From Allomeiothermus silvanus DSM 9946 (lineage in GTDB: Bacteria; Deinococcota; Deinococci; Deinococcales; Thermaceae): a stretch of DNA of 64,000 nucleotides. The notes beneath the pieces were generated by a model, which did not search any database, was not told the origin of the DNA, and saw only the letters and a list, made by a program, of their open reading frames with translations. A program made the translations under genes and the position numbers. This document shows, in pieces, positions 1 through 64,000 of this stretch (within the stretch, counting starts at the first letter, position 1; each line of letters begins with the position of its first letter). Where the stretch lies: the NCBI RefSeq assembly GCF_000092125.1, contig NC_014212.1, positions 1,446,001 through 1,510,000 of the forward strand, written 5' to 3'.

Positions 1-359
1 AGGCCCGTATCCGCTCGCGTGGCCAGATCGTAGACCAGGTGAAGTCCGGTGTGCGGCAGGCGTTGGCGGCTTTATCCTCGCAACCCGACTACCCGGCCAT
101 CCTCACCCGGCTGGCCGAAGAAGCCTTGCGCGGGGTAGACCAGCCCCAGATCTTGGTGGTAAACCCCCAGGATGCCCAGCACTTGGAGAGCTGGGCCAAG
201 AGCAAGGGGCTCGAGCTTAAAACCGATCCCTCGGTTCGCTTGGGGGTGCGCTTGACCTCAGCAGGGGGAAAATCCTACGTGGAAAACACCCTTGCTGAGC
301 GCCTCGAGCGGGGCTGGGAGGTCTTGTCGGCTAAAGCCGTCAAGGCGATTTGGGGGTAG
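1..359 (+). CDS. atpE: V/A-type ATP synthase subunit E, C-terminal part
   Basis: Peripheral-stalk subunit of the V/A-type ATP synthase, which with subunit G links the membrane sector to the A3B3 head. The frame is open from base 3 to the stop at 357-359, so the gene starts before the window and about 118 C-terminal residues are visible. Those residues form an alpha/beta domain with the pattern LVVNPQDA and, near the end, a hydrophobic-charged stretch typical of VatE. The stop is directly followed by the ATG of subunit C, which fits the Thermus order E-C-F-A-B-D. An internal GTG at 39 could be mistaken for a start, but the reading frame continues upstream with family-like sequence. Identity rests on weak sequence conservation plus a very strong context. 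Confidence 0.85.
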   Translation, partial: ARIRSRGQIVDQVKSGVRQALAALSSQPDYPAILTRLAEEALRGVDQPQILVVNPQDAQHLESWAKSKGLELKTDPSVRLGVRLTSAGGKSYVENTLAERLERGWEVLSAKAVKAIWG

Positions 360-1337
360 ATGGTGTCCTTTGCCTACCTCAACGCCCGGGTGCGTAACCG
401 CCGGAGCCAAGTTCTGCCGGAGAGCTTTTTCCAGCAGGCCATGAACCAGTCGTTCCCGGAGTTCGTGCGCGCCCTGGGAGAATCCATCTACGGCCCCGAC
501 CTGGTAGGGGATGGGCTCGCCGATGTGGACCGGGCGGTCTCCAGTCACCTGGCCCGCACGGTAGCGGACCTGCCCGAGCTGGTCACCGGGACCGAGCGCG
601 AGGCGGTGGCGCTGGCCCTCCTGAGGGCGGACCTCACCAACCTCAAGACCATCCTGCGCGGCAAGGCTGCGGGGCAGAGCCCCGAGGAGATCAAGGCCCG
701 GCTCTCCGGCGGTACCCTGCCAGAAGTGCTGGTAAGCGCCATGCTCCAAGCCCCGGACGTGCCTTCGGTAGCCCAGGTGCTGCAGCTTCCCACCCACCCG
801 CTGGCCAAGGCTCTGCGTGCTGCCGCTGCCCGAACCCAAGATCTCTTGGAGATCGAAGTGGCCCTAGACCGGGATTTCTTCGCCTATTCGCTGGAGAAGG
901 CCCGGCGGTTGGGCCAGGCCTTTTTGGCCTCGTATTTCATGCTCGAGGTGGACGCGATCAACCTCTCCACCGCCTTCAAGCTGCAAGCTTTGGGGGTGCA
1001 GGCGGACCCCGAGCGCTACTTCGTGCCGGGGGGGAGGCTGGTCACCCCGGTGCTGTTTAGCCGGGTAGCCTCGGGTGACCTGGGCGCTTTGGAGAGCCTA
1101 GCTGGGACTCCTCTGGGCCCGGCGGCTTCGGCTCGCGATCTGGCTGCTTTGGAGCGCGGGTTGCGCCGGGCGCTTTTGGATAAGGCCCTGCAGGGTGGGC
1201 GCGACACCCTGGGAGCAGGGATGGCTTTGGCCTATATCCGCGAGAAAGAGTGGGAGGCAGCCCGGGTGCGGCTTTTGGCCCGGCGAGCTTTTTACGGCCT
1301 GCCTGTCGCCGCTATTGAGAAGGAGGTCTTCCTGTGA
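360..1337 (+). CDS. atpC: V/A-type ATP synthase subunit C
   Basis: Central connector (funnel) subunit that sits on the c/L ring and receives the D-F shaft. The 325-residue product has the usual length for Thermus subunit C and is almost entirely helical, with the family N-terminus FAYLNARVRNRRSQVL and repeated motifs such as RADLTNLKTILRGKAAG and VDAINLSTAFKLQALG, which reflect its three-fold internal repeat. The ATG abuts the subunit E stop with no spacer, and its stop overlaps the subunit F GTG by four bases (GTGA), so translation is probably coupled. No membrane segment is present, as expected. Confidence 0.93.
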   Translation: MVSFAYLNARVRNRRSQVLPESFFQQAMNQSFPEFVRALGESIYGPDLVGDGLADVDRAVSSHLARTVADLPELVTGTEREAVALALLRADLTNLKTILRGKAAGQSPEEIKARLSGGTLPEVLVSAMLQAPDVPSVAQVLQLPTHPLAKALRAAAARTQDLLEIEVALDRDFFAYSLEKARRLGQAFLASYFMLEVDAINLSTAFKLQALGVQADPERYFVPGGRLVTPVLFSRVASGDLGALESLAGTPLGPAASARDLAALERGLRRALLDKALQGGRDTLGAGMALAYIREKEWEAARVRLLARRAFYGLPVAAIEKEVFL

Positions 1338-1654
1338 AGATCGCCGTGCTCACCGACCCTGACACTGCTACTGGCTTCCGGCTGGCAGGGCTCGAGGCGG
1401 TCTCGGCCAGCCCTGCCGAGGCGGCTTCCAAGCTGATCGAGATGATTGCCTCCAATCGCTACGCCCTGATCGCCGTGGACGAAGGGCTATTGCCTGATCC
1501 CAACCGCACTGCCGAACGGGCCATGCGCGGGCGCGAGGTGCCGGTGCTGCTGTCGCTGCCCAACCTGCTCTCGGCCTTTAGCGGCGGGACCGACGCCAAG
1601 CTGTACATGCGCCGGCTGGTGCGGGACACCATCGGTTTTGACATCAAGCTATGA
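1334..1654 (+). CDS. atpF: V/A-type ATP synthase subunit F
   Basis: Small Rossmann-like subunit of the central rotor shaft, which binds subunit D. The 106-residue length matches Thermus subunit F. The N-terminus (KIAVLTDPDTATGFRLAGLE) and the segment YALIAVDEGLLPDP are diagnostic. The start is a GTG overlapping the stop of atpC, with an AGGAGG-type ribosome binding site inside the atpC end. A 97-bp gap separates it from atpA, the largest spacer in this operon. It could hold a secondary promoter, but I see no convincing -35/-10 pair. Confidence 0.93.
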   Translation: MKIAVLTDPDTATGFRLAGLEAVSASPAEAASKLIEMIASNRYALIAVDEGLLPDPNRTAERAMRGREVPVLLSLPNLLSAFSGGTDAKLYMRRLVRDTIGFDIKL

Positions 1655-1751
1655 GGGGGCCGGGGGCATAGAGCGCCGGGAACGGTTAGAATTCTGATCT
1701 CGGAACTCTGGCCTGGCCCTCTAAGAATCCCCACACGAGGAGGACAAAGAC

Positions 1752-3482
1752 GTGGGAATCATCAAGAAAATCGCAGGACCTGCGGTGATCGCCGAGAACC
1801 TCGAGGGCGCCAAGATGTACGACATCGTGCGCGTCGGCAAGGAGAAGTTGGTCGGCGAGATCATCCGCCTCGACGGTGAAACCGCCTTCGTGCAGGTCTA
1901 CGAAGATACCAACGGGCTCCAGGTAGGCGAAGAGGTGGTCACCACCGGACTCCCGCTGGCCGTAGAGCTGGGGCCGGGGATGCTCAACGGTATCTTCGAC
2001 GGGATCCAACGCCCCCTGGACAAAATCCAGGAGGCCTCCGGCATGTACATCAGCCGGGGTATTGAGGTAAGCCCTCTCGACCGCACCAAAAAGTGGTCCT
2101 TCACCCCGATGAAGAAAGTTGGAGATGAGGTGAAGGGAGGGGATGTGCTGGGCACGGTACCGGAGTTTTCCTTCACCCACAAGATCCTGGTTCCGCCGGA
2201 CAAGGCGGGCCGGATCAAGCGCATCGTGGCGGCGGGGGAGTACACCATCGATGACACCATCGCCGAGCTCGAGGACGGTACCGTGCTGCGCCTGAGCCAT
2301 CGCTGGCCGGTGCGCAAGGCCCGGCCTATTCAACGCAAGCTCGACCCCAACGAGCCTTTCCTGACCGGGATGCGCATCCTGGACGTGCTCTTCCCGCTCG
2401 CTGCGGGGGGTACTGCAGCCATCCCCGGACCCTTCGGTTCAGGTAAGACCGTGACCCAGCAGTCCATTGCCAAGTACGGCGACGCCGACATCGTGGTCTA
2501 CGTGGGCTGCGGCGAGCGGGGAAACGAAATGACCGACGTGCTGGTGGAGTTCCCCGAACTCGAGGATCCCAAGACCGGTGGCCCGCTCATGCACCGCACC
2601 ATCCTCATCGCTAACACCTCCAATATGCCGGTGGCGGCCCGTGAGGCCTCGCTCTACACCGGGATCACCGTGGCCGAGTACTTCCGCGACCAGGGCTACA
2701 AGGTCTCCCTGATGGCCGATAGCACCAGCCGCTGGGCCGAGGCCTTGCGCGAGATCGCCAGCCGCCTCGAGGAGATGCCCGCCGAAGAAGGCTACCCGCC
2801 CTACCTATCTAGCCGTTTGTCGGCCTTCTATGAGCGCAGCGGTAAGGTCATCACTCTGGCTGGGGAGCAGGGGGCGGTTTCGGTGATCGGTGCGGTCAGC
2901 CCGGCGGGCGGGGACTTCTCCGAACCGGTCACTCAGGCCACGCTGCGTATCACCGGGGGTTTTTGGGCTTTGGATGCCCAGCTCGCGCGTGCCCGGCACT
3001 TCCCGGCCATCAACTGGGCCCGTTCGTACTCCTTGTTCTTGAATATCCTCGAGCCCTGGTACCGCCAGAACGTGGCCCCTGACTACCCCGAGCTGCGCAC
3101 CCAGCTCATCACCATCCTTCAGCGGGAAGCCGACTTGCAGCAGGTGGTGCAGCTGGTGGGGCCGGATGCCTTGCAAGATGCCGAGCGCCTCACGCTGGAG
3201 GTGGGCCGCATTGCCCGCGAGGACTTCTTACAACAAAACGGTTTCGATCCGGTGGACGCCAGTTGTTCGATGAGCAAGGCCTACGGCATGATGCAGATGA
3301 TCGTAAACCTGTACAAGACCGCCGAGGCCGCGTTGCAGCGTGGAGCTACCATCGCGGACTTCCTCTCCGACCCGGTGATCGAAAAGATGGGCCGGGCCCG
3401 CTACGTCCCCGAGGCCGAGTTCCCCGCCTATAAAGCTGAGTTCGACAAGGCGCTCGAGGGCGCTTTCAAGGTGAAGGCCTAA
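1752..3482 (+). CDS. atpA: V/A-type ATP synthase catalytic subunit A
   Basis: Catalytic nucleotide-binding subunit of the A3B3 head, which makes or hydrolyses ATP on the cytoplasmic side. The 576-residue sequence shows the Walker A motif GPFGSGKT at about residue 230, the long non-homologous insert typical of V/A-type A subunits between residues 110 and 190, and the downstream patterns [13 protein letters not shown] and [13 protein letters not shown]. It tracks the Thermus thermophilus A subunit nearly end to end (recalled, not aligned here). The start is GTG at 1752, eight bases after a GAGGAGGA ribosome binding site. The B gene follows after 11 bp with its own AAGGAGGT site. Confidence 0.98.
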
Positions 3483-3493
3483 GGAGGTAAGGA

Positions 3494-4894
3494 ATGCTGA
3501 AGAAAGAATACAGCGCCGTCACCTACGTCTCGGGACCGCTTTTGTTCCTCGAGGGGGCCCAGGATCTGGCTTATGGAGCCATCGTCAACATCACCGACGG
3601 CTCAGGCCGGGTGCGGGGCGGTCAGGTGATCGAAGTATCCGACCAGTACACGGTGCTCCAGGTGTTCGAGGAGACCAGTGGGCTCGACCTTGCCAACACC
3701 AAGGTCAGCTTGGTGGAAGACGTGGCCCGCTTGGGCGTCTCCAAGGAGATGGTGGGCCGGGCTTTCAACGGGATCGGGCGCCCTATTGACGGCCTGCCCC
3801 CAGTGGTGGCCGAGAAGCGCCTGCCCATTAACGGCTCTCCCATCAACCCAGTGTCGCGCGAGAAGCCGGAGGAGTTCATCCAGACCGGCGTCTCGGCCAT
3901 CGATATGAACATGACGTTGGTGCGTGGGCAGAAGCTTCCCATCTTCTCTGGCTCGGGTCTACCCCATAACGAACTGGCCGCTCAGATCGCCCGTCAAGCC
4001 AAAGTATTGGGCCAGGGTGAGGGTTTCGCGGTGGTGTTTGCGGCAATGGGTATTACCCAGCGCGAGGTGAGCTACTTCCTCCAGGAGTTTGAGCGCACCG
4101 GGGCGTTGGCCCGCAGCGTGCTCTTCCTCAACAAAGCCGACGACCCCACCGTAGAGCGCCTGCTGACCCCACGCATGGCCCTCACCGCCGCTGAGTACCT
4201 GGCTTTCGAGCACGACTACCACGTGCTGGTGATCCTCACCGACATGACCAATTACTGTGAGGCCTTGCGCGAGATCGGCGGGGCCCGCGAGGAGATCCCC
4301 GGTCGCCGCGGTTACCCCGGCTACATGTACACCGACCTGGCCTCAATTTACGAGCGGGCCGGAGTGGTGCACGGCAAGAAGGGTTCGGTCACCCAGATCC
4401 CCATCCTCTCCATGCCCGGTGACGACATCACCCACCCCATCCCCGACCTTACCGGCTACATCACCGAGGGGCAGATCTTCATCGCTCGCGAGCTGGCCCA
4501 GCAGGGCATCTACCCCCCTATCAACGTACAACCCAGCCTCTCGCGGCTGATGAACAACGGCATCGGCAAAGGCAAGACCCGCGCCGACCACAAGGAGCTA
4601 GCCGATCAACTGTTCTCGAGCTATGCCCGCGGCGTAAACCTGCGCCGCCTAGTAGCCATCACCGGTGAGGATGCCCTTACCGAGATCGATAAAAAATACC
4701 TGCGCTTTGCCGAGAATTTCGAACGGAAGTTCATCAACCAGGGCCAGAAAGACCGCAGCATCGAGGAGACCCTCAACATCGGTTGGGCCTTGCTCTCGGA
4801 CTTCCCGCCCTCGGAACTCAAGCGCATCCGCCGGGAGTACATCGACCAGTACTACCAGAAGACCGGAAAGCTCGAGGAGTTGGTGGGGGCGTAG
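3494..4894 (+). CDS. atpB: V/A-type ATP synthase non-catalytic subunit B
   Basis: Non-catalytic partner of subunit A in the A3B3 head. The 466-residue product has the usual length. The canonical Walker A is degenerate ([20 protein letters not shown]), the normal state in B subunits. Segments such as [34 protein letters not shown] and the [10 protein letters not shown]-type region ([14 protein letters not shown]) are family signatures. The upstream site AAGGAGGT with an 8-base spacing fixes the ATG at 3494. The gap of 81 bp to atpD contains a copy of the ACGTC/CGTA-type intergenic repeat, unusual inside a tight ATPase operon. Confidence 0.98.
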
Positions 4895-4906
4895 CGATGC
4901 GGTCTT

Positions 4907-4965
4907 GCTTCCTACGTCGCATGTCTTACGCTTTTGACGGCGTAGGGCGTGAAGTACGGCGCGCC
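4907..4965. repeat. Intergenic ACGTC/GGCGT repeat, copy 1
   Basis: The atpB-atpD spacer consists of short repeated words: CCTACGTC, CTTACGC, GACGGCGTAGGGCGT and GTACGGCG. The same vocabulary recurs near 8270, 28600, 29885, 58440 and 62550, always in spacers. It ends just before the ribosome binding site of atpD. The exact boundaries and the consensus unit cannot be set by eye. Confidence 0.5.
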
Positions 4966-4975
4966 GGAGGTGCCA

Positions 4976-5647
4976 ATGGCTGAACAAGTCAGTCCTACCC
5001 GCTCTACGCTTCTGGCTAAGCGTGACCAGAAACGCCTGGCGATCCAGGGGGTAGACCTTCTGAAGAACAAGCGGGATGCCCTCATCGCGGAGTTTTTCTC
5101 CTTGGTTAAGGACTCGCTGTCGGCCCGTGAGGCTTTGCAAAATGCGGCCAAGGAAGCCTATTTCCGCATCCTGCTGGCCAAATCCTTTGACGGCCCTGAG
5201 GCGGTGGAGTCGCTCTCGCTCTCCGGCGGCAACATCGAGGTGGAGCTACAGGTGGAGAGTTTGTATGGGGTCAAGGTCCCTCGGATCAACCCGCCGCGAA
5301 GCGGGGGGGAATTGGGCTTCAGCCCCATCGGGGTAGGTTCCTCCACCCTCGAGGCTGCCCGCCAGTTCCGCGCCCTGGCCGAGGCTATCCTACAGGTCGC
5401 CAACACCGAGAACCGCCTGCGCAAGATCGGGGAGGAGATCAAGCGAACTTCCCGCCGGGTGAACGCCCTCGAGCAAATCACCATTCCCGAGATTAACGAG
5501 CAGATCAAGTTTATCTCGGACACCCTTGACCAGCGGGCTTTGGAGGAGGTCACTACCCTCAAGCGCATCAAGAAGAAGATCGAGATGCGCAACGCCACCG
5601 AACGTGGTGAGATCCGGGCAGACCTCGAGGTTGGCGCTGGGTTGTAA
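4976..5647 (+). CDS. atpD: V/A-type ATP synthase subunit D
   Basis: Coiled-coil rotor shaft subunit that transmits torque between the head and the membrane ring. The chosen product (223 residues) begins with the family N-terminus AEQVSPTRSTLL and continues with a long N-terminal helix, a short central beta region, and a C-terminal helix containing ANTENRLRKIGEEIKRTSRR and NALEQ. The frame extends nine codons further upstream to 4949, but ATG 4976 has a GGAGGTG ribosome binding site at 4966-4972 and matches the usual D subunit N-terminus. It is the last gene of the operon and is followed by a strong terminator. Confidence 0.95.
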   Translation: MAEQVSPTRSTLLAKRDQKRLAIQGVDLLKNKRDALIAEFFSLVKDSLSAREALQNAAKEAYFRILLAKSFDGPEAVESLSLSGGNIEVELQVESLYGVKVPRINPPRSGGELGFSPIGVGSSTLEAARQFRALAEAILQVANTENRLRKIGEEIKRTSRRVNALEQITIPEINEQIKFISDTLDQRALEEVTTLKRIKKKIEMRNATERGEIRADLEVGAGL

Positions 5648-5668
5648 GCGCATCTTTAGGCCTTTTTA

Positions 5669-5695
5669 CCCCGCCGCTAGGCGGGGGTTTTTGTC
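5669..5695 (+). terminator. Rho-independent terminator of the ATPase operon
   Basis: A 7-bp GC stem (CCCCGCC at 5669-5675, loop GCTA, GGCGGGG at 5680-5686) is followed by GTTTTTTGTC. It lies 21 bases after the atpD stop and directly before the esterase gene. Confidence 0.9.
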
Positions 5696-5743
5696 TTGCG
5701 TGACCTACGGTAAACTGTGGACGATTTTCGAGGAGGCTCAAGC

Positions 5744-6793
5744 ATGAAGCGACTGCTGTTCTCGCTGCTCTTCGGGTTCTTACTCCTTGGCCTGGCTCAA
5801 TCCCCTAGCCGCGTGCCCCCTGGCTGGCTCGAGATTCCTGGCCCTGAAGGGACTATGTGCTCGGATGGCTCGCCGTGGAAGTTCTACGTGAGCCCCGGGG
5901 CCGCTAACAAGGTGGTGCTGGACTTCCAGGGGGGTGGGGCCTGCTGGAACGAGGGCACCTGTAACCCCCAGACCGCGACCTATACCCGCACCGTGCAGGC
6001 GGGCGAACTTTTTTTGGCTCAGGGAATCTATAACCGCCTCAGCATCGCCAATCCCTTCTATGGCTGGACGCATATCTTCGTGCCCTACTGTACGGCGGAC
6101 GTTCACTGGGGGAACGCGACCGTACAGTACGGCCAGACCACCATCCAGCACAAGGGCGCGGTGAATGCTAAAGCTGCCCTGGAGTGGCTGTTTGCCAACC
6201 GTCCTAACCCTGACACGGTGTTCGTGACCGGTTGTAGCGCAGGGGCTTACGGCGCGGTGATGTGGGCTCCCTACGTGATGCAGCATTACCCCAACACCAA
6301 GGTGATTCAACTGGGGGATGCCGGGGTAGGGGTGGTCAACGAGTCTTTCGCCAACGCTGGGTTCAAGAACTGGAAGGCCGAAGGAGCCCTACCCGATTGG
6401 ATCCCCGATCTGGCCGCGGCCAAAGCCGATGCCTCGAAGATTCGCCTGCCTACTATCTATGCGGCCATCGCTAAGGCTTACCCCAAGGACGTGCTGGCGC
6501 AGTACACCACTGCCCAGGACAACACCCAGATCTTTTTTTACGGCTTGATGAAAGGCGAGCGGCAGCCCAGCCAGGCCACGGCGGTGGAGTGGGTGCAAGG
6601 AGCCCTGGCCAACCTGGCCGCGATCAAGCAATCCAGCCCCAATTTTTTCAGCTTCGTGGCTCCCGGTGGGCAGCATTGCGTGATCCCTCGCCCGGAGTTT
6701 TACACCCTCAAAGTAGGAGATACCTCGCTTTTGGAGTGGGTAAATAAACTGGTCAAGACGGGAAACCCCGGCGATGTGGCCCCGCCGCGCTAG
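5744..6793 (+). CDS. Secreted pectinacetylesterase/NOTUM-family hydrolase
   Basis: Predicted exported serine hydrolase of the pectinacetylesterase family. ATG 5744 lies 7 bases after GAGGAGG (5730-5736); an upstream in-frame ATG at 5717 would bury this site and is less likely. The first 20 residues (KRLLFSLLFGFLLLGLAQ) form a signal peptide. The mature part shows the oxyanion-type segment DFQGGGACWNEGTCNP, the nucleophile elbow TGCSAGAYG with the serine in GCSAG, and a late GGQHC that can supply the catalytic histidine. These are the hallmarks of the family. The substrate is unknown: related proteins deacetylate pectin or lipidated proteins, and nothing nearby points to a polysaccharide. It appears to be monocistronic, with terminators on both sides. 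Confidence 0.8.
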   Translation: MKRLLFSLLFGFLLLGLAQSPSRVPPGWLEIPGPEGTMCSDGSPWKFYVSPGAANKVVLDFQGGGACWNEGTCNPQTATYTRTVQAGELFLAQGIYNRLSIANPFYGWTHIFVPYCTADVHWGNATVQYGQTTIQHKGAVNAKAALEWLFANRPNPDTVFVTGCSAGAYGAVMWAPYVMQHYPNTKVIQLGDAGVGVVNESFANAGFKNWKAEGALPDWIPDLAAAKADASKIRLPTIYAAIAKAYPKDVLAQYTTAQDNTQIFFYGLMKGERQPSQATAVEWVQGALANLAAIKQSSPNFFSFVAPGGQHCVIPRPEFYTLKVGDTSLLEWVNKLVKTGNPGDVAPPR

Positions 6794-6861
6794 ACGTCCG
6801 GACTGACCTCAACGTGTTTCCCACGAATACCCCGGCCTGCTCATTCGCCCGATGGTGAGGA

Positions 6862-6908
6862 GGGCCGACTCCTCGGCGTAAAGCGCTAGGGTCGGTCCTG
6901 GCTTTTAT
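6862..6908 (+). terminator. Terminator after the esterase gene
   Basis: A long hairpin with stacked stems: GGGCCGAC (6862-6869) pairs with GTCGGTCC (6891-6898), CCT (6871-6873) with AGG (6888-6890), and GCG (6876-6878) with CGC (6884-6886). It is followed by TGGCTTTTAT. It sits between two convergent genes. Confidence 0.7.
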
Positions 6909-6929
6909 CCCCTGAAAATGCTGCCGTAT

Positions 6930-7733
6930 TTACCCCAAATTCTCCCAGGTGACACGCTCCTCTTGGATGGGCAGGGGTTGTTTCTTCGGCGCGAACTCAG
7001 CGAACCACTCGCGTAAGGAGGGCTCGAGCCCCACCAGCACCTTGTGCACGGTGGATCTCTTGAGCGGGGCGGCCTGTAAGAGTCCGGTGAGCAGTTGATC
7101 CCTGCCCGACTCTACCAGGCGGGCGGCCTGGGTAGTGAACTGTCCCTGGAACCACAGCTGGTCGGAGAGGTTGTGCGGTTTGCGGTCGTAACCGCCCAGG
7201 CTAGGTTCCTGCGGGGTCAGCCCGGCGATCAAGGCTCCCCAGGCCACCGCCTGTTCGTACAGTTCGGGGCGGGCTTGAAGGAGGGCCAGCAGATACAAGT
7301 AGTTGGCGACGAATTCATCCACCCAGCGCACCCGGGTACGTAAGCCCCAGGCTACTTGCACTGCGTGGGCATACTCATGCCCTAAGTTGAGATCGAGAAA
7401 GCTCTCTACCCGTCCAGGAAGTTTTCTCGCCAGTTTGGCAGCGGGCATCAACACCTCGCGCAGCCGCCAGACGAAGCGTTCCGGGTAGCGGGCGGGGATG
7501 AACAGGTAGAGCCCCTCCTTGAGGCTGGTGCGCTGGAAGGGAAAGCCGTAGGGGTGACGGGTGCGGGCGCGCCAATCCGCTTCGTCCAGCACCATTACCG
7601 TGACCGCTGGGATGGGTTTATAGGTTTTGAGCGTTTGCTCGAGGTCGGCCAAATACTCCTGCAAAGCCTTAGCCCGCAAAACCGCCCCGCTGGAGGCCCA
7701 GGCGGGCACGGCGGGATGGGGGAGGGCTTGCAC
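6930..7733 (-). CDS. Putative HExxH zinc metallopeptidase-like protein
   Basis: A 267-residue cytoplasmic-looking protein of unknown substrate. The segment LNLGHEYAHAVQ contains a zinc-binding HExxH motif preceded by a hydrophobic stretch, as in gluzincin-type peptidases and the DUF2268 family of predicted Zn-dependent proteases. A downstream acidic third ligand is plausible in VRWVDEFVANYLY, about 25 residues later. No signal peptide or transmembrane segment is visible. The start is GTG at 7733; no strong ribosome binding site stands out, so the start is uncertain. Activity is inferred only from the motif. Confidence 0.6.
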   Translation of the reverse strand: MQALPHPAVPAWASSGAVLRAKALQEYLADLEQTLKTYKPIPAVTVMVLDEADWRARTRHPYGFPFQRTSLKEGLYLFIPARYPERFVWRLREVLMPAAKLARKLPGRVESFLDLNLGHEYAHAVQVAWGLRTRVRWVDEFVANYLYLLALLQARPELYEQAVAWGALIAGLTPQEPSLGGYDRKPHNLSDQLWFQGQFTTQAARLVESGRDQLLTGLLQAAPLKRSTVHKVLVGLEPSLREWFAEFAPKKQPLPIQEERVTWENLG

Positions 7734-7788
7734 GCCCTTAGTTTACCTAGGATTACTCGCTGTCCGATTGGTCGAGGGGCTGGGTGGT

Positions 7789-7944
7789 TTAGGGCTTCCG
7801 GTGTCGTATGCCGAACGGCTGGACTCCCCGCTGGAACTTATCAGGATTGCCGGGGATCTTGCCCCGTGGCTCCCGTGGGGTGGCGACCCAGAAAAGCAGG
7901 GCCAGCAACCCCGTCAACAGGAAGAGGGTCAGTCCCAGGCCCAT
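7789..7944 (-). CDS. Small single-pass membrane protein (51 aa)
   Basis: A short frame starting at ATG 7944 with a GAGGTGG ribosome binding site four bases upstream. The first 24 residues form one strong transmembrane segment (GLGLTLFLLTGLLALLFWV), followed by a basic, proline- and glycine-rich tail. It lies 17 bp downstream of another very small membrane ORF on the same strand, so the two may form a mini-operon. No family is recognised. The start site and hydrophobic profile support a real gene, but there is no homology evidence. Confidence 0.45.
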   Translation of the reverse strand: MGLGLTLFLLTGLLALLFWVATPREPRGKIPGNPDKFQRGVQPFGIRHRKP

Positions 7945-7961
7945 TCGTCCACCTCGATTTC

Positions 7962-8048
7962 TTAGCCTGAGCGTAGCCCCGCCCGCCACAGCCCGGCGAT
8001 CGGTACAATCAGCACCAAAGCGATCAGCATCAGCAACAAGACTTCCAT
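7962..8048 (-). CDS. Very small hydrophobic peptide (28 aa)
   Basis: Translation from ATG 8048 gives MEVLLLMLIALVLIVPIAGL followed by WRAGLRSG and a TAA stop at 7962-7964. It is a near-perfect single transmembrane helix with a basic C-terminal tail, a form common in small accessory subunits of membrane complexes. The ribosome binding site is weak. It precedes the 51-residue membrane ORF by 17 bp. It could be a chance hydrophobic frame; the tandem arrangement is the main argument for a gene. Confidence 0.35.
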   Translation of the reverse strand: MEVLLLMLIALVLIVPIAGLWRAGLRSG

Positions 8049-8105
8049 GACTTTAGGCTAGCCGGGGGTGGTCAGTCGGGTGTCAGAAGTGACCATCGGC
8101 CACTA

Positions 8106-8142
8106 AGAGACCGCTCCGGGGAGGCGTCCAGAGCGGTGCTCT
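8106..8142. other. Imperfect hairpin in the gene-poor stretch 8049-8328
   Basis: AGAGACCGCTC (8106-8116) can pair with GAGCGGT plus CTCT (8131-8142, one bulged G), giving an 11-bp stem. There is no T-run on either side, so a terminator role is doubtful. The rest of 8049-8328 holds a second inverted region around GGGCTGAGCCTGGAG / CTCAGGCTCGAGG (about 8190-8230) and a copy of the ACGTC-type repeat. I see no gene there. Confidence 0.35.
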
Positions 8143-8267
8143 TAAGGAGATTGCCCCTTGAGCGCACGGCTACGCTCATCCTACTGGCAGGGCTGAGCCT
8201 GGAGCTTCGCCCTCAGGCTCGAGGCTCAGGATAGCCGAAGGGGCGTTACTGCAGCGTTACAGCTGGA

Positions 8268-8298
8268 AAGCGTCGTATGCTATACGTCATACGCTAAA
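8268..8298. repeat. Intergenic ACGTC/CGTA repeat, copy 2
   Basis: AGCGTCGTATGC followed by TATACGTCATACGCT forms an imperfect inverted repeat. It uses the same words as the other spacer repeats of this window. It lies about 30 bases from the recG stop codon and may also serve as a weak 3' structure for recG. Confidence 0.5.
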
Positions 8299-8328
8299 AC
8301 CAATTTCCACCTGTAGTAGGGTGCACGG

Positions 8329-11097
<2,769 letters not shown>

Positions 11098-11117
11098 CCT
11101 GTGGCTATGCTTTAGGT

Positions 11118-11372
11118 ATGTTTCATCCTGCTAGCCTAGCTCCTTACCTCGAACTGCTCTCCCAATTCGTCGCAGGCGAACTCCCCGCCGACGTGTTTCA
11201 GGCCCACTTGCGCATGCTCTGGGCCAGCGATACTACCCGCTATCCCCTGGAGGTACGCCGTCGGCTCGAGCACCTGGCGGCCTACCCCGACCTCGCCGAG
11301 GATTCATCCGCGGTAGAACTCAAGCTCGAGGCGGACCGGGTGCGGCTCGAGCTGCAAGACTTTTTCCGTTAG
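11118..11372 (+). CDS. Hypothetical protein (84 aa), divergent from recG
   Basis: Small soluble protein, rich in leucine, glutamate and arginine, predicted to be all helical (for example [22 protein letters not shown]). The frame is open further upstream to 11055, but ATG 11118 starts the plausible protein and TATGCT at 11106-11111 lies at the correct distance for a leaderless transcript starting at this ATG. No known domain recognised. It precedes the M16 peptidase pair by 77 bp, which contains a separate -10-like TATACT at 11436-11441. Confidence 0.55.
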
Positions 11373-11449
11373 CTGGGCAAAAACCCTCAGCCAGCGCCAG
11401 GGCTTTCGTACACAATGCCCTCTCCCGGGAGTCCGTATACTCGGGAAGT

Positions 11450-12691
11450 ATGGCTTTTGCCCAAGTGGAAACCTTAGCAAACGGCCTCACCCTCGCGGTC
11501 GAGGAGCAGCCTTGGAACCCTGGAATAGCCCTCCAATTGTTGGTTCCGGTAGGAGCTACCACCGATCCCCAAGAGCTAGAAGGTGCTGCGAACCTGCTCG
11601 AGGGCTGGCTTTGGAAAGGGGCCGGAGACCTCGATGCACGGGCGCTGGCTGAGGCCTTCGACGAACTCGGGGTGCGCCGGGGGAGTGGGGTAGGGCTCGA
11701 GTACACCACCTTCGCGGCCTCCTTCTTGCCCGAGTACCTCGATTCGGTGTTGGAACTCTACGCCCTAATACTGCAAAAGCCGCGTTTCGATGAAGCTTTG
11801 CTCGAGCCGGTGCGCCAGGTGGCTTTGCAAGAGCTGGCTGCACTGGAGGACCAGCCTCCGCGCAAGATGGGGGCGGCTTTGCGCCGGGCGGTGTTCGCCA
11901 GCACCCACGGGCGCTATGCTGCAGGGAGCAAAGAGGGGCTGACCTCGGCTACTCCCGAGGCGTTGCGGGCCGACTTTCAACGACGCTATGGAGCCAAGGG
12001 CTCGATCCTGGCGGTAGCGGGTGGGGTGGGTTTTGCCGAAGTACGGGAGGCGGTGGAACGGCATCTGGGCACCTGGGGGGGGGTCGCACCGGCCTCCCCC
12101 GAGCCGGTATTGACCCAGCCGCAGGCTATACATATCGAACAGGACACTGCTCAGGTGCAAATCGGCCTCATCTACCAGGACGTAGGTCCGGGACATCCTG
12201 AGTTCTACTCAGCCCGCCTGGCCGCCGAGGTGCTCTCGGGGGGGATGGGCTCGAGGCTATTTACTGAAGTGCGCGAGAAGCGTGGCCTGGTCTACTCGGT
12301 CTCAGCCAGCCCGCAGGGGGTAAAGGGTTTCAGCTACCTGCTCGCATACGCCGGAACCACCCCTGAACGCGCCCACGCCACCTTAGAAGTCCTCCGGGCC
12401 GAGATCGAGCGCATCCGTGAAGGGGTCAGCGAAGAGGAGCTCGAGCGGGCCAAAATCGGTTTGCGCACGGCCTTAGTGATGCAAGAGGAATCAGCCCGCA
12501 GCCGGGTGGGCAGCATGGCCCGCGACCTCTTCATGCTGGGCCGGATTCGCCCTCTCGCTGAGATCGAAGCCGAGATCGCCGCCGTGGATTTATCCCGCAT
12601 CAACCGCTTTTTGGCCGATCATCCTTACAAAGATCCCTGGGTGGGAACGTTGGGGCCAAAGTTGGCCCAACGCCAAACACAAAATGCTTAA
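11450..12691 (+). CDS. M16-family peptidase-like subunit without zinc motif
   Basis: A 413-residue two-domain insulinase-like protein. At the position where active M16 enzymes carry HxxEH there is NLLEGW (residues 48-53), so both histidines are missing and it cannot bind catalytic zinc in the usual way. The C-terminal half contains the R/Y-type segment SRLFTEVREKRGLVYSVSA, the substrate-cleft motif of the non-catalytic partner in heterodimeric M16B peptidases. The following gene is the active partner, 36 bp downstream. Thermus thermophilus has an equivalent adjacent pair described as a heterodimer (TTHA1264/TTHA1265, from memory). TATACT at 11436 is followed 8 bases later by the ATG, suggesting an almost leaderless message. 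Confidence 0.85.
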   Translation: MAFAQVETLANGLTLAVEEQPWNPGIALQLLVPVGATTDPQELEGAANLLEGWLWKGAGDLDARALAEAFDELGVRRGSGVGLEYTTFAASFLPEYLDSVLELYALILQKPRFDEALLEPVRQVALQELAALEDQPPRKMGAALRRAVFASTHGRYAAGSKEGLTSATPEALRADFQRRYGAKGSILAVAGGVGFAEVREAVERHLGTWGGVAPASPEPVLTQPQAIHIEQDTAQVQIGLIYQDVGPGHPEFYSARLAAEVLSGGMGSRLFTEVREKRGLVYSVSASPQGVKGFSYLLAYAGTTPERAHATLEVLRAEIERIREGVSEEELERAKIGLRTALVMQEESARSRVGSMARDLFMLGRIRPLAEIEAEIAAVDLSRINRFLADHPYKDPWVGTLGPKLAQRQTQNA

Positions 12692-12727
12692 ACCACGTCC
12701 TTGGGGTACGAGGACACAGAGGGGGAA

Positions 12728-13969
12728 ATGCAACGAGCCGCCACTACTTTAGCATGCAAAGAAGCCAAACTTCCCAACGGTTTGCGGGTCATCGCCGAGG
12801 TCAACCCCGAGGCCAAAAGTCTGGCCCTGGGTTACTTCGTCAAAACCGGCAGCCGTGACGAGGCTCCCGCGGAGTCGGGGATCTCGCACTTTCTTGAGCA
12901 CATGGTCTTCAAGGGGACGCTTCGCCGCGATGCCTTGGAAGTGAACCTCGAGTTTGACCGCATGGGGGCGCAGTACAACGCCTTCACCTCGGAGGAGAAC
13001 ACGGTCTACTATGCTGCGGTGCTGCCTGAGTTCGGCGGGCGGCTTTTGGAGTTGCTCACCGACCTCATGCGCCCGGCATTGCGCCAAGAAGACTTCGATA
13101 CGGAAAAGAACGTGATCCTCGAGGAGATCGCCCTCTACGCCGACCGCCCTAACGTGATGCTCTTCGACTATGCCCGCTCCAAGTTCTTCCGTGGTCACCC
13201 GCTTGGTAATAGCGTACTCGGTAGCATCGAGTCCATCACCGCCATGACCCGCGAGCAGATGGCGGCGTATCATGCCCGCCGCTATGCTCCTGCGAACATG
13301 GTGCTGGCGATGGCTGGCAAGCTGGACTGGCCGGCGATGCTCGAGCAGGTCGCGCAGCTCACCGCTGACTGGCAACCCTACGCTGTCCATCGGGAGTATC
13401 CCCCCTTTGAGGCCTTGCCCGGGGATGTCCGCGAATCCTACCCCAAGGCCACCCAGACCTACTTGGCCCTACTGGCCCCCGGCCTCTCTGCCCAGGACGA
13501 GCGGCGCTACGCTGCAGCGGTACTGGCGAGCCTTATCGGGGAGGAGGGAAACAGCCGCCTCTACTGGGCGCTTACCCACCGGGGTTTGGTGGAATCGGCC
13601 AGCGCTGGCCACGACGACTCCGACCAGGCTGGACTTTTTTACATTTACGCCCAGACTGATCCGCAGAATGAGGCCCAGGTGGTGGATATCCTACGCGAGG
13701 AACTGAACCGGCTCCAGGCCCATGGAGTGAGCGCGGAAGAGGTGCGCCGAGCCAAGAACAAGCTCGCCACGGGGATTGTTTTCGCCGGGGAAACCCCCTT
13801 GAACCGCCTCTTCAACCTGGGTATGGGTTATCAGTACAACGGAGTTTACGAACCCCTCTCGGAGATGGCCCGCAAAGTCGAGGCGGTTACCCCTGCTGAG
13901 GTGAATGCTCTGCTCGAGGCCAAACCCTTCAGCCGGGGATTCTTGTATCGGATGGTGCCGCCAGACTAA
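12728..13969 (+). CDS. M16-family zinc peptidase, catalytic subunit
   Basis: Zinc-dependent peptidase of the M16B (processing peptidase-like) group, likely active as a heterodimer with the preceding gene product. The inverted zinc motif HFLEH is at residues 54-58, and the third ligand lies in ENVILEEIALYAD about 70 residues later. ATG 12728 follows a purine-rich GAGGGGGA; an upstream in-frame TTG at 12701 would add nine residues and is less likely. The second domain lacks the motif, as normal. The protein has no signal peptide, so a cytoplasmic peptide-degrading role is probable. Confidence 0.88.
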   Translation: MQRAATTLACKEAKLPNGLRVIAEVNPEAKSLALGYFVKTGSRDEAPAESGISHFLEHMVFKGTLRRDALEVNLEFDRMGAQYNAFTSEENTVYYAAVLPEFGGRLLELLTDLMRPALRQEDFDTEKNVILEEIALYADRPNVMLFDYARSKFFRGHPLGNSVLGSIESITAMTREQMAAYHARRYAPANMVLAMAGKLDWPAMLEQVAQLTADWQPYAVHREYPPFEALPGDVRESYPKATQTYLALLAPGLSAQDERRYAAAVLASLIGEEGNSRLYWALTHRGLVESASAGHDDSDQAGLFYIYAQTDPQNEAQVVDILREELNRLQAHGVSAEEVRRAKNKLATGIVFAGETPLNRLFNLGMGYQYNGVYEPLSEMARKVEAVTPAEVNALLEAKPFSRGFLYRMVPPD

Positions 13970-14053
13970 TATCCACCCGTCCCCTGCGCTGTTTGAAATT
14001 GATGTGTTCTTCGTTTTGGGGCCCACCCGCGGCGTATGTTTGCAGCGATAGCC

Positions 14054-14308
14054 GGGTAGCGCTGTCCAGGGGGACACATGCAGCATATAGGCTTTTGTTT
14101 GCCCTAAAGCGGAACGCTACCCCTGAGTACCGGCGCCAGCCCAGGTTACCGGCAAGCACTAGGCCCGCTAGGGCCGGGCTTTGCCCGTGCGAGCCGGTAT
14201 GGCCACCCCGCCTATCGGCGGCGAAAGAAACGTCTACGGCCACCCCCTTGGGGGCCGATGGCCCTTCACTGCCCTGCGGTCGGTGAAACCAACCTCTCGG
14301 GTGGGGTT
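14054..14308 (+). ncRNA. Candidate structured RNA or 5' leader upstream of the CAP-domain gene
   Basis: The 373-bp gap between the M16 peptidase and the CAP-domain gene has no plausible ORF but an unusual density of perfect stems. GGGTAGCG (14054-14061) pairs with CGCTACCC (14115-14122) and encloses TGTCC/GGACA (14063-14076). A complete three-way junction spans 14147-14199: TACCGGC/GCCGGTA outside, GCAC/GTGC next, then two hairpins GGCCC-gcta-GGGCC and GGGC-ttt-GCCC. Then come CCGCC-tatc-GGCGG (14208-14221), GGCCA/TGGCC around CCCCC-tt-GGGGG (14238-14263), TCAC/GTGA (14266-14286) and AACC/GGTT (14287-14308). It ends 34 bases before the ATG, on the same strand. No known RNA family matched. The strand is chosen from context only. 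Confidence 0.4.
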
Positions 14309-14342
14309 CATATCACAGGTGGTGGTCTGCTAACACCCGAGA

Positions 14343-15305
14343 ATGAAAAATATGCGGTGGCTCTGGATGCTTGTACTGGTGGTGTCTTTTGCCTCGGCCC
14401 AGACCGCTCCTACAGCACTGGAGCTGGAGGTGTTGGCGCGTACTAACCAAGAGCGCGTGGCTCGCGGATTGAGCCCCTTAGAGTGGGACAATCTGGCCGC
14501 CCAGGTGGCGCGCGCCCACGCCCTGGACATGCTGCGGCGGGGCTATTTTGCTCACATCAACCCCGAAGGGGAAAGCCCTGCGGATCGGTTGCATAAGGCG
14601 GGCGGGGTGGAAGTGGAAGTAGGGGAGAATCTGGCTTTTTATGAGAACTACCCCGATTCCAGGATCCCCGCCGAGGCCGTCCGGGGCTGGATGAATAGCC
14701 CCCACCACCGCGACAACCTGCTCAAGCCCAGTTACACCCACCTGGGGGTGGGCTTGGTGCGGCAGGGCAACCGGGTGATGGTGGTGCAGAACTTTCTGGC
14801 CCGCCCCTTCGCGCTAAGCTTTACCCGCCAGGCGTCGTGGGTAGAGGAAAATACCCTCTCGCTGCGGGGCGAGGTGCCCGCTTCGGTGGGGGTGTTCATA
14901 GAGGGCAATTTGTACGCCGAACTCGGCCATCGCTTCGACACTACGCTCGAACTTCCTCCGGGGGCTAGCCCGCGCTTTGGATGGCGCAATGGATCGCGCT
15001 GGCTGGAAGTTTCACCGGGGCAGTCGGGCTTTGGCTTCGAGGTTCGCCAGGAGAAGGCCTTGGTCCCCGGTTGCCAGCTACAGTTGGTGCTGCCCGCAGG
15101 CCGATACGCCCTGGCCGTGGGGAAAGAGCCTCGCTTTTGGCGTACGGTGGATGGGCCAGCTACGCTCGAGCTTCCTTTGCCCGCTAGCTTGGAGTTGCTC
15201 TGGGTAGGCCGCCGGCAAGGGGATTGGATCGACTACGCTTTTCGTATCCCCTTGGACCTAGAGACGAGCGCGACCACCCCTCATACCTACGCCACGGCAC
15301 CGTGA
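14343..15305 (+). CDS. Secreted CAP (SCP/PR-1) domain protein
   Basis: A 320-residue exported protein. Residues 1-20 (KNMRWLWMLVLVVSFASA) form a signal peptide ending at an AQ cleavage site. Residues 27-150 form a CAP domain: TNQERVARGLSPLEWDNLAAQ, then HALDMLRRGYFAHINPEGESPADR, ENLAFYEN and the HHRDNLL plus HLGVGLV signature. Histidine and glutamate of the CAP cavity are retained. The remaining 150 residues form a beta-rich region without a recognised domain. The biological role of bacterial CAP proteins is mostly unknown. The unusually structured upstream region may be its leader. Confidence 0.85.
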   Translation: MKNMRWLWMLVLVVSFASAQTAPTALELEVLARTNQERVARGLSPLEWDNLAAQVARAHALDMLRRGYFAHINPEGESPADRLHKAGGVEVEVGENLAFYENYPDSRIPAEAVRGWMNSPHHRDNLLKPSYTHLGVGLVRQGNRVMVVQNFLARPFALSFTRQASWVEENTLSLRGEVPASVGVFIEGNLYAELGHRFDTTLELPPGASPRFGWRNGSRWLEVSPGQSGFGFEVRQEKALVPGCQLQLVLPAGRYALAVGKEPRFWRTVDGPATLELPLPASLELLWVGRRQGDWIDYAFRIPLDLETSATTPHTYATAP

Positions 15306-15838
15306 GCGGCGAAAAGCGGATAGCCGGGCCCCCCGCAGTAGGGCGTAGAATCCTCGGGTGGACGCAAGAGCCCTGATCGCTACGCTGCTCACCCTGATCC
15401 CCTGGGCCTCGGCCTTTCCCGGTATCCGTGCCGGGCTCGAGGGTTATTCTCCTGGCCACCTCACCCTGTTGCGCTTTTTTGTGGCCTCGATCGTGCTCGT
15501 GGTGTATGCCCTGGTTGTGCGGATGCCCCTGCCCGAGCGCAAAGACTGGCCCGCCATCTTCGGCTTGAGCCTGCTGGGAATATTCCTCTACCACACCGCG
15601 CTCAACTACGGCGAGGTCACCGTAGCCTCTGGCCCGGCGGCCTTGCTCATCGCTTGTGGCCCGGTGTTCACCGCGCTCTTCTCTTCCCGGTTCGCCAAAG
15701 AGCGCATCTCCCCCTGGGGCTGGCTAGGGATCGCTATCGCTTTTACCGGGGTCGCCCTGATCGCGCTGGGGCAGGAAGGACGCCTGGAGTTTGCTCCAGG
15801 GGCGCTGCTGATCTTACTGGCCGCGCTTTCCACCTCGA

Positions 15839-16930
15839 TAGGACTTACGCAGTTGGCTGAAGGATGTGGAGGGGATGGGCGAGATAACTTCGTATTGCCT
15901 CGCGAACAATGGACGCCTTGGCCTCGTACCAGCTCACCCCCCTGCGCAGCCGGTAGACCTCCAGCCGGAGGAAGGCCCGCAAAGCCAGGAGGAGGTGCCG
16001 CAGGATGGAGACCGCCTTCCTCACCTGGGCCCGCTCCACCCCACAGCACTGCTTGAGCCCCCGATGGTACACTTCGATCCCCCATCCTTGCCGCTCTAAC
16101 TCCGCCCGCTTCTCTTCGCTCATCCCCAGATGGTTCGTGGCCCAGTACTCCGCCTCCCCGTCCTTGGAGAGCGTTCGGAACACCCTCACGAACCCAAAAC
16201 CCCGAAGATGAACCACCCTCCCCTCCCCAGGGATTTCCACCTCACGGATGGGTACATTTCCCTTCCCCTCCGGGTTGACCAGGCGGTTGCCCTTCAGCCG
16301 CGTCAGAAACCGCCAGCCAAAGCTGACTATGGCCTTGAGGTTCTCCAAGCTGGCATACCAGCTGTCCATCAGGACATATTCCGGCTGAAACCCCCGCTCC
16401 TTCGCTTTCTGGAGCATGGTCTGAAAGTGGTCGTTTTTGCTCTTCCCATCCTGGGGCTTGTCGTAGACCCGAAAGTCGCAGGGGATCAGGGCCTGCCCCT
16501 CCGTCCACAGCAGGGTCATGAGGGCGATGCCCCTAACCACCCTTTGGTGTTTGCCGCTCCAGTGGTAACTCACCAGATCCATGTCCCGAGCGTAGGGCTT
16601 ATCCAGGGTGGTGTCGTCCAGGATCAGCAGCCCCTCCCTGAGCTTCACGAAGGCCTTGGCCTCCTGCCACAGCGCCGCCGTGTCGGGCGGCTGTCTTTGC
16701 AGCAGGCGGGTAAAGGCATCATGGGCGGGAGGGCTCTTCTCCTTTGGACTACAGCGAGCGGCCTCGGTACAGGTGAAGACCCGCTGAGCGGCGATGAGAA
16801 AGTGGATGTAGTCCAGGTCATCGCACTTCGGTGGGTTCATGGGCATCACCCCCTTTGGAGAAGCTTGGCTAAGCACTCTCCTCCTAGCACACAGAAGAAT
16901 GTCCAGTCAACTGCAACTGCGTAACTCCTA
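15839..16930 (-). mobile_element. IS701-like insertion sequence, copy A (1092 bp)
   Basis: The ends TAGGACTTACGCAGTTG and, on the other side, TAGGAGTTACGCAGTTG form imperfect terminal inverted repeats. The element is flanked by a CTCGA duplication (15834-15838 and 16931-16935) in the EamA gene. Two further copies of the same 1092-bp length occur at 47568-48659 and 49787-50878. Their transposases are identical over their whole length, indicating recent activity. It contains no CTCGAG palindrome, unlike the host DNA around it. Confidence 0.95.
15845..16840 (-). CDS. DDE transposase of the IS701-like element, copy A
   Basis: RNase H-fold transposase of the IS4/IS701 superfamily (331 residues). 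The catalytic triad is visible as D in [13 protein letters not shown] in [10 protein letters not shown], and E in [12 protein letters not shown], with the DSWYAS form typical of this group. ATG 16840 has AGGGGGTG six bases upstream; an in-frame start 12 codons earlier (16876) lacks one. The stop is close to the terminal repeat. The family name is by motif only; a database comparison would settle it. Confidence 0.9.
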
Positions 16931-17359
16931 CTCGATTTATTTCGTGTTCCAAAGACCGTTGCTAAGGAAATATAACCCGCTGCACTTCACCGCCTGTACC
17001 ATCTGGGCTGGGACTTTGCCGATGTTGATCTTTCTTCCTGGCTTTTGGCAGGAACTCCATACGGCGAAAGCCAGCGCTACCCTGAGCGTCATCTACTTGG
17101 GGGTGTTTCCGGGCGCGCTGGCTTACCTCACCTGGACCTACGCCCTCTCGAGGGCCCCGGCCAGCCAGGTGACCAGCTTTCTCTACGTCAACCCGGTGAT
17201 CGCCGCCGCCATCGCTTACTTTTGGTTAGGGGAGGTTCCTACCTCCTTGACCATAATTGGAGGGGCCATTGCCTTGGCCGGGGTGGTGGTGGTGAATACC
17301 TTGGGCAAGGTCTCCACTGCGCAAAGACACCCCCTCAAACAGGCGTAGAATAGCGGTGT

Positions 17360-18232
17360 ATGGAAATTCGCAAAATCGGCGTTGTCGGCGCGGGACAGAT
17401 GGGCTCAGGGATTGCGCAGGTCGCAGCCCAGGCCGGGTACGAGGTAGTGCTGCGGGATGTGAAGCAACGTTTTTTGGAGCGGGGTTTGGCGGGGATCCAG
17501 CGCTCGCTGGGGAAGCTTTTGGAAAAAGGGAGATTGACCCAAAAGCAGCACGATGCGGCCCTGGCCAACCTGAAGACGACCCTCGCCCTCGATGCGCTCG
17601 AGGATTGCGATTTAATAGTTGAGGCCATCGTGGAGAACGAGGCGACCAAGGCCGAGCTTTTCCGGGAACTTGACACCCTCGTGCAGCCGGGGGCCATCCT
17701 GGCCTCCAACACCTCTTCGATCCCCATTACCCGGCTTGCCGCCTACACCCGGCGCCCCGAGCGCTTTATCGGGATGCACTTTATGAACCCGGTTCCGCTG
17801 ATGGAACTGGTCGAGGTGATTCGCGGCTTTCTGACTTCCGATGAAACCACCCAGGCTGTGCTGGAGACTGCCCGCCGGATGGGCAAGACCCCGGTGGAGG
17901 TCAACGACTTTCCCGGCTTCGTCTCCAACCGGGTACTCCTGCCCATGCTCAACGAAGCCATCCAGTGCGTGATGGAAGGGGTAGCTACCCCGGAGGCCAT
18001 CGATCAGGTGATGAAGCTCGGTATGAACCATCCCATGGGGCCCTTGACCCTAGCCGACTTTATTGGGCTGGACACCTGTCTTTCGATTATGGAAGTGCTG
18101 CACCAGGGCTTGGGCGATGACAAGTACCGCCCTTCACCATTGCTGCGTAAGATGGTGCAGGCCGGGCTTTATGGCCGCAAAAGTGGGCGGGGGTTTTACC
18201 GCTACGACGAAAAAGGAAACAAGATCGGCTGA
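17360..18232 (+). CDS. hbd: 3-hydroxybutyryl-CoA (3-hydroxyacyl-CoA) dehydrogenase
   Basis: NAD(P)-dependent oxidation of 3-hydroxyacyl-CoA to 3-ketoacyl-CoA in fatty acid or butyrate-type metabolism. The 290-residue length is typical of the single-domain enzyme. The dinucleotide motif [15 protein letters not shown] is at residues 8-22, followed by the [12 protein letters not shown] segment, the catalytic histidine in [17 protein letters not shown], and the C-terminal [14 protein letters not shown] and [17 protein letters not shown] motifs. TAGAAT at 17346-17351 directly precedes the ATG at leaderless distance, so it has its own promoter despite following the broken transporter by 11 bp. Confidence 0.93.
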
Positions 18233-18295
18233 GACAAACGCTCAAAGGTGCAAGCGCAAGATCGCTGCTGAGGTGTACGATTAGCCCGAAGTGCC

Positions 18296-18871
18296 ATGTT
18301 CGCCCAACGGCGTTGGATCCTGGCCGGGCTCAGCCTTTTGGCCCCGGTGCTGGCTCAGGTGGTGACGAAGTTCCCCTTCGGCGGGGATTACCGCAAGGAA
18401 CTCGTCCAGTACGCCACCGTCGAGCGCCCGGACGGTAAGTCTCGGGATATCTACATTTCCAAAGCCGCCGTAGAAGCGGTGCGGAAGGGGGAGCCGATCC
18501 CGGTGGGGACGGTGATCGCGATTGATTTGCACACGGCGAGCTACAGCCACGGGAACTACCAAAAAGACGCCCAGGGGCTATGGGTGCGGGCCCAGGACGA
18601 CCCCTATCTGCACGTCTTAGCAAAGGTGCCGGGGGAGGGCAGCAAGGCCTGGGTCTTCGGCGCTTTTGATCCCACGACGGGTCAGCCGGAGCCGGGTTCT
18701 TCGTTGCCCTCGGACTGCTTCGAGTGCCACCGCAGCGCCCTCGCTACCGATATGGTGCATACCTTTGACCAACTCGTTCGCTTTGCCCACAGTGGCCGGG
18801 TGCAGCGGGTATATTGCAACCAGCCGGGGCGGCAGCTATGTGGTTTCGTCAGTATCGGAGACACTCCGTAA
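18296..18871 (+). CDS. Cytochrome P460-like exported heme protein
   Basis: A 191-residue protein with an N-terminal hydrophobic segment (RWILAGLSLLAPVLA) acting as signal peptide or anchor. The later part contains a single CxxCH heme c site in SDCFECHRS at about residues 140-145, and the fold features GTVIAIDLH and DPYLHVLAKVPGEGSKAWVFGAFDP typical of the cytochrome P460 family. Such proteins take part in small-nitrogen-compound redox chemistry or detoxification, but many homologues are uncharacterised. No partner electron-transfer gene is adjacent. Confidence 0.75.
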   Translation: MFAQRRWILAGLSLLAPVLAQVVTKFPFGGDYRKELVQYATVERPDGKSRDIYISKAAVEAVRKGEPIPVGTVIAIDLHTASYSHGNYQKDAQGLWVRAQDDPYLHVLAKVPGEGSKAWVFGAFDPTTGQPEPGSSLPSDCFECHRSALATDMVHTFDQLVRFAHSGRVQRVYCNQPGRQLCGFVSIGDTP

Positions 18872-18926
18872 CCCCCCGGGCGCACCGGCTATAGAAACGC
18901 TTCCAGCCAACATGTAAGCTAGGCAC

Positions 18927-20429
18927 ATGGATATACCGCGTTCGTTTGGGATCCTCCTACACCCCACGAGCTTTCCCGGCCGCTGGGGAATCGGCACCTT
19001 GGGTGCTGAAGCCCGGCGGTTTGTGGATTGGCTGGCTTCTACCGGGGCCCACTGGTGGCAGGTATTGCCCCTAGGGCCTACCAGCTACGGCGACTCACCC
19101 TACCAGTCTTTCTCGGCCTTCGCCGGAAACCCCTACTTGATTGACCCGGATATCCTCATAGAGAAGGGTTGGCTCGAGCCCGAGGAACCCCCCGCCTACC
19201 CACCCCACAAGGTGGACTACGGCTGGCTCTATGTCACCCGCTGGGATCTGCTGCGGCGGGCCTACGATGGCTTTGTGGGGCGGGGGAAACCGGAGGACCT
19301 CGAGGCCTTCGCCCGCTACCGCCAGCAGGAGGCGGATTGGCTCGAGGACTATGCCTTATTCATGGCCCTCAAGCACTCCTTCGGGGGCCGGCCCTGGAAC
19401 GAGTGGACCGCTCCTTTGCGCAGGCGCGAACCCGCGGCGCTCGAGCAAGCCCGCAAAGAGTACGCCGACGAGATAGGTTTCCACGCCTGGACCCAGTGGG
19501 TTTTCTTCCAGCAATGGGGGGATTTGCGCAACTATGCACACGCGCGGGGCATCAAGCTGATCGGAGATATGCCCATTTTCCTGGCCTATGACTCCTCCGA
19601 TGTGTGGGCCAACCCGCAGTATTTCTATCTTGACGCCGAAGGGCTCCCCACGGTGGTGGCTGGGGTTCCGCCGGATTACTTCTCCGAGACCGGGCAGCTT
19701 TGGGGTAACCCGCTCTACCGCTGGGAGGTGATGCAGGCCGAGGGGTTTGGCTGGTGGATTCACCGCATCAAGAAGTCGCTCGAGGCCTGCGAATTGGTGC
19801 GCATCGACCATTTTCGCGGCTTTGAGGCATACTGGGAAGTTCCCTTCGGTGAGCCTACCGCGGTCAAGGGGCGGTGGGTCAAGGCTCCCGGCAAGGAACT
19901 GTTTCAGGCGGTGCGCGCGGCCTTGGGCGATGCGGCGATCATCGCGGAGGATTTAGGGGTGATCACCCCGGAGGTGGAGGAACTCCGCGATTCCAATGGC
20001 TTCCCGGGCATGAAGATACTTCAGTTTGCTTTCTCTGACGAGACCAACCCGTTCTTACCGCATAACTACCCCGAGTCCGGAAATGTGATCGTCTACACCG
20101 GCACCCACGACAACGACACCACCATCGGCTGGTACCAGACCGCCCCCAAGGAAGAACTCGCGTTCATGGACAAGTACCTCGAGCAGTATGGCTTGAAGAT
20201 CGAAAAACCCGAGGACGCCCCTTGGGTGCTGGCCGAACTGGGCTTCCGCTCGAGGGCCAAGCTGGTGATTCTGCCCTTGCAGGACGTGCTGCGTTTGGGC
20301 CCCGAGGCCCGTATGAACTTCCCCGGAACGCTGGGCAACAACTGGAGTTGGCGCTATGCCCCGGGGGACCTTACCCCAGAGTTGGCACTGCACTTGCGGG
20401 AACTGGCCCGCTCCAGCGACCGCTTGTAA
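18927..20429 (+). CDS. malQ: 4-alpha-glucanotransferase (amylomaltase)
   Basis: GH77 disproportionating enzyme that transfers 1,4-alpha-glucan segments, used in maltodextrin and glycogen metabolism in the cytoplasm. The 500-residue length equals that of the Thermus amylomaltases. The catalytic residues fall almost exactly at the Thermus positions: nucleophile D294 in RIDHFRG, acid/base E341 in IIAEDLG, and transition-state D395 in GTHDND. The N-terminus (LLHPTSFPGRWGIGTLG) is also characteristic. TAAGCT at about 18911-18916 sits at leaderless distance from the ATG. An IS256-family element begins 12 bp after the stop. Confidence 0.96.
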   Translation: MDIPRSFGILLHPTSFPGRWGIGTLGAEARRFVDWLASTGAHWWQVLPLGPTSYGDSPYQSFSAFAGNPYLIDPDILIEKGWLEPEEPPAYPPHKVDYGWLYVTRWDLLRRAYDGFVGRGKPEDLEAFARYRQQEADWLEDYALFMALKHSFGGRPWNEWTAPLRRREPAALEQARKEYADEIGFHAWTQWVFFQQWGDLRNYAHARGIKLIGDMPIFLAYDSSDVWANPQYFYLDAEGLPTVVAGVPPDYFSETGQLWGNPLYRWEVMQAEGFGWWIHRIKKSLEACELVRIDHFRGFEAYWEVPFGEPTAVKGRWVKAPGKELFQAVRAALGDAAIIAEDLGVITPEVEELRDSNGFPGMKILQFAFSDETNPFLPHNYPESGNVIVYTGTHDNDTTIGWYQTAPKEELAFMDKYLEQYGLKIEKPEDAPWVLAELGFRSRAKLVILPLQDVLRLGPEARMNFPGTLGNNWSWRYAPGDLTPELALHLRELARSSDRL

Positions 20430-20440
20430 GCGCCAGCAGG

Positions 20441-21833
20441 GAGATACCATCAAGGGGTGTGGAAATACGCTGAGGGCGGTGTATCCTTCCTCCTGGCAAA
20501 AAAGTGAGGGCTTGAAGCCCGAGGGAGGAGGCACACCGCCATGGGGAAGCGTACCAAAGTGGCTGCTTCGCCGATAGGCGAACACCTTGAGGCCCGTTCG
20601 TCATCTCCCACCTGGGAGACGTTGCGGGATTGGCTGAGGGGGAAGATCCGGGAGTTGATGCAGGGGCTGCTGGAGGAGGAAGTGACGGAATTTCTGGGCC
20701 GTGCCCGGTATGAGAGGCGGGCGGCCGTCGATGCGTGCGGTTACCGCAACGGCTACGGCAAGCCGCGGAAGCTGACGACCTCCATGGGCACCATCGAGGT
20801 GCGGCGGCCCCGGGTCCGGGGGGTGGAGGAGCGGTTCGAGAGCCGGATTCTCCCCCTGTTCGCCCGGCGCACGAGGGAGGTCTCGGAGCTGTTGCCCGAG
20901 CTGTACCTGCACGGGCTGGCCGAGGGCGACTTCGACCTGGCCCTGCGGGGGCTGCTCGGAGAGGAGGCGGCGCTTTCGGCCCGGACGGTAGCCCGCCTGA
21001 AGGAGCGGTGGCAGGCGGAGTGGGAGGCCTGGCGCACGCAGCGGCTGGACGACCGGGCGGTGGTCTACCTGTGGGTGGACGGGGTGTACGTGAAGGCGGG
21101 CTTGGAGCGCGAGCGGGCGGCGCTCTTGGTGGCCATCGCCGCCTTGTCGGATGGCCGCAAGGTGGTGGTGGCGGTCGTACCCGGGTACCGGGAGTCGGTG
21201 GAGAGCTGGTCGGAAGTGCTGCGGGACCTGCGGGAGCGGGGGATGAACGCGCCGCGGCTGGTGATCGGGGACGGGCACCTGGGGATCTGGGGGGCACTGC
21301 GCAACGTGTGGCCGGAGGCCGACGAGCAGCGGTGCTGGAACCACAAGGTGCTCAATGTGCTGGAGCAGTTGCCGCGCCACCAGCAGGCCGTGGCCAAGCC
21401 CATGCTGGGGGCCATCGCCTACGCGCCGACCCGGGCGGAGGCGGAACGGAAGGGCAAGGAGTTCGAGGCCTGGTGTCACCGGCACGGCTACGGCAAGGCG
21501 GCGCAGACGCTGGGGCGGGACTGGGAGCGGATGGTGACCTTCTACCGGTACCCCAAGGAGCACTGGCGCCACCTGCGGACCACGAACGTGATCGAATCGC
21601 CCTTCGCCGCACTGCGGCTGCGGACGGATGCGGCCAAGCGGTTCAAGAAGGTGGAACGGGCCACGGCAGTGATCTGGAAGATGCTGATGGTGGCCCAAAA
21701 GAGGTTCCGGCGGTTGAATGCCCCGGAGTTGCTGGCCAAGGTCCACGCCGGGGTGCGCTACGAGGACGGCATCGAGGTCACCCAGGAGGAGGTCGCTGCC
21801 TGAGCAGGTTTACACACCTATTGACGGAACCTC
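20441..21833 (+). mobile_element. IS256-family insertion sequence (1393 bp)
   Basis: The inverted ends GAGATACCATCAAGGGGTG (20441 onward) and GAGGTTCCGTCAATAGGTG (read inward from 21833) match at most positions. The element is flanked by a perfect 9-bp duplication GCCAGCAGG at 20432-20440 and 21834-21842, the size expected for this family. It contains one transposase gene. It landed between malQ and the acyl-CoA dehydrogenase, directly against the -10 box of the latter. No CTCGAG palindrome occurs within it. Confidence 0.96.
20541..21803 (+). CDS. IS256-family (mutator-type) transposase
   Basis: A 420-residue DDE transposase. The triad is visible as D in VVYLWVDGVYVKAG, D in LVIGDGHLGIWGA, and E in TTNVIESPFAALRLRT. 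The segment RCWNHKVLNVLEQLP carries the C/H pair found between the second D and E in this family. The N-terminal region KIRELMQGLLEEEVTEFLGRARYER is also diagnostic. A GGGAGGAGG ribosome binding site lies 11 bases before the ATG. The gene is intact, so the element may still move. Confidence 0.95.
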   Translation: MGKRTKVAASPIGEHLEARSSSPTWETLRDWLRGKIRELMQGLLEEEVTEFLGRARYERRAAVDACGYRNGYGKPRKLTTSMGTIEVRRPRVRGVEERFESRILPLFARRTREVSELLPELYLHGLAEGDFDLALRGLLGEEAALSARTVARLKERWQAEWEAWRTQRLDDRAVVYLWVDGVYVKAGLERERAALLVAIAALSDGRKVVVAVVPGYRESVESWSEVLRDLRERGMNAPRLVIGDGHLGIWGALRNVWPEADEQRCWNHKVLNVLEQLPRHQQAVAKPMLGAIAYAPTRAEAERKGKEFEAWCHRHGYGKAAQTLGRDWERMVTFYRYPKEHWRHLRTTNVIESPFAALRLRTDAAKRFKKVERATAVIWKMLMVAQKRFRRLNAPELLAKVHAGVRYEDGIEVTQEEVAA

Positions 21834-21848
21834 GCCAGCAGGTATACT
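21821..21848 (+). promoter_or_regulatory. Hybrid promoter made by the IS256 end and host DNA
   Basis: TTGACG (21821-21826) lies within the right terminal repeat of the IS256-family element. TATACT (21843-21848) is host sequence just after the target duplication. The spacing is 16 bp and the predicted start is about 15-20 bases before the acyl-CoA dehydrogenase ATG. The ancestral -35 region, rebuilt by removing the element, has no TTGACA-like hexamer at this distance. Confidence 0.7.
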
Positions 21849-21870
21849 CAGGGCTAAGCGGGAGGCCGTA

Positions 21871-23472
21871 ATGCAGTTTCAATCGTATATCCTGGGCAGT
21901 AACCACTTTGACCTGGACCCCGACCTGTGGCCCGTGTTGCAGCATTTTTGGCCCCAAGCCGATACCTGGCGCGAGGATCTGCGGCGCTTCGGAGTTTTGG
22001 CGGGCGGGGCGGCCTACCGGGTTGCCGACCATGTGGACCGCGAATCCCGACCGCTGCTGGTCATGCACGATCTAGACGGAAACCGCATCGACCGGGCGCG
22101 GCTATCCCCGGCCCAGGAGGCGCTCCTGGGGGAACTGGCGGCGGTGAATGCTTCCCCTTACCAAGGGGGGAGCTGGCATCACCACTTCGCCCAGGGGTAT
22201 CTGCTGGCCGATCCCGGTCTGTACTGCATTCTGACCATCACCAACTGCGTAATTTACGCGATCCACAAGTACGCCCCCGAGTTCTCGGTCTGGAAGGAAA
22301 ACCTGCTCGCGGGGGAGGCCTGGGGGGCGACCTGGATGACCGAGGTGCAGGGCGGAAGCGACCTGGGAGCAAACCTGACCCGAGCCCGCATGGATGGGGA
22401 AGTTTGGCGTCTGGAGGGGGACAAATACTTCTCGAGCGGGGCCGGGATCACCGACTACGCGGTGGTCTCGGCGCGGCCCGAGGGGGCTCCGGTGGGGCCT
22501 AAGGGCCTGGCGCTGTTCCTGGTCCCCCGGCTGGACCGGGCTGGGCACCTCAACTACCGGGTGCGGCGGTTGAAGGAGAAGCTAGCGACCCGCGCGGTTC
22601 CCTCTGGCGAGGTGGAATTGGCGAACACCGAGGCCTACTTGGTCGGGAAAGCCGAGGAGGGGATCTACTACACCCTCGAGGTGCTCACCCTTTCGCGCTT
22701 AGCGAATGCCGCCGGGGCTATGGGGCTGGCCCGCAAGGCTCAGCTCGAGGCCCTCACCCGCACCAAGCGGCGCACTGCCTTTGGCAAGACCCTGGATGCG
22801 CACCCGCTCATCCGCCGTGACCTCACCGATTTGGCGGTGCGCATTGCCGGGGGGTTGGCCCTCACTTTCCGCGCCGTGCAGGCCTGGGAGGGGGCCTGGT
22901 CGGAGCGTCCACCGTACTCGTCCCGCTACCACTACGCCCGCTTCCTCACCCACTTGGCTAAAGCCCGTACCGCCGAACACGGCACAAGCTGCACCCAGCT
23001 GGCTATGGAACTCTTCGGTGGGGTCGGCTTTGTCGAGGATTTCGCCATCGCCCGGTTAGCCCGCGAAGCCCTCATTACCCCTATTTGGGAAGGCCCGGCC
23101 AACGTCCAGGCCCTGGACACCCTCGAGGTGATGTTCCGCAAGGGGGCGCTCGAGCCTTTTTTGGGCGAGTTCGTACCCGCCCTTGAGCGGGTGGGGACCC
23201 CCTCCAGCCGGATAGCCCTAGAGGCGCTCGAAAAGACGCTTGCCCGGCTGCGCCAAGCTGAGCCGGAAGAAGCCCAATGGCTGGCCAAAGAGTCTCTCAG
23301 AACCCTCGCGGATGTGGCCATCACCGCCCTTCTCTACGGCCTAGCGGGAACCTCGGGCGAGCGCTACGTCAAACTCGCGGAGTTGTACGCGAGCCGTTTC
23401 TTGAAGGGGGAAGAATACTCCTCTTGGGCATTGTCCGCGCCCGAGGTGTGGGGGAGACACCTTGAAGGCTAG
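21871..23472 (+). CDS. AidB-like acyl-CoA dehydrogenase
   Basis: FAD-dependent acyl-CoA dehydrogenase-fold enzyme (533 residues), larger than the usual 380 because of the AidB-type extra domains. Visible features are the FAD/substrate segment WMTEVQGGSDLGANLTRA, the flavin-binding YFSSGAGITDYAVVSARP, and the late GGVGFVEDFAIARLAREALITPIWEGPANVQALD, which resembles the AidB WEG-x-N motif and carries the flavin-interacting region. AidB protects E. coli DNA against alkylation; most homologues have unknown substrates. ATG 21871 has GGGAGG at 21860-21865. The frame continues upstream into the insertion sequence but is not translated from there. Its promoter is partly IS-derived. Confidence 0.88.
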   Translation: MQFQSYILGSNHFDLDPDLWPVLQHFWPQADTWREDLRRFGVLAGGAAYRVADHVDRESRPLLVMHDLDGNRIDRARLSPAQEALLGELAAVNASPYQGGSWHHHFAQGYLLADPGLYCILTITNCVIYAIHKYAPEFSVWKENLLAGEAWGATWMTEVQGGSDLGANLTRARMDGEVWRLEGDKYFSSGAGITDYAVVSARPEGAPVGPKGLALFLVPRLDRAGHLNYRVRRLKEKLATRAVPSGEVELANTEAYLVGKAEEGIYYTLEVLTLSRLANAAGAMGLARKAQLEALTRTKRRTAFGKTLDAHPLIRRDLTDLAVRIAGGLALTFRAVQAWEGAWSERPPYSSRYHYARFLTHLAKARTAEHGTSCTQLAMELFGGVGFVEDFAIARLAREALITPIWEGPANVQALDTLEVMFRKGALEPFLGEFVPALERVGTPSSRIALEALEKTLARLRQAEPEEAQWLAKESLRTLADVAITALLYGLAGTSGERYVKLAELYASRFLKGEEYSSWALSAPEVWGRHLEG

Positions 23473-23545
23473 GCGCAACCTATAGCCGTTCTGGTCACGG
23501 TTAACCAAGGTCTTCTCAACGCTCATGTAGCCTACCCAGATCCAC

Positions 23546-23568
23546 GACCCCTCCCATAGGGAGGGGTC
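23546..23568. terminator. Perfect hairpin between convergent genes
   Basis: GACCCCTCCC (23546-23555), loop ATA, GGGAGGGGTC (23559-23568): a 10-bp perfect stem between the ends of the acyl-CoA dehydrogenase and secDF. Neither side has a T-run, so it may act as a bidirectional 3' end structure instead of a classical terminator. Confidence 0.55.
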
Positions 23569-23582
23569 TGGGAGAAAACCTT

Positions 23583-25805
23583 CTAGCGGGCTTTGGCCAG
23601 TTTTTGCCGCTGGGCCTGGCGGGTCTTCCAGGCTACCACCAAGGCCGACACCACGTAGATAGAGGAGTAGGTCCCTACGAATATCCCTACCGTGATGGCC
23701 AACGAGAAGTCGCGCAGCACCGAGCCGCCTAAGAACAGCAAGGCGATCACCGGAAGCAAGGTGGTGAGGGTGGTCATGACGGTGCGCGAGAGGGTCTGAT
23801 TGATGGCCAAGTCGAAGATCTCCCGGTAGCTCTTGCCCCGGTTTTGCGGGTCTTTGAGGTTTTCGCGGATGCGGTCGGAGATGATGATCGAGTCGTTGAG
23901 TGAGTAACCGATGATGGTGAGCAAGGCCGCCACGGTGGGGATGGTGAACTCGAGCCCGAACAGGCTATACATCCCAGCCACGATAGCTACGTCGTGGGCC
24001 ACCGCGATAATGCTGCCCAGGCCGAACATCCAGTCGAAGCGGAAGGCCACGTAGACCATGATCAGCGCCAGCCCGATCAGCACCGCGTAGATGGTGTTGC
24101 GCCTTAGCTCCGACCCTACCGAGGGGCCTACCGTTTCGGATTGCAAGACCTGAGCGGAGAGGCGCTCTTGGAAGAGGCGCTCGAGCTGGATGCGGTTCTC
24201 CTCGGTGAGCTGCCGCACCCGCACGGTGTACTCGCGGCCTTGTTGGGTGGCCACGGCGGTGATGATGGCCTCGTTCCCGGCAGCTCCGGGGATGCCTGCT
24301 TGGCTCAGGAAGCTGCGAATATCCTCGGTGGTGGTTTTATCTCCAGTTCGTACAGTAAAGGCCGTGCCCCCAGTGAAGTCGATGCCGAGGTTGAATCCTT
24401 TGACCAATGCGATGCTTCCGGCGATAACAGCGAGGATCAGGCTGAATGTGGTGATGTAACGGGCCCACTTCATGAACTGGAAGCGCGAGCCCCAGACCCA
24501 GTACAGCGGTTTGACCTCGCGGCGCTCAGCGATGCGGTCCAAGAGCCACCGGCTGAACACCAGGTTGGAGAATACCGAGGCTACCACGCCCACCGCCAGC
24601 ATCACCGCGAAGCCCTTGACCGGGCCGGTGGAATACTGGTACAAAGCCGCCGCCGCCAGGAGGTGGCAGGCGTTTACATCCAAAATGGTGATGATCGAGT
24701 GCTGGAAACCGCCGGGAATAGCCTGGCGGAACCGTTTGCCGTGCTTGATCTCCTCCTTGATGCGCTCGAAGGAGAGCACGTTGCCGTCTACAGCAGCGCC
24801 CAGGGTCAGAATCAGGCCAGCGATGCCCGGTAAGGTCAATGTGGCGCTGAGCCCAGAGATGATCCCCAGGATCAGCACGCTGGTATAGATCAGGCCCAAA
24901 GCCGCTACCAGCCCCAGCCAGAAGCCATAGTAGGCAAAGATGAGCACAAAGATCAGCACTGTTCCGACGATGCCCGCGTAGATGCCCGAGCGGATAGCAT
25001 CCTGGCCCAGGGTGGGGCCGATGGCGCGGGTCTCGGCTTCGCGCAGGCTGATCGGTAGCGAACCAGAGCGCAGTACTAGGGCGATCTCAGAGGCTTCCTC
25101 GAGCCCCGAAAGCCCCTCGATCACCGCCTGGCCGCCGCTGATAGCGCTACGGATGGTGGGGGCGGTAAAGACCTTGCCGTCTAGCACCACCGCCAGACGG
25201 CGACCTATGTTTTGCCGCGTGACCTCCTCAAACTTCTTGGCCCCCTCGCCGGTGAAGGTGAGCGAGACCTGGGGGCGGCCAAACTGGTCGAAGGTGGCCT
25301 GGGCGTTAGCGAGGTCCTTACCGGTGAGCAGCACCGGGCCTAAATCGCTCTGTTTGAACAGCCGCTGCTCGAGCGATTTGGTGTCTAGGTTGGGGTTAGC
25401 CCGCTTTTGCTGATTGATATCCGCGACAGTAAGCCCCTGAGCGTTTTCGTTGAGGATGCGGAACTCCAGCACCGCAGTCTGGCCGATGAGCCGAATGGCC
25501 CGGTCCTCATCAGCTTTGGACAGCCCAGGGAGCTCCACCACGATGCGGCGGTTGCCCTGGATCTGAACCAAGGGCTCAGCTACGCCAAGGGCGTTCACTC
25601 GGTTCTCGATCACCGTGCGGGCTACGTCTAGGTCTTGGCGAGTGAAGGTAGGGGTGGTGGGCTCGAGAACGATGCGCAAGCCACCTTGCAAGTCCAGGCC
25701 TAGCTTGATTTTGGGCTCACCCGGAGCCCAGGGCTTCCATAGCACCAGCAGGGAAGCCAAAAACAGCAAGAGTAAGAAAATTCCAGTTACCCATTTGCGC
25801 GACAC
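23583..25805 (-). CDS. secDF: Fused SecD-SecF protein translocase subunit
   Basis: Proton-motive-force-driven membrane partner of SecYEG that pulls exported proteins to the outside. SecD and SecF are fused in one chain, as in Thermus. There are 740 residues with two times six transmembrane segments and a large periplasmic P1 region after the first helix. The SecD half shows KLGLDLQGGLRIVLEP and GAAVDGNVLSFERIKEE; the SecF half shows GIDFTGGTAFTV and NDSIIISDRIRENL. The start is GTG 25805, preceded by GGAGGTAAAC. A TTG four codons upstream overlaps the ribosome binding site and is rejected. It shares strand and spacing with a small membrane gene upstream. Confidence 0.97.
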   Translation of the reverse strand: MSRKWVTGIFLLLLFLASLLVLWKPWAPGEPKIKLGLDLQGGLRIVLEPTTPTFTRQDLDVARTVIENRVNALGVAEPLVQIQGNRRIVVELPGLSKADEDRAIRLIGQTAVLEFRILNENAQGLTVADINQQKRANPNLDTKSLEQRLFKQSDLGPVLLTGKDLANAQATFDQFGRPQVSLTFTGEGAKKFEEVTRQNIGRRLAVVLDGKVFTAPTIRSAISGGQAVIEGLSGLEEASEIALVLRSGSLPISLREAETRAIGPTLGQDAIRSGIYAGIVGTVLIFVLIFAYYGFWLGLVAALGLIYTSVLILGIISGLSATLTLPGIAGLILTLGAAVDGNVLSFERIKEEIKHGKRFRQAIPGGFQHSIITILDVNACHLLAAAALYQYSTGPVKGFAVMLAVGVVASVFSNLVFSRWLLDRIAERREVKPLYWVWGSRFQFMKWARYITTFSLILAVIAGSIALVKGFNLGIDFTGGTAFTVRTGDKTTTEDIRSFLSQAGIPGAAGNEAIITAVATQQGREYTVRVRQLTEENRIQLERLFQERLSAQVLQSETVGPSVGSELRRNTIYAVLIGLALIMVYVAFRFDWMFGLGSIIAVAHDVAIVAGMYSLFGLEFTIPTVAALLTIIGYSLNDSIIISDRIRENLKDPQNRGKSYREIFDLAINQTLSRTVMTTLTTLLPVIALLFLGGSVLRDFSLAITVGIFVGTYSSIYVVSALVVAWKTRQAQRQKLAKAR

Positions 25806-25873
25806 GTTTACCTCCAAAAGCTAGAAGCCGATAGCCGAAGGGTCAAAGACTATCAACGATGCGCTACGGGCGA

Positions 25874-26191
25874 TTAGCCTCCTTCTAGCTGTAAGCGGCG
25901 GTACTGCAAGTAAAGCCTCGCGGCGACAAAAAACCGACCCAGCAGAGCCAGGCCGAGGGCCAAAACGAAACTGCTCACCCGCCGTATGTTTTCGCTAAGG
26001 GCAGGAATTGCCCCCGCGGACTGCAGCCCGGTGAGTTTGCCACTGGCTTCGCTGATCTGGGGTAGCGGGGTGACCGACCAAGCCCCCATCTTCTCTTTGG
26101 GGGTCGGGCCGGGATGACCGAGCGCGGGCCCCGGCCCCAGGGTCAGGACGACCAGGGCTAAGGCGGTGAGCAGGCGCTCGAGGCTACACAT
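25874..26191 (-). CDS. Small exported membrane protein of unknown function (105 aa)
   Basis: Contains an N-terminal signal-like helix (LLTALALVVLTLGPGPALG), a polar middle part of about 40 residues, and a C-terminal transmembrane helix (FVLALGLALLGRFFVAARLY) with a basic cytosolic end. The likely topology is two helices with an external loop. It precedes secDF on the same strand by 68 bp, the place where yajC often sits, but it does not look like YajC. No family recognised. Confidence 0.6.
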   Translation of the reverse strand: MCSLERLLTALALVVLTLGPGPALGHPGPTPKEKMGAWSVTPLPQISEASGKLTGLQSAGAIPALSENIRRVSSFVLALGLALLGRFFVAARLYLQYRRLQLEGG

Positions 26192-26235
26192 GATCCTAAC
26201 TAGATTACAACCCGGACTCGATCAACGCCTATATC

Positions 26236-26322
26236 GCGTTTCCCACCATTACGCCTCCCACGGTGAGGCGTAATGTACTCGGCCCAGCAAACCCTGCTGT
26301 ACCGAGTATGCGTGGGAACCGC
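26236..26322. repeat. Cloverleaf-like palindromic intergenic element
   Basis: The outer arms GCGTTTCCCAC (26236-26246) and GTGGGAACCGC (26312-26322) pair with one mismatch. They enclose two perfect hairpins: CATTACGCCTC/GAGGCGTAATG (26247-26257 and 26265-26275) and TACTCGG-cc-CAGCA / TGCTG-ta-CCGAGTA (26276-26308). The whole forms a three-way junction between infB and the small membrane gene. A GTGTTTCCCACGAATAC word near 6822 recalls the outer arm, so this may be a repeat family. Confidence 0.55.
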
Positions 26323-26337
26323 TCTAAGTAGCTGATC

Positions 26338-26420
26338 TAACCCTTTGTCATCCTGAGCGAAATATCCCCGCTTGCGTGCCCCCATCTGGTGGCTCAGGCA
26401 GAAAAATATCTCTTGTTGCA
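26338..26420. repeat. Degenerate CATCCTGAGCG-type dispersed repeat
   Basis: CTTTGTCATCCTGAGCGAAAT (split here as CTTTGTCATCC, TGAGCGAAAT) starts a stretch resembling a repeat widespread in unrelated bacterial genomes, where it gives spurious proteins with HPERSEGS and FAQDDK segments. Here the minus strand reads YFAQDDKGLDQLL, the same signature. No gene is called. Confidence 0.5.
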
Positions 26421-26472
26421 TACCTTGCTGGTATTTGGGCGCATTCGGGGATGCTTCACTTGATGCAGACCG

Positions 26473-28212
26473 CTAGCTCTGCATTACCTCGACTTGCTGA
26501 CTGGCCTCAAAGATGTCGCCTTCTTCGAACTCGGTAAAGCCCTCGAGCTGGATGCCGCACTCGAAGCCCTGGGCCACCTCGCGCACATCGTCCTTGAGGC
26601 GTTTGAGGCTTTCGATCTTGCCCTTCCAGATCTCCTTGCCCTTACGTAGTACGCGGATATCGGCATTGCGCGGGATTTTGCCCGAGGTGACCATGCAGCC
26701 CGCGATGATGCCCCGGCTGAGCTTGAACACCGCCCGCACCTCGGCAGTCCCCAACACCTCTTCTTTGAAGACGGGCTCTCTTTGGCCGCGCACCATCTTA
26801 CGCACCTCGTCGATGAGTTCATAGATGATGCGAAAGCTTTGTAGCGGGACGCCTTTTTGCTCGGCCATCTTCTTCACCGAGCCCGCCGGGTTGACCCCGA
26901 AGGAGAGGATGGCAGCGTTGGCAGTGGTCGCCAAAAGCACGTCGGATTCTGCCGGGGCGCCTACCGCCGCGAACATTACGTTGATTTTGACCTCCTCGGT
27001 GGATTCTTTGGCCAGGATCTGCTGGATGGCTTCCAAGGAGCCTTGGGTATCGGTGCGCAGGATGATGTTGATCTCCTTCTGCTCGGCTTCCTTCATGGTT
27101 CGTAGCAGGTCGGCTATGTTGCGTGCCCGAAGCCCGGTTTCGGCCCCGGCTTCGCGGTCTTTGCGCTCGAGGATGCGCTCCTCGGCAATCTCCTTGGCTG
27201 CGACCTGATCGGGAACCCAATGCACCACCTCTCCGGCGTGCGGCAGTTCGCTAAAGCCCAGCACCTGTACGGCGCTACCGGGAGGGGCCTCTTTGCGCTG
27301 GTTATCGTCGGAGTCGCGCATGGCCCGGATCTTGCCCCAGACCTCACCCGCTACCAGGTAATCCCCTACCCGGAAGGTTCCCTCCTGTACCAGCATGCTG
27401 GCCAGCACCCCGGCCTGCTTATCCACCCGGGCCTCGAGGATCACCCCCTTGGGTTCGGCCTCGGGGTCGGCGCGCAGATCCTCTAGCTCCGCGACCAGCA
27501 GGATCATGTCCAGCAGGTCAGCCACCCCTTGGCCAGTTTTGGCGCTGATGGGCACCACGATGGCGTCGCCGCCGTAAGCTTCCGGCACGAACTGCTCGCG
27601 CATGAGGTCTTGGTATACCTTATCCAGATTGGCCTGGGGCAGATCCATCTTGTTGGCGGCGAAGATGATCTTGGCCCCGGCAGCTTTGGCGTGGGCGATG
27701 GCTTCCTTGGTCTGCGGCATAATGCCATCGTCGGCGGCGATCACAATGACTGCGATGTCGGCTACCCGGGCTCCCCGTTGGCGGATGCTGGTGAAGGCCT
27801 CGTGGCCCGGGGTATCGATGAAGACCACCGTTCCGCCTTTGGTTTTGACCTCGAAGGCCCCTACGTGCTGGGTGATCCCGCCCGCTTCCCGCTCGGCGAT
27901 GCGGCTTTTGCGCAGGTAATCGAGCAGGCTGGTCTTGCCGTGATCCACGTGACCCATGATGACCACCACGGGGGGGCGGTGGGGCAGGGCTTTGCGTGCT
28001 TCCTCGGCCCGCTTTGCCTCTTCCTCGCGCCGTCGCTGCTCCTCAAGGCCGCGTTGCTCGGCGATAATCTCTTTGACTGCTTGGGCGGTTTCGTCCTCGA
28101 GCGTGCTGGCGTGGGACTTGTAGCTCACCCCCATCTCATTGAGGATCTCGAGGAGTTCCGCGTTTTCCATGCCCAGCTCTTTAGCGAGCTGATAAATACG
28201 AACTTTCGCCAT
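26473..28212 (-). CDS. infB: Translation initiation factor IF-2
   Basis: GTPase that delivers initiator tRNA to the 30S subunit and promotes subunit joining. It has 579 residues, a short bacterial form similar to that of Thermus. The N-terminal IF2N region (VRIYQLAKELGMENAELLEILNEMG) precedes the G domain with GHVDHGKTSLLDYLR (G1), GGITQHVGAF (G2), DTPGHEAF (G3), NKMD (G4) and the later domains II-IV. A perfect AGGAGGT lies before ATG 28212. It is the last gene of rimP-nusA-ylxR-infB, the conserved order. Confidence 0.98.
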   Translation of the reverse strand: MAKVRIYQLAKELGMENAELLEILNEMGVSYKSHASTLEDETAQAVKEIIAEQRGLEEQRRREEEAKRAEEARKALPHRPPVVVIMGHVDHGKTSLLDYLRKSRIAEREAGGITQHVGAFEVKTKGGTVVFIDTPGHEAFTSIRQRGARVADIAVIVIAADDGIMPQTKEAIAHAKAAGAKIIFAANKMDLPQANLDKVYQDLMREQFVPEAYGGDAIVVPISAKTGQGVADLLDMILLVAELEDLRADPEAEPKGVILEARVDKQAGVLASMLVQEGTFRVGDYLVAGEVWGKIRAMRDSDDNQRKEAPPGSAVQVLGFSELPHAGEVVHWVPDQVAAKEIAEERILERKDREAGAETGLRARNIADLLRTMKEAEQKEINIILRTDTQGSLEAIQQILAKESTEEVKINVMFAAVGAPAESDVLLATTANAAILSFGVNPAGSVKKMAEQKGVPLQSFRIIYELIDEVRKMVRGQREPVFKEEVLGTAEVRAVFKLSRGIIAGCMVTSGKIPRNADIRVLRKGKEIWKGKIESLKRLKDDVREVAQGFECGIQLEGFTEFEEGDIFEASQQVEVMQS

Positions 28213-28276
28213 CCAAACCTCCTAAAACCGTGGGTGATTCGCACAAAGCGCTTCACGCCATTGCCTTGGGTGTAGT

Positions 28277-28582
28277 CTATCCTTCCCGGGCTTTCTGCGC
28301 GGTGAGGTCGCTCGGGTTTGTGGACCCGATGTCCCGCGGCTCGAGCAATGTCTGGAGCGCTCGAGAGAGTACCCCGGCCCCTGCCCCGGCGAAGCGGCGG
28401 AGCTTCTTCTCGGCCCAGCACTCAGGGTTATCTGGACAGACATAAGCCCCTCGTCCTGGTCTCCTGCCGCTAGGGTCTAGTACCGGTCCCCCCTCGGTGA
28501 GGACGATCCGCAGCAGCTCCCGCTTGGGCCTGCGGGCTCGACAGGCTACGCACATGCGTTGGGGAACATGCTTTACCGGCAT
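28277..28582 (-). CDS. ylxR: YlxR-family RNA-binding protein (DUF448)
   Basis: Small nucleoid/RNA-binding protein of the nusA-infB operon (101 residues). The diagnostic start RMCVACRARRPKRELLRIV and the later GRGAYVCPDNPECW are seen. The conserved GRGAY(V/L)C motif and basic groove match the family fold. The C-terminal 30 residues are not conserved in the family. The gene lies between nusA and infB, its usual place. Confidence 0.92.
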   Translation of the reverse strand: MPVKHVPQRMCVACRARRPKRELLRIVLTEGGPVLDPSGRRPGRGAYVCPDNPECWAEKKLRRFAGAGAGVLSRALQTLLEPRDIGSTNPSDLTAQKAREG

Positions 28583-28599
28583 GAACGCCTCCCGCCCAA

Positions 28600-28673
28600 T
28601 GCCATACGCCTAGCGCCATACCCCAAACCCAACCAAAACCGGGCGTAGGACGTAGGGCGTACGACGTTCGACA
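28600..28673. repeat. Intergenic ACGTC/GGCGT repeat, copy 3
   Basis: The nusA-ylxR spacer holds GCCATACGCCTAGCGCCATAC, ending in GGGCGTAGGACGTAGGGC, then GTACGACGTTCGAC. The words GGCGTA, GACGTAGG and CGTACGACGT recur in the other copies. It ends a few bases before the nusA stop codon. It sits inside an essential operon, so it does not stop transcription completely. Confidence 0.55.
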
Positions 28674-29855
28674 TCACTGCTCCTCGTCTTTTCCTTCGTC
28701 GGCGAACAGGCTCTCGAACCGGCTCTTGGCGTCTTGGCTGACCGAGGGGCGTTCTTCCCTGCTGGCAGCTTTAGCCAGCGCCATGTCGAGGTCGGTGATC
28801 TCCTCGGCTTCCTCGAAGTCAATCTCGTAGCCGGTGAGCTTGCTGGCAAGCCGCACGTTTTGCCCGGCCTTACCGATGGCGAGGGAGTGCTGGTCCTTAG
28901 AAACCACCACTTTAGCCCGCTTGGTCTCGTTGTCGGTCTCGATGTTGCCTACCTGGGCGGGGGAGAGGGCGTTGCGGATAAACTCGCGGGGGTTGGCTGA
29001 CCACTGGATGATATCTACCCGCTCGCGGCCCAACTCTGCCGAAACCGCCTGGATGCGCTGGCCCTTGTGCCCGATGCAGGCTCCAATGGGATCCACGTTG
29101 GGGTTATGGCTCGTCACCGCGACCTTGCTGCGGCTGCCGGGTTCGCGGGCCACGGCTTTGATCTCCACAATCCCCTCGTTGATTTCGGGGACTTCCTGGC
29201 GCAAGAGGTACTTGAGAAGCTCCTCGCTGGCCCGGCTCACGATCAGGCTGGGTCCCTTGGCGGAGCGCTGCACCTGCTTGAGGTAGACTTTGACCCGCTG
29301 GCCGGGGTGGTAGCGCTCAGAGGGAATCTGCTCCTTGGGCGGCATCAGCGCCTCGCCGCGGCCTAGGTCTACGTAGACATTGCCGCGGTTGTCCACCCGG
29401 GTGACCTGCCCGGTGATGACCTCGCCTTCTTTGTCTTTGTACTCAGTATGCACCCGGTTGCGCTCAGCTTCCTTTAGCCGCTGGGTGAGCACCTGCTTGG
29501 CGATCTGCACGGCGATGCGGGAGAACTCTTCGGGGTCTACCGGGAACTCCATCTCCTCGCCGAGCTGCACATCGGGGTCATAGGCTAAGGCATCCGCCAG
29601 CGAGATCTCTTTGTCAGGGTCTTCGACTTTTTCTACTACGGTCTTAATCTCCAGGACCTCGAGCCCCCCGCCCGCTGGATCTAGGTGCACTTCCACCACC
29701 GGCCCCAATCCCTCCTCTACGTCCTTGGGCTTGTACCCCTTTTGCCGCAGATAAGCCAGCCGCAGCGACTCCTCAAAGGCGGTGATCAGTTCATCAGCCG
29801 TCACCCCCCGCTCGAGGGCAACTTGCTGTAAAGCTTCTACGAAATCTTTATTCAC
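28674..29855 (-). CDS. nusA: Transcription termination/antitermination factor NusA
   Basis: RNA polymerase-associated factor for pausing, termination and antitermination. The 393 residues comprise the N-terminal RNAP-binding domain (VEALQQVALERGVTADELITAFEESL), an S1 domain (GEVITGQVTRVDNRGNVYVDL), and KH1/KH2 domains with DPIGACIGHKGQRIQAV and LAIGKAGQNVRLAS. It lacks the acidic C-terminal repeats of enterobacterial NusA, as usual outside proteobacteria. It is preceded by rimP; the spacer again holds an ACGTC-type repeat. Confidence 0.97.
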   Translation of the reverse strand: MNKDFVEALQQVALERGVTADELITAFEESLRLAYLRQKGYKPKDVEEGLGPVVEVHLDPAGGGLEVLEIKTVVEKVEDPDKEISLADALAYDPDVQLGEEMEFPVDPEEFSRIAVQIAKQVLTQRLKEAERNRVHTEYKDKEGEVITGQVTRVDNRGNVYVDLGRGEALMPPKEQIPSERYHPGQRVKVYLKQVQRSAKGPSLIVSRASEELLKYLLRQEVPEINEGIVEIKAVAREPGSRSKVAVTSHNPNVDPIGACIGHKGQRIQAVSAELGRERVDIIQWSANPREFIRNALSPAQVGNIETDNETKRAKVVVSKDQHSLAIGKAGQNVRLASKLTGYEIDFEEAEEITDLDMALAKAASREERPSVSQDAKSRFESLFADEGKDEEQ

Positions 29856-29882
29856 GGTTCCTCCTTTGTCTTAGGCCCTGTA

Positions 29883-29950
29883 TCGAACGCCAAAAGCGAT
29901 GACAATTGGCTGTCGGCCTGCTTCTACAACCTGGGGCGTTCGACGTAGGA
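29883..29950. repeat. Intergenic inverted repeat of the ACGTC/GGCGT family, copy 4
   Basis: TCGAACGCC (29883-29891) pairs perfectly with GGCGTTCGA (29935-29943), followed by CGTAGGACACC. Between the arms is an AT-richer loop. It occupies the rimP-nusA spacer. Confidence 0.55.
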
Positions 29951-29954
29951 CACC

Positions 29955-30395
29955 TCACCTTGGGGTCTTTGGCCACTCGGCCAAATTGGCTTTGAACTCC
30001 CCGATCTTGAGCGTACGGAGTTCCTTGCCCACTAGAAAGGTCACGGTGTCTTCGCTTACCCCCTCGATCCGCCCGGTAAAGTTGCCTTCAGGGCTGCGCA
30101 CCTTGGCCTTTAGCCCGGCAAAACGCTCGAAGTGGCGTGGGGTGAGGAGGGGCCTGTCCGGACCGGGGGACTCCACCTCGAGCCGATAGGCACTCTCAAT
30201 CAGGTCGAGCCGGTCGAGTTCGCTCCCCAGCACCCGGCTGGCCCGCTCCAGTTCCTCCACCGAGATCGGCACCTCATCCTTGCGCTCGAGGCGCACGGTA
30301 AGAACCCGGCTATTCCCCGAGCCCTTGAGGCTCACCTCCAACACGTCGTAGCCCATTGGCCCCAGCAAATCTTGGGCTACTTCCATCAGGTCCAC
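29955..30395 (-). CDS. rimP: Ribosome maturation factor RimP
   Basis: Assists 30S subunit assembly. The 146-residue product shows the family features: LGPMGYDVLEVSLKG at the start, VLTVRLERKDEVPISVEELERASRVLGSELD, then SYRLEVESPGPDRPL-like YRLEVESPGPDRPL and HFERFAGLKAKV leading into the C-terminal SH3-like domain. The start is either GTG 30395 (matching the N-terminus known in Thermus) or ATG 30386, which has a better-placed AGGTGG. It is the first gene of the nusA-infB operon, with a good promoter upstream. Confidence 0.93.
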   Translation of the reverse strand: MDLMEVAQDLLGPMGYDVLEVSLKGSGNSRVLTVRLERKDEVPISVEELERASRVLGSELDRLDLIESAYRLEVESPGPDRPLLTPRHFERFAGLKAKVRSPEGNFTGRIEGVSEDTVTFLVGKELRTLKIGEFKANLAEWPKTPR

Positions 30396-30435
30396 CTGCC
30401 TTCACCCGCCTTCCGCATCTCCCCGCATGAACAGA

Positions 30436-30455
30436 GGGTGGGTTTGCACCCACCC
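30436..30455 (-). other. GC-rich hairpin in the rimP leader
   Basis: On the minus strand GGGTGGGT is followed after a few bases by ACCCACCC, forming a strong hairpin about 45 bases upstream of rimP, inside the predicted 5' untranslated region. It has no T-run. It could stabilise or regulate the operon mRNA, or be the 3' structure of the AraC-type gene. Confidence 0.4.
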
Positions 30456-30483
30456 CCCAACGTAGGAGAGATTGACCTTTAGT

Positions 30484-30512
30484 AGTGTACTACGGGCTGC
30501 CGATCAACTCAA
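30484..30512 (-). promoter_or_regulatory. Promoter of the rimP-nusA-ylxR-infB operon
   Basis: On the minus strand a TTGAGT -35 box (30512-30507) and a TACACT -10 box (30489-30484) are separated by exactly 17 bp. The expected start lies near 30477, leaving a leader of about 80-90 bases before rimP. Confidence 0.7.
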
Positions 30513-30526
30513 GGTGAGCAGGGTTA

Positions 30527-31363
30527 CTAGGAGGCTAAATAGAAGGTATCGGGTGTATAGCGCTGCGCCTCGCGCCTTGCCTTTCTGAACACCCCCGGAG
30601 TCACTCCCACGATCCGCTTGAAGGATTTGGTGAAGTGGGCCTGATCGGTAAAACCTACCTCGAGCGCGATTTGCGCCAGGCTCTCGGGGCCACACAGCCG
30701 GATTTTGGCTTCCTCAATGCGAAGTTGAAGCAGGTAGAGATGGGGTGGCAGGCCCGTGTATGCGCGAAAAGCCCGTACCAGATGAAACCGGGAAAGGCCG
30801 CTCACCCGCGAGAGTTTCTCGAGCGTCACCGGCTGGCTTACCGACTGGCGTAGGTACTGCACCGCTTGGATTACCGCCGCTTTGGGCAGGGAGCGTTGCG
30901 GGGGGTGCGCTCCTCCATACCGCCGGAGTAACAAGCCCATCGCCTCGCTCAGCAAAGTTTCCCCGGCCAGAGGATTGTTGTTAGAAACACGGTGGGCTTG
31001 CTTGAGCTTTCCCGCTATCTCAAGATCCTCTAACACTGCGTCGCTCACCCTAGGTAGCTCATCCTTCAATCCCATAGACTCAGCAACTTCGCGCACCCAG
31101 GCGATGCTCGGATAGAACATCCGGTATTCCCAGCCTTCTCGTTGAACTGCGTAGCCGGTGTGAACCTGGCCGGGGTGGACCACCAACACGCTTCCTGCCG
31201 GGGCGTACCGGGTGGAGCCCTCGAGCCGAAAAGCTTCGACTCCTTGCGTCACCACCCCTACCACGTAAAAGTCGTGGCTGTGCCGGGCGAATTCGTGGGT
31301 GACGTAGCGCGCATGGAGCGCATCGGCGAAGCCGAGTTGCTTGTAGTGGGCGAACTCGAGCAT
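30527..31363 (-). CDS. AraC-family transcriptional regulator with cupin sensor
   Basis: A 278-residue DNA-binding regulator. The N-terminal half is a cupin-like AraC_binding domain (HEFARHSHDFYVVGVVTQGVEAFR and a later PGQVHTGYA). The C-terminal 100 residues form two helix-turn-helix units: LEKLSRVSGLSRFHLVRAFRAYTGLPPHLYL and then SLAQIALEVGFTDQAHFTKSFKRIVGVTPGVFR, the classical AraC signature. The ligand is unknown. It lies upstream of the rimP operon on the same strand; no obvious target gene is divergent from it. Confidence 0.92.
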   Translation of the reverse strand: MLEFAHYKQLGFADALHARYVTHEFARHSHDFYVVGVVTQGVEAFRLEGSTRYAPAGSVLVVHPGQVHTGYAVQREGWEYRMFYPSIAWVREVAESMGLKDELPRVSDAVLEDLEIAGKLKQAHRVSNNNPLAGETLLSEAMGLLLRRYGGAHPPQRSLPKAAVIQAVQYLRQSVSQPVTLEKLSRVSGLSRFHLVRAFRAYTGLPPHLYLLQLRIEEAKIRLCGPESLAQIALEVGFTDQAHFTKSFKRIVGVTPGVFRKARREAQRYTPDTFYLAS

Positions 31364-31407
31364 CCACCCAGCTTAGGACGAACGGGCAAATCGCTTTATG
31401 AACGCGT

Positions 31408-32232
31408 TTACTTTGCCCGGCTAAGGCCTGCCAAGCGCTGGCAGTTGGGGCAAAAATGGGTTCCCCGACCCCCCACCACGATCCGAGCGATCTTCCCCGT
31501 GCAGCCAGGTCGTTTGCAGCGTTGCCCGGGGCGACCATAGGCGTTGTGCTCGAACTGGAAATAGCCGCTCTCGCCGGTGGGTTGCTGGTAGGAGTTGTCG
31601 GATAGGGTAGAACCCCCCGCCTCTACGGCCCGGCCCATTACGTCTCGGATGGCTTTATAAAGCCGCTTGACCTCAGCGGGCTTTAGGGTGTTGGCTGGGC
31701 GCTCGGGGTGGATGCGGCTTTGCCACAAAGACTCGTCGGCGTAGATATTTCCGATTCCGGCCACGGCTTCTTGCCCTAGCAGGACTTCCTTGATCCGGCG
31801 GCGGGTTCCTGCCAGAACTCGTTGAAACTGCGGCAGCGTGAACTCCTGGGATAGCGGTTCCGGCCCTATCCGGCCCAGCAGGTCAATCTCCCTGTAGTTT
31901 CCCGCTTCCACCACCCACCACTTTCCGAAGCGGCGGGGGTCAGTGTAGTACAAGGTTCGCCCGGGTAACTCGACGGTGAGCCGGGTATGGGTGTGAGGCG
32001 TAAAGCGAAAACCGCCGGTCATGCCTAGGTGGATGATGGCCTCGAGCCCGCCCTCTAGCTGCCAGAGCATGTACTTGCCGCGCCGGGTAGTGCCGAGCAC
32101 CTTCCGCCCGTGGGCCAGTTCCGTGTGGCGGTAGCGGGTGGGGTCGGAGTGGCTGAGCTTTTGGATGGTCTGACCCAGCAGGTAGGGCTCGAGGATGCGC
32201 CGGGTCGTCTCGACTTCGGGTAGTTCGGGCAC
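31408..32232 (-). CDS. mutM: Formamidopyrimidine-DNA glycosylase
   Basis: Base-excision repair glycosylase/AP lyase for 8-oxoguanine and Fapy lesions. It has 274 residues. The mature N-terminus PELPEVETTRR supplies the catalytic Pro-2 and Glu-3, and the conserved lysine of the beta-hairpin is in TTRRGKYMLW. The helix-two-turn-helix region is AVAGIGNIYADESLW, and the C-terminal zinc finger has four cysteines in RCKRPGCTGKI and THFCPNCQR. ATG 32232 fixes the N-terminus because Pro-2 is catalytic. Confidence 0.96.
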   Translation of the reverse strand: MPELPEVETTRRILEPYLLGQTIQKLSHSDPTRYRHTELAHGRKVLGTTRRGKYMLWQLEGGLEAIIHLGMTGGFRFTPHTHTRLTVELPGRTLYYTDPRRFGKWWVVEAGNYREIDLLGRIGPEPLSQEFTLPQFQRVLAGTRRRIKEVLLGQEAVAGIGNIYADESLWQSRIHPERPANTLKPAEVKRLYKAIRDVMGRAVEAGGSTLSDNSYQQPTGESGYFQFEHNAYGRPGQRCKRPGCTGKIARIVVGGRGTHFCPNCQRLAGLSRAK

Positions 32233-32327
32233 GGTGCATAGATTACATCAGAACGGGAGAGGGTTTGGATGGGGCCAGGCGAGGGAGATAAACTGCAAAC
32301 CCAAGCTGGTCGGTTGCCATTCCTTAT

Positions 32328-33012
32328 CTATTTCAGGCTTTTTATTCGTTCTCGGGCGATGTCTTGCTCGAAGCGATCCGCTGCGTCTTTGGGGGTCATG
32401 GCCAGGGCTTTTTCCAGCTGGCGGCGGGCCTCGGGGATTTTTCCTTGCTGTTGTAAGGCCAGGGCATACCAGACCCGTATTACTATCGAATCCTCGAGCT
32501 TGAGCGCTTCCTCGAACAGCGCGTTGGCTTGGTTGAAGTCGGCGCCGTATAGCCAGCCGATCCCAGCTTGTGCAAGGGCCGCATGCCAGACCGCCAGAGC
32601 AGCTTTAGCCTCGGCGTAATCGGGTTTGATCCTCAAGGCTTCTTCCAGGTGTTCGCGCATCGAGGTGATCATCCGCCGCCGCCTCGAACATCCCCCGCCG
32701 GGAGAGGAGGCCTCCCTGGGCTCGGGCCAGCTCGAAATGGGCTTCTGCCGAGCGGGGGTTGAGCTTGAGGGCCTGGGTGGCAGCTTGTTCGGCTCGGGTG
32801 AACCACAGGGTGATCTCATCTCCTTGGGCTAGGTAGGTGGCGTATAAATTGGCGGCCCGGGCTGCCCACACCAGCCCCTCCGCACCCAGATTTTGCGCCT
32901 CGCGGTAGGCTTCGCCATAGCGCCCGCTAATGATCAATTCTCGAGGGCCAGCCAGGGCGATCCCCAGTCCGAAAATCAGTAAAAAAAGGCCCAGCCGTAA
33001 GCAAGGGGGCAT
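32328..33012 (-). pseudogene. TPR-repeat protein split by a frameshift
   Basis: Read on the minus strand, the first frame (33012 to about 32675) has a signal peptide (LRLGLFLLIFGLGIALA) and TPR-like helices up to SAEAHFELARAQGGLLSRRGMFEAAA. The next frame continues without a gap in sense: MREHLEEALRIKPDYAEAKAALAVWHAAL and two more TPR units to the stop at 32328. The switch falls within about 32665-32690, next to a GGC-triplet run (GGCGGCGGCGG), so one or two bases were gained or lost, or a sequencing error occurred. Intact, it would be a roughly 225-residue exported TPR protein. TAGTAT at 33024-33019 gives a leaderless start at 33012. Confidence 0.75.
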
Positions 33013-33113
33013 GAGCCTATACTACGGGGGCCAGCTCTGCCCACAGCGGACAAACTTACCTATGCACGGTTTTGATTAAGAAATACCCAGGGCTCGGGTA
33101 GATTCCTCACCGA

Positions 33114-33389
33114 TCAGTGGGCGACCTGTTCAATCGGGAAGGCTTCCAAAGCACGCTGGGTTTCGCGCATGAAATAAGAGGCTAGCACCTCGAGCGGGAG
33201 ATCCTCCAGGGCAAAAGCCTGCTGGATAGCCCGGTGGCGTTCTGGACAAAGCACCTTGACTTGCGAAGCCAGCTCTTCCCAGGCTCGCTGCAGTACGTCT
33301 CGGGTTAGAGGGGAAGCCGCTGCTATGCGCTCAAGGGGGTGAAGGTCCATCCGGTGAACGTAAGCGGGGCGGGTAGCGGCTTTTGGCAT
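33114..33389 (-). CDS. Small hypothetical protein (91 aa)
   Basis: Predicted soluble, helical protein of unknown function (for example VLQRAWEELASQVKVLCPERHRAIQQAF). A GGAG lies just before ATG 33389. The upstream region contains two perfect palindromes that look like operators, so the gene may be regulated. No domain recognised. Confidence 0.5.
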   Translation of the reverse strand: MPKAATRPAYVHRMDLHPLERIAAASPLTRDVLQRAWEELASQVKVLCPERHRAIQQAFALEDLPLEVLASYFMRETQRALEAFPIEQVAH

Positions 33390-33409
33390 GGCTCCAGCCT
33401 AGCACCTAT

Positions 33410-33456
33410 GACTACGTACATCGTAGTCTGGACTATTCACCGACCAACCGGTTGGT
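33410..33456. promoter_or_regulatory. Two perfect palindromes, likely operators
   Basis: GACTACG-tacat-CGTAGTC spans 33410-33428, and ACCAACCGGTTGGT spans 33443-33456. The second has the form of a TetR-family operator. Both lie upstream of the 91-residue ORF and downstream of the epimerase-like gene, with no T-run, so a terminator role for the latter is less likely. Confidence 0.5.
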
Positions 33457-33504
33457 GAAGTTTTCCAATGCGGGATTTAGACGTCTCTTCACGGGGCGAA
33501 GATG

Positions 33505-34434
33505 TCACCCCGCAGCCAGATGGGCGCTTTTTTTGAGGATGATGGGTAACTCCATCTCCAAGCTCCGCCATTCCAGGTCAAAGACCTGCCGCATAGCCGT
33601 GGGCTCGGCGGTATTACCCACTTTGAGCATACGGTATTGATCTAATGTGAGCGGGAAGCCGGGTATACGCGAAAGCAGGGGAAGCGCAAGGTCCATCAGA
33701 AAAATGGGGATCGGCAGAAGGGGTTTGCGCGAGCCCAGCGCGTCCCGCACCCGCAAGACTAACTCGCGGAAGGTGTATTCCTGGGGGCCCACCAACTCGT
33801 AGGTTTGACCGATGGTCTGAGGTTTTTCCAGCGCCTGGGCGAAAGCTTCTGACACATCCCCAACCCAGACCGGTCGAAAGGGGAAATGTCCATCCCCTAT
33901 CAGGGGAATCACGGGTAGCGGAGGATACCACAACCCGTTTTGGCTCCCCCCCTGGACCAAGCCTCTCAGCACCCCCCCGAAGAAATCGTCTCCCTCGCCA
34001 AAAATCAGGCTGGGCCGGAAGATGGTCCAGTCCAGTCCAGAATCGCGCACCCGCTCCTCGGCTTCAGCCTTGGCCTCGAAGTAGCGGCTCCCGGTTCCCC
34101 GAGCGGCTCCCAGGGCGGACATGTGCAAATACCGCCGGACCCCAGCGGCTCGGGCAGCCTCGAGCGTATTGCGGGTTCCCTCCACGATGGCTTGCTGGAA
34201 GGTCTGGTCGCCCCGCTCGCGAATGATGGCCACCAGATAAATCACCGCCTCGGCATCTTTCATGGCTGGAGCCAACCCCTCGCCGGTGGCCGCATTGCCC
34301 CGGATATAGCGGGCTCCGCTGACCAAACCGGTGCCTTGCCGCGACAAGACCTGCACTCGGTGACCCTTTTGTAACAGGCAGCGGGTCAGGTGGGTTCCCA
34401 CGAAGCCTGTGCCTCCGACGATCAAGACATTCAT
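33505..34434 (-). CDS. NAD(P)-binding epimerase-like protein (complex I NDUFA9 group)
   Basis: Extended/atypical short-chain dehydrogenase (309 residues). The N-terminal MNVLIVGGTGFVGTHL has the GxxGxxG dinucleotide motif. MSALGAARGTGSRYFEAKAEAEERVRDSGLDWTIFRPSLIFG is the signature of the NDUFA9/YfcH-like group, in which the catalytic tyrosine is replaced or shifted, suggesting a binding or chaperone role or an unusual reductase. ATG 34434 has GTAGGAG upstream; the frame extends 25 codons further but without a site. It is downstream of ldrP and litR on the same strand, and may belong to their transcript. Confidence 0.85.
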   Translation of the reverse strand: MNVLIVGGTGFVGTHLTRCLLQKGHRVQVLSRQGTGLVSGARYIRGNAATGEGLAPAMKDAEAVIYLVAIIRERGDQTFQQAIVEGTRNTLEAARAAGVRRYLHMSALGAARGTGSRYFEAKAEAEERVRDSGLDWTIFRPSLIFGEGDDFFGGVLRGLVQGGSQNGLWYPPLPVIPLIGDGHFPFRPVWVGDVSEAFAQALEKPQTIGQTYELVGPQEYTFRELVLRVRDALGSRKPLLPIPIFLMDLALPLLSRIPGFPLTLDQYRMLKVGNTAEPTAMRQVFDLEWRSLEMELPIILKKSAHLAAG

Positions 34435-34558
34435 GCCTACTCCTACAACCGAAGCCGGAATATCTTTGTACCGGGCTGGCGATCGGCCTTGGGGCCGTAA
34501 GTGGGTCAAGAAACCCCAGCCGTAGACCCTTGGTTACATTTAGGCATCCTCCTCGACC

Positions 34559-35149
34559 CTATACAGCCTCAAGCATAGGCGTATCGGCTTCCAGCTTGAG
34601 CGAGCGCTGATCCATCAGGTAGATCTTGCGATAGCCGGTATCCAAAAGGCCCTCACGGCGCAAGTCGGAGAGCAGCTTGGATACCGACTCACGGGTGGAG
34701 GCGGTGGCGTCGGCTATCTCCTCGTGCGAGGCGGTGACGTAAGTGCCCCGCTCATCCTGGCCGCAAGCGGCCGTCTTGGCAAGGTAGATCAGGTAGCGGC
34801 AGATCCGGCTGCGCAGTTCGCCCCACTGCAGGTGGGTTTCGTAAGCCTGCACTTGGGCCATCTGGGTAGCCAGGTTGCTGGCCACCGCCCGCAAGTCCTC
34901 GGCGGAAAGGTTGGCTACGTCGATGCCCACGGCGCCCGCGTCGGTGAGGGCTTCGGCGGTGTAGCGGTGGTGGGTATTGGAGAGGGCTTCCTCGCCAAAG
35001 TAGTCGCCGGGCAGGACATGTCTGAGGGTGAGTTGGCGACCATCGGGCAGGATCTCTACGATCCGTACCAATCCCCGCTCTAGGTGGTAGAGGGCTTCGG
35101 CGCGGTCACCTGCCCGGTAGATGACCTCCTTACGGCGTACCTTTTTCAT
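34559..35149 (-). CDS. ldrP: CRP/FNR-family regulator, LdrP-like
   Basis: A 196-residue activator with a cyclic-nucleotide-binding-like N-terminal domain (YRAGDRAEALYHLERGLVRIVEILPDGRQ, FGEEALS) and a C-terminal winged helix with VTASHEEIADATASTRESVSKLLSDLRREG. The residues for cAMP binding are not fully retained. In Thermus thermophilus the LdrP/SdrP-type protein next to litR activates the crtB promoter without an effector (established knowledge, recalled). Here it likewise follows litR and lies near crtB. An AAGGAGGAGG site precedes ATG 35149. A minus-strand GATAAT in the 130-bp litR-ldrP spacer could be its own -10. Confidence 0.85.
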   Translation of the reverse strand: MKKVRRKEVIYRAGDRAEALYHLERGLVRIVEILPDGRQLTLRHVLPGDYFGEEALSNTHHRYTAEALTDAGAVGIDVANLSAEDLRAVASNLATQMAQVQAYETHLQWGELRSRICRYLIYLAKTAACGQDERGTYVTASHEEIADATASTRESVSKLLSDLRREGLLDTGYRKIYLMDQRSLKLEADTPMLEAV

Positions 35150-35279
35150 AGAGCCTCCTCCTTGCGAAAAACCGCCAAATTATCGGGTGGTGACACGCAC
35201 ATCCTGCCATAGACCGGCTCGGGACCGGGCCGGGCCATGGATTCGACGAGGAAAATGCTCCAGTAGCTTGTACGCAACT

Positions 35280-36164
35280 TTACCATACGCCCATCTCCTT
35301 CAGTAGCGGGGCCAGGGTTTCCGCTAGCAGCCGAGGGTCGTTGCCCAGATAATGCCCCCCCAGCCGCTCGACCAATTCGGGGTGGTGCTTGGCCGCCCGG
35401 CCTCCCACCACCACTACCGGAGCAAGGCCCTCTAAAGCCCCGCGGGGAAGCGATTCAAGGCTTATCGGCTGCGCAGCCGAGAGTACCACTGCCTTGGCGC
35501 CAGTTCTTTCGGCGAAGCTTTTGAGGTCGCTAAGGGGGGTGTTGGGGCCCAGGTAGTGCACTGTATATCCAGCCCGGCGCAAAAAGAGGGCGGTAATCAG
35601 GCTGCCAAGCTCGTGCTGCTCGCCGGGGAGGGTGGAGACCACCACCGAAGGCCCCAGCGAGCCACCCATGAGGCGGAGAAGCTCCTGCAGCCGCCCTCGC
35701 AAATAGGTGCTGGCCAGGTGTTCTTGAGCAGTAGTGACCCTTCCCAGGTGCCAGCCATCCCCGATCCTGCGCAAGGTGGGGGAGATTATATCCATCACCA
35801 CTACCTCGAGCGGGTAGAGCCGGTGCGCCTCGGCCATGACCCGTTCTGCGGATTCGGTATCGGCGCGCACCAAGGCTTCCTCGAGTTCGGCGGAGAGTGC
35901 TTCCGGAGCGCGCGGACCCTCTTGGGTCAGGCTATCTAGGTAACGGCGTACCGCCTGGGAGGGGGCAATCCCCTCGCTGATCCAGGCCTTGATCTGCCGC
36001 AGCGCCACCAGGTCGGCTTCGGAGTAGAGGCGGTGGCCGCCAGGAGAACGCTCGGGGTGGGGAAAGCCGTAGCGCCGCTCCCACTGGCGCAGCAGGGCGG
36101 AACTCAGCCCAGTGCGCTCCTCGACCTCGGCGATGGTATAAACCCCCAAATCCCGTCTCATCAT
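35280..36164 (-). CDS. litR: B12-dependent light-responsive repressor LitR/CarH
   Basis: MerR-type repressor that uses adenosylcobalamin as a light sensor and releases carotenoid promoters on illumination. The 294-residue chain has a MerR helix-turn-helix (residues 8-75), a four-helix bundle, and a B12-binding domain. The key residues match the Thermus CarH numbering with a constant offset of seven: W138-H139 (W131-H132), E148-H149 in the W-x9-EH motif (E141-H142), and H184 in PGEQHELG (H177, lower axial ligand). All photoreceptor residues are therefore present. It is divergent from the carotenoid operon and upstream of ldrP. Its promoter carries repeated TnGAC words suggesting autoregulation. 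Confidence 0.95.
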   Translation of the reverse strand: MMRRDLGVYTIAEVEERTGLSSALLRQWERRYGFPHPERSPGGHRLYSEADLVALRQIKAWISEGIAPSQAVRRYLDSLTQEGPRAPEALSAELEEALVRADTESAERVMAEAHRLYPLEVVVMDIISPTLRRIGDGWHLGRVTTAQEHLASTYLRGRLQELLRLMGGSLGPSVVVSTLPGEQHELGSLITALFLRRAGYTVHYLGPNTPLSDLKSFAERTGAKAVVLSAAQPISLESLPRGALEGLAPVVVVGGRAAKHHPELVERLGGHYLGNDPRLLAETLAPLLKEMGVW

Positions 36165-36184
36165 TACCGCTCCACTTGAAGTTC

Positions 36185-36213
36185 AGTCTAGCTTACTGTC
36201 TAGGTTTTGTCAA
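36185..36213 (-). promoter_or_regulatory. litR promoter overlapped by T(T/A)GAC(A/T) repeats
   Basis: On the minus strand a consensus -35 TTGACA (36213-36208) and a -10 TAGACT (36190-36185) are 17 bp apart. A further TAGACA lies at 36202-36197. The three related hexamers are spaced 11 and 12 bp apart. CarH of Thermus binds 11-bp direct repeats overlapping the -35 box of its own promoter, so this is a likely LitR operator. Opposite it, the plus-strand -10-like TATACC (36224-36229) may serve the carotenoid operon. Confidence 0.65.
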
Positions 36214-36266
36214 TAAAATGGGCTATACCTTTACAAAAATTGAACAGCATGATGAGATAGGTAGCG

Positions 36267-36926
36267 ATGCATCTCCCCGAATCTCCGCCCCGACCCCGCC
36301 TCGGTCTAGCTGTCGCCACCAACCTGCTTCCTCCTGTAGCCTGGGGATATGAGCTGTGGCGGGTCCGAGCGCTCACCTTGCTATCGGGCCGGAGGTTTCC
36401 GCTGGAGGAGGAGTTTGCCCAGCTGGTTGCGGCCCTCGAGCCAGTAGGGGGTGGCGTCTTCGCTGATCTGGGGACTTCCACCGGGCTCTACGCCCGCGCT
36501 CTGTTGCGCTATGGGGCGGCTAGGGTATATGCAGTTGATCTCTCTCCAGCCATGTTGCGGGTGGCGGTGCGTAAAGCGCGGGGTTTGCCGGGGTTTGTAC
36601 CCATGCTAGCGCGGGCAGAGTGCCTCCCCCTGCCTTCTGAAAGCTGTGATGGAGTGGCTGTGGGAGGGAGCTGGAACGAGTTTCCTCAGCCCGAGCGGGT
36701 CGCCGCCGAGATGGCCCGGGTATTAAAGCCGGGAGGGCGTTACTTTGTGATGTTCGCCCATGCTAGCCAAAGTCCCCTGCAGAGGCTCTTGGCGTTGAGT
36801 GGGTTGCGCTTTCCTAGCAGCGAAGAGGTGCAAGCTACCCTAGGGAAAGTTGGGCTGAAAGGGAAAGCCTGGCGGGAAGGCGGGGTCGGCTTTGTGAGCG
36901 GAGCTAAGGTTGTGGGGATTGTCTAG
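36267..36926 (+). CDS. SAM-dependent methyltransferase at the head of the carotenoid operon
   Basis: Class I methyltransferase of 219 residues. Motif I is VFADLGTSTGLYARALL, with the acidic motif II in VYAVDLSPAMLRVA, and the later segment VAAEMARVLKPGGRYFVMFAH. The substrate is not evident. It is the first gene after the litR/operon intergenic region and is 28 bp from crtB, so it is very probably part of the light-controlled transcript. It could methylate a carotenoid or quinone. Confidence 0.85.
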   Translation: MHLPESPPRPRLGLAVATNLLPPVAWGYELWRVRALTLLSGRRFPLEEEFAQLVAALEPVGGGVFADLGTSTGLYARALLRYGAARVYAVDLSPAMLRVAVRKARGLPGFVPMLARAECLPLPSESCDGVAVGGSWNEFPQPERVAAEMARVLKPGGRYFVMFAHASQSPLQRLLALSGLRFPSSEEVQATLGKVGLKGKAWREGGVGFVSGAKVVGIV

Positions 36927-36954
36927 CTTCAGTCTTTTGTAAGGAGACCCCAAT

Positions 36955-37797
36955 ATGGAACCGGATTGGAAGGCTGTAGCGGCGACCATCCGCCATCACT
37001 CTGCTACGTTTTACTACGGCAGCCTATTGTTCCGGGGAGAAGCCCGCAAGGGGATCTGGGCGGTTTATGCTGCTTGCCGCACCGGGGACGACGCAGTAGA
37101 CGCGTCTTCCGATCCCGAAGGCGAACTCGAGCGCTGGTGGGAGGGGATAGAGCGGGCATACCAGGCCCGACCCCAACAGCCATGGGAGTGTGGTTTGGCG
37201 TGGGCTCTCGAGCGCTGGGAGATCCCTCAGGAGGCCTTTGCAGACATGCGGCAGGGTTTCGCTAGCGACCTCGAGCCCGTACGCCCGCACAACCTGGACG
37301 AACTGTTGCTGTACTGTTACCGTGTGGCGGGCACAGTGGGGCGGATGATCACCCCCATCGCTGGGGTACGCCTGGAGGGTGGAGGGGTGGAGGAGGCGGC
37401 TATAAAGCTAGGTCAGGCCATGCAGCTTACCAACTGCTTGCGCGACGTAGGCGAAGATCTGGCGATGGGCCGGGTGTATTTACCCGCCGAACTCATGCAT
37501 CGTTACGGTCTCGGTATAGACGACTTGCATCAGAGGACTATTCAGCCGCCATACGTGGGCCTGATGCGCGAACTCGCCTCCGTAGCCCGCCGGCTGTACC
37601 GCGAGGGGTTGGGCGGGCTTCGTTATCTGCAGCAGGGGCGCGCCGCGATAGCTCTAGCCGCTTTGCAGTACGAGGGTATTTTAGACAAACTCGAGCGCTC
37701 GGGATGGAACAACCTCTCGAGCCGGGCCTCGCTCAAGACCTACGAGCGGTTGTTGCTGCTTCCCCGCGCGATCTGGATTCGGGCGAACTCCGCCTGA
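36955..37797 (+). CDS. crtB: Phytoene synthase
   Basis: Condenses two geranylgeranyl diphosphates to 15-cis-phytoene, the committed step of carotenoid synthesis. The 280 residues include the aspartate-rich motifs in YAACRTGDDAVDASSD and NCLRDVGEDLAMGRVYLP, plus the family start HHSATFYYGSLLF. A GGAG-type site lies before ATG 36955. In Thermus this is the gene whose promoter is controlled by LitR and LdrP; here a methyltransferase gene is placed before it. Confidence 0.97.
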   Translation: MEPDWKAVAATIRHHSATFYYGSLLFRGEARKGIWAVYAACRTGDDAVDASSDPEGELERWWEGIERAYQARPQQPWECGLAWALERWEIPQEAFADMRQGFASDLEPVRPHNLDELLLYCYRVAGTVGRMITPIAGVRLEGGGVEEAAIKLGQAMQLTNCLRDVGEDLAMGRVYLPAELMHRYGLGIDDLHQRTIQPPYVGLMRELASVARRLYREGLGGLRYLQQGRAAIALAALQYEGILDKLERSGWNNLSSRASLKTYERLLLLPRAIWIRANSA

Positions 37798-37848
37798 AGG
37801 CGGCGGAGAGAGGCGCTTTGCGGTAGGCTTGCGCAAAGGGAGGGTAGT

Positions 37849-39381
37849 TTGTACGATCTCGTCGTCGTTGGAGCCGGGCACAACGCCTTGGTCGCCGCTG
37901 CTTATACAGCCAAGGCTGGGTACAAAGTGGGGGTGTTCGAGCGGCGAAAGCTGCCCGGAGGGGCGGTCTCGACTGCCGAGATGGTCCCGGGTTACCGCTT
38001 CGACCTAGGCGGCAGCGCCCATATCCTGATCCGGCTGACCCCGGTCGTGAGTGAACTCGAGCTTGCCAAGTACGGGCTGGAGTACCTCGAGCTAGACCCC
38101 CTCTTTCACGCCTCGGATGGCGAGGGAAGCTGGTTTGTCTGGCGCGACGCAGAGCGCACCGCCCAGGAACTCGAGGGGCGATTTCCTGGGCAAGGCGAGG
38201 CCTACCGGCGCTTCATAGGCGACTGGCTGCCCTTTAGCACGGCGGTCAAGGAGGCTTTCTTGAGCGTGCCGAGCCCCCTCGAGCTGGGGCGCAAGATGGT
38301 GTGGGGTTCCGGGCTTGGCAAAGACTGGCGGCGTCGCCTGCCGCAGATCCTAAGGCCCTACGGCGAGGTCGCCGCCGAGTATTTCCGCGAGGAGCAGGTC
38401 CGTGCCCCCCTGGTCTGGATGGCGGCCCAGTCCGGCCCGCCCCCCAGCGACCCCCTCTCGGCCCCCTTTTTGCTCTGGCACCCGCTTTACCACGTAGGTG
38501 GGGTGGCCCGCCCGCGGGGGGGTTCGGGAGAACTCGCCCGCGCCCTGGTGCGGATGATCGAGGCCCATGGCGGAGAAGTGCACCTTGACGCTCCGGTAGA
38601 GCAAATCCTGGTTGAAAACGGGAAGGCTGTCGGTATTCAGGTGCGCGGCGAACGTATTTTAGGCAGAGCGGTGCTGGCAGGAAGCCACATCCTCAAAACC
38701 GCGCAGATGCTCCCCGCGGCCTACGTCCCTGAGGAGGTGCGAAAGGTGCGGGTCGGTAACGGATTTGGTGCGATCTTGCGGCTAGCCCTAAAGGAAAGGC
38801 TGCGCTACCGAACCCATGCCGGGGATGAGGCCAGAACCGGGCTGGGGCTTCTGATCGGAAGCGAGCATGAGCTCTCCCGCGCATATGGCGAGTACCTGAT
38901 GGGTGAGCCCACCACCCGGCCTCCGCTCATCGCGATGAGCTTCAGCGCGGTGGACCCCAGCCTGGCCCCGCCCGGCGGGGAGGTGCTGTGGCTGTGGGCG
39001 CAGTACTACCCCTACCGGCTGACCCGGGGAACCTGGGAGGAACGCGCTCCAGAAGTGCGGGACAACATCCTCAGCAGCTTTGAGCGCTGGGACCCGGACA
39101 TCCGCAGCAAGATCGTGGGCGAACTCATGCAGACTCCGGCCTGGCTCGAGTCCGAGTTCGCCATGCCCAGCGGGAACGTGATGCATCTGGAGATGAGTCT
39201 CGACCAGATGTTCATGCTGCGTCCTTGGCTGGGGGCGGCCCACTACAGGTGGCCCACGGTTAAAAACCTCTACCTGTGCGGGGCCAGCACCCACCCCGGC
39301 GGTGGGATTATGGGAGCTAGCGGGCGGAACTCGGCGCGGATTATCCTCAGGGATTTGAGCCGCCGCAGGGTAGGGGGGTGA
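37849..39381 (+). CDS. crtO: CrtO/CrtI-family carotenoid oxidoreductase
   Basis: FAD-dependent carotene desaturase or ketolase (510 residues). The N-terminal dinucleotide motif [21 protein letters not shown] and the C-terminal [24 protein letters not shown] are shared by the CrtO ketolases (Deinococcus, Synechocystis) and the wider CrtI superfamily. The N-terminal ELEL/HILIRL pattern and length favour CrtO. The start is TTG 37849 with GGAGGG upstream. The likely role is 4-keto group introduction or desaturation. Which step it takes cannot be told from sequence alone, since no separate canonical phytoene desaturase crtI is in the window. Confidence 0.8.
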
Positions 39382-39399
39382 GGCGGCTACGGAAGACCG

Positions 39400-40566
39400 A
39401 TGAACGATAGCTACGACTACATCATCGCTGGGGCGGGGGCTGCCGGGCTCAGCCTGGCCTACCACTTGGTCCAGGCCGGGCTGATGGATAAGCGCGTGTT
39501 GCTCATTGACCGCGAGCGCAAGAGCCGCAACGACCGCACCTGGTGCTTTTGGGAGATAGGGGAGGGGCCTTTCGAAAAGCTGGTTTTTCGCCGCTGGCCG
39601 AAGGTATGGTTTCATGGCGCAGGGATCGCTGCGTGCTTAGACCTCTCTCCCTACCGCTACAAGATGATCCGCGGAATCGACTTTTACGCCTTCATGGACC
39701 GCTGGCTCGAGACCCAGCCGCAGATTACCCGGCTTTACGGTGAGGTAGACAGCGTGGAGGAGGGGCGGGTTTGGGTAGAGGGGCAGCAGTACGAGGCTAA
39801 GTGGATCTTTGACAGCATCCACCGCCCTATCCCTCGGCTACCTGGCTACCATTACCTGTTGCAGCACTTCAAAGGATGGGTAGTGTGTTCTGCCTCCGCC
39901 GCGTTTGATCCCACCGCTGCGACCTTGATGGATTTTCGCCTCGAGCAGCGAGGAGCGGTGCGCTTCGCCTACGTGTTGCCCTACGACGAGCGGACGGCCT
40001 TGGTCGAATACACCCTGTTCTCCCCCTCGCTTCTTCAGCCTGAAGAGTACGACTTGGGGCTCAAAGACTACCTCGAGCACCTGCTACATATCCGGGAGTA
40101 CACTGTGCAGCACGAGGAGTTTGGCATCATCCCGATGACCGATGTGCCGGTTGCCTCTCCCCGAGACTCCCGCATCGTCCGCATCGGCATAGCAGGTGGG
40201 CGCGCCAAGGCTTCTACCGGGTATACCTTTCAGCGTATTCAGCGCCACTCGCGGCAGATTGCCGAGAACCTGATCCGCTACGGACAACCCTTGGCAAGCA
40301 GGCCTGGCTTTGACCGCCACTACTGGATGGATAGCTTCTTCCTCAATGCCCTGAGCAAGGGGCGGGTGGAGGGAAAGAGCTTTTTTAGCCGCTTGTTCCA
40401 AAAGTGCCCGGCGGCCCAGGTGCTGCGCTTTTTAGACGAGGAGACCTCGCTCATGGAAGACCTCAAGCTCATGTCGGCTGTCGATATCCCGGCTTTTCTC
40501 GCTTCGAGCTGGGATGTGCTGACCTCGAGGCTCAAGGCCCGGCTGCACCCCAATGAGGATTTGTGA
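39400..40566 (+). CDS. crtY: Lycopene beta-cyclase (CrtY-type)
   Basis: FAD-dependent cyclase that closes beta-ionone rings on lycopene or gamma-carotene. It has 388 residues. The N-terminal YDYIIAGAGAAGLSLAYHL motif is followed by the CrtY hallmark RNDRTWCFWE. Further along are YEAKWIFDSIHR and IGIAGGRAKASTGYTFQRIQRHS, the latter including the conserved cyclase motif. With CruF in the same operon it probably cyclises one end only. Confidence 0.92.
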   Translation: MNDSYDYIIAGAGAAGLSLAYHLVQAGLMDKRVLLIDRERKSRNDRTWCFWEIGEGPFEKLVFRRWPKVWFHGAGIAACLDLSPYRYKMIRGIDFYAFMDRWLETQPQITRLYGEVDSVEEGRVWVEGQQYEAKWIFDSIHRPIPRLPGYHYLLQHFKGWVVCSASAAFDPTAATLMDFRLEQRGAVRFAYVLPYDERTALVEYTLFSPSLLQPEEYDLGLKDYLEHLLHIREYTVQHEEFGIIPMTDVPVASPRDSRIVRIGIAGGRAKASTGYTFQRIQRHSRQIAENLIRYGQPLASRPGFDRHYWMDSFFLNALSKGRVEGKSFFSRLFQKCPAAQVLRFLDEETSLMEDLKLMSAVDIPAFLASSWDVLTSRLKARLHPNEDL

Positions 40567-40612
40567 GGCGAGCTATTTCTAAAACCCGGCCACGGCGTAG
40601 CCTGAAGTACGC

Positions 40613-41806
40613 ATGAGCTGGCTGCTTTGGGCCCTGTGGGTGGCTGTGCTCCCTTGGCTGTTACGCAGTGGGGCGGGCTCGAGGCTGGGCCATCCGGGAC
40701 CTGCTTGGCTGCGCTGGCTGGGCGGGGGTTGTTGGCTGGCTTTGGCGCTGGTCGGGGCGGTGTTATGGGTGGGCGGTTCGGAGCGTCTCTTGGCCGGTTC
40801 GCTAGCCTTTTCCGGGTTTCTCCTGGCCCTGTTGGCGCTGTGGGGGGGAGATCTGCTGTGGGCAGCCCGCTTCAAGCTGGGCTGGGTGGCTGCACTGGCT
40901 TTGTGGGTCGGCAGTGGGGCTACCCTCCTGCTGGGCTTGCCCCCTTCGAGCCTGGTGCTGGCGGGGCTGCTGGGGGTGTTGGGAGCGCAGGCTATCGGGT
41001 TGATGGGAAATCTGGAGGCTCGAGCCCGCTTGCTTTGGCTGTGGCAGCAGACCCGTGGGTGGATGGTGCTGCTGGCCCTTTCGGTGTTGATCCGCATCCC
41101 GGTTCCCCTGTGGCCCGAAGGGTTTGCGCTGGTGAGCTTGATGCAGATGAGCCTGATCGGGTTGGCAGCGATCTTGTGGGGTTGGGAAAAGGTGGGGCCG
41201 CGCATCTTGCTGATGGGCGGGGTGGCCTTTTCTCTGGGGCTGGGGGTAGAACTGCTAGGCAGCCGCAGCGGCTTTCCCTTTGGCCACTACAGCTACGCCT
41301 CTGCGCCGCCACCCACCTTGCTGGGCGTCCCGCTCATCGTCCCGCTAGGGTGGTTTGGCATGGTGCTGGCGGCGCATGGGTTGGCTTTGGGGCGCCCTTG
41401 GCTCACGGGTCTGCTGGTAGTGGCTTGGGACCTGGGCCTCGAGGCCCTGATGCCATCCCAGGGGTACTGGGTCTGGCAGGACCCCCATCCGCTGTGGTAC
41501 GGGGCACCGCTGCAGAATTACCTTGCGTGGTTTGCCATGGGAGCCACCTTGTCCTGGATTTACCTGAGGCTTGGCCAAGGGCTGCTGCTAGGCGGTGGAC
41601 TGGCCTGGGCTTACCGCCTCGAGGGGCTTTTCCTGCCTATGGGCTTGGCGCTTTTTGGGCTTTGGCCCGCTGCTTTAATGTGTGGGGTTGCCATGAACGC
41701 TCTGGCCTGGTGGGGGGTACGCAGTGAAGGGCCTCCAGGCCCCCGGCGATGCCGGTACTCATCGGCTGCCTGGTTCTCGCGTGATAGTCGGGAGGTTGCC
41801 CCTTGA
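40613..41806 (+). CDS. cruF: Carotenoid 1,2-hydratase of the CruF family
   Basis: Integral membrane protein (397 residues, about ten hydrophobic segments) of the CruF/COG2324 family, which hydrates the psi end of gamma-carotene to a 1'-hydroxy group. The family signature FPFGHYSY, the acidic WDLGLEALMPSQGYWVW and the NYLAWF motif are present. It matches the Deinococcus enzyme class. The stop overlaps the TTG start of the acyltransferase (TTGA), showing tight coupling. The N-terminal first 60 residues are very Trp/Leu rich. Confidence 0.9.
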   Translation: MSWLLWALWVAVLPWLLRSGAGSRLGHPGPAWLRWLGGGCWLALALVGAVLWVGGSERLLAGSLAFSGFLLALLALWGGDLLWAARFKLGWVAALALWVGSGATLLLGLPPSSLVLAGLLGVLGAQAIGLMGNLEARARLLWLWQQTRGWMVLLALSVLIRIPVPLWPEGFALVSLMQMSLIGLAAILWGWEKVGPRILLMGGVAFSLGLGVELLGSRSGFPFGHYSYASAPPPTLLGVPLIVPLGWFGMVLAAHGLALGRPWLTGLLVVAWDLGLEALMPSQGYWVWQDPHPLWYGAPLQNYLAWFAMGATLSWIYLRLGQGLLLGGGLAWAYRLEGLFLPMGLALFGLWPAALMCGVAMNALAWWGVRSEGPPGPRRCRYSSAAWFSRDSREVAP

Positions 41807-42489
41807 GTGCTGCCTTTCGTCAACGCCCCTGGGAAGCCCTCCTCGCTAGCCTGTTGGCTGCGCTTTTTCGGCGCACGGTGCGCCGAGGGTTGCGTGGGGT
41901 CTGGGTACAGGGGGAACTTCCGGCGGGGCCTTGGGTGTTGGCCGCTAACCACCATTCTTGGTGGGATGCGTACGTGCTTCCGGTGCTCCTCGACCACTGG
42001 CGGGTGCGGTTTCGGATTGTGGTGAGCGATAGGCGCTTGGCAGAGTTCAGTTTTTTTCGCGGGTTGGGAGCGCTCGAGGCCTCCCGAGTGCGCCAAGCCC
42101 TCTATGCCCTGCGGCGCAAAGAGGCTTTGATCATCTTTCCTGAGGGCGAACTCCATCCGCCTGGGAGGATGGGGCCGCTGCACCGAGGAGCAGCTTGGCT
42201 GGCCGAAAGGGCGAGGGTTCCGCTGCTCCCGGTGGCTGTGCGGGTAGTGCTGCGCGGCCAGGAGTTACCCGAGGCGTACGTGGTGTTTGGGGAACCGCTG
42301 GCTGCTGATTTGGAGGGGCTCGAGCGCAGCCTAAACCGGATGCTATCCGATCTAGACGGGCAGATTGGTGCGGCCCTGCCGGAGGAGCCGTTACCGGGTT
42401 TTCGCTTGGTATTGCCGGGGCGAAAAAGCACCCACGAGCGCATGGCCTTCTGGGGGCTGGCCCTGGCCCGGTTCACGAGAGAACGATGA
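41803..42489 (+). CDS. PlsC-like acyltransferase of the carotenoid operon
   Basis: Member of the glycerophosphate/1-acylglycerophosphate acyltransferase fold (228 residues). The HX4D catalytic motif is in [11 protein letters not shown], and the second block is [12 protein letters not shown]. The start TTG 41803 overlaps the cruF stop, with GGGAGG upstream. Its place between cruF and the glycosyltransferase suggests that it acylates the sugar of a glycosylated carotenoid, as in the thermozeaxanthin-like pigments of this bacterial group. Inferred from context; a phospholipid role cannot be excluded. Confidence 0.82.
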
Positions 42490-43553
42490 TCCTGCTTTAC
42501 GCTGCTTTGGTGGTGATAGGGCTCAGACTCGCTGTGCTGCTGGTCAACCTGGGGAGTTTTCCCCTGTTGCAGCCTTCCGTTCCCCGTAGGAAGGTCCGGG
42601 TCTCGATTTTGCTTCCGGCCCGCAACGAAGCGCATAACCTCCCCAAAACCCTGCCTTGGCTGCTGGCCCAACCCGCCCAGGAAATTCTTTTGCTCGATGA
42701 CCGTTCCAGCGACCCCACTGCCGAAGTCGCCCGCCAGCTTGCCGGGCATGACCCCCGCTTTCGGCTGCTGCGGGGTGAGGAGCTTCCCGCAGGCTGGAAG
42801 GGCAAGAACTGGGCGTGTTGCCAACTGGCCCAAGCGGCTTCGGGGGAGGTGCTCATCTTTACCGATGCGGATGTGGTCTGGAAGCCAGGGGCTTTAGAGG
42901 CGGTGCTGGCCCAGCTCGAGCGCACCCCGGGCCTCCTCAGCGTCTATCCCCGTCAGCAGGTCGGCAGCCTGGCGGAGCGGGTGTTAGTACCGCTTATCGA
43001 TGTGGTGCTGTTGGCTTCCCTGCCGTATCCGCTGGCACGTTCCCCCTTCCCGCTGGCCGCAGCGGCCAACGGCCAGGTGATGGCTTTCACCCGCCCGGCT
43101 TACCAAGCCTGCGGAGGGCACCGGGCGGTGCGGGGTGAGGTACTCGAAGACGTGCGCCTGGCGCAACGGATCAAGCGGGCTAGACAGCCTTTTGCCCTAG
43201 CTTTGGGGGGTAGCCTGATCGAGGCGCGCATGTACCGCAGCTATGCCGAGATTCAGGAGGGGTTTGGCAAGAACCTGGGGGCCTTTCATGGGGAAAATCC
43301 CCTTTTGCTGCTCCTTTCTGCCTTGGTTCACCTGCTCGTGTACACCGCGCCCTGGCTGCTGCTGTCTGCGGATGTGGGCTGGTTATGGGTGGGGGTGTTG
43401 GGAATGCTCGAGCGCCTGTTGGTCAACCTCAAAACCGGGCGGGATCTCTGGGAGGCCGTACTGGTTCCTCTTGCTCCCGTAATGAGCTTGCCGATTTACC
43501 TGCGGGCTTGGCGCAAGACCTATACCTGGAAGGGAAGAAAATACGCCCGATGA
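42486..43553 (+). CDS. cruG: Carotenoid glycosyltransferase, GT2 family (CruG-like)
   Basis: Membrane-associated family 2 glycosyltransferase (355 residues). It has an N-terminal helix, then [18 protein letters not shown], the DDRSSDPT block, the DxD-like FTDADVVW and the late ED ([13 protein letters not shown]), and two or three C-terminal helices. This layout and the neighbours fit CruG, which glycosylates the 1'-hydroxyl made by CruF. The start overlaps the acyltransferase stop and the end overlaps the next start (ATGA). Confidence 0.87.
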
Positions 43554-44893
43554 AGGCAGTGGTGATTGGGGCAGGGTTTGCGGGGCTAGCCGCCGCGTTG
43601 CGGCTGCGCTTGGCGGGGCTCGAGGTCACCGTGCTGGACAAACAGGAAGCCCCCGGCGGCAAGGCCATCGGCTGGAACGGGGTGCCTACTGGTCCCACGG
43701 TGCTCACCCTGCCCGCGGTGCCCCGTATGATCTTTGAGGCGCTGGGAGCCGAACCGCCCAACTTGCAACCGGTCTCGCCGCTTACCCACTACTTCTGGCC
43801 GGATGGGCGCACCTTCGCACCCCAGCGTGACCTCGAGGCCACGCTGGCCCAGCTCTCCCGGGAAGAGGCCTACCACTACCGCCGCCTGCTCGAAGAGGCC
43901 CATCGGCTTTACCAGGGGGCCCGGGGCACCTTTGTTCAGGGCGCACCGCCCACGCTTTCGACCCTCGGCACGTACGCTTTGCAGCACGGCCTCACCGCCC
44001 ATCCGCTTCAGAGCTTGCCCCGGCTGGTCGCCTCGGGTCCGTACCTAACCCCCTTTTTTCTGCGTTTTGCCACCTACTTGGGGGCTAACCCGTACCGGGC
44101 TCCGGCGGTGCTGCACAACATCGCCTGGGTGGAGTTGGGGCTGGGGGTTTATCACCTTATGGGGGGAATGCGGGCGCTGGCCGATGCGCTATATCGCCTT
44201 GCGGTCCTCCGGGGGGTGCGCTTCGAGTTCGGGGTGTATGCGGGGGGGTTGGAGCTGCGAAAACAACAGGTAGTGGCCGTCCGCGCCGGGGATACCCGCT
44301 ACTTCGCGGATGTGTTCGTCTCGGCAGTGGACCGGCACTTCACGCTGGGGATGCTCGACTGGCCTGCCCCCCGTTACGAACTGGGTACCTCCGGTATGGC
44401 CCTCTTGATGAGGCTCTCCGAAGCTCAGCCGCTCGCGCATCAGATCTATTTCTCGGCGGACTACCGCTCGGAATGGCGTGAACTCGAGGCCGGGCGCCTT
44501 TCCCAAGACCCCACCCTGTACCTGCACGTCGATGGGGATGCCGCGTTCTTGCTGGTGAACACGCCCAACCTGAGGCGGCTTGGGGAGGTGAGCCTCGAGG
44601 AGTACGCCCGGTTCCTGCTGGGGAGGCTGCAAGCCATTCGCCCCCTCCCGGTTCGCGACTGGAAGTCCCTAAGCCCTCAGGACTACGCCTTTACCGCTTA
44701 TCAGGGGGCCCTCTACGGTAAGGCCCCCCACGGCTTGCTGGGAGCCCTCCGTCCGGGCTGGCGGCTAGGGAAGCTGCGAAACCTGGTCCAGGTGGGGGGG
44801 ACCGTTCATCCCGGCGGGGGGGTGCCACTGGCGATGCTTTCGGGTTGGAACGGAGCAGCGTGGCTGTTGCGTAATGTGGGAGAAGGGAGGTAG
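43550..44893 (+). CDS. crtD: CrtI/CrtD-type carotenoid desaturase
   Basis: FAD-dependent desaturase of 447 residues. It begins [18 protein letters not shown] and shows [13 protein letters not shown], typical of the CrtI superfamily, with [25 protein letters not shown] at the C-terminus. ATG 43550 overlaps the glycosyltransferase stop; the frame extends upstream inside that gene but is not used. Its position next to cruF/cruG suggests C-3',4' desaturation of the hydroxylated end (CrtD), though phytoene desaturation is possible. Confidence 0.82.
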
Positions 44894-44894
44894 C

Positions 44895-45989
44895 GTGCCG
44901 CTTCCCGAACCCCGTGGGTATCCCACCCGCTTTGGCCATCTTCCCCGTTGGGCTGGGGAGCCGCTCAAACTGCTTACTGAGGGGGCTCTTTTGGGTTCCC
45001 CCTTCGCTTTACGGCTGGGGCGAAGAGCGGTGGTGGGGTTTACCCCGGAGTGGAACCGCATGCTGCTCTCGGACCTCGAGACCTTTCGTTCTCGAGGGAG
45101 CTTTTCTAGCCTCAGTCCTTACTTGAACGGTGGGATCATCACCACCGACTCCCCCCAGCACCGACCCAGGAAGAGCGAACTCAACCGGGAGTTCCACGCC
45201 GGGGCGGTCCGGGGTTTGGCCGATAGGCTCCGCGCGGTTATCGAAGCGATCCGTCCTCGAGGCGATTTCGAAGCGGGAAGCTGGGCCGCGCAGGTCGTAC
45301 AGGCTAGCCTGAACGCGGCGTATTTTGCTTCGCAGCTTCCCCCGACAGAGCTCGCGGCCTTTCTCGCCCCGCTGAAGCGTCCCTTTCCCGCTCCGCTACT
45401 TCCTCGCCCCCTGCTTTTCTTCCGGATGCGCCGGAGGGTCGCCCAAATCCAGGCCGAAGGGCACGGATTAGCTGCCCACCTGCCCCTAGAGGAGGTGCTG
45501 ATCGGCCTGGCGGCGGGGTACGACACCACCGCCCACACCCTGGCTTGGGCCTTATGGCATGCGGCAAACCATCCCGAGTGGCATACCCCGCAAGGGGTCC
45601 CTTTGCTCGTCAAGGAGACCCTGCGGCTCTTTCCCCCGGGGTACGTCGGCAGCCGGGTCGCGCGCCGGGTTTTTGCCTTCGGCGCTCAGGAATTTCCCGT
45701 GGGGTGGCTGGCCCTCTACAGCCCCTACCTCACCCACCGCCACCCCGACCTCTGGACGGGGCCTCTGCGTTTCGACCCTGGGCGCTTCGCGGGAAAGATC
45801 CCCGCGTGGGGCTACCTACCCTTTGGGGGCGGGGAGCGCATCTGTTTGGGGATGCACTTCGCCCAGCTGGTGCTCGAGCAGGCCCTAGCGGTATTTCCCG
45901 CTGGGCTAAAGCCTTTGCGGGGCGATCCCACCCCCAGGCCCTTGCTCACCTTAGCCCCGCGGGGGCCCTTGTGGCTCAGGGGTTACTGA
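44895..45989 (+). CDS. Short cytochrome P450 of the carotenoid operon
   Basis: Heme-thiolate monooxygenase of 364 residues. The signatures are the cysteine loop PFGGGERICLGMHFAQL, the I-helix AAGYDTTAHTLAW, the ExxR in VKETLRLFPPGYVG, and the C-helix DSPQHRPRKSELNREF. The N-terminal 30-40 residues usual in P450s are short, as in Thermus CYP175A1 (beta-carotene hydroxylase). A role as ring hydroxylase is therefore likely; Deinococcus uses a P450 (CYP287A1) for the C-2 position. GTG 44895 follows GGGAGG. Its 3' end overlaps the convergent thioesterase by 7 bp. Confidence 0.88.
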   Translation: MPLPEPRGYPTRFGHLPRWAGEPLKLLTEGALLGSPFALRLGRRAVVGFTPEWNRMLLSDLETFRSRGSFSSLSPYLNGGIITTDSPQHRPRKSELNREFHAGAVRGLADRLRAVIEAIRPRGDFEAGSWAAQVVQASLNAAYFASQLPPTELAAFLAPLKRPFPAPLLPRPLLFFRMRRRVAQIQAEGHGLAAHLPLEEVLIGLAAGYDTTAHTLAWALWHAANHPEWHTPQGVPLLVKETLRLFPPGYVGSRVARRVFAFGAQEFPVGWLALYSPYLTHRHPDLWTGPLRFDPGRFAGKIPAWGYLPFGGGERICLGMHFAQLVLEQALAVFPAGLKPLRGDPTPRPLLTLAPRGPLWLRGY

Positions 45990-46345
45990 TCTACCGGAGT
46001 GGGTTTGCCCTGCTCGTCCACCGCCACGTAGGTCAGGTTGCCCCGGGTGGCGAGCATCTTGGGCTCTGTCAGGTTCTCCCGGTACACCTCGACCTCCACG
46101 GTGATGGAGGTGCGTCCGACCCGCACCACCCGCGCGATCACCTCGAGCAGGTCCCCCACCCTAATCGGTACCTCGAATACCACTTCGCCCACCCGCACCG
46201 TCACGCAGCGTTTGCGGGCCCGCCGGATGGCGGCATACGAGCCCACCTTGTCCATCAGGCCCAAAACAAAGCCACCGAAGGCGTTGCCGCCGGGGTTGGC
46301 GTGTTCGGGGAAGACCAGTTCTAAGGTTCGTGCTTCGCTTTCCAT
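45983..46345 (-). CDS. Acyl-CoA thioesterase, hotdog fold (YciA-like)
   Basis: A 120-residue single hotdog-domain protein. The family motif NPGGNAFGGFVLGLMDKVGSYAAIRRA carries the catalytic Asn/Asp region and central helix, followed by ISVEV-like strands (SITVEVEVYREN) and the final LTYVAVDEQGKPTPV. Such enzymes hydrolyse acyl-CoA in the cytoplasm. It is on the opposite strand to the carotenoid operon and divergent from the IPP isomerase gene. Confidence 0.88.
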   Translation of the reverse strand: MESEARTLELVFPEHANPGGNAFGGFVLGLMDKVGSYAAIRRARKRCVTVRVGEVVFEVPIRVGDLLEVIARVVRVGRTSITVEVEVYRENLTEPKMLATRGNLTYVAVDEQGKPTPVDQ

Positions 46346-46376
46346 GCTTCAAATCCTAACCCGAACTTGTAGGTAG

Positions 46377-47402
<1,026 letters not shown>

Positions 47403-47425
47403 GGAAACCCCTAATCCCCCTTCGC

Positions 47426-47502
<77 letters not shown>

Positions 47503-47530
47503 TCGCGCCCCCAAACGGCAGGCAACCGCT

Positions 47531-47560
47531 AATCTAGCAGAGCCGGGCGGCTTCTGTCAA
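47531..47560 (-). promoter_or_regulatory. Promoter of the initiator tRNA gene
   Basis: On the minus strand a perfect -35 TTGACA (47560-47555) and a -10 TAGATT (47536-47531) are 18 bp apart, with a transcript start about 22 bases before the tRNA. The transposon boundary (duplicated ATAT at 47561-47564) touches the -35 box. Confidence 0.75.
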
Positions 47561-47567
47561 ATATTGT

Positions 47568-48659
47568 TAGGACTTACGCAGTTGGCTGAAGGATGTGGAG
47601 GGGATGGGCGAGATAACTTCGTATTGCCTCGCGAACAATGGACGCCTTGGCCTCGTACCAGCTCACCCCCCTGCGCAGCCGGTAGACCTCCAGCCGGAGG
47701 AAGGCCCGCAAAGCCAGGAGGAGGTGCCGCAGGATGGAGACCGCCTTCCTCACCTGGGCCCGCTCCACCCCACAGCACTGCTTGAGCCCCCGATGGTACA
47801 CTTCGATCCCCCATCCTTGCCGCTCTAACTCCGCCCGCTTCTCTTCGCTCATCCCCAGATGGTTCGTGGCCCAGTACTCCGCCTCCCCGTCCTTGGAGAG
47901 CGTTCGGAACACCCTCACGAACCCAAAACCCCGAAGATGAACCACCCTCCCCTCCCCAGGGATTTCCACCTCACGGATGGGTACATTTCCCTTCCCCTCC
48001 GGGTTGACCAGGCGGTTGCCCTTCAGCCGCGTCAGAAACCGCCAGCCAAAGCTGACTATGGCCTTGAGGTTCTCCAAGCTGGCATACCAGCTGTCCATCA
48101 GGACATATTCCGGCTGAAACCCCCGCTCCTTCGCTTTCTGGAGCATGGTCTGAAAGTGGTCGTTTTTGCTCTTCCCATCCTGGGGCTTGTCGTAGACCCG
48201 AAAGTCGCAGGGGATCAGGGCCTGCCCCTCCGTCCACAGCAGGGTCATGAGGGCGATGCCCCTAACCACCCTTTGGTGTTTGCCGCTCCAGTGGTAACTC
48301 ACCAGATCCATGTCCCGAGCGTAGGGCTTATCCAGGGTGGTGTCGTCCAGGATCAGCAGCCCCTCCCTGAGCTTCACGAAGGCCTTGGCCTCCTGCCACA
48401 GCGCCGCCGTGTCGGGCGGCTGTCTTTGCAGCAGGCGGGTAAAGGCATCATGGGCGGGAGGGCTCTTCTCCTTTGGACTACAGCGAGCGGCCTCGGTACA
48501 GGTGAAGACCCGCTGAGCGGCGATGAGAAAGTGGATGTAGTCCAGGTCATCGCACTTCGGTGGGTTCATGGGCATCACCCCCTTTGGAGAAGCTTGGCTA
48601 AGCACTCTCCTCCTAGCACACAGAAGAATGTCCAGTCAACTGCAACTGCGTAACTCCTA
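47568..48659 (-). mobile_element. IS701-like insertion sequence, copy B (1092 bp)
   Basis: Same length, ends and orientation as copy A. The target duplication ATTGT is seen at 47563-47567 and 48660-48664, a 5-bp repeat. It is inserted into the left terminal repeat of the IS481-family element, next to the initiator tRNA promoter. Its last bases also provide a stop codon for the IS481 transposase. Confidence 0.95.
47574..48569 (-). CDS. DDE transposase of the IS701-like element, copy B
   Basis: Identical in protein sequence to copies A and C (331 residues, same AGGGGGTG ribosome binding site before the ATG at 48569). It is intact, so the copy is potentially active. Confidence 0.9.
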   Translation of the reverse strand: MNPPKCDDLDYIHFLIAAQRVFTCTEAARCSPKEKSPPAHDAFTRLLQRQPPDTAALWQEAKAFVKLREGLLILDDTTLDKPYARDMDLVSYHWSGKHQRVVRGIALMTLLWTEGQALIPCDFRVYDKPQDGKSKNDHFQTMLQKAKERGFQPEYVLMDSWYASLENLKAIVSFGWRFLTRLKGNRLVNPEGKGNVPIREVEIPGEGRVVHLRGFGFVRVFRTLSKDGEAEYWATNHLGMSEEKRAELERQGWGIEVYHRGLKQCCGVERAQVRKAVSILRHLLLALRAFLRLEVYRLRRGVSWYEAKASIVREAIRSYLAHPLHILQPTA

Positions 48660-49724
48660 ATTGTAATCGGTCAACACATTTGAGACTCTTTGAGGAACCG
48701 ACTCCTCTTGCATCTTAGCCAAAAACTCCAGCGGAGCAAGACCCCCCAGGGCCATGTGAGGCCTTCGGCGGTTGTAGTAGTCCAGGTAGGTATCCAGCTC
48801 TGCCTGCAGCTCGCTGAGCGGGGTGGGCAAAGGCCGGGTGTAGAACTCCTCCTTGAAGGTCCGCTGCATCCGCTCCACGTGACCATTGAGTTTAGGACTC
48901 CTCGGCGGTAGCACAAACAAGGCAATCCCCAGAGCACAGCAGGCCTCCTCAAACTCGGCCATGAACTCGCTGCCCCCATCCACCTGGATGGCCCGGATGG
49001 GAAAAGGGGCCCTGGCCAGAAGCAAGGACAAGAACCCCTCAGAAAGCTTAGCCGTGGCCCGGCTGTGCACCTCCGCCAGGACAAACCGGCTATGGAGGTC
49101 AATCGCCGAGAAGTGCTTGACCATGCTTCCCGGTCCTAAGGTCAGGGTGAGGGTGTCCACCTGGACCAGGTCCCCAGGAGCCCTGGCCTCGTATCCTCGG
49201 GGCTTCCTTTTGGCGTAGGGCCGGTTTACCCTTCGCTTTAGCTTCCCTCTTTGAGTCCGGGCCAGGTAGCCGGCCACGCTCTCGATACGTCGGTGCTTCT
49301 CCAGGTAGGCCAGGATGCGCCCCACCGTGCGTTCGCTCATCTGGAAACCCTCCTTGCGGAGGGTAAGCCAGATGGACCAGCGTCCCCAGGTGGGGTTTTC
49401 CTTGCGGAGAGTTTCTATTCTAATGAGCAGCCCTGGGGTCCAGTGGACCTTTGTGCGCAGGTGCTTAGGGCGGCGGGAGCGGGGTTTGAGTCCAGCCAGG
49501 CCCTTTTCTTTTAGGGCTTTTTGCCAGCGGTGGTAGGTGGCCCGGCTGATCCCGACCAGGTCCTGGATCTCCTTCCAGCTCTTTTTACTTTCACGCAGGG
49601 CTTTGACCAGTCGGAGCTTGCGCAGACGTTCCTGGACCTCTGGGTCGCTTGCGTTGGCCTCGGCCAGCCTCTGTGCTTGTCTAGCGCCTCTCCATATCTC
49701 TCGGCCAACGGTGGTAAACTGCAC
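48657..49724 (-). CDS. IS481-family transposase
   Basis: Integrase-like transposase of 355 residues. The N-terminal helix-turn-helix region is KSWKEIQDLVGISRATYHRWQKALKEKG, and the rve catalytic domain shows D in DLVQVDTLTL, D in IQVDGGSEF, and E in NGHVERMQRTFKEEF. The start is GTG 49724 with AAGGAGGT upstream. The C-terminal codons run through the left terminal repeat. The present stop (TAG at 48657-48659) lies in the end of IS701-like copy B; the original frame would end one codon later in flanking DNA. Confidence 0.93.
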   Translation of the reverse strand: MQFTTVGREIWRGARQAQRLAEANASDPEVQERLRKLRLVKALRESKKSWKEIQDLVGISRATYHRWQKALKEKGLAGLKPRSRRPKHLRTKVHWTPGLLIRIETLRKENPTWGRWSIWLTLRKEGFQMSERTVGRILAYLEKHRRIESVAGYLARTQRGKLKRRVNRPYAKRKPRGYEARAPGDLVQVDTLTLTLGPGSMVKHFSAIDLHSRFVLAEVHSRATAKLSEGFLSLLLARAPFPIRAIQVDGGSEFMAEFEEACCALGIALFVLPPRSPKLNGHVERMQRTFKEEFYTRPLPTPLSELQAELDTYLDYYNRRRPHMALGGLAPLEFLAKMQEESVPQRVSNVLTDYN

Positions 49725-49786
49725 CTGGGGAACCTCCTTTCCTGGTCGGTTCCCCTCTTTTTATCCCAGCTTAGAGTCTCACATGT

Positions 49787-50878
49787 TAGGAGTTACGCAG
49801 TTGCAGTTGACTGGACATTCTTCTGTGTGCTAGGAGGAGAGTGCTTAGCCAAGCTTCTCCAAAGGGGGTGATGCCCATGAACCCACCGAAGTGCGATGAC
49901 CTGGACTACATCCACTTTCTCATCGCCGCTCAGCGGGTCTTCACCTGTACCGAGGCCGCTCGCTGTAGTCCAAAGGAGAAGAGCCCTCCCGCCCATGATG
50001 CCTTTACCCGCCTGCTGCAAAGACAGCCGCCCGACACGGCGGCGCTGTGGCAGGAGGCCAAGGCCTTCGTGAAGCTCAGGGAGGGGCTGCTGATCCTGGA
50101 CGACACCACCCTGGATAAGCCCTACGCTCGGGACATGGATCTGGTGAGTTACCACTGGAGCGGCAAACACCAAAGGGTGGTTAGGGGCATCGCCCTCATG
50201 ACCCTGCTGTGGACGGAGGGGCAGGCCCTGATCCCCTGCGACTTTCGGGTCTACGACAAGCCCCAGGATGGGAAGAGCAAAAACGACCACTTTCAGACCA
50301 TGCTCCAGAAAGCGAAGGAGCGGGGGTTTCAGCCGGAATATGTCCTGATGGACAGCTGGTATGCCAGCTTGGAGAACCTCAAGGCCATAGTCAGCTTTGG
50401 CTGGCGGTTTCTGACGCGGCTGAAGGGCAACCGCCTGGTCAACCCGGAGGGGAAGGGAAATGTACCCATCCGTGAGGTGGAAATCCCTGGGGAGGGGAGG
50501 GTGGTTCATCTTCGGGGTTTTGGGTTCGTGAGGGTGTTCCGAACGCTCTCCAAGGACGGGGAGGCGGAGTACTGGGCCACGAACCATCTGGGGATGAGCG
50601 AAGAGAAGCGGGCGGAGTTAGAGCGGCAAGGATGGGGGATCGAAGTGTACCATCGGGGGCTCAAGCAGTGCTGTGGGGTGGAGCGGGCCCAGGTGAGGAA
50701 GGCGGTCTCCATCCTGCGGCACCTCCTCCTGGCTTTGCGGGCCTTCCTCCGGCTGGAGGTCTACCGGCTGCGCAGGGGGGTGAGCTGGTACGAGGCCAAG
50801 GCGTCCATTGTTCGCGAGGCAATACGAAGTTATCTCGCCCATCCCCTCCACATCCTTCAGCCAACTGCGTAAGTCCTA
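49787..50878 (+). mobile_element. IS701-like insertion sequence, copy C (1092 bp)
   Basis: Opposite orientation to copies A and B, ends TAGGAG and TCCTA as in them. It is flanked by ACATGT at 49781-49786 and 50879-50884, a 6-bp duplication of a word within the right terminal repeat of the IS481-family element. Confidence 0.95.
49877..50872 (+). CDS. DDE transposase of the IS701-like element, copy C
   Basis: Protein identical to copies A and B, on the plus strand. ATG 49877 follows GGGGGTG by six bases; ATG 49871 in the same frame is the alternative two codons upstream. Confidence 0.9.
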   Translation: MNPPKCDDLDYIHFLIAAQRVFTCTEAARCSPKEKSPPAHDAFTRLLQRQPPDTAALWQEAKAFVKLREGLLILDDTTLDKPYARDMDLVSYHWSGKHQRVVRGIALMTLLWTEGQALIPCDFRVYDKPQDGKSKNDHFQTMLQKAKERGFQPEYVLMDSWYASLENLKAIVSFGWRFLTRLKGNRLVNPEGKGNVPIREVEIPGEGRVVHLRGFGFVRVFRTLSKDGEAEYWATNHLGMSEEKRAELERQGWGIEVYHRGLKQCCGVERAQVRKAVSILRHLLLALRAFLRLEVYRLRRGVSWYEAKASIVREAIRSYLAHPLHILQPTA

Positions 50879-50993
50879 ACATGTGTTTGTCCGGGTTCAA
50901 TATCACCAGAAGCAGGGAAAGTGCATGTTAGCATGAACACGGAAGGCGTTTGAGAGCGAGAGCTGAAATGAGGATATCCGTGGAGGACGCGAT

Positions 50994-52478
50994 ATGAAAC
51001 GATACTGGGTCACAGCATGTGTAGCCCTGTCCGTAGGGCTGGCCCAGCAACAAACCCCATCGGCGCAGCCCCAGCCAGAACAGACTCCACCGCAGCAGAC
51101 CCAACCGGCCAACCCTGCGTTGCAGAAGGCCCAGGCCGACCTCGAGGCGAACCGTTTGGACGACGCGGTCAGGGGCTTCGAACTGGTAATCGCCCAGGAC
51201 TATAGCAACTACCCAGCCCACTTCGGACTCGGTTTAGCCCTCTACCGCAAGGGTGATCTGCGCGGGGCTCGTTTCGAGTTCCAGCAACTTACGGTTCTGG
51301 CCCCGGAGCGCTACGATGGCTGGTTTAACCTGGGCGTTACCCTGGATCGCTTGGGCCAGGATGCCGAGGCTTCTCAAGCCTTTGCCCGGGCTGTGCAGAT
51401 CGGAGAGCAGGCCGGGCTTACGCCCGCGTCGCTGCGGCCCGCTTACTTGGGCTTGGCCAAGGCTCTGCGCGACCAGCAGAAGTTCGCTGAGGCGGCGATG
51501 GCCCTGGAGAATGCCGCCAAAAAGCTCCCCAACGACCAGGAGATCAACCTGCAACTAGCCGATAGCCTCACCCGCTCCGGCAGGCAGCTCGAGGCCATCC
51601 CCTACCTTTACAAGATCCTGAACGGAGATCGGGGCAACGTCACCGCCACCACCCTGTTGGTGGACATCTACGTAGCTCAGGACTTGCGGGATCGGGCGAT
51701 GCGCGAACTCGACCGCAGCCTCGAGGCTGTCCAGGATTCGCGCCAGAAGGCTTTGCTGCTATTCAAGAAGGCTGAACTCTCCACCGGCGCGGCCCGTGAG
51801 GCAGCGTTACGTCAGGCAGTCCAGCTCGACCCCAAGCTGTGGCAGGCCCAGTTCAACTTGGGTCTCCTGCGCCTCCAGGCGGCTCAGGCCCAGCAGGCCC
51901 TGGGCCCTTTGCAGGCCGCGTACAGCCAGGTTCCCGAGGAACCGAAGGTGCTCCTGGCCCTGGCCTCGGCGTATGACCAGCTTAAACGTCCTGCAGACGC
52001 GGCCCGGTTCGCGGCATTGGCGGCGCGGCTGTCTCAGGGCGCCGACAAGTTCGAGGCCCTGATGATTCAAGGCAAAGCGGCCTACCAACAAGGCCGTCAC
52101 AATGAAGCCCAGGAGGCGTTGGCCCAAGCCACCCAGCTCAAGGCAGACAGCGCTTCAGCCTGGCTCTACCTGGGGCTTAGCCAGTACGCGGTTAAGAATT
52201 ACGGTGGGGCCATCGCCTCGCTCGAGCGCGCCCAAAGCTTGGATGCCAACGATGCAAATGTGGCGGTCAACCTCGGAGCGGCCTATCTGGCGGCGGGCCG
52301 CTACTCCGACGCCGAGCGGGTACTGCGTCAGGTGGTCAACCAAGATACCCGCAATGCGGTGGCTTGGTACAACCTAGGTTGGGCGCTGCGCTCCTTAGCG
52401 CGAGAGAACGAGGCCAAGCGAGCCTGGCAGCGTTCGCTTGAACTCGGCTACGAGCCAGCTCGAGCCTTGTTGCGCTGA
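50994..52478 (+). CDS. Exported TPR-repeat protein
   Basis: A 494-residue protein with a signal peptide (KRYWVTACVALSVGLA) and a Gln/Pro-rich linker. The rest is built of about ten to twelve tetratricopeptide units, for example YPAHFGLGLALYRKGDLRGARFEFQQLTVLAP, ending with NAVAWYNLGWALRSLARENEAKRAWQRSLELG. TPR proteins act as assembly scaffolds; no specific partner is indicated. GTGGAGG precedes ATG 50994. It starts 95 bp after the transposon end, so its promoter may have been altered by the insertion. I see no clear -35/-10 pair in those 95 bp. Confidence 0.88.
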   Translation: MKRYWVTACVALSVGLAQQQTPSAQPQPEQTPPQQTQPANPALQKAQADLEANRLDDAVRGFELVIAQDYSNYPAHFGLGLALYRKGDLRGARFEFQQLTVLAPERYDGWFNLGVTLDRLGQDAEASQAFARAVQIGEQAGLTPASLRPAYLGLAKALRDQQKFAEAAMALENAAKKLPNDQEINLQLADSLTRSGRQLEAIPYLYKILNGDRGNVTATTLLVDIYVAQDLRDRAMRELDRSLEAVQDSRQKALLLFKKAELSTGAAREAALRQAVQLDPKLWQAQFNLGLLRLQAAQAQQALGPLQAAYSQVPEEPKVLLALASAYDQLKRPADAARFAALAARLSQGADKFEALMIQGKAAYQQGRHNEAQEALAQATQLKADSASAWLYLGLSQYAVKNYGGAIASLERAQSLDANDANVAVNLGAAYLAAGRYSDAERVLRQVVNQDTRNAVAWYNLGWALRSLARENEAKRAWQRSLELGYEPARALLR

Positions 52479-52811
52479 AGATGGGACTGAGGGATTGCGC
52501 TTGGGTGCAGTTGTGTTCATGGGATGACTTAGCTTGAGGCTTGGTTGATGTTGGGTGGCACTGGCGCTAAACCCATTCCTGATGTTTTCAAAACCGACTA
52601 GTAGCCGCTGCGACGGGCCCGGTATTCGCCGGGCGACAGGCTTCAAGGTGCATTCGTCCTCACGTTTGTGCTTTATCGGTTAAGCTGTGCCAAGGGAAGT
52701 TTATCGCCATGAGACCTCGCAGGATGGATGGATCAGAGGGGCGGCATCTGGTTGCATCCCCGCTGTGCGGCGAAAGAAGCGCCTTGCCTTGGACACACAC
52801 AGAGGAAAACT
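52479..52811. other. Non-coding stretch of 333 bp
   Basis: No plausible gene. A GC hairpin GCCCGG-tattcg-CCGGGC lies at about 52618-52635 and could end the TPR transcript, but no T-run follows. The second half is AT-richer and probably contains the promoter for the SPOR gene; TTAAGCT near 52678 is a weak -10 candidate. Confidence 0.4.
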
Positions 52812-53600
52812 ATGGGTTGGTTACGAGATAATTGGCTCGATGCGGTAATCTTCGTGCTATTCGCGCTGGTGGTGGCTGGGGTGGTATTGTTTCTGACCGG
52901 GGTCAACCCCTTCGCCCGTCCACCGGCCAGTCCGGCTCAGGCCACCCCCGCCCAGACCCCCCCTCCGGCTTCACAAACTCCCCCCCAGACCCCTACGACG
53001 GCCAATCCCCCGGTCCAGGTTATTCCAGTGTTGCCGAAGGCCCCCAGCGAGACCCCACCGCCCGCCCCCGCGCCTGCAGCGACCCAGCCCACCCCGGCCA
53101 ACCCCAGCCCTGCGGTAACTCCGGCACCGCGCCCTGCTCCGGCTACCGGGAGCTGGCGGGTAGCAGTAGGGGCTTTCTCCGATGCCGCGAACGCTAACCG
53201 CCTGGCAGACTCTTTACGAGCCCAGGGTTACGCGGTGCAACTTGAGCCCGCGGGTAGCGTGACTCGGGTGGTGCTGGGACCGTTCCCCAGCGAGGAGCGG
53301 GCTCGAGCGGTAGCCCAGGGGCTATCCCAGTACGAGACTCGGGTTTACCGAGGGACTGTCCCGACCAATCCCCCATCTTCGATGAACAATCCTAGCCGTT
53401 ACTTACAGGTGGGGGCTTTTCGCAACAGCGTTAGCGCCGAGGCGCTGGTGTCGCAACTTAAAGCTGCCGGTTACCCGGTGGTGCTAGCCCGCGAAGGCGA
53501 GTTGATTAGGGTCCGTGTAGGGCCCTTGAGCGAGGATCGTCTCGAGGCAACCAAATCGGCTTTGCGTGGATTGGGCCTGTCTCCTTTGGAGGTTCGCTGA
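52812..53600 (+). CDS. Membrane-anchored SPOR-domain protein
   Basis: A 262-residue protein with one transmembrane helix (AVIFVLFALVVAGVVLFLTG), a low-complexity Pro/Ala/Thr linker of about 90 residues, and two SPOR domains (WRVAVGAFSDAANANRLADSLRAQGYAV and YLQVGAFRNSVSAEALVSQLKAAGYPV). SPOR domains bind denuded peptidoglycan at the division septum, so a cell-envelope role is likely. ATG 52812 has AGAGGA upstream; an in-frame start 28 codons earlier is less likely because it would precede the helix with a polar tail and has no ribosome binding site. The stop overlaps the rex start (TGATG). Confidence 0.88.
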   Translation: MGWLRDNWLDAVIFVLFALVVAGVVLFLTGVNPFARPPASPAQATPAQTPPPASQTPPQTPTTANPPVQVIPVLPKAPSETPPPAPAPAATQPTPANPSPAVTPAPRPAPATGSWRVAVGAFSDAANANRLADSLRAQGYAVQLEPAGSVTRVVLGPFPSEERARAVAQGLSQYETRVYRGTVPTNPPSSMNNPSRYLQVGAFRNSVSAEALVSQLKAAGYPVVLAREGELIRVRVGPLSEDRLEATKSALRGLGLSPLEVR

Positions 53601-54241
53601 TGGCTAAGGTTCCTAGTGCTGCGATTTCGCGCTTGGTGACGTATTTACGTATTTTGGAAGACCTCGAGGCGGCGGGCGTCAATCGCACCTCGAGCGAGCA
53701 ACTGGCCGAGGAAGCCCAGGTTACGGCTTTCCAGGTACGTAAAGACCTCTCGTACTTCGGCAGCTATGGTACGCGAGGGGTGGGCTACACGGTACAAGTC
53801 TTGCGCCGCGAGTTGCGCCAGATCCTGGGGCTCAACCGCCGCTGGGGGCTTTGCATTGTGGGTATGGGCCGCATCGGCCAGGCTTTGGCTGATTACCCGG
53901 GCTTTAGTTCGACCTTTGAACTCAAGGGGTTTTTTGATATTGACCCGGCCAAACACCACCTCAGCTTCGGCGGGATTCCGGTGCAGGGGATGGAGGAATT
54001 ACCGCGTGCTGTAGCCGAGCGCCACATTGAACTGGGCTTAATTGCAGTGCCTGGTCAAATGGCCCAGAGTGTTGCTGATCAGCTAGTAGAATCCGGCATT
54101 AAGGGGATCCTCAACTTCGCCCCGGTGGTGCTGGAGGTGCCCAAGGACGTGGCCGTGGAAAATGTAGACTTTCTGGCCGGTTTGTCGAGGTTGAGTTTTT
54201 TTGCCTTGAATCCTAAATGGCGAGAGGAGATGGTTGGATGA
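53600..54241 (+). CDS. rex: Redox-sensing transcriptional repressor Rex
   Basis: Senses the NADH/NAD ratio and represses respiratory or fermentative genes. It has 213 residues. The N-terminal winged helix (VNRTSSEQLAEEAQVTAFQVRKDLSYFGSYGTRGVGY) carries the diagnostic QVRKDLSYFG. The Rossmann domain has CIVGMGRIGQALADY and FFDIDPAKHH, and the C-terminus GILNFAPVVLEVP plus the swapped helix DFLAGLSRLSFFAL. It is translationally coupled to the SPOR gene and overlaps the lipoprotein gene (ATGA). Confidence 0.96.
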   Translation: MAKVPSAAISRLVTYLRILEDLEAAGVNRTSSEQLAEEAQVTAFQVRKDLSYFGSYGTRGVGYTVQVLRRELRQILGLNRRWGLCIVGMGRIGQALADYPGFSSTFELKGFFDIDPAKHHLSFGGIPVQGMEELPRAVAERHIELGLIAVPGQMAQSVADQLVESGIKGILNFAPVVLEVPKDVAVENVDFLAGLSRLSFFALNPKWREEMVG

Positions 54242-54696
54242 AAAAATGGCTGATGCTTGGGGCTATCGCAACCGTTCTGGTCTTGGTCGGATGTAACAAT
54301 TTCCGCTGGGAAACCTCCATCCCAACAGTGGAGTTGGGTATTTCTCAGTCGAAGCTGACCTCTAATACCGTTAGCGACCCAACTACAGGGCAACAAACCA
54401 TTACCTATACCCTCAATCTCACCATAGATGCTTATACCCTTCCGGGCTCACCGGGTGGTACCATCGTCGCCATCAACCTAACGGGAGGAGGGTTACTACC
54501 TTCAGGGATTATCGCAGTGGAGGCTTGTCCTTCCACTTCCACAAAACTCTGCGGCCCGTATTCGCAAAGCACAAGCATTAACTTTGGGACCACCCCGCCA
54601 CAACCAGGAAGCATTCAAATTGAATCGTTCTTGGTAAAAGGTTTCACCGGCAATGCCAGAACTATCACTTTGCCCAAGCCCCAGCCAGTTTACTGA
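54238..54696 (+). CDS. Small putative lipoprotein
   Basis: A 152-residue protein with a lipoprotein signal peptide ending in VLVLVGC (lipobox with the cysteine at about residue 19). The mature part is Thr/Ser/Gly/Pro rich and beta-like, without a recognised domain. Its codon use is less GC-rich than that of its neighbours. ATG 54238 overlaps the rex stop. Function unknown. Confidence 0.7.
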   Translation: MKKWLMLGAIATVLVLVGCNNFRWETSIPTVELGISQSKLTSNTVSDPTTGQQTITYTLNLTIDAYTLPGSPGGTIVAINLTGGGLLPSGIIAVEACPSTSTKLCGPYSQSTSINFGTTPPQPGSIQIESFLVKGFTGNARTITLPKPQPVY

Positions 54697-54734
54697 TCTC
54701 TCACCTTAGGCCACGGTCTTTCAGGTCGCCTGGG

Positions 54735-54740
54735 GTATAC
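54735..54740 (+). promoter_or_regulatory. -10 box of the polyprenyl synthase gene
   Basis: TATACT with the predicted transcript start within three bases of ATG 54750, giving an essentially leaderless message. No good -35 hexamer is seen. Confidence 0.5.
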
Positions 54741-54749
54741 TTTGGGGCG

Positions 54750-55709
54750 ATGAGCGTGAAGGTTGTCACCAGCGATCTCGAGCCCCTCTTGAACACGTTC
54801 GAGGAGTACCTGCGCGAGCTGGTGCGGTCGGATGTGGAGTTTATCCGCCTGATTGAGGACGACCTGGTGACAGCCGGGGGCAAGCGAGTACGCCCCCAGC
54901 TCGCCTTCTTGGCCTCTCGTGCGCTTGGGGGTGTTCCCTACGAGATGGAATTGGCCCTGGCGGTTGAGTTGCTGCACTCTACTACGCTTCTTCACGATGA
55001 TCTGGTAGACGACGCCGAAACCCGCCGGGGGCACGTCGCAGCCTTCCGCAAATATGGCAATGCGGTCTCGGTGCTGGCGGGAGACTACCTGCTCTCGAGG
55101 CTGCTGTACTTGCTCTCGATTACCGGCCGGATGGAGTTGGTGTACATGTTCTCTGAAGTCGCCCGTGAGCTGGCGGAAAGCGAGGTGCTCCAGTTCCAGA
55201 TCGCTGCGTTAGGCGACTACTCCTTTGAAGCCTATGAGCGGATCATCACCGGCAAAACCGCCTCGCTGATGCGCCTGGCTTGCGAGGGGGCAGCGGTGCT
55301 GGGCAATGCCCCCAGCGAGTGGCGGCAGGCCCTGGCAGACTTTGGCCTTTTCTATGGCCAGGCTTTCCAGATGCGCGATGATTATCTAGATCTCATGGGG
55401 ACGCCGGAAACTCTGGGTAAACCCATTGGCGGAGATGTGCGCGAAGGTAAACTCACCGCCATCACCCTGCGCTTGCTGGATATCTATCCGCAGGAGACCT
55501 TGGAGATCCTCCACCGCCGGGGGGCAGACCCAGAGGACATCGAGATCTTGCGCAAGCTGGCGGTGGCTGCGGGGGTGGATCGGGAGGTGGTGCAGTCCAT
55601 TCAGGGGCGGATAGACCGGGCCGTCGCCGCACTTTCGGCGCTGCCGCCTAGCCCCAGTCGGGAAGCCCTCGAGGTCTTAGCTAAGCGGGAGGCCTCGCGC
55701 CTAACCTGA
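54750..55709 (+). CDS. Long-chain polyprenyl diphosphate synthase
   Basis: Trans-prenyltransferase that extends FPP/GGPP with IPP units, most likely for the menaquinone side chain. It has 319 residues. The first aspartate-rich motif is LLHDDLVDDAETRRG and the second QMRDDYLDLMG, with GKTASLMRLACEG between them. Residues before the first motif are small (STT), which favours a long product. The N-terminal helix FEEYLRELVRSDVEFIRLIEDDLVTAGGKRVRP is typical. GGPP synthase for carotenoids is the alternative. Confidence 0.88.
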   Translation: MSVKVVTSDLEPLLNTFEEYLRELVRSDVEFIRLIEDDLVTAGGKRVRPQLAFLASRALGGVPYEMELALAVELLHSTTLLHDDLVDDAETRRGHVAAFRKYGNAVSVLAGDYLLSRLLYLLSITGRMELVYMFSEVARELAESEVLQFQIAALGDYSFEAYERIITGKTASLMRLACEGAAVLGNAPSEWRQALADFGLFYGQAFQMRDDYLDLMGTPETLGKPIGGDVREGKLTAITLRLLDIYPQETLEILHRRGADPEDIEILRKLAVAAGVDREVVQSIQGRIDRAVAALSALPPSPSREALEVLAKREASRLT

Positions 55710-55824
55710 TAGTGGGTGTTTTCTCGGGGATCCTCGCCTGTCAGGGGGAGGGTAACCGGATTAAGCCGAAAACTGCCCAAGACTCCGCACCCAGTAGGCA
55801 TAGGCCAGTCCGCAAGCCCAGGGA

Positions 55825-55830
55825 TATAAT
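55825..55830 (+). promoter_or_regulatory. -10 box of gdhA
   Basis: A perfect TATAAT about 17 bases before the gdhA ATG (55847). Because it overlaps an upstream in-frame ATG (55829), it argues against that ATG being the start. No strong -35 is seen. Confidence 0.55.
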
Positions 55831-55846
55831 GCCCTGCGGTGATGAC

Positions 55847-57127
55847 ATGCTAAGAAACGCGTACCGTCCCCCCGGTGAATCCGGATTGTGGGATCACTTC
55901 CTAGAGCGCCTTGAGCGCACCTTGCGGGTTAGCCGCATCCATCCTGAAACCGTCGAGTACCTCACCCATCCGCGAAGAACCGTGGAGGTGTCGTTGCCGG
56001 TCAAGATGGATGATGGTAAGGTGAGTTTCTTCACCGGCTACCGGGTCGTGCATAACATCAGCAAGGGCACCGCTTGTGGCGGGGTGCGCTACCACCCCGG
56101 GGTCAGCATGGGGCAAACCGCGGGCCTGGCCGCCTTGATGACCCTCAAGGCTGCGGTGTACAACCTCCCCTTCGGCGGTTCGGCGGGAGGGATCATCGTG
56201 AATCCCCGCGCCCTCTCCCGGCGGGAACTCGAGCGCCTCACCCGGCGGTATGCTTCTGAGCTGGTTGAGCTGATCGGCCCGGAGGAGGACGTGCTGGGCC
56301 CCGACGTCGGTACCGACGCGCAGGTTATGGCCTGGTTCATGGATACCTATTCCATGAACACCGGTCAGACCGTGCCAGGGGTGGTCACCGGCAAGCCCGC
56401 GACCTTAGGGGGCACCTTGGTCATAGACGACGCGGGGGGGCAGGGACTGGTGATTTTGCTCACCGAGCTGGCCCGGCGCCAAGGATGGCCGCTTCAGGGG
56501 GCCACCCTGGCCCTCCAGGGGTTCGGACAAGTCGGCCAAGCCGTGGCGATGGCGGCGGTTCGGGCCGGGCTGAAGGTAGTGGCGGTCACTACTAGCCGGG
56601 GTGGCGTGTATAACCCAGATGGCCTCGATATAGCCGCGCTGGCTGCTTGGCCCCTAGGGCAAACCGGCATCGAGCCCCCCGCTACCCTGGAGCTAGGACG
56701 CTCCATCAGCAACGACGAACTCCTGGCCTTGCCGGTAGATTACCTGGTGCCAGCGGCTACAGAGATGAGCATCCACGCGGGGAATGCCGCCAGCGTAGAG
56801 GCTAAAGTGATCGTCGAAGGGGCCAACGGGGCGGTCACCCCCGAGGCCGAAGCCATCCTGCGAGGGCGGGGAATCACCGTGGTGCCGGACATCCTAGCCG
56901 GAGGCGGAGGTTTGGTGGCCAGCTACCTGGAGTGGGTGCAGGACCTCACCATGTTCTTCTGGGAAGAGTCCGAGGTGCGCGAGCGTCTGCGCGAGTCGGC
57001 GGTGGTGGCCTTAGAAAGTGTTTTGCAGCGCAGTGAGCAATTGGACGGCGATCTGCGCTTGGGAGCGTATAGCATCGCCATCGAGCGGGTAAATGAAGCC
57101 AGCCGCCTGCGGGGAGTGTACCCGTGA
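55847..57127 (+). CDS. gdhA: Glutamate dehydrogenase regulatory subunit GdhA (catalytic lysines lost)
   Basis: Homologue of glutamate dehydrogenase (426 residues) lacking both active-site lysines. The substrate-binding PAKGG of active enzymes is TACGG here (C77), and the catalytic GGGKGG is GGSAGG (A113), while the aspartate in GPDVGT is kept. In Thermus thermophilus GdhA is a regulatory partner that joins the catalytic GdhB in a hetero-oligomer (established knowledge, recalled). Start ATG 55847 is chosen because TATAAT precedes it at promoter distance. gdhB follows after 25 bp. Confidence 0.92.
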
Positions 57128-57152
57128 GGCAATCACCTATTTCGGAGTGAAC

Positions 57153-58430
57153 ATGAAGAGCGAACCTCTTTCGTATCTGTCGAGCGAGAACATCGGCCCC
57201 TGGGAAATCTACCTCGAGCAGGTGGACCGGGTGACGCCCTACTTGGGCAAGTTGGCAGTGCTGGTGGACCATCTCAAACGGCCCAAGCGCTGCTTGATCG
57301 TGGATGTGCCGATCCACCTCGACGACGGCAGCGTGGCCTACTTCGAGGGCTACCGGGTACACCACAACACCGCGCGGGGCCCAGCCAAGGGCGGAGTACG
57401 CTACCACCCGGACGTGACTCTCTCTGAAGTGATGGCCTTGGCCGCCTGGATGACCATTAAAAACGCCGCGGTGAACCTACCCTACGGCGGGGGCAAGGGG
57501 GGCATCCGGGTAGATCCAAGGAAGCTTTCCCCCGCCGAGATCGAGCGCCTGACCCGACGCTACACTTCTGAGATCGGTATCATCATCGGGCCCGATAAAG
57601 ACATCCCGGCCCCCGACATGGGCACGGGGCCGCGCGAGATGGCCTGGATGATGGACACCTACTCCATGAACGTGGGCCGTACCGCCTCTGGGGTGGTCAC
57701 CGGCAAGCCGATTGCGGTGGGTGGTTCGCTGGGGCGTCAGGACGCCACCGGGCGTGGGGTGTTCGTAACCGCGGCCGCAGCGGCGGAGAAGATCGGGTTG
57801 CCGGTGGAGGGGAGCCGGGTGGTGGTGCAGGGCTTCGGCAATGTGGGGAACGCGGCGGCCCGCATCTTCCATGATGCAAAAGCCAAGGTGGTGGCTCTTT
57901 CCGACGTGACCGGTGCAGTGCGCAACGATGCGGGCATCGACCCCTATGAGGTGCTCAAGTGGGTTGCGGTACACGGGGGGGTGCGCGGCTACCCTGGCGC
58001 GGAGGCCATCTCGAGCGCGGAGTTATTCGAGGTCCCCTGTGAGTTTCTCGTCCCGGCGGCGCTCGAGAAGCAGATCACCGAGCACAACGCCTGGAAGATC
58101 CAAGCCAAGATCATCGCCGAGGGGGCCAACGGCCCCACCACCCCGGCTGCCGATGACATCCTAAATGAACGCGGCATCCTGGTGGTGCCCGACGTGGTGG
58201 CCAACGCAGGTGGGGTCACGGTCTCGTACTTCGAGTGGGTGCAGGATTTCAACTCTTACTTCTGGACCGAGGCCGAGATCAACCAGAAGCTCGAGCGCAT
58301 CATGCGCCACGCCTTCGAGGCGGTCTGGCAGGTAGCGCAAGACAAGAAGGTCTCCCTCCGCACCGCTGCTTACATCGTGGCGGCTACCCGGGTGCTGGAG
58401 GCTCGGGCATTGCGCGGGCTCTACCCTTAA
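57153..58430 (+). CDS. gdhB: Glutamate dehydrogenase catalytic subunit GdhB
   Basis: NAD(P)-dependent oxidative deamination of glutamate to 2-oxoglutarate, or the reverse. The 425 residues have [13 protein letters not shown] (K79), [13 protein letters not shown] (catalytic K115), PAPDMGT, and the Rossmann [24 protein letters not shown]. All catalytic residues are present, in contrast to the neighbouring gdhA. GGAGTG precedes ATG 57153; the frame continues upstream into gdhA but starts here. Confidence 0.96.
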
Positions 58431-58508
58431 ACGCCCAGCGTTTACCGTTAAGCGCCGGACGCCCTGTGTGCCCCATAGCGTTCGGCGTTTTGCGTTTGGC
58501 GTTAAGCT
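58431..58508. repeat. Intergenic GGCGTT/AACGCC repeat, copy 5
   Basis: After the gdhB stop come AACGCCCAGCG, TTAAGCGCCGGACGCC, then the inverted series AGCGTTCGGCGTTTTGCG and TTTGGCGTTAAGC. AACGCC words at one end pair with GGCGTT words at the other. It ends at the -10-like TAAGCT of the next gene, so the repeat may take part in the promoter. Confidence 0.55.
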
Positions 58509-58514
58509 AAATGC

Positions 58515-59114
58515 ATGGTCAAGGACTGGCCCTCCTGCGGCAGGGTGTCGCTCAAGCCCTTTACTGAGGGACTCACCGAGGAGGAGTGGCGGCGTTTTTA
58601 CGAGTGTTTCCGCGATCCGGAAATCGCCGAGTGGAACGGCAGCAAGCCGCTGAAGATGCCCTTGTGGCTGTTCAAGCGGGTGGTGATGGGCGAGGTGAGC
58701 CGGGGGGATCGGGTCGGCTACGGCATCCTCGACGAGAAGGGGGAGTGGCTGGGCACTGTCGAGCTGTACGAGATGAGCCGCAGCGAGGCCACCTTGGGCA
58801 TCTTGATCGGGGCCAAGGACCGCTGGGGCCAGGGCTACGGCACCGAGGCGGTACGGGCGGTGCTCGAGCATGCCTTCACCCGCCTGGGCCTGAACCGCGT
58901 CAAGCTCAAGACCTTCCGCCACAACCTACGGGCCCAGCGCGCGTTCCAGAAAGCCGGGTTCCGCACGGTCGCGGTGGTTCCGGCGGGGATGCGGCTGGGC
59001 TTCAACTTTGGTCCCCGCCTGGAGGACGTGCTGATGGAGATTACCCGCGAGGAGTGGCTGGCTCAGAAGCAGCAGCCATCGCCGCGCGGCGATGGCCGGG
59101 AGCACAAGCTGTGA
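58515..59114 (+). CDS. GNAT-family N-acetyltransferase (RimJ/RimL type)
   Basis: A 199-residue acetyl-CoA-dependent acetyltransferase. The acetyl-CoA binding loop is DRWGQGYGTEAVRAVLEHAF (Q/RxxGxG/A), followed by VKLKTFRHNLRAQRAFQKAGFRTV, the RimL signature. The N-terminal FYECFRDPEIAEWNG is also typical. Likely substrates are a protein N-terminus or a small amine. TAAGCT at 58503-58508 lies at leaderless distance. The stop overlaps the GTG of the next gene. Confidence 0.88.
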   Translation: MVKDWPSCGRVSLKPFTEGLTEEEWRRFYECFRDPEIAEWNGSKPLKMPLWLFKRVVMGEVSRGDRVGYGILDEKGEWLGTVELYEMSRSEATLGILIGAKDRWGQGYGTEAVRAVLEHAFTRLGLNRVKLKTFRHNLRAQRAFQKAGFRTVAVVPAGMRLGFNFGPRLEDVLMEITREEWLAQKQQPSPRGDGREHKL

Positions 59115-60031
59115 GGCTGGATCCGCTGGTTTTGCTCGTCCCTGAGCGGGCCGCAAAGTACCTGGGAACCCTGCCCGACTCGGTGGAGGTGGTGTACGTG
59201 GGCCAGGAAGGTGCCCCTTCGGCTCGAGCCCTCGAGGCCGAGTTTTTGGTGGCCGGGTATGGCCGGGGCCGCATGACCGAGCTGATCCCCCAGCTTCCTC
59301 GGCTCCGGGTGGTGCAAACCATTTCGGCTGGGGTGGACTGGATTCTGCCGCTCATTCCTCCGGGGGTGACCCTCTGCAACGGCAGCGGGATCCACGACAC
59401 CCCGGTGGCGGAGTGGGTGGTGGCCGCGCTGCTGGCCCTTACCAAGCGTTTCCCCGACTTTCGCGACCTGCAGAGAGAGGGCCTATGGAAGGCGCAGACT
59501 GTGGGAGACCTGGAGGGCTCTACCGTGCTCATCCTCGGCTACGGTTCGATTGGGCAAGCAGTGGAAAAGCGTCTGGAAGGTTTTGGGGTGCACCTGCTGC
59601 GTATTGCCAGAACCCCCCGCGAGGGCGTCTATGACCTCTCGGCCCTTCCCCACCTGCTCCCCCAAGCCGACAGCGTGGTGCTCCTGTTGCCGCTCACCGA
59701 CGAGACCAAGGGCATCGTGGGCCGGGATTTCCTGAACCGGATGAAGCCCGGAGCCCTGCTCATCAACGCCGGGCGGGGTGGGCTGGTGGATACCCCAGCC
59801 CTCATCGAAGCCCTTACCGCTCGGCGCCTCCGGGCCGCCCTCGACGTGACCGACCCCGAGCCGCTGCCGGAAGACCACCCGCTGTGGGCTTTGCCGGAGG
59901 TGTTCATTACCCCGCACGTCGCGGGCGCCTCGCCTAAGCTCTTCGAGCGGGCTTACGCGCTGGTGCGCGAGCAAGTCCGCCGCTACCTGACCGGGGAGCC
60001 GCTCTTGAACGTGGTCGAACACGGGTACTGA
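59111..60031 (+). CDS. D-isomer-specific 2-hydroxyacid dehydrogenase
   Basis: NAD(P)-dependent 2-hydroxyacid dehydrogenase (306 residues). The dinucleotide motif is VLILGYGSIGQAVEKRL. The catalytic triad appears as Arg in GALLINAGRGGLVD, Glu in LDVTDPEPLPEDHPLW, and His in FITPHVAG. The N-terminal catalytic part includes TISAGVDWILP. GTG 59111 overlaps the preceding stop (GTGA); a long upstream in-frame extension across the GNAT gene is not coding. Substrate unknown; glyoxylate/hydroxypyruvate or phosphoglycerate types are possible. Confidence 0.9.
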   Translation: MRLDPLVLLVPERAAKYLGTLPDSVEVVYVGQEGAPSARALEAEFLVAGYGRGRMTELIPQLPRLRVVQTISAGVDWILPLIPPGVTLCNGSGIHDTPVAEWVVAALLALTKRFPDFRDLQREGLWKAQTVGDLEGSTVLILGYGSIGQAVEKRLEGFGVHLLRIARTPREGVYDLSALPHLLPQADSVVLLLPLTDETKGIVGRDFLNRMKPGALLINAGRGGLVDTPALIEALTARRLRAALDVTDPEPLPEDHPLWALPEVFITPHVAGASPKLFERAYALVREQVRRYLTGEPLLNVVEHGY

Positions 60032-60711
60032 TGGCGTTCCCAAACCGGCGCTTCCACGACCCTAGGATTGTCCTCGAGATCGTCTCGAGCCTCAGTTTGC
60101 CCGAGCGTCTGCGCATCCTTGACCTTGGCTGTGGCAACGGCCTGCTGACCCTAGACCTGGCTCGAGCCTTTCCCCATGCGGAGGTGCTGGGCCTCGATCC
60201 GACCGTTTCGCAGATCGGGTTGGCCCGAGAGAATCACGCCAAAGAGCCCCTGGGGAACGTCCGCTTCGCCGTCGGAAACGCAGCCAGCCAAATGCTACCG
60301 GGCTCGCGCTTTGATCTGGTGGTGATGCTCCAGGTCGTGCAGTTCATGGACCATCCCCCTTCCGAGTTCCGCCGAATCCGCAAACTCCTTGCGCCGGATG
60401 GGCGGGTCCTGTTCAGCACCGGGGTGCTTCCCCAGGAAGAGCTGGGCCGGAGCTTTGCGAGACGGCTGACCGAGCGCTTCATCGGTGCGAAGTTCTGGCT
60501 GTCTGAACTCGAGTGGCGAAACCTTTTGGCGGAAGCCGGGTTCGCGGTCGAATCCCTCCGCTATGACCCTTGGCGGCTCTCCGAGGTGAGCGAGGCGCGC
60601 AAAGCCATTTTGCACGAAGAGTTGGAGCGTACCGGATTTAGCCTCGAGCAGGTGCAGCCGTGGATGGTAGCCGGGTATTTCGTCGTCCGAGCGGCTACCC
60701 AACCTGGCTGA
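60031..60711 (+). CDS. SAM-dependent methyltransferase
   Basis: Class I methyltransferase of 226 residues with motif I RILDLGCGNGLLTLDLARAF, motif II VLGLDPTVSQIGLA, and LLAPDGRVLFSTG. The ATG overlaps the dehydrogenase stop (TGATG), placing it in one operon with the GNAT and dehydrogenase genes. The 3' end overlaps uvrC by 17 bp on the other strand. The substrate is not evident. Confidence 0.85.
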   Translation: MAFPNRRFHDPRIVLEIVSSLSLPERLRILDLGCGNGLLTLDLARAFPHAEVLGLDPTVSQIGLARENHAKEPLGNVRFAVGNAASQMLPGSRFDLVVMLQVVQFMDHPPSEFRRIRKLLAPDGRVLFSTGVLPQEELGRSFARRLTERFIGAKFWLSELEWRNLLAEAGFAVESLRYDPWRLSEVSEARKAILHEELERTGFSLEQVQPWMVAGYFVVRAATQPG

Positions 60712-62479
60712 GCGCTTTCAGCACCGCCTCGGCACTACGTTTATCCATCCCCGGCAGCTTGGCGAGCCGCTCCGCGTCCATCGCCTTGAGTTCCTCGAGC
60801 GTTGAGAACTGCGCCAGCAAGGCTTCCTTGCGCTTGGGCCCGATGCCGGGGATGTTGTCGAAGACACTTTTGAGGGCTTTCTGGCTCCGCAGCTTGCGGT
60901 GGAATTGGAGACCGTTATTGTGGGTCTCGTCGCGCTGAAAGATGAGCAGCTGCAAGGCCGGGTGGGTGAGCGGGAGTTCGATGGATCTCCCATTGGGTAG
61001 GATTAGGGTCTCCTCGCGTTTGGCCAGGCCCACCAGCGGGATTTGGATTCCGGCCCGCTCGAGCCCCTTCTGCGCTGCCCGCACCTGCCCTAAGCCGCCG
61101 TCAATGAGCAGCAGGTCCGGCACGGCCATGCTCGCCGAGAGCGAGCCAGTAAAGCGCCGGTAGATGGCTTGCTCCAGGGCCAAATAGTCGTCGGGGCTTT
61201 TCGAGTCGGTCTTGATCTTCATCCGCCGGTATTCGGCCTTTTTGGGCCGGCCCCCCTCGAACACCGTGATCGAGGCCACCGGGCTTTCCCCAAAGAGGTT
61301 GCTGATGTCATACCCCTCGATGCGGTAGGGCCGGACGGAGAGTCCCAGTACGTCCTTGAGGGCAACCAAGCCAGGATGGTCGCCCTTGCGCTCGAGCAGG
61401 CGCATTTCGGTCTCGAGGGCGGTGCGGGCGTTCTTCTCGGCTAACTCCAAAAGCCGGGTTTTGTCGCCGCGCTGGGGAATCCGCACCTCGACTTTTTTCC
61501 CTGCTCGGCTGCTGAGAAACTGTGATAGAGCGCCCATATCCTCGACCTCGCTGGGTAGCAGCACCAGCGGGGGGAGGGGGGTAGCCTCGAGGTAGTAGTC
61601 GCGCAGGAACGCCCACAGCAGTTCCTGATCACTGGCTTCCTCCACGTCCTCGATGAATCGGCTGTTGCGGCCTAACATCTGCCCACCCCGCACCTGGTAA
61701 AGCTGCACGATAGCGTAGCGCCCAGCCCGGGCCAAGCCCAAAAAATCCAGGTCGCCCAACTCTGGGTCGTAGGCTTGTTGGACGGTGCCGAAGAACGAGC
61801 GCACGGCCTCCATCTGGTCACGGATCTCGGCGGCCCGTTCAAAGTCCTGATTGCGGGCGGCTTGGCGCATCTTGAGCTCGAGATCCCCCAGCAACTCGCT
61901 CACCTTGCCGTCTAGCACCTGCTCGACCTGCCGCACCATCTCCCGGTAGGCTGCCGGGTCGGCCTGGCCGATGCAGGGGGCCAGGCAGCGGCCCATGGAG
62001 AAGTTCAAGCAGGGGTAGCGCCGCTTCTTGAGGGGAACCCCGGAGTTTTTGCGGATGGGGAAGATGCGGTCGATGAGGCGTTTGATCCGCCGCACCGCGC
62101 CTCCGTCGGGAAAGGGCCCCCAGTAGCGGGCTCCGTCGTTATCCACCCGCCGCACGATGAGCAAAATCGGGTAGGGTTCGTTGGTCAGCTTGAGGAAGGG
62201 GTAGTGCTTATCGTCCTTCATTAGGACGTTGTAGCGCGGGCGATGCAGCTTGATCAGGTTGGCCTCGAGTAAGAGGGCCTCTACTTCATCGCGGGTGACG
62301 ATGAACTCGAGCCGGTCGGCCTCGCTCGCAATAGTAAGGGCCTTGCCCTCGCCGTGGAAGTAGCTGCTCACCCGGGCCTTGAGGCTTTTAGCCTTGCCTA
62401 CATAGATGACGCTGCTTCCCTTCCACCACTGGTAAACCCCGGGGGCTTCAGGCAGAGGCGGCAAGTCCGCGAGGTGCAT
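60695..62479 (-). CDS. uvrC: Excinuclease ABC subunit C
   Basis: Dual-incision nuclease of nucleotide excision repair. The 594 residues include the GIY-YIG domain (APGVYQWWKGSSVIYVGKAKSLKARVSSYF), the UVR domain (MRQAARNQDFERAAEIRDQMEAV), the RNase H-like domain with IEGYDISNLFGESPVASITVFEGG and PDLLLIDGGLGQV, and the C-terminal helix-hairpin-helix (IPGIGPKRKEALLAQF). All are in the usual order. ATG 62479 is the first in-frame start. Confidence 0.98.
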   Translation of the reverse strand: MHLADLPPLPEAPGVYQWWKGSSVIYVGKAKSLKARVSSYFHGEGKALTIASEADRLEFIVTRDEVEALLLEANLIKLHRPRYNVLMKDDKHYPFLKLTNEPYPILLIVRRVDNDGARYWGPFPDGGAVRRIKRLIDRIFPIRKNSGVPLKKRRYPCLNFSMGRCLAPCIGQADPAAYREMVRQVEQVLDGKVSELLGDLELKMRQAARNQDFERAAEIRDQMEAVRSFFGTVQQAYDPELGDLDFLGLARAGRYAIVQLYQVRGGQMLGRNSRFIEDVEEASDQELLWAFLRDYYLEATPLPPLVLLPSEVEDMGALSQFLSSRAGKKVEVRIPQRGDKTRLLELAEKNARTALETEMRLLERKGDHPGLVALKDVLGLSVRPYRIEGYDISNLFGESPVASITVFEGGRPKKAEYRRMKIKTDSKSPDDYLALEQAIYRRFTGSLSASMAVPDLLLIDGGLGQVRAAQKGLERAGIQIPLVGLAKREETLILPNGRSIELPLTHPALQLLIFQRDETHNNGLQFHRKLRSQKALKSVFDNIPGIGPKRKEALLAQFSTLEELKAMDAERLAKLPGMDKRSAEAVLKALSQVG

Positions 62480-62540
62480 GGCTATTTATCCTAGAGGAAG
62501 GGCAGGATTCCGGCAACGACATAACGCCCAATCGGGGGAG

Positions 62541-62660
62541 AAAGCAGGTCGTACGTCCAACGCGGTACGTCTTCGGTGGCTGCGTATTACCTATTTGCGT
62601 ATCGCTAAACATCTCTGGCGATGTGCGATAAGCAATCTTTTGCCGTACGACGTAAGACTC
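62541..62660. repeat. Intergenic ACGTC/CGTACG repeat with hairpin, copy 6
   Basis: GTCGTACGTCC near 62545 and CCGTACGACGTAAGAC near 62641 are related inverted words. Between them TTGC-ATCGC-CATC pairs with GATG-GCGAT-GCAA at about 62593-62635, making an interrupted hairpin. It occupies most of the space between uvrC and the small unknown gene. Confidence 0.5.
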
Positions 62661-62682
62661 CCTTCCCTGTTAGACTATTCCC

Positions 62683-63096
62683 ATGAGTGTTGCTCACCTA
62701 ATCAACCATCACCACGACGAGATGCTGTATGACGCTTGGGTCCAGGTGCTCGAGTGGATGCGCCAGTATGCGGCCGAAAAGGGGGTGCGCTTCGAGAAAG
62801 AGTCCGACTTCCCCGATTTCATCTATCGTATGGAGCGCCCCTATGAGCTACCCACTACCATCATGGCGGCTTCCTTGTCGGATGAGGCAGGAGAACCTTT
62901 TCTTATCGCTTCGGTCTCACCCCGCCACGCCGAGATGAAGCGCATTGAGCTGCGGGTACCGGGGGCTATGCTGCACTGGCACGCCCACTGGGAAGACGGG
63001 CGGGGTCTGGTAATAGGTGGGAAGCTTCCGCTCGATAAGGTCCGGTTATACCAATTAGCAGACCGTGCTCGAGAAGCCAAGGGCATCCGCTCTTAA
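62683..63096 (+). CDS. Hypothetical protein (137 aa)
   Basis: Soluble alpha/beta protein of unknown function with a His-rich start (AHLINHHHDEMLYDAWVQVLEWM) and acidic/basic mixed strands (MHWHAHWEDG in the C-terminal half, read as LHWHAHWEDG). TAGACT at 62670-62675 lies at leaderless distance from ATG 62683. A good terminator follows. No family recognised. Confidence 0.7.
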   Translation: MSVAHLINHHHDEMLYDAWVQVLEWMRQYAAEKGVRFEKESDFPDFIYRMERPYELPTTIMAASLSDEAGEPFLIASVSPRHAEMKRIELRVPGAMLHWHAHWEDGRGLVIGGKLPLDKVRLYQLADRAREAKGIRS

Positions 63097-63115
63097 GTTT
63101 GCTCGATCTTTGGCG

Positions 63116-63146
63116 GGCGGCCATCGGGGCCGCCTTTCTTCTTTCT
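63116..63146 (+). terminator. Rho-independent terminator
   Basis: GGCGGCC (63116-63122), loop ATCGG, GGCCGCC (63128-63134), followed by TTTCTTCTTTCT. It ends the transcript of the 137-residue protein. Confidence 0.88.
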
Positions 63147-63204
63147 GAGGGACGGATGGCCCGATCGCCTGGCCCCAAGATAAGAAGCGTATGGGAATGC
63201 TGCC

Positions 63205-64000
63205 ATGATCGAACTGCTAGAGGCCAATCCGATCCTGCTTTTGTTTCTGGTAGCCGCTGTCGGTTTTCTGGTGGGCCAGCTTCGGGTGGGCGGGTTCAGC
63301 CTGGGGGTGGCGGCGGTGTTATTTGTGGGGCTGGGCTTTGGAGCGGTCTCTCCCGAGCTACGCCTGCCCGAATTCGTTTACCAGTTCGGTCTGGTGCTAT
63401 TCGTCTACACCATCGCCCTGGCCAGCGGACCGGGCTTTTTCACCGCGCTGGGGCGGCGGGGTATCCGGGACAACCTGCTGGTGTTGGGGGTTCTGCTGAC
63501 CCTAGGCATCCTGACTGCCTGGCTGGCTTACCTGTTTAGGCTCGAGTCCCCCTTTGCCAGCGGCCTCTTTGCTGGGGCGCTCACCAATACACCTGCCTTA
63601 GCCGGGGTACTCGAGACCCTCAAGGCGCAGGGGGCCCGCGATGCCGTCTTGGGCCAGCCGGTAGCGGCCTACGCCCTGGCTTACCCGATCGGGGTGATCG
63701 GGATGCTGTTGGCGCTACACCTGGCTTGGCGGATGTGGGGCCAAACCCCGCACCCGGAAGAGTCCGAAACCGAGAAACTCGAGTCCCGCACGCTTGAGGT
63801 CACCCATCCCGAGCTCACCGGGCTGACCCTCGACGAGCTGGTGCGGGCCAAGCGCTGGTACGTGGTCTTCGGACGGCACAAAAGCGGTGGGGTTTTGCAG
63901 GTAGCCCGGGGGGATGTGCGGCTCCAAGTCGGTGATCGGATCTCAGTGATCGGTTCGCCTGCTGAACTCGACCGCGTTGGAGAAGCCCTGGGACGCTTCG
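63205..64000 (+). CDS. AspT/YidE-type transporter, N-terminal part
   Basis: Inner-membrane protein of the aspartate-alanine exchanger / YidE-YbjL family, cut by the window end (265 residues seen). It starts at ATG 63205. At least six transmembrane segments are present: PILLLFLVAAVGFLVGQL, FSLGVAAVLFVGLGFGAV, YQFGLVLFVYTIAL and later ones. The family motif GLFAGALTNTPALAGVLE follows, and then the start of a cytosolic TrkA-C (RCK_C) domain (LESRTLEVTHPELTGLTLDELV and VQVGDRISVIGSPAELDRV as LQVGDRISVIGSPAELDRV). The transported substrate is unknown for most members. Confidence 0.85.
   Translation, partial: MIELLEANPILLLFLVAAVGFLVGQLRVGGFSLGVAAVLFVGLGFGAVSPELRLPEFVYQFGLVLFVYTIALASGPGFFTALGRRGIRDNLLVLGVLLTLGILTAWLAYLFRLESPFASGLFAGALTNTPALAGVLETLKAQGARDAVLGQPVAAYALAYPIGVIGMLLALHLAWRMWGQTPHPEESETEKLESRTLEVTHPELTGLTLDELVRAKRWYVVFGRHKSGGVLQVARGDVRLQVGDRISVIGSPAELDRVGEALGRF

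Follow-up and report, generated by a model that had tools for sequence, protein, structure and literature searches.

The spacer that separates the M16 peptidase and CAP genes of Allomeiothermus silvanus DSM 9946 is occupied, at a probability that we put near 0.9, by a composite of mobile, non-autonomous palindromic elements. The units of which it is built insert into each other and, in frame, into protein genes. All positions are those of the window, the 64,000-nucleotide stretch of NC_014212.1 (1,446,001 to 1,510,000) that was analyzed. The genome to which the window belongs, called its own genome below, comprises 3,721,669 bp in all, with a chromosome of 3,249,394 bp.

Anatomy of the composite element

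A preliminary description had placed a densely folded, RNA-like feature at 14054-14308. Stems do lie there; the limits did not hold, since the element is larger and runs from about 13993 to 14315. BLASTN of positions 13970-14345 returned 36 matching pieces in the own genome (including its own place), and homologous copies of the composite were found at about 24 other places in that genome. The anatomy was derived by comparing copies, using the stretches around the matches. Covariance models were designated R1 (family B), R2 (family C) and R3 (family D).

13993-14315, + strand: whole composite, made up of the outer element A (MITE-like) and the guests nested in it; approximate left edge, right end ...GGGGTTCATATCA
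14018-14123, + strand: left module of A, GGGGCCCACCCGCGG..., with hairpin GGGTAGCG/CGCTACCC; 26 matches in the own genome, including the window copy
14124-14141, + strand: left part of B (TGAGTACCGGCGCCAGCC), a 39-bp double hairpin split here by C
14142-14249, + strand: C, a 42-bp double hairpin interrupted by D and E; end-to-end match to R2 (E-value 7e-11)
14156-14192, + strand: D (36/37 bp), in the loop of the first hairpin of C; match to R3 (E-value 1e-16)
14205-14234, + strand: E (30 bp, ACCCCGCCTATCGGCGGCGAAAGAAACGTC), in the second hairpin of C between GGCC and TAC; repeats apart from C
14250-14270, + strand: right part of B (GGGGGCCGATGGCCCTTCACT), identical to free B units; partial match to R1 at 14242-14270
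14271-14315, + strand: right module of A (GCCCTGCGGTCGGTGAAACCAACCTCTCGGGTGGGGTTCATATCA), with ends common to other A copies
41723-41761, - strand: second B, uninterrupted; match to R1 (E-value 2.1e-11), with an open frame through the unit

From first to last base, guests included, the B of the composite occupies 147 bp. The C unit has the layout CAGGT-TACCGGC-AAA-GCCGGTA-TGGCC-TAC-GGCCA-CCCCCTT, and its own pieces lie at 14142-14155, 14193-14204 and 14235-14249. The layout of D is GCAC-TA-[GGCCC GCTA GGGCC]-[GGGC TTT GCCC]-GTGC-GA, and D is the three-way junction of the preliminary description. R2 was built without the window copy. R3 was built from seven sequences, the window copy among them, and independent support for D therefore comes from the copies elsewhere. 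The uninterrupted B at 41723-41761 (- strand) falls in frame within an open reading frame for a membrane protein (40613-41806, 397 aa), close to its 3' end.

Stems, folding energy and covariance models of known RNAs

The dense, ordered stems that had been read from the letters of the window are present at every position given for them, and the three-way junction lies exactly at 14147-14199. The principal stems are:

14147-14153 / 14193-14199: outer stem of the junction, 7 bp, TACCGGC/GCCGGTA
14156-14159 / 14187-14190: second stem of the junction, 4 bp, GCAC/GTGC
within the junction: inner hairpins GGCCC/GGGCC and GGGC/GCCC
14054-14061 / 14115-14122: stem GGGTAGCG/CGCTACCC, the hairpin of the left module of A

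Folding energies were compared with those of dinucleotide shuffles. The + strand gave z = -1.63, with 14 of 200 shuffles equally stable, and the - strand gave z = -2.22 (5 of 200). Folding energy by itself is thus weak evidence for a structured RNA. Note that the fold of the - strand is no weaker than that of the + strand, as is expected of palindromic DNA. When Rfam covariance models were run against the region, no family matched, even at E ≤ 1, which bears out the earlier comparison with known RNA motifs, in which no match was seen.

Compensatory changes in the stems

Cells with double changes numbered 34 in B against 13.9 in shuffled alignments (96.4% paired), and 35 in C against 9.2 (99.3% paired, with double changes at six pairs). 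Because related sequences can exceed shuffles, the argument for covariation is carried by the slid controls and by clean swaps of whole stems (GGGCC/GGCCC, GTCGC/GCGAC and GCCGC/GCGGC). Stem 2 of B and the pair of stems in C show compensatory changes well above shuffled and slid controls; stem 1 of B is nearly invariant and hence uninformative on covariation. The description of the stems as those of a folded RNA accordingly stood in part: two repeat families show compensatory changes, and the fold of the + strand hardly beats its shuffles. What is unusual about the region is repetition, its stems being those of repeat families.

Genes on either side and comparison with relatives

The spacer in the window measures 373 bp, with the M16 peptidase gene upstream and the CAP gene downstream. 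In G001, a sister genome of the same genus, the gene pair is syntenic, the coding sequence on either side aligns at 85-89%, and the spacer is only about 40-60 bp long and lacks the composite element. In G004 the two genes almost touch. Since the syntenic spacer is short in G001 and the genes nearly abut in G004, the 373-bp spacer of the window holds an insertion (about 13993-14315). The composite was found neither 5' of the CAP orthologue in G001 nor 5' of the homologues in other genera.

A small RNA, or a cis-acting structured leader or riboswitch controlling CAP, would account for nested stems that lie just 5' of the start codon of CAP, on that gene's strand, and for the covariation within the B and C families. 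We consider it very improbable. Copies of the element's sequences lie at numerous unrelated sites, on both strands and within genes; the element is missing from the closest relative despite the conserved gene pair, and from the homologues in other genera; the fold reaches a z of only -1.6; Rfam gives no match; and no promoter or terminator pattern sought at the composite site exceeded chance. In view of the first two of these results, the dedicated folded RNA of the CAP gene that had been proposed is not supported. Under the reading of the region as a mobile composite, an effect of the element on the mRNA at the window site is possible, and any effect on CAP expression would be incidental. As a caution for similar cases, dense nested intergenic stems, even covarying ones, can be repeats instead of regulatory RNA.

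Further downstream, an EamA transporter gene is in two halves (15358-15900 and 16839-17345, + strand), with a DDE transposase gene (15845-16876, - strand) between them. The transporter gene at 15358-17345 appears to be interrupted by an insertion sequence.

Repeat families, arrays and nesting

A is a dispersed MITE-like element, and B, C and D are separate double-hairpin families with fixed ends at many chromosomal locations. Copy numbers are lower bounds from a covariance-model search that scores a limited number of candidates. For B, R1 counted at least 79 units in the own genome and matched at least 17 of 50 Thermaceae genomes (at least 18 of 111 Deinococcota genomes); none was found by R1 in genus g5, whose genomes measure 2.0-2.4 Mb. 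A pattern for B gave 88 matches, against 4 for the reversed control pattern. C is present in at least 13 of the 50 Thermaceae genomes, with at least 59 copies in G019 and at least 24 in G006. The G006 copies mostly have identical flanks, and most are therefore carried within a larger repeat. D was found in at least 7 of the 111 genomes; G019 holds at least 49 copies, and G030 and G109, which belong to another (Truepera-like) family, hold at least six each, there often 38-39 bp long. C occurs intact, free of D and E, in other genomes, and the own genome has E without C at about a dozen further sites.

Head-to-tail tandem arrays have periods of 39 bp (B), 42 bp (C) and 36 bp (D, in G019). Other copies of A hold 0, 1, 2, 3, 4 or 5 tandem B units. 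At three loci (L021, L022 and L070) additional B units lie inside D, giving B in D in C in B. This nest lies additionally within A at L022 and, at least in its right part, at L021.

Three observations concern neighboring repeats and array lengths. E (14205-14234; also loci L134-L149) falls within a wider set of repeats sharing the motifs CGGCGGCGAAAGAAGCGTCT / CGGCGAAA, which occur in G001, G004, G021 and G023 as well. G041 carries a larger MITE, “F” (e.g. L209-L228), with B at one fixed place, ...CTTTTTGAATCCTAGAGCACACCCCTCCCT|B|GTCGGTCGGCGAAG...; R1 gave at least 110 B copies in this genome. At the loci read, F contains B in every case, so that B hitch-hikes there, and active amplification of B in G041 was rejected as a reading. 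Finally, one locus has a single 39-bp B in the own genome (L086, 3233-3271) and two B units (38 + 40 bp) in G015 (L011), a difference in array length between species.

Insertion sites and in-frame copies

Orthologues without B were found for six genes, encoding a BadF/BcrA-family kinase, HPPK, HutI, MutS2, a BatA/VWA protein and TruB. MutS2 and HutI were named from sequence: Pfam yielded no hit to the fragment of MutS2, and HutI matched amidohydrolase models only weakly. In all six genes exactly 39 bp are extra and in frame, and the flanks rejoin without target duplication. In TruB the insert encodes 13 residues around PVKGRQAPGDAGTQ and is shared by G001. The HutI insert is present in G002 and G006 and not in G001. 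PrkA has a longer B that contains C and E, and an HMA protein has a 42-bp B within its metal-binding GMHC..C (CxxC) motif.

Across the HutI region (L086, 553-591; L157, L158 and L166) the own genome is about 94% identical to G006 and G002, which belong to another genus, and 81% identical to its congener G001, which has no B insert. These values suggest gene transfer.

The motif Y-N-C-Y stands directly before B at 30 of 45 sites, against a local background of 8.8% (P about 2e-21); the list of sites was derived by pattern and includes a few dubious or weak matches, whose only effect would be to weaken the motif. B inserts precisely, mostly 3' of C-N-C-Y and with no target duplication, and its own 3' end, CACT, fits that motif. 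A test for a palindromic target of B was negative (fold P = 0.21, stem P = 0.06). Palindromes or hairpin loops are thus unsupported as the general target, and the insertions into C, D and some other sites would fit them.

Read from sequence, B has four open frames out of six. Single-copy B units are 39 bp long in 35 of 43 cases, and coding copies stay in frame (39 or 42 nt) in stop-free frames. Whole-codon unit lengths in three families could arise by chance about once in 27. Hairpin elements are bypassed in some yeast mitochondria, and the in-frame copies could likewise be tolerated by ribosomal or RNA-processing skipping instead of translation of 12-14 extra residues. The presence in housekeeping genes of small mobile hairpins, including that in the GMHC..C motif of the HMA protein, would agree with skipping; since bypassing would not need coding copies to hold the frame and be free of stops, as they do, we think this scarcely credible.

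Mobilization

We infer that the units move as folded single-stranded hairpin DNA, which a trans-acting enzyme of the IS200/IS605 or REP kind (HUH, Y1) would cut and join. In Y1 (HUH) single-strand transposition, the short target is chosen by a guide next to the hairpin (PMC6006769, PMC8266576), and a short guide of this sort may pick the targets of the Thermaceae units. B carries its own target motif at its end, so that new copies would land beside old ones; the fit of the CACT end to the motif thus offers an origin for the head-to-tail B arrays, which could also grow by replication slippage. Units of 12, 13 and 14 codons with most frames free of stops could then persist inside genes. The units are probably selfish.

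No mobilizing enzyme was found for the units. None of the flanks examined has a B, C or D unit beside a Y1 transposase gene, and a search with PF01797 gave no match in G019, the genome richest in C and D, nor in G109, which carries D. The intact IS605 copies of the own genome start with CTTATAGAAG and end with GTGTCAA (TCAA), unlike B, and on account of these different ends the resident IS605 was rejected as the source of B.

By analogy with these systems, the chances of a Y1/HUH route are in our judgment evenly balanced. Alternatively, the same mobile composite may have been moved by an IS110-type recombinase, by some other enzyme or by template switching at replication forks, for which the odds appear a little under even. 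G019 lacks PF01797 despite its at least 59 C and 49 D copies, G109 lacks it too, and no units adjoin Y1 genes, as would be expected of a different mover. The absence of target duplication, the subterminal hairpins and the direct tandem arrays, however, fit IS200/IS605/REP single-strand chemistry, as does insertion 3' of a short motif like the element's own 3' end (PMC6006769, PMC8266576), and a Y1 enzyme lost after the burst, or absent from a draft genome, would also explain the gap.

Comparison with known repeat systems

By analogy, B would behave like REP, RPE and BOX repeats. REPs are short dispersed palindromes of 20-40 bp with compensatory stems, clustering and some copies within ORFs, in which head-tail dimers are rare (PMC3733652). 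The REPs of Escherichia coli (REP/BIME) and Pseudomonas (REPIN) resemble B and C as short palindromes in many copies with compensatory stems. They differ in that each Thermaceae unit consists of two different abutting hairpins with fixed ends, that head-to-tail arrays predominate, and that there is no adjacent RAYT gene in the flanks fetched and no Y1 gene in G019 or G109. In alignments A1 (B), A4 (C) and A3 (D), no GTAG/GTGG or CGTC tag was present at the foot of the hairpins, and the 5' ends were invariant or nearly so: TGAGTA in B, CAGGT (CAGGTTA) in C and GCACTA in D. The text of the REP survey mentions no Thermus, Meiothermus, Deinococcus or Truepera (PMC3733652).

Relative to IS200/IS605 (Y1 HUH) elements, B is alike in lacking a target duplication, in its subterminal hairpins and in inserting 3' of a fixed short motif; it is unlike them in that no transposase with matching ends was found and the ends of the resident IS605 differ. 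The BOX elements of pneumococci have the structure boxA-boxB(n)-boxC, and the BOX, RUP and SPRITE families insert into one another (PMC3049150). Compared by description, the left module of A, the 0-5 repeats of B and the right module of A similarly form two end modules around a variable middle; unlike BOX, B, C and D are also found as free units within genes, and the nests are four to five levels deep. The small noncoding repeats (SNRs) of Deinococcus radiodurans, in the same phylum, are mosaic dispersed repeats (PMC1978522), which the composite in the window resembles by description.

Rickettsia palindromic elements (RPEs) measure about 150 bp and lie in frame in many protein genes (PMC10969869), and RPE-1 interrupts TruB in R. 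conorii (PMC3733652). B likewise inserts in frame into unrelated protein genes, TruB included; RPEs, in another phylum, are set apart by length (B 39, C 42 and D 36 bp). Rickettsia is the best known case of in-frame palindromic inserts, and the Thermaceae supply an independent, smaller and thermophile one. With units that can be synthesized as single oligonucleotides, the entry and persistence of such elements in housekeeping proteins becomes testable.

No description of these repeats was found in the literature searched (subscription papers not covered), nor was any account of Thermaceae in which tiny units of two hairpins, lengths of whole codons, head-to-tail arrays and deep nesting come together. 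Tentatively, and at somewhat unfavorable odds, double-hairpin mobile elements of 36-42 bp, in several families, may make up a system in the Thermaceae, with whole-codon lengths, in-frame insertion into genes, nesting at several levels and no target duplication; in one element-rich genome at least, their mover would not be a recognizable Y1 transposase. Each behavior has a precedent: REPs within genes, RPEs in frame, the modularity of BOX and the mosaics of SNRs.
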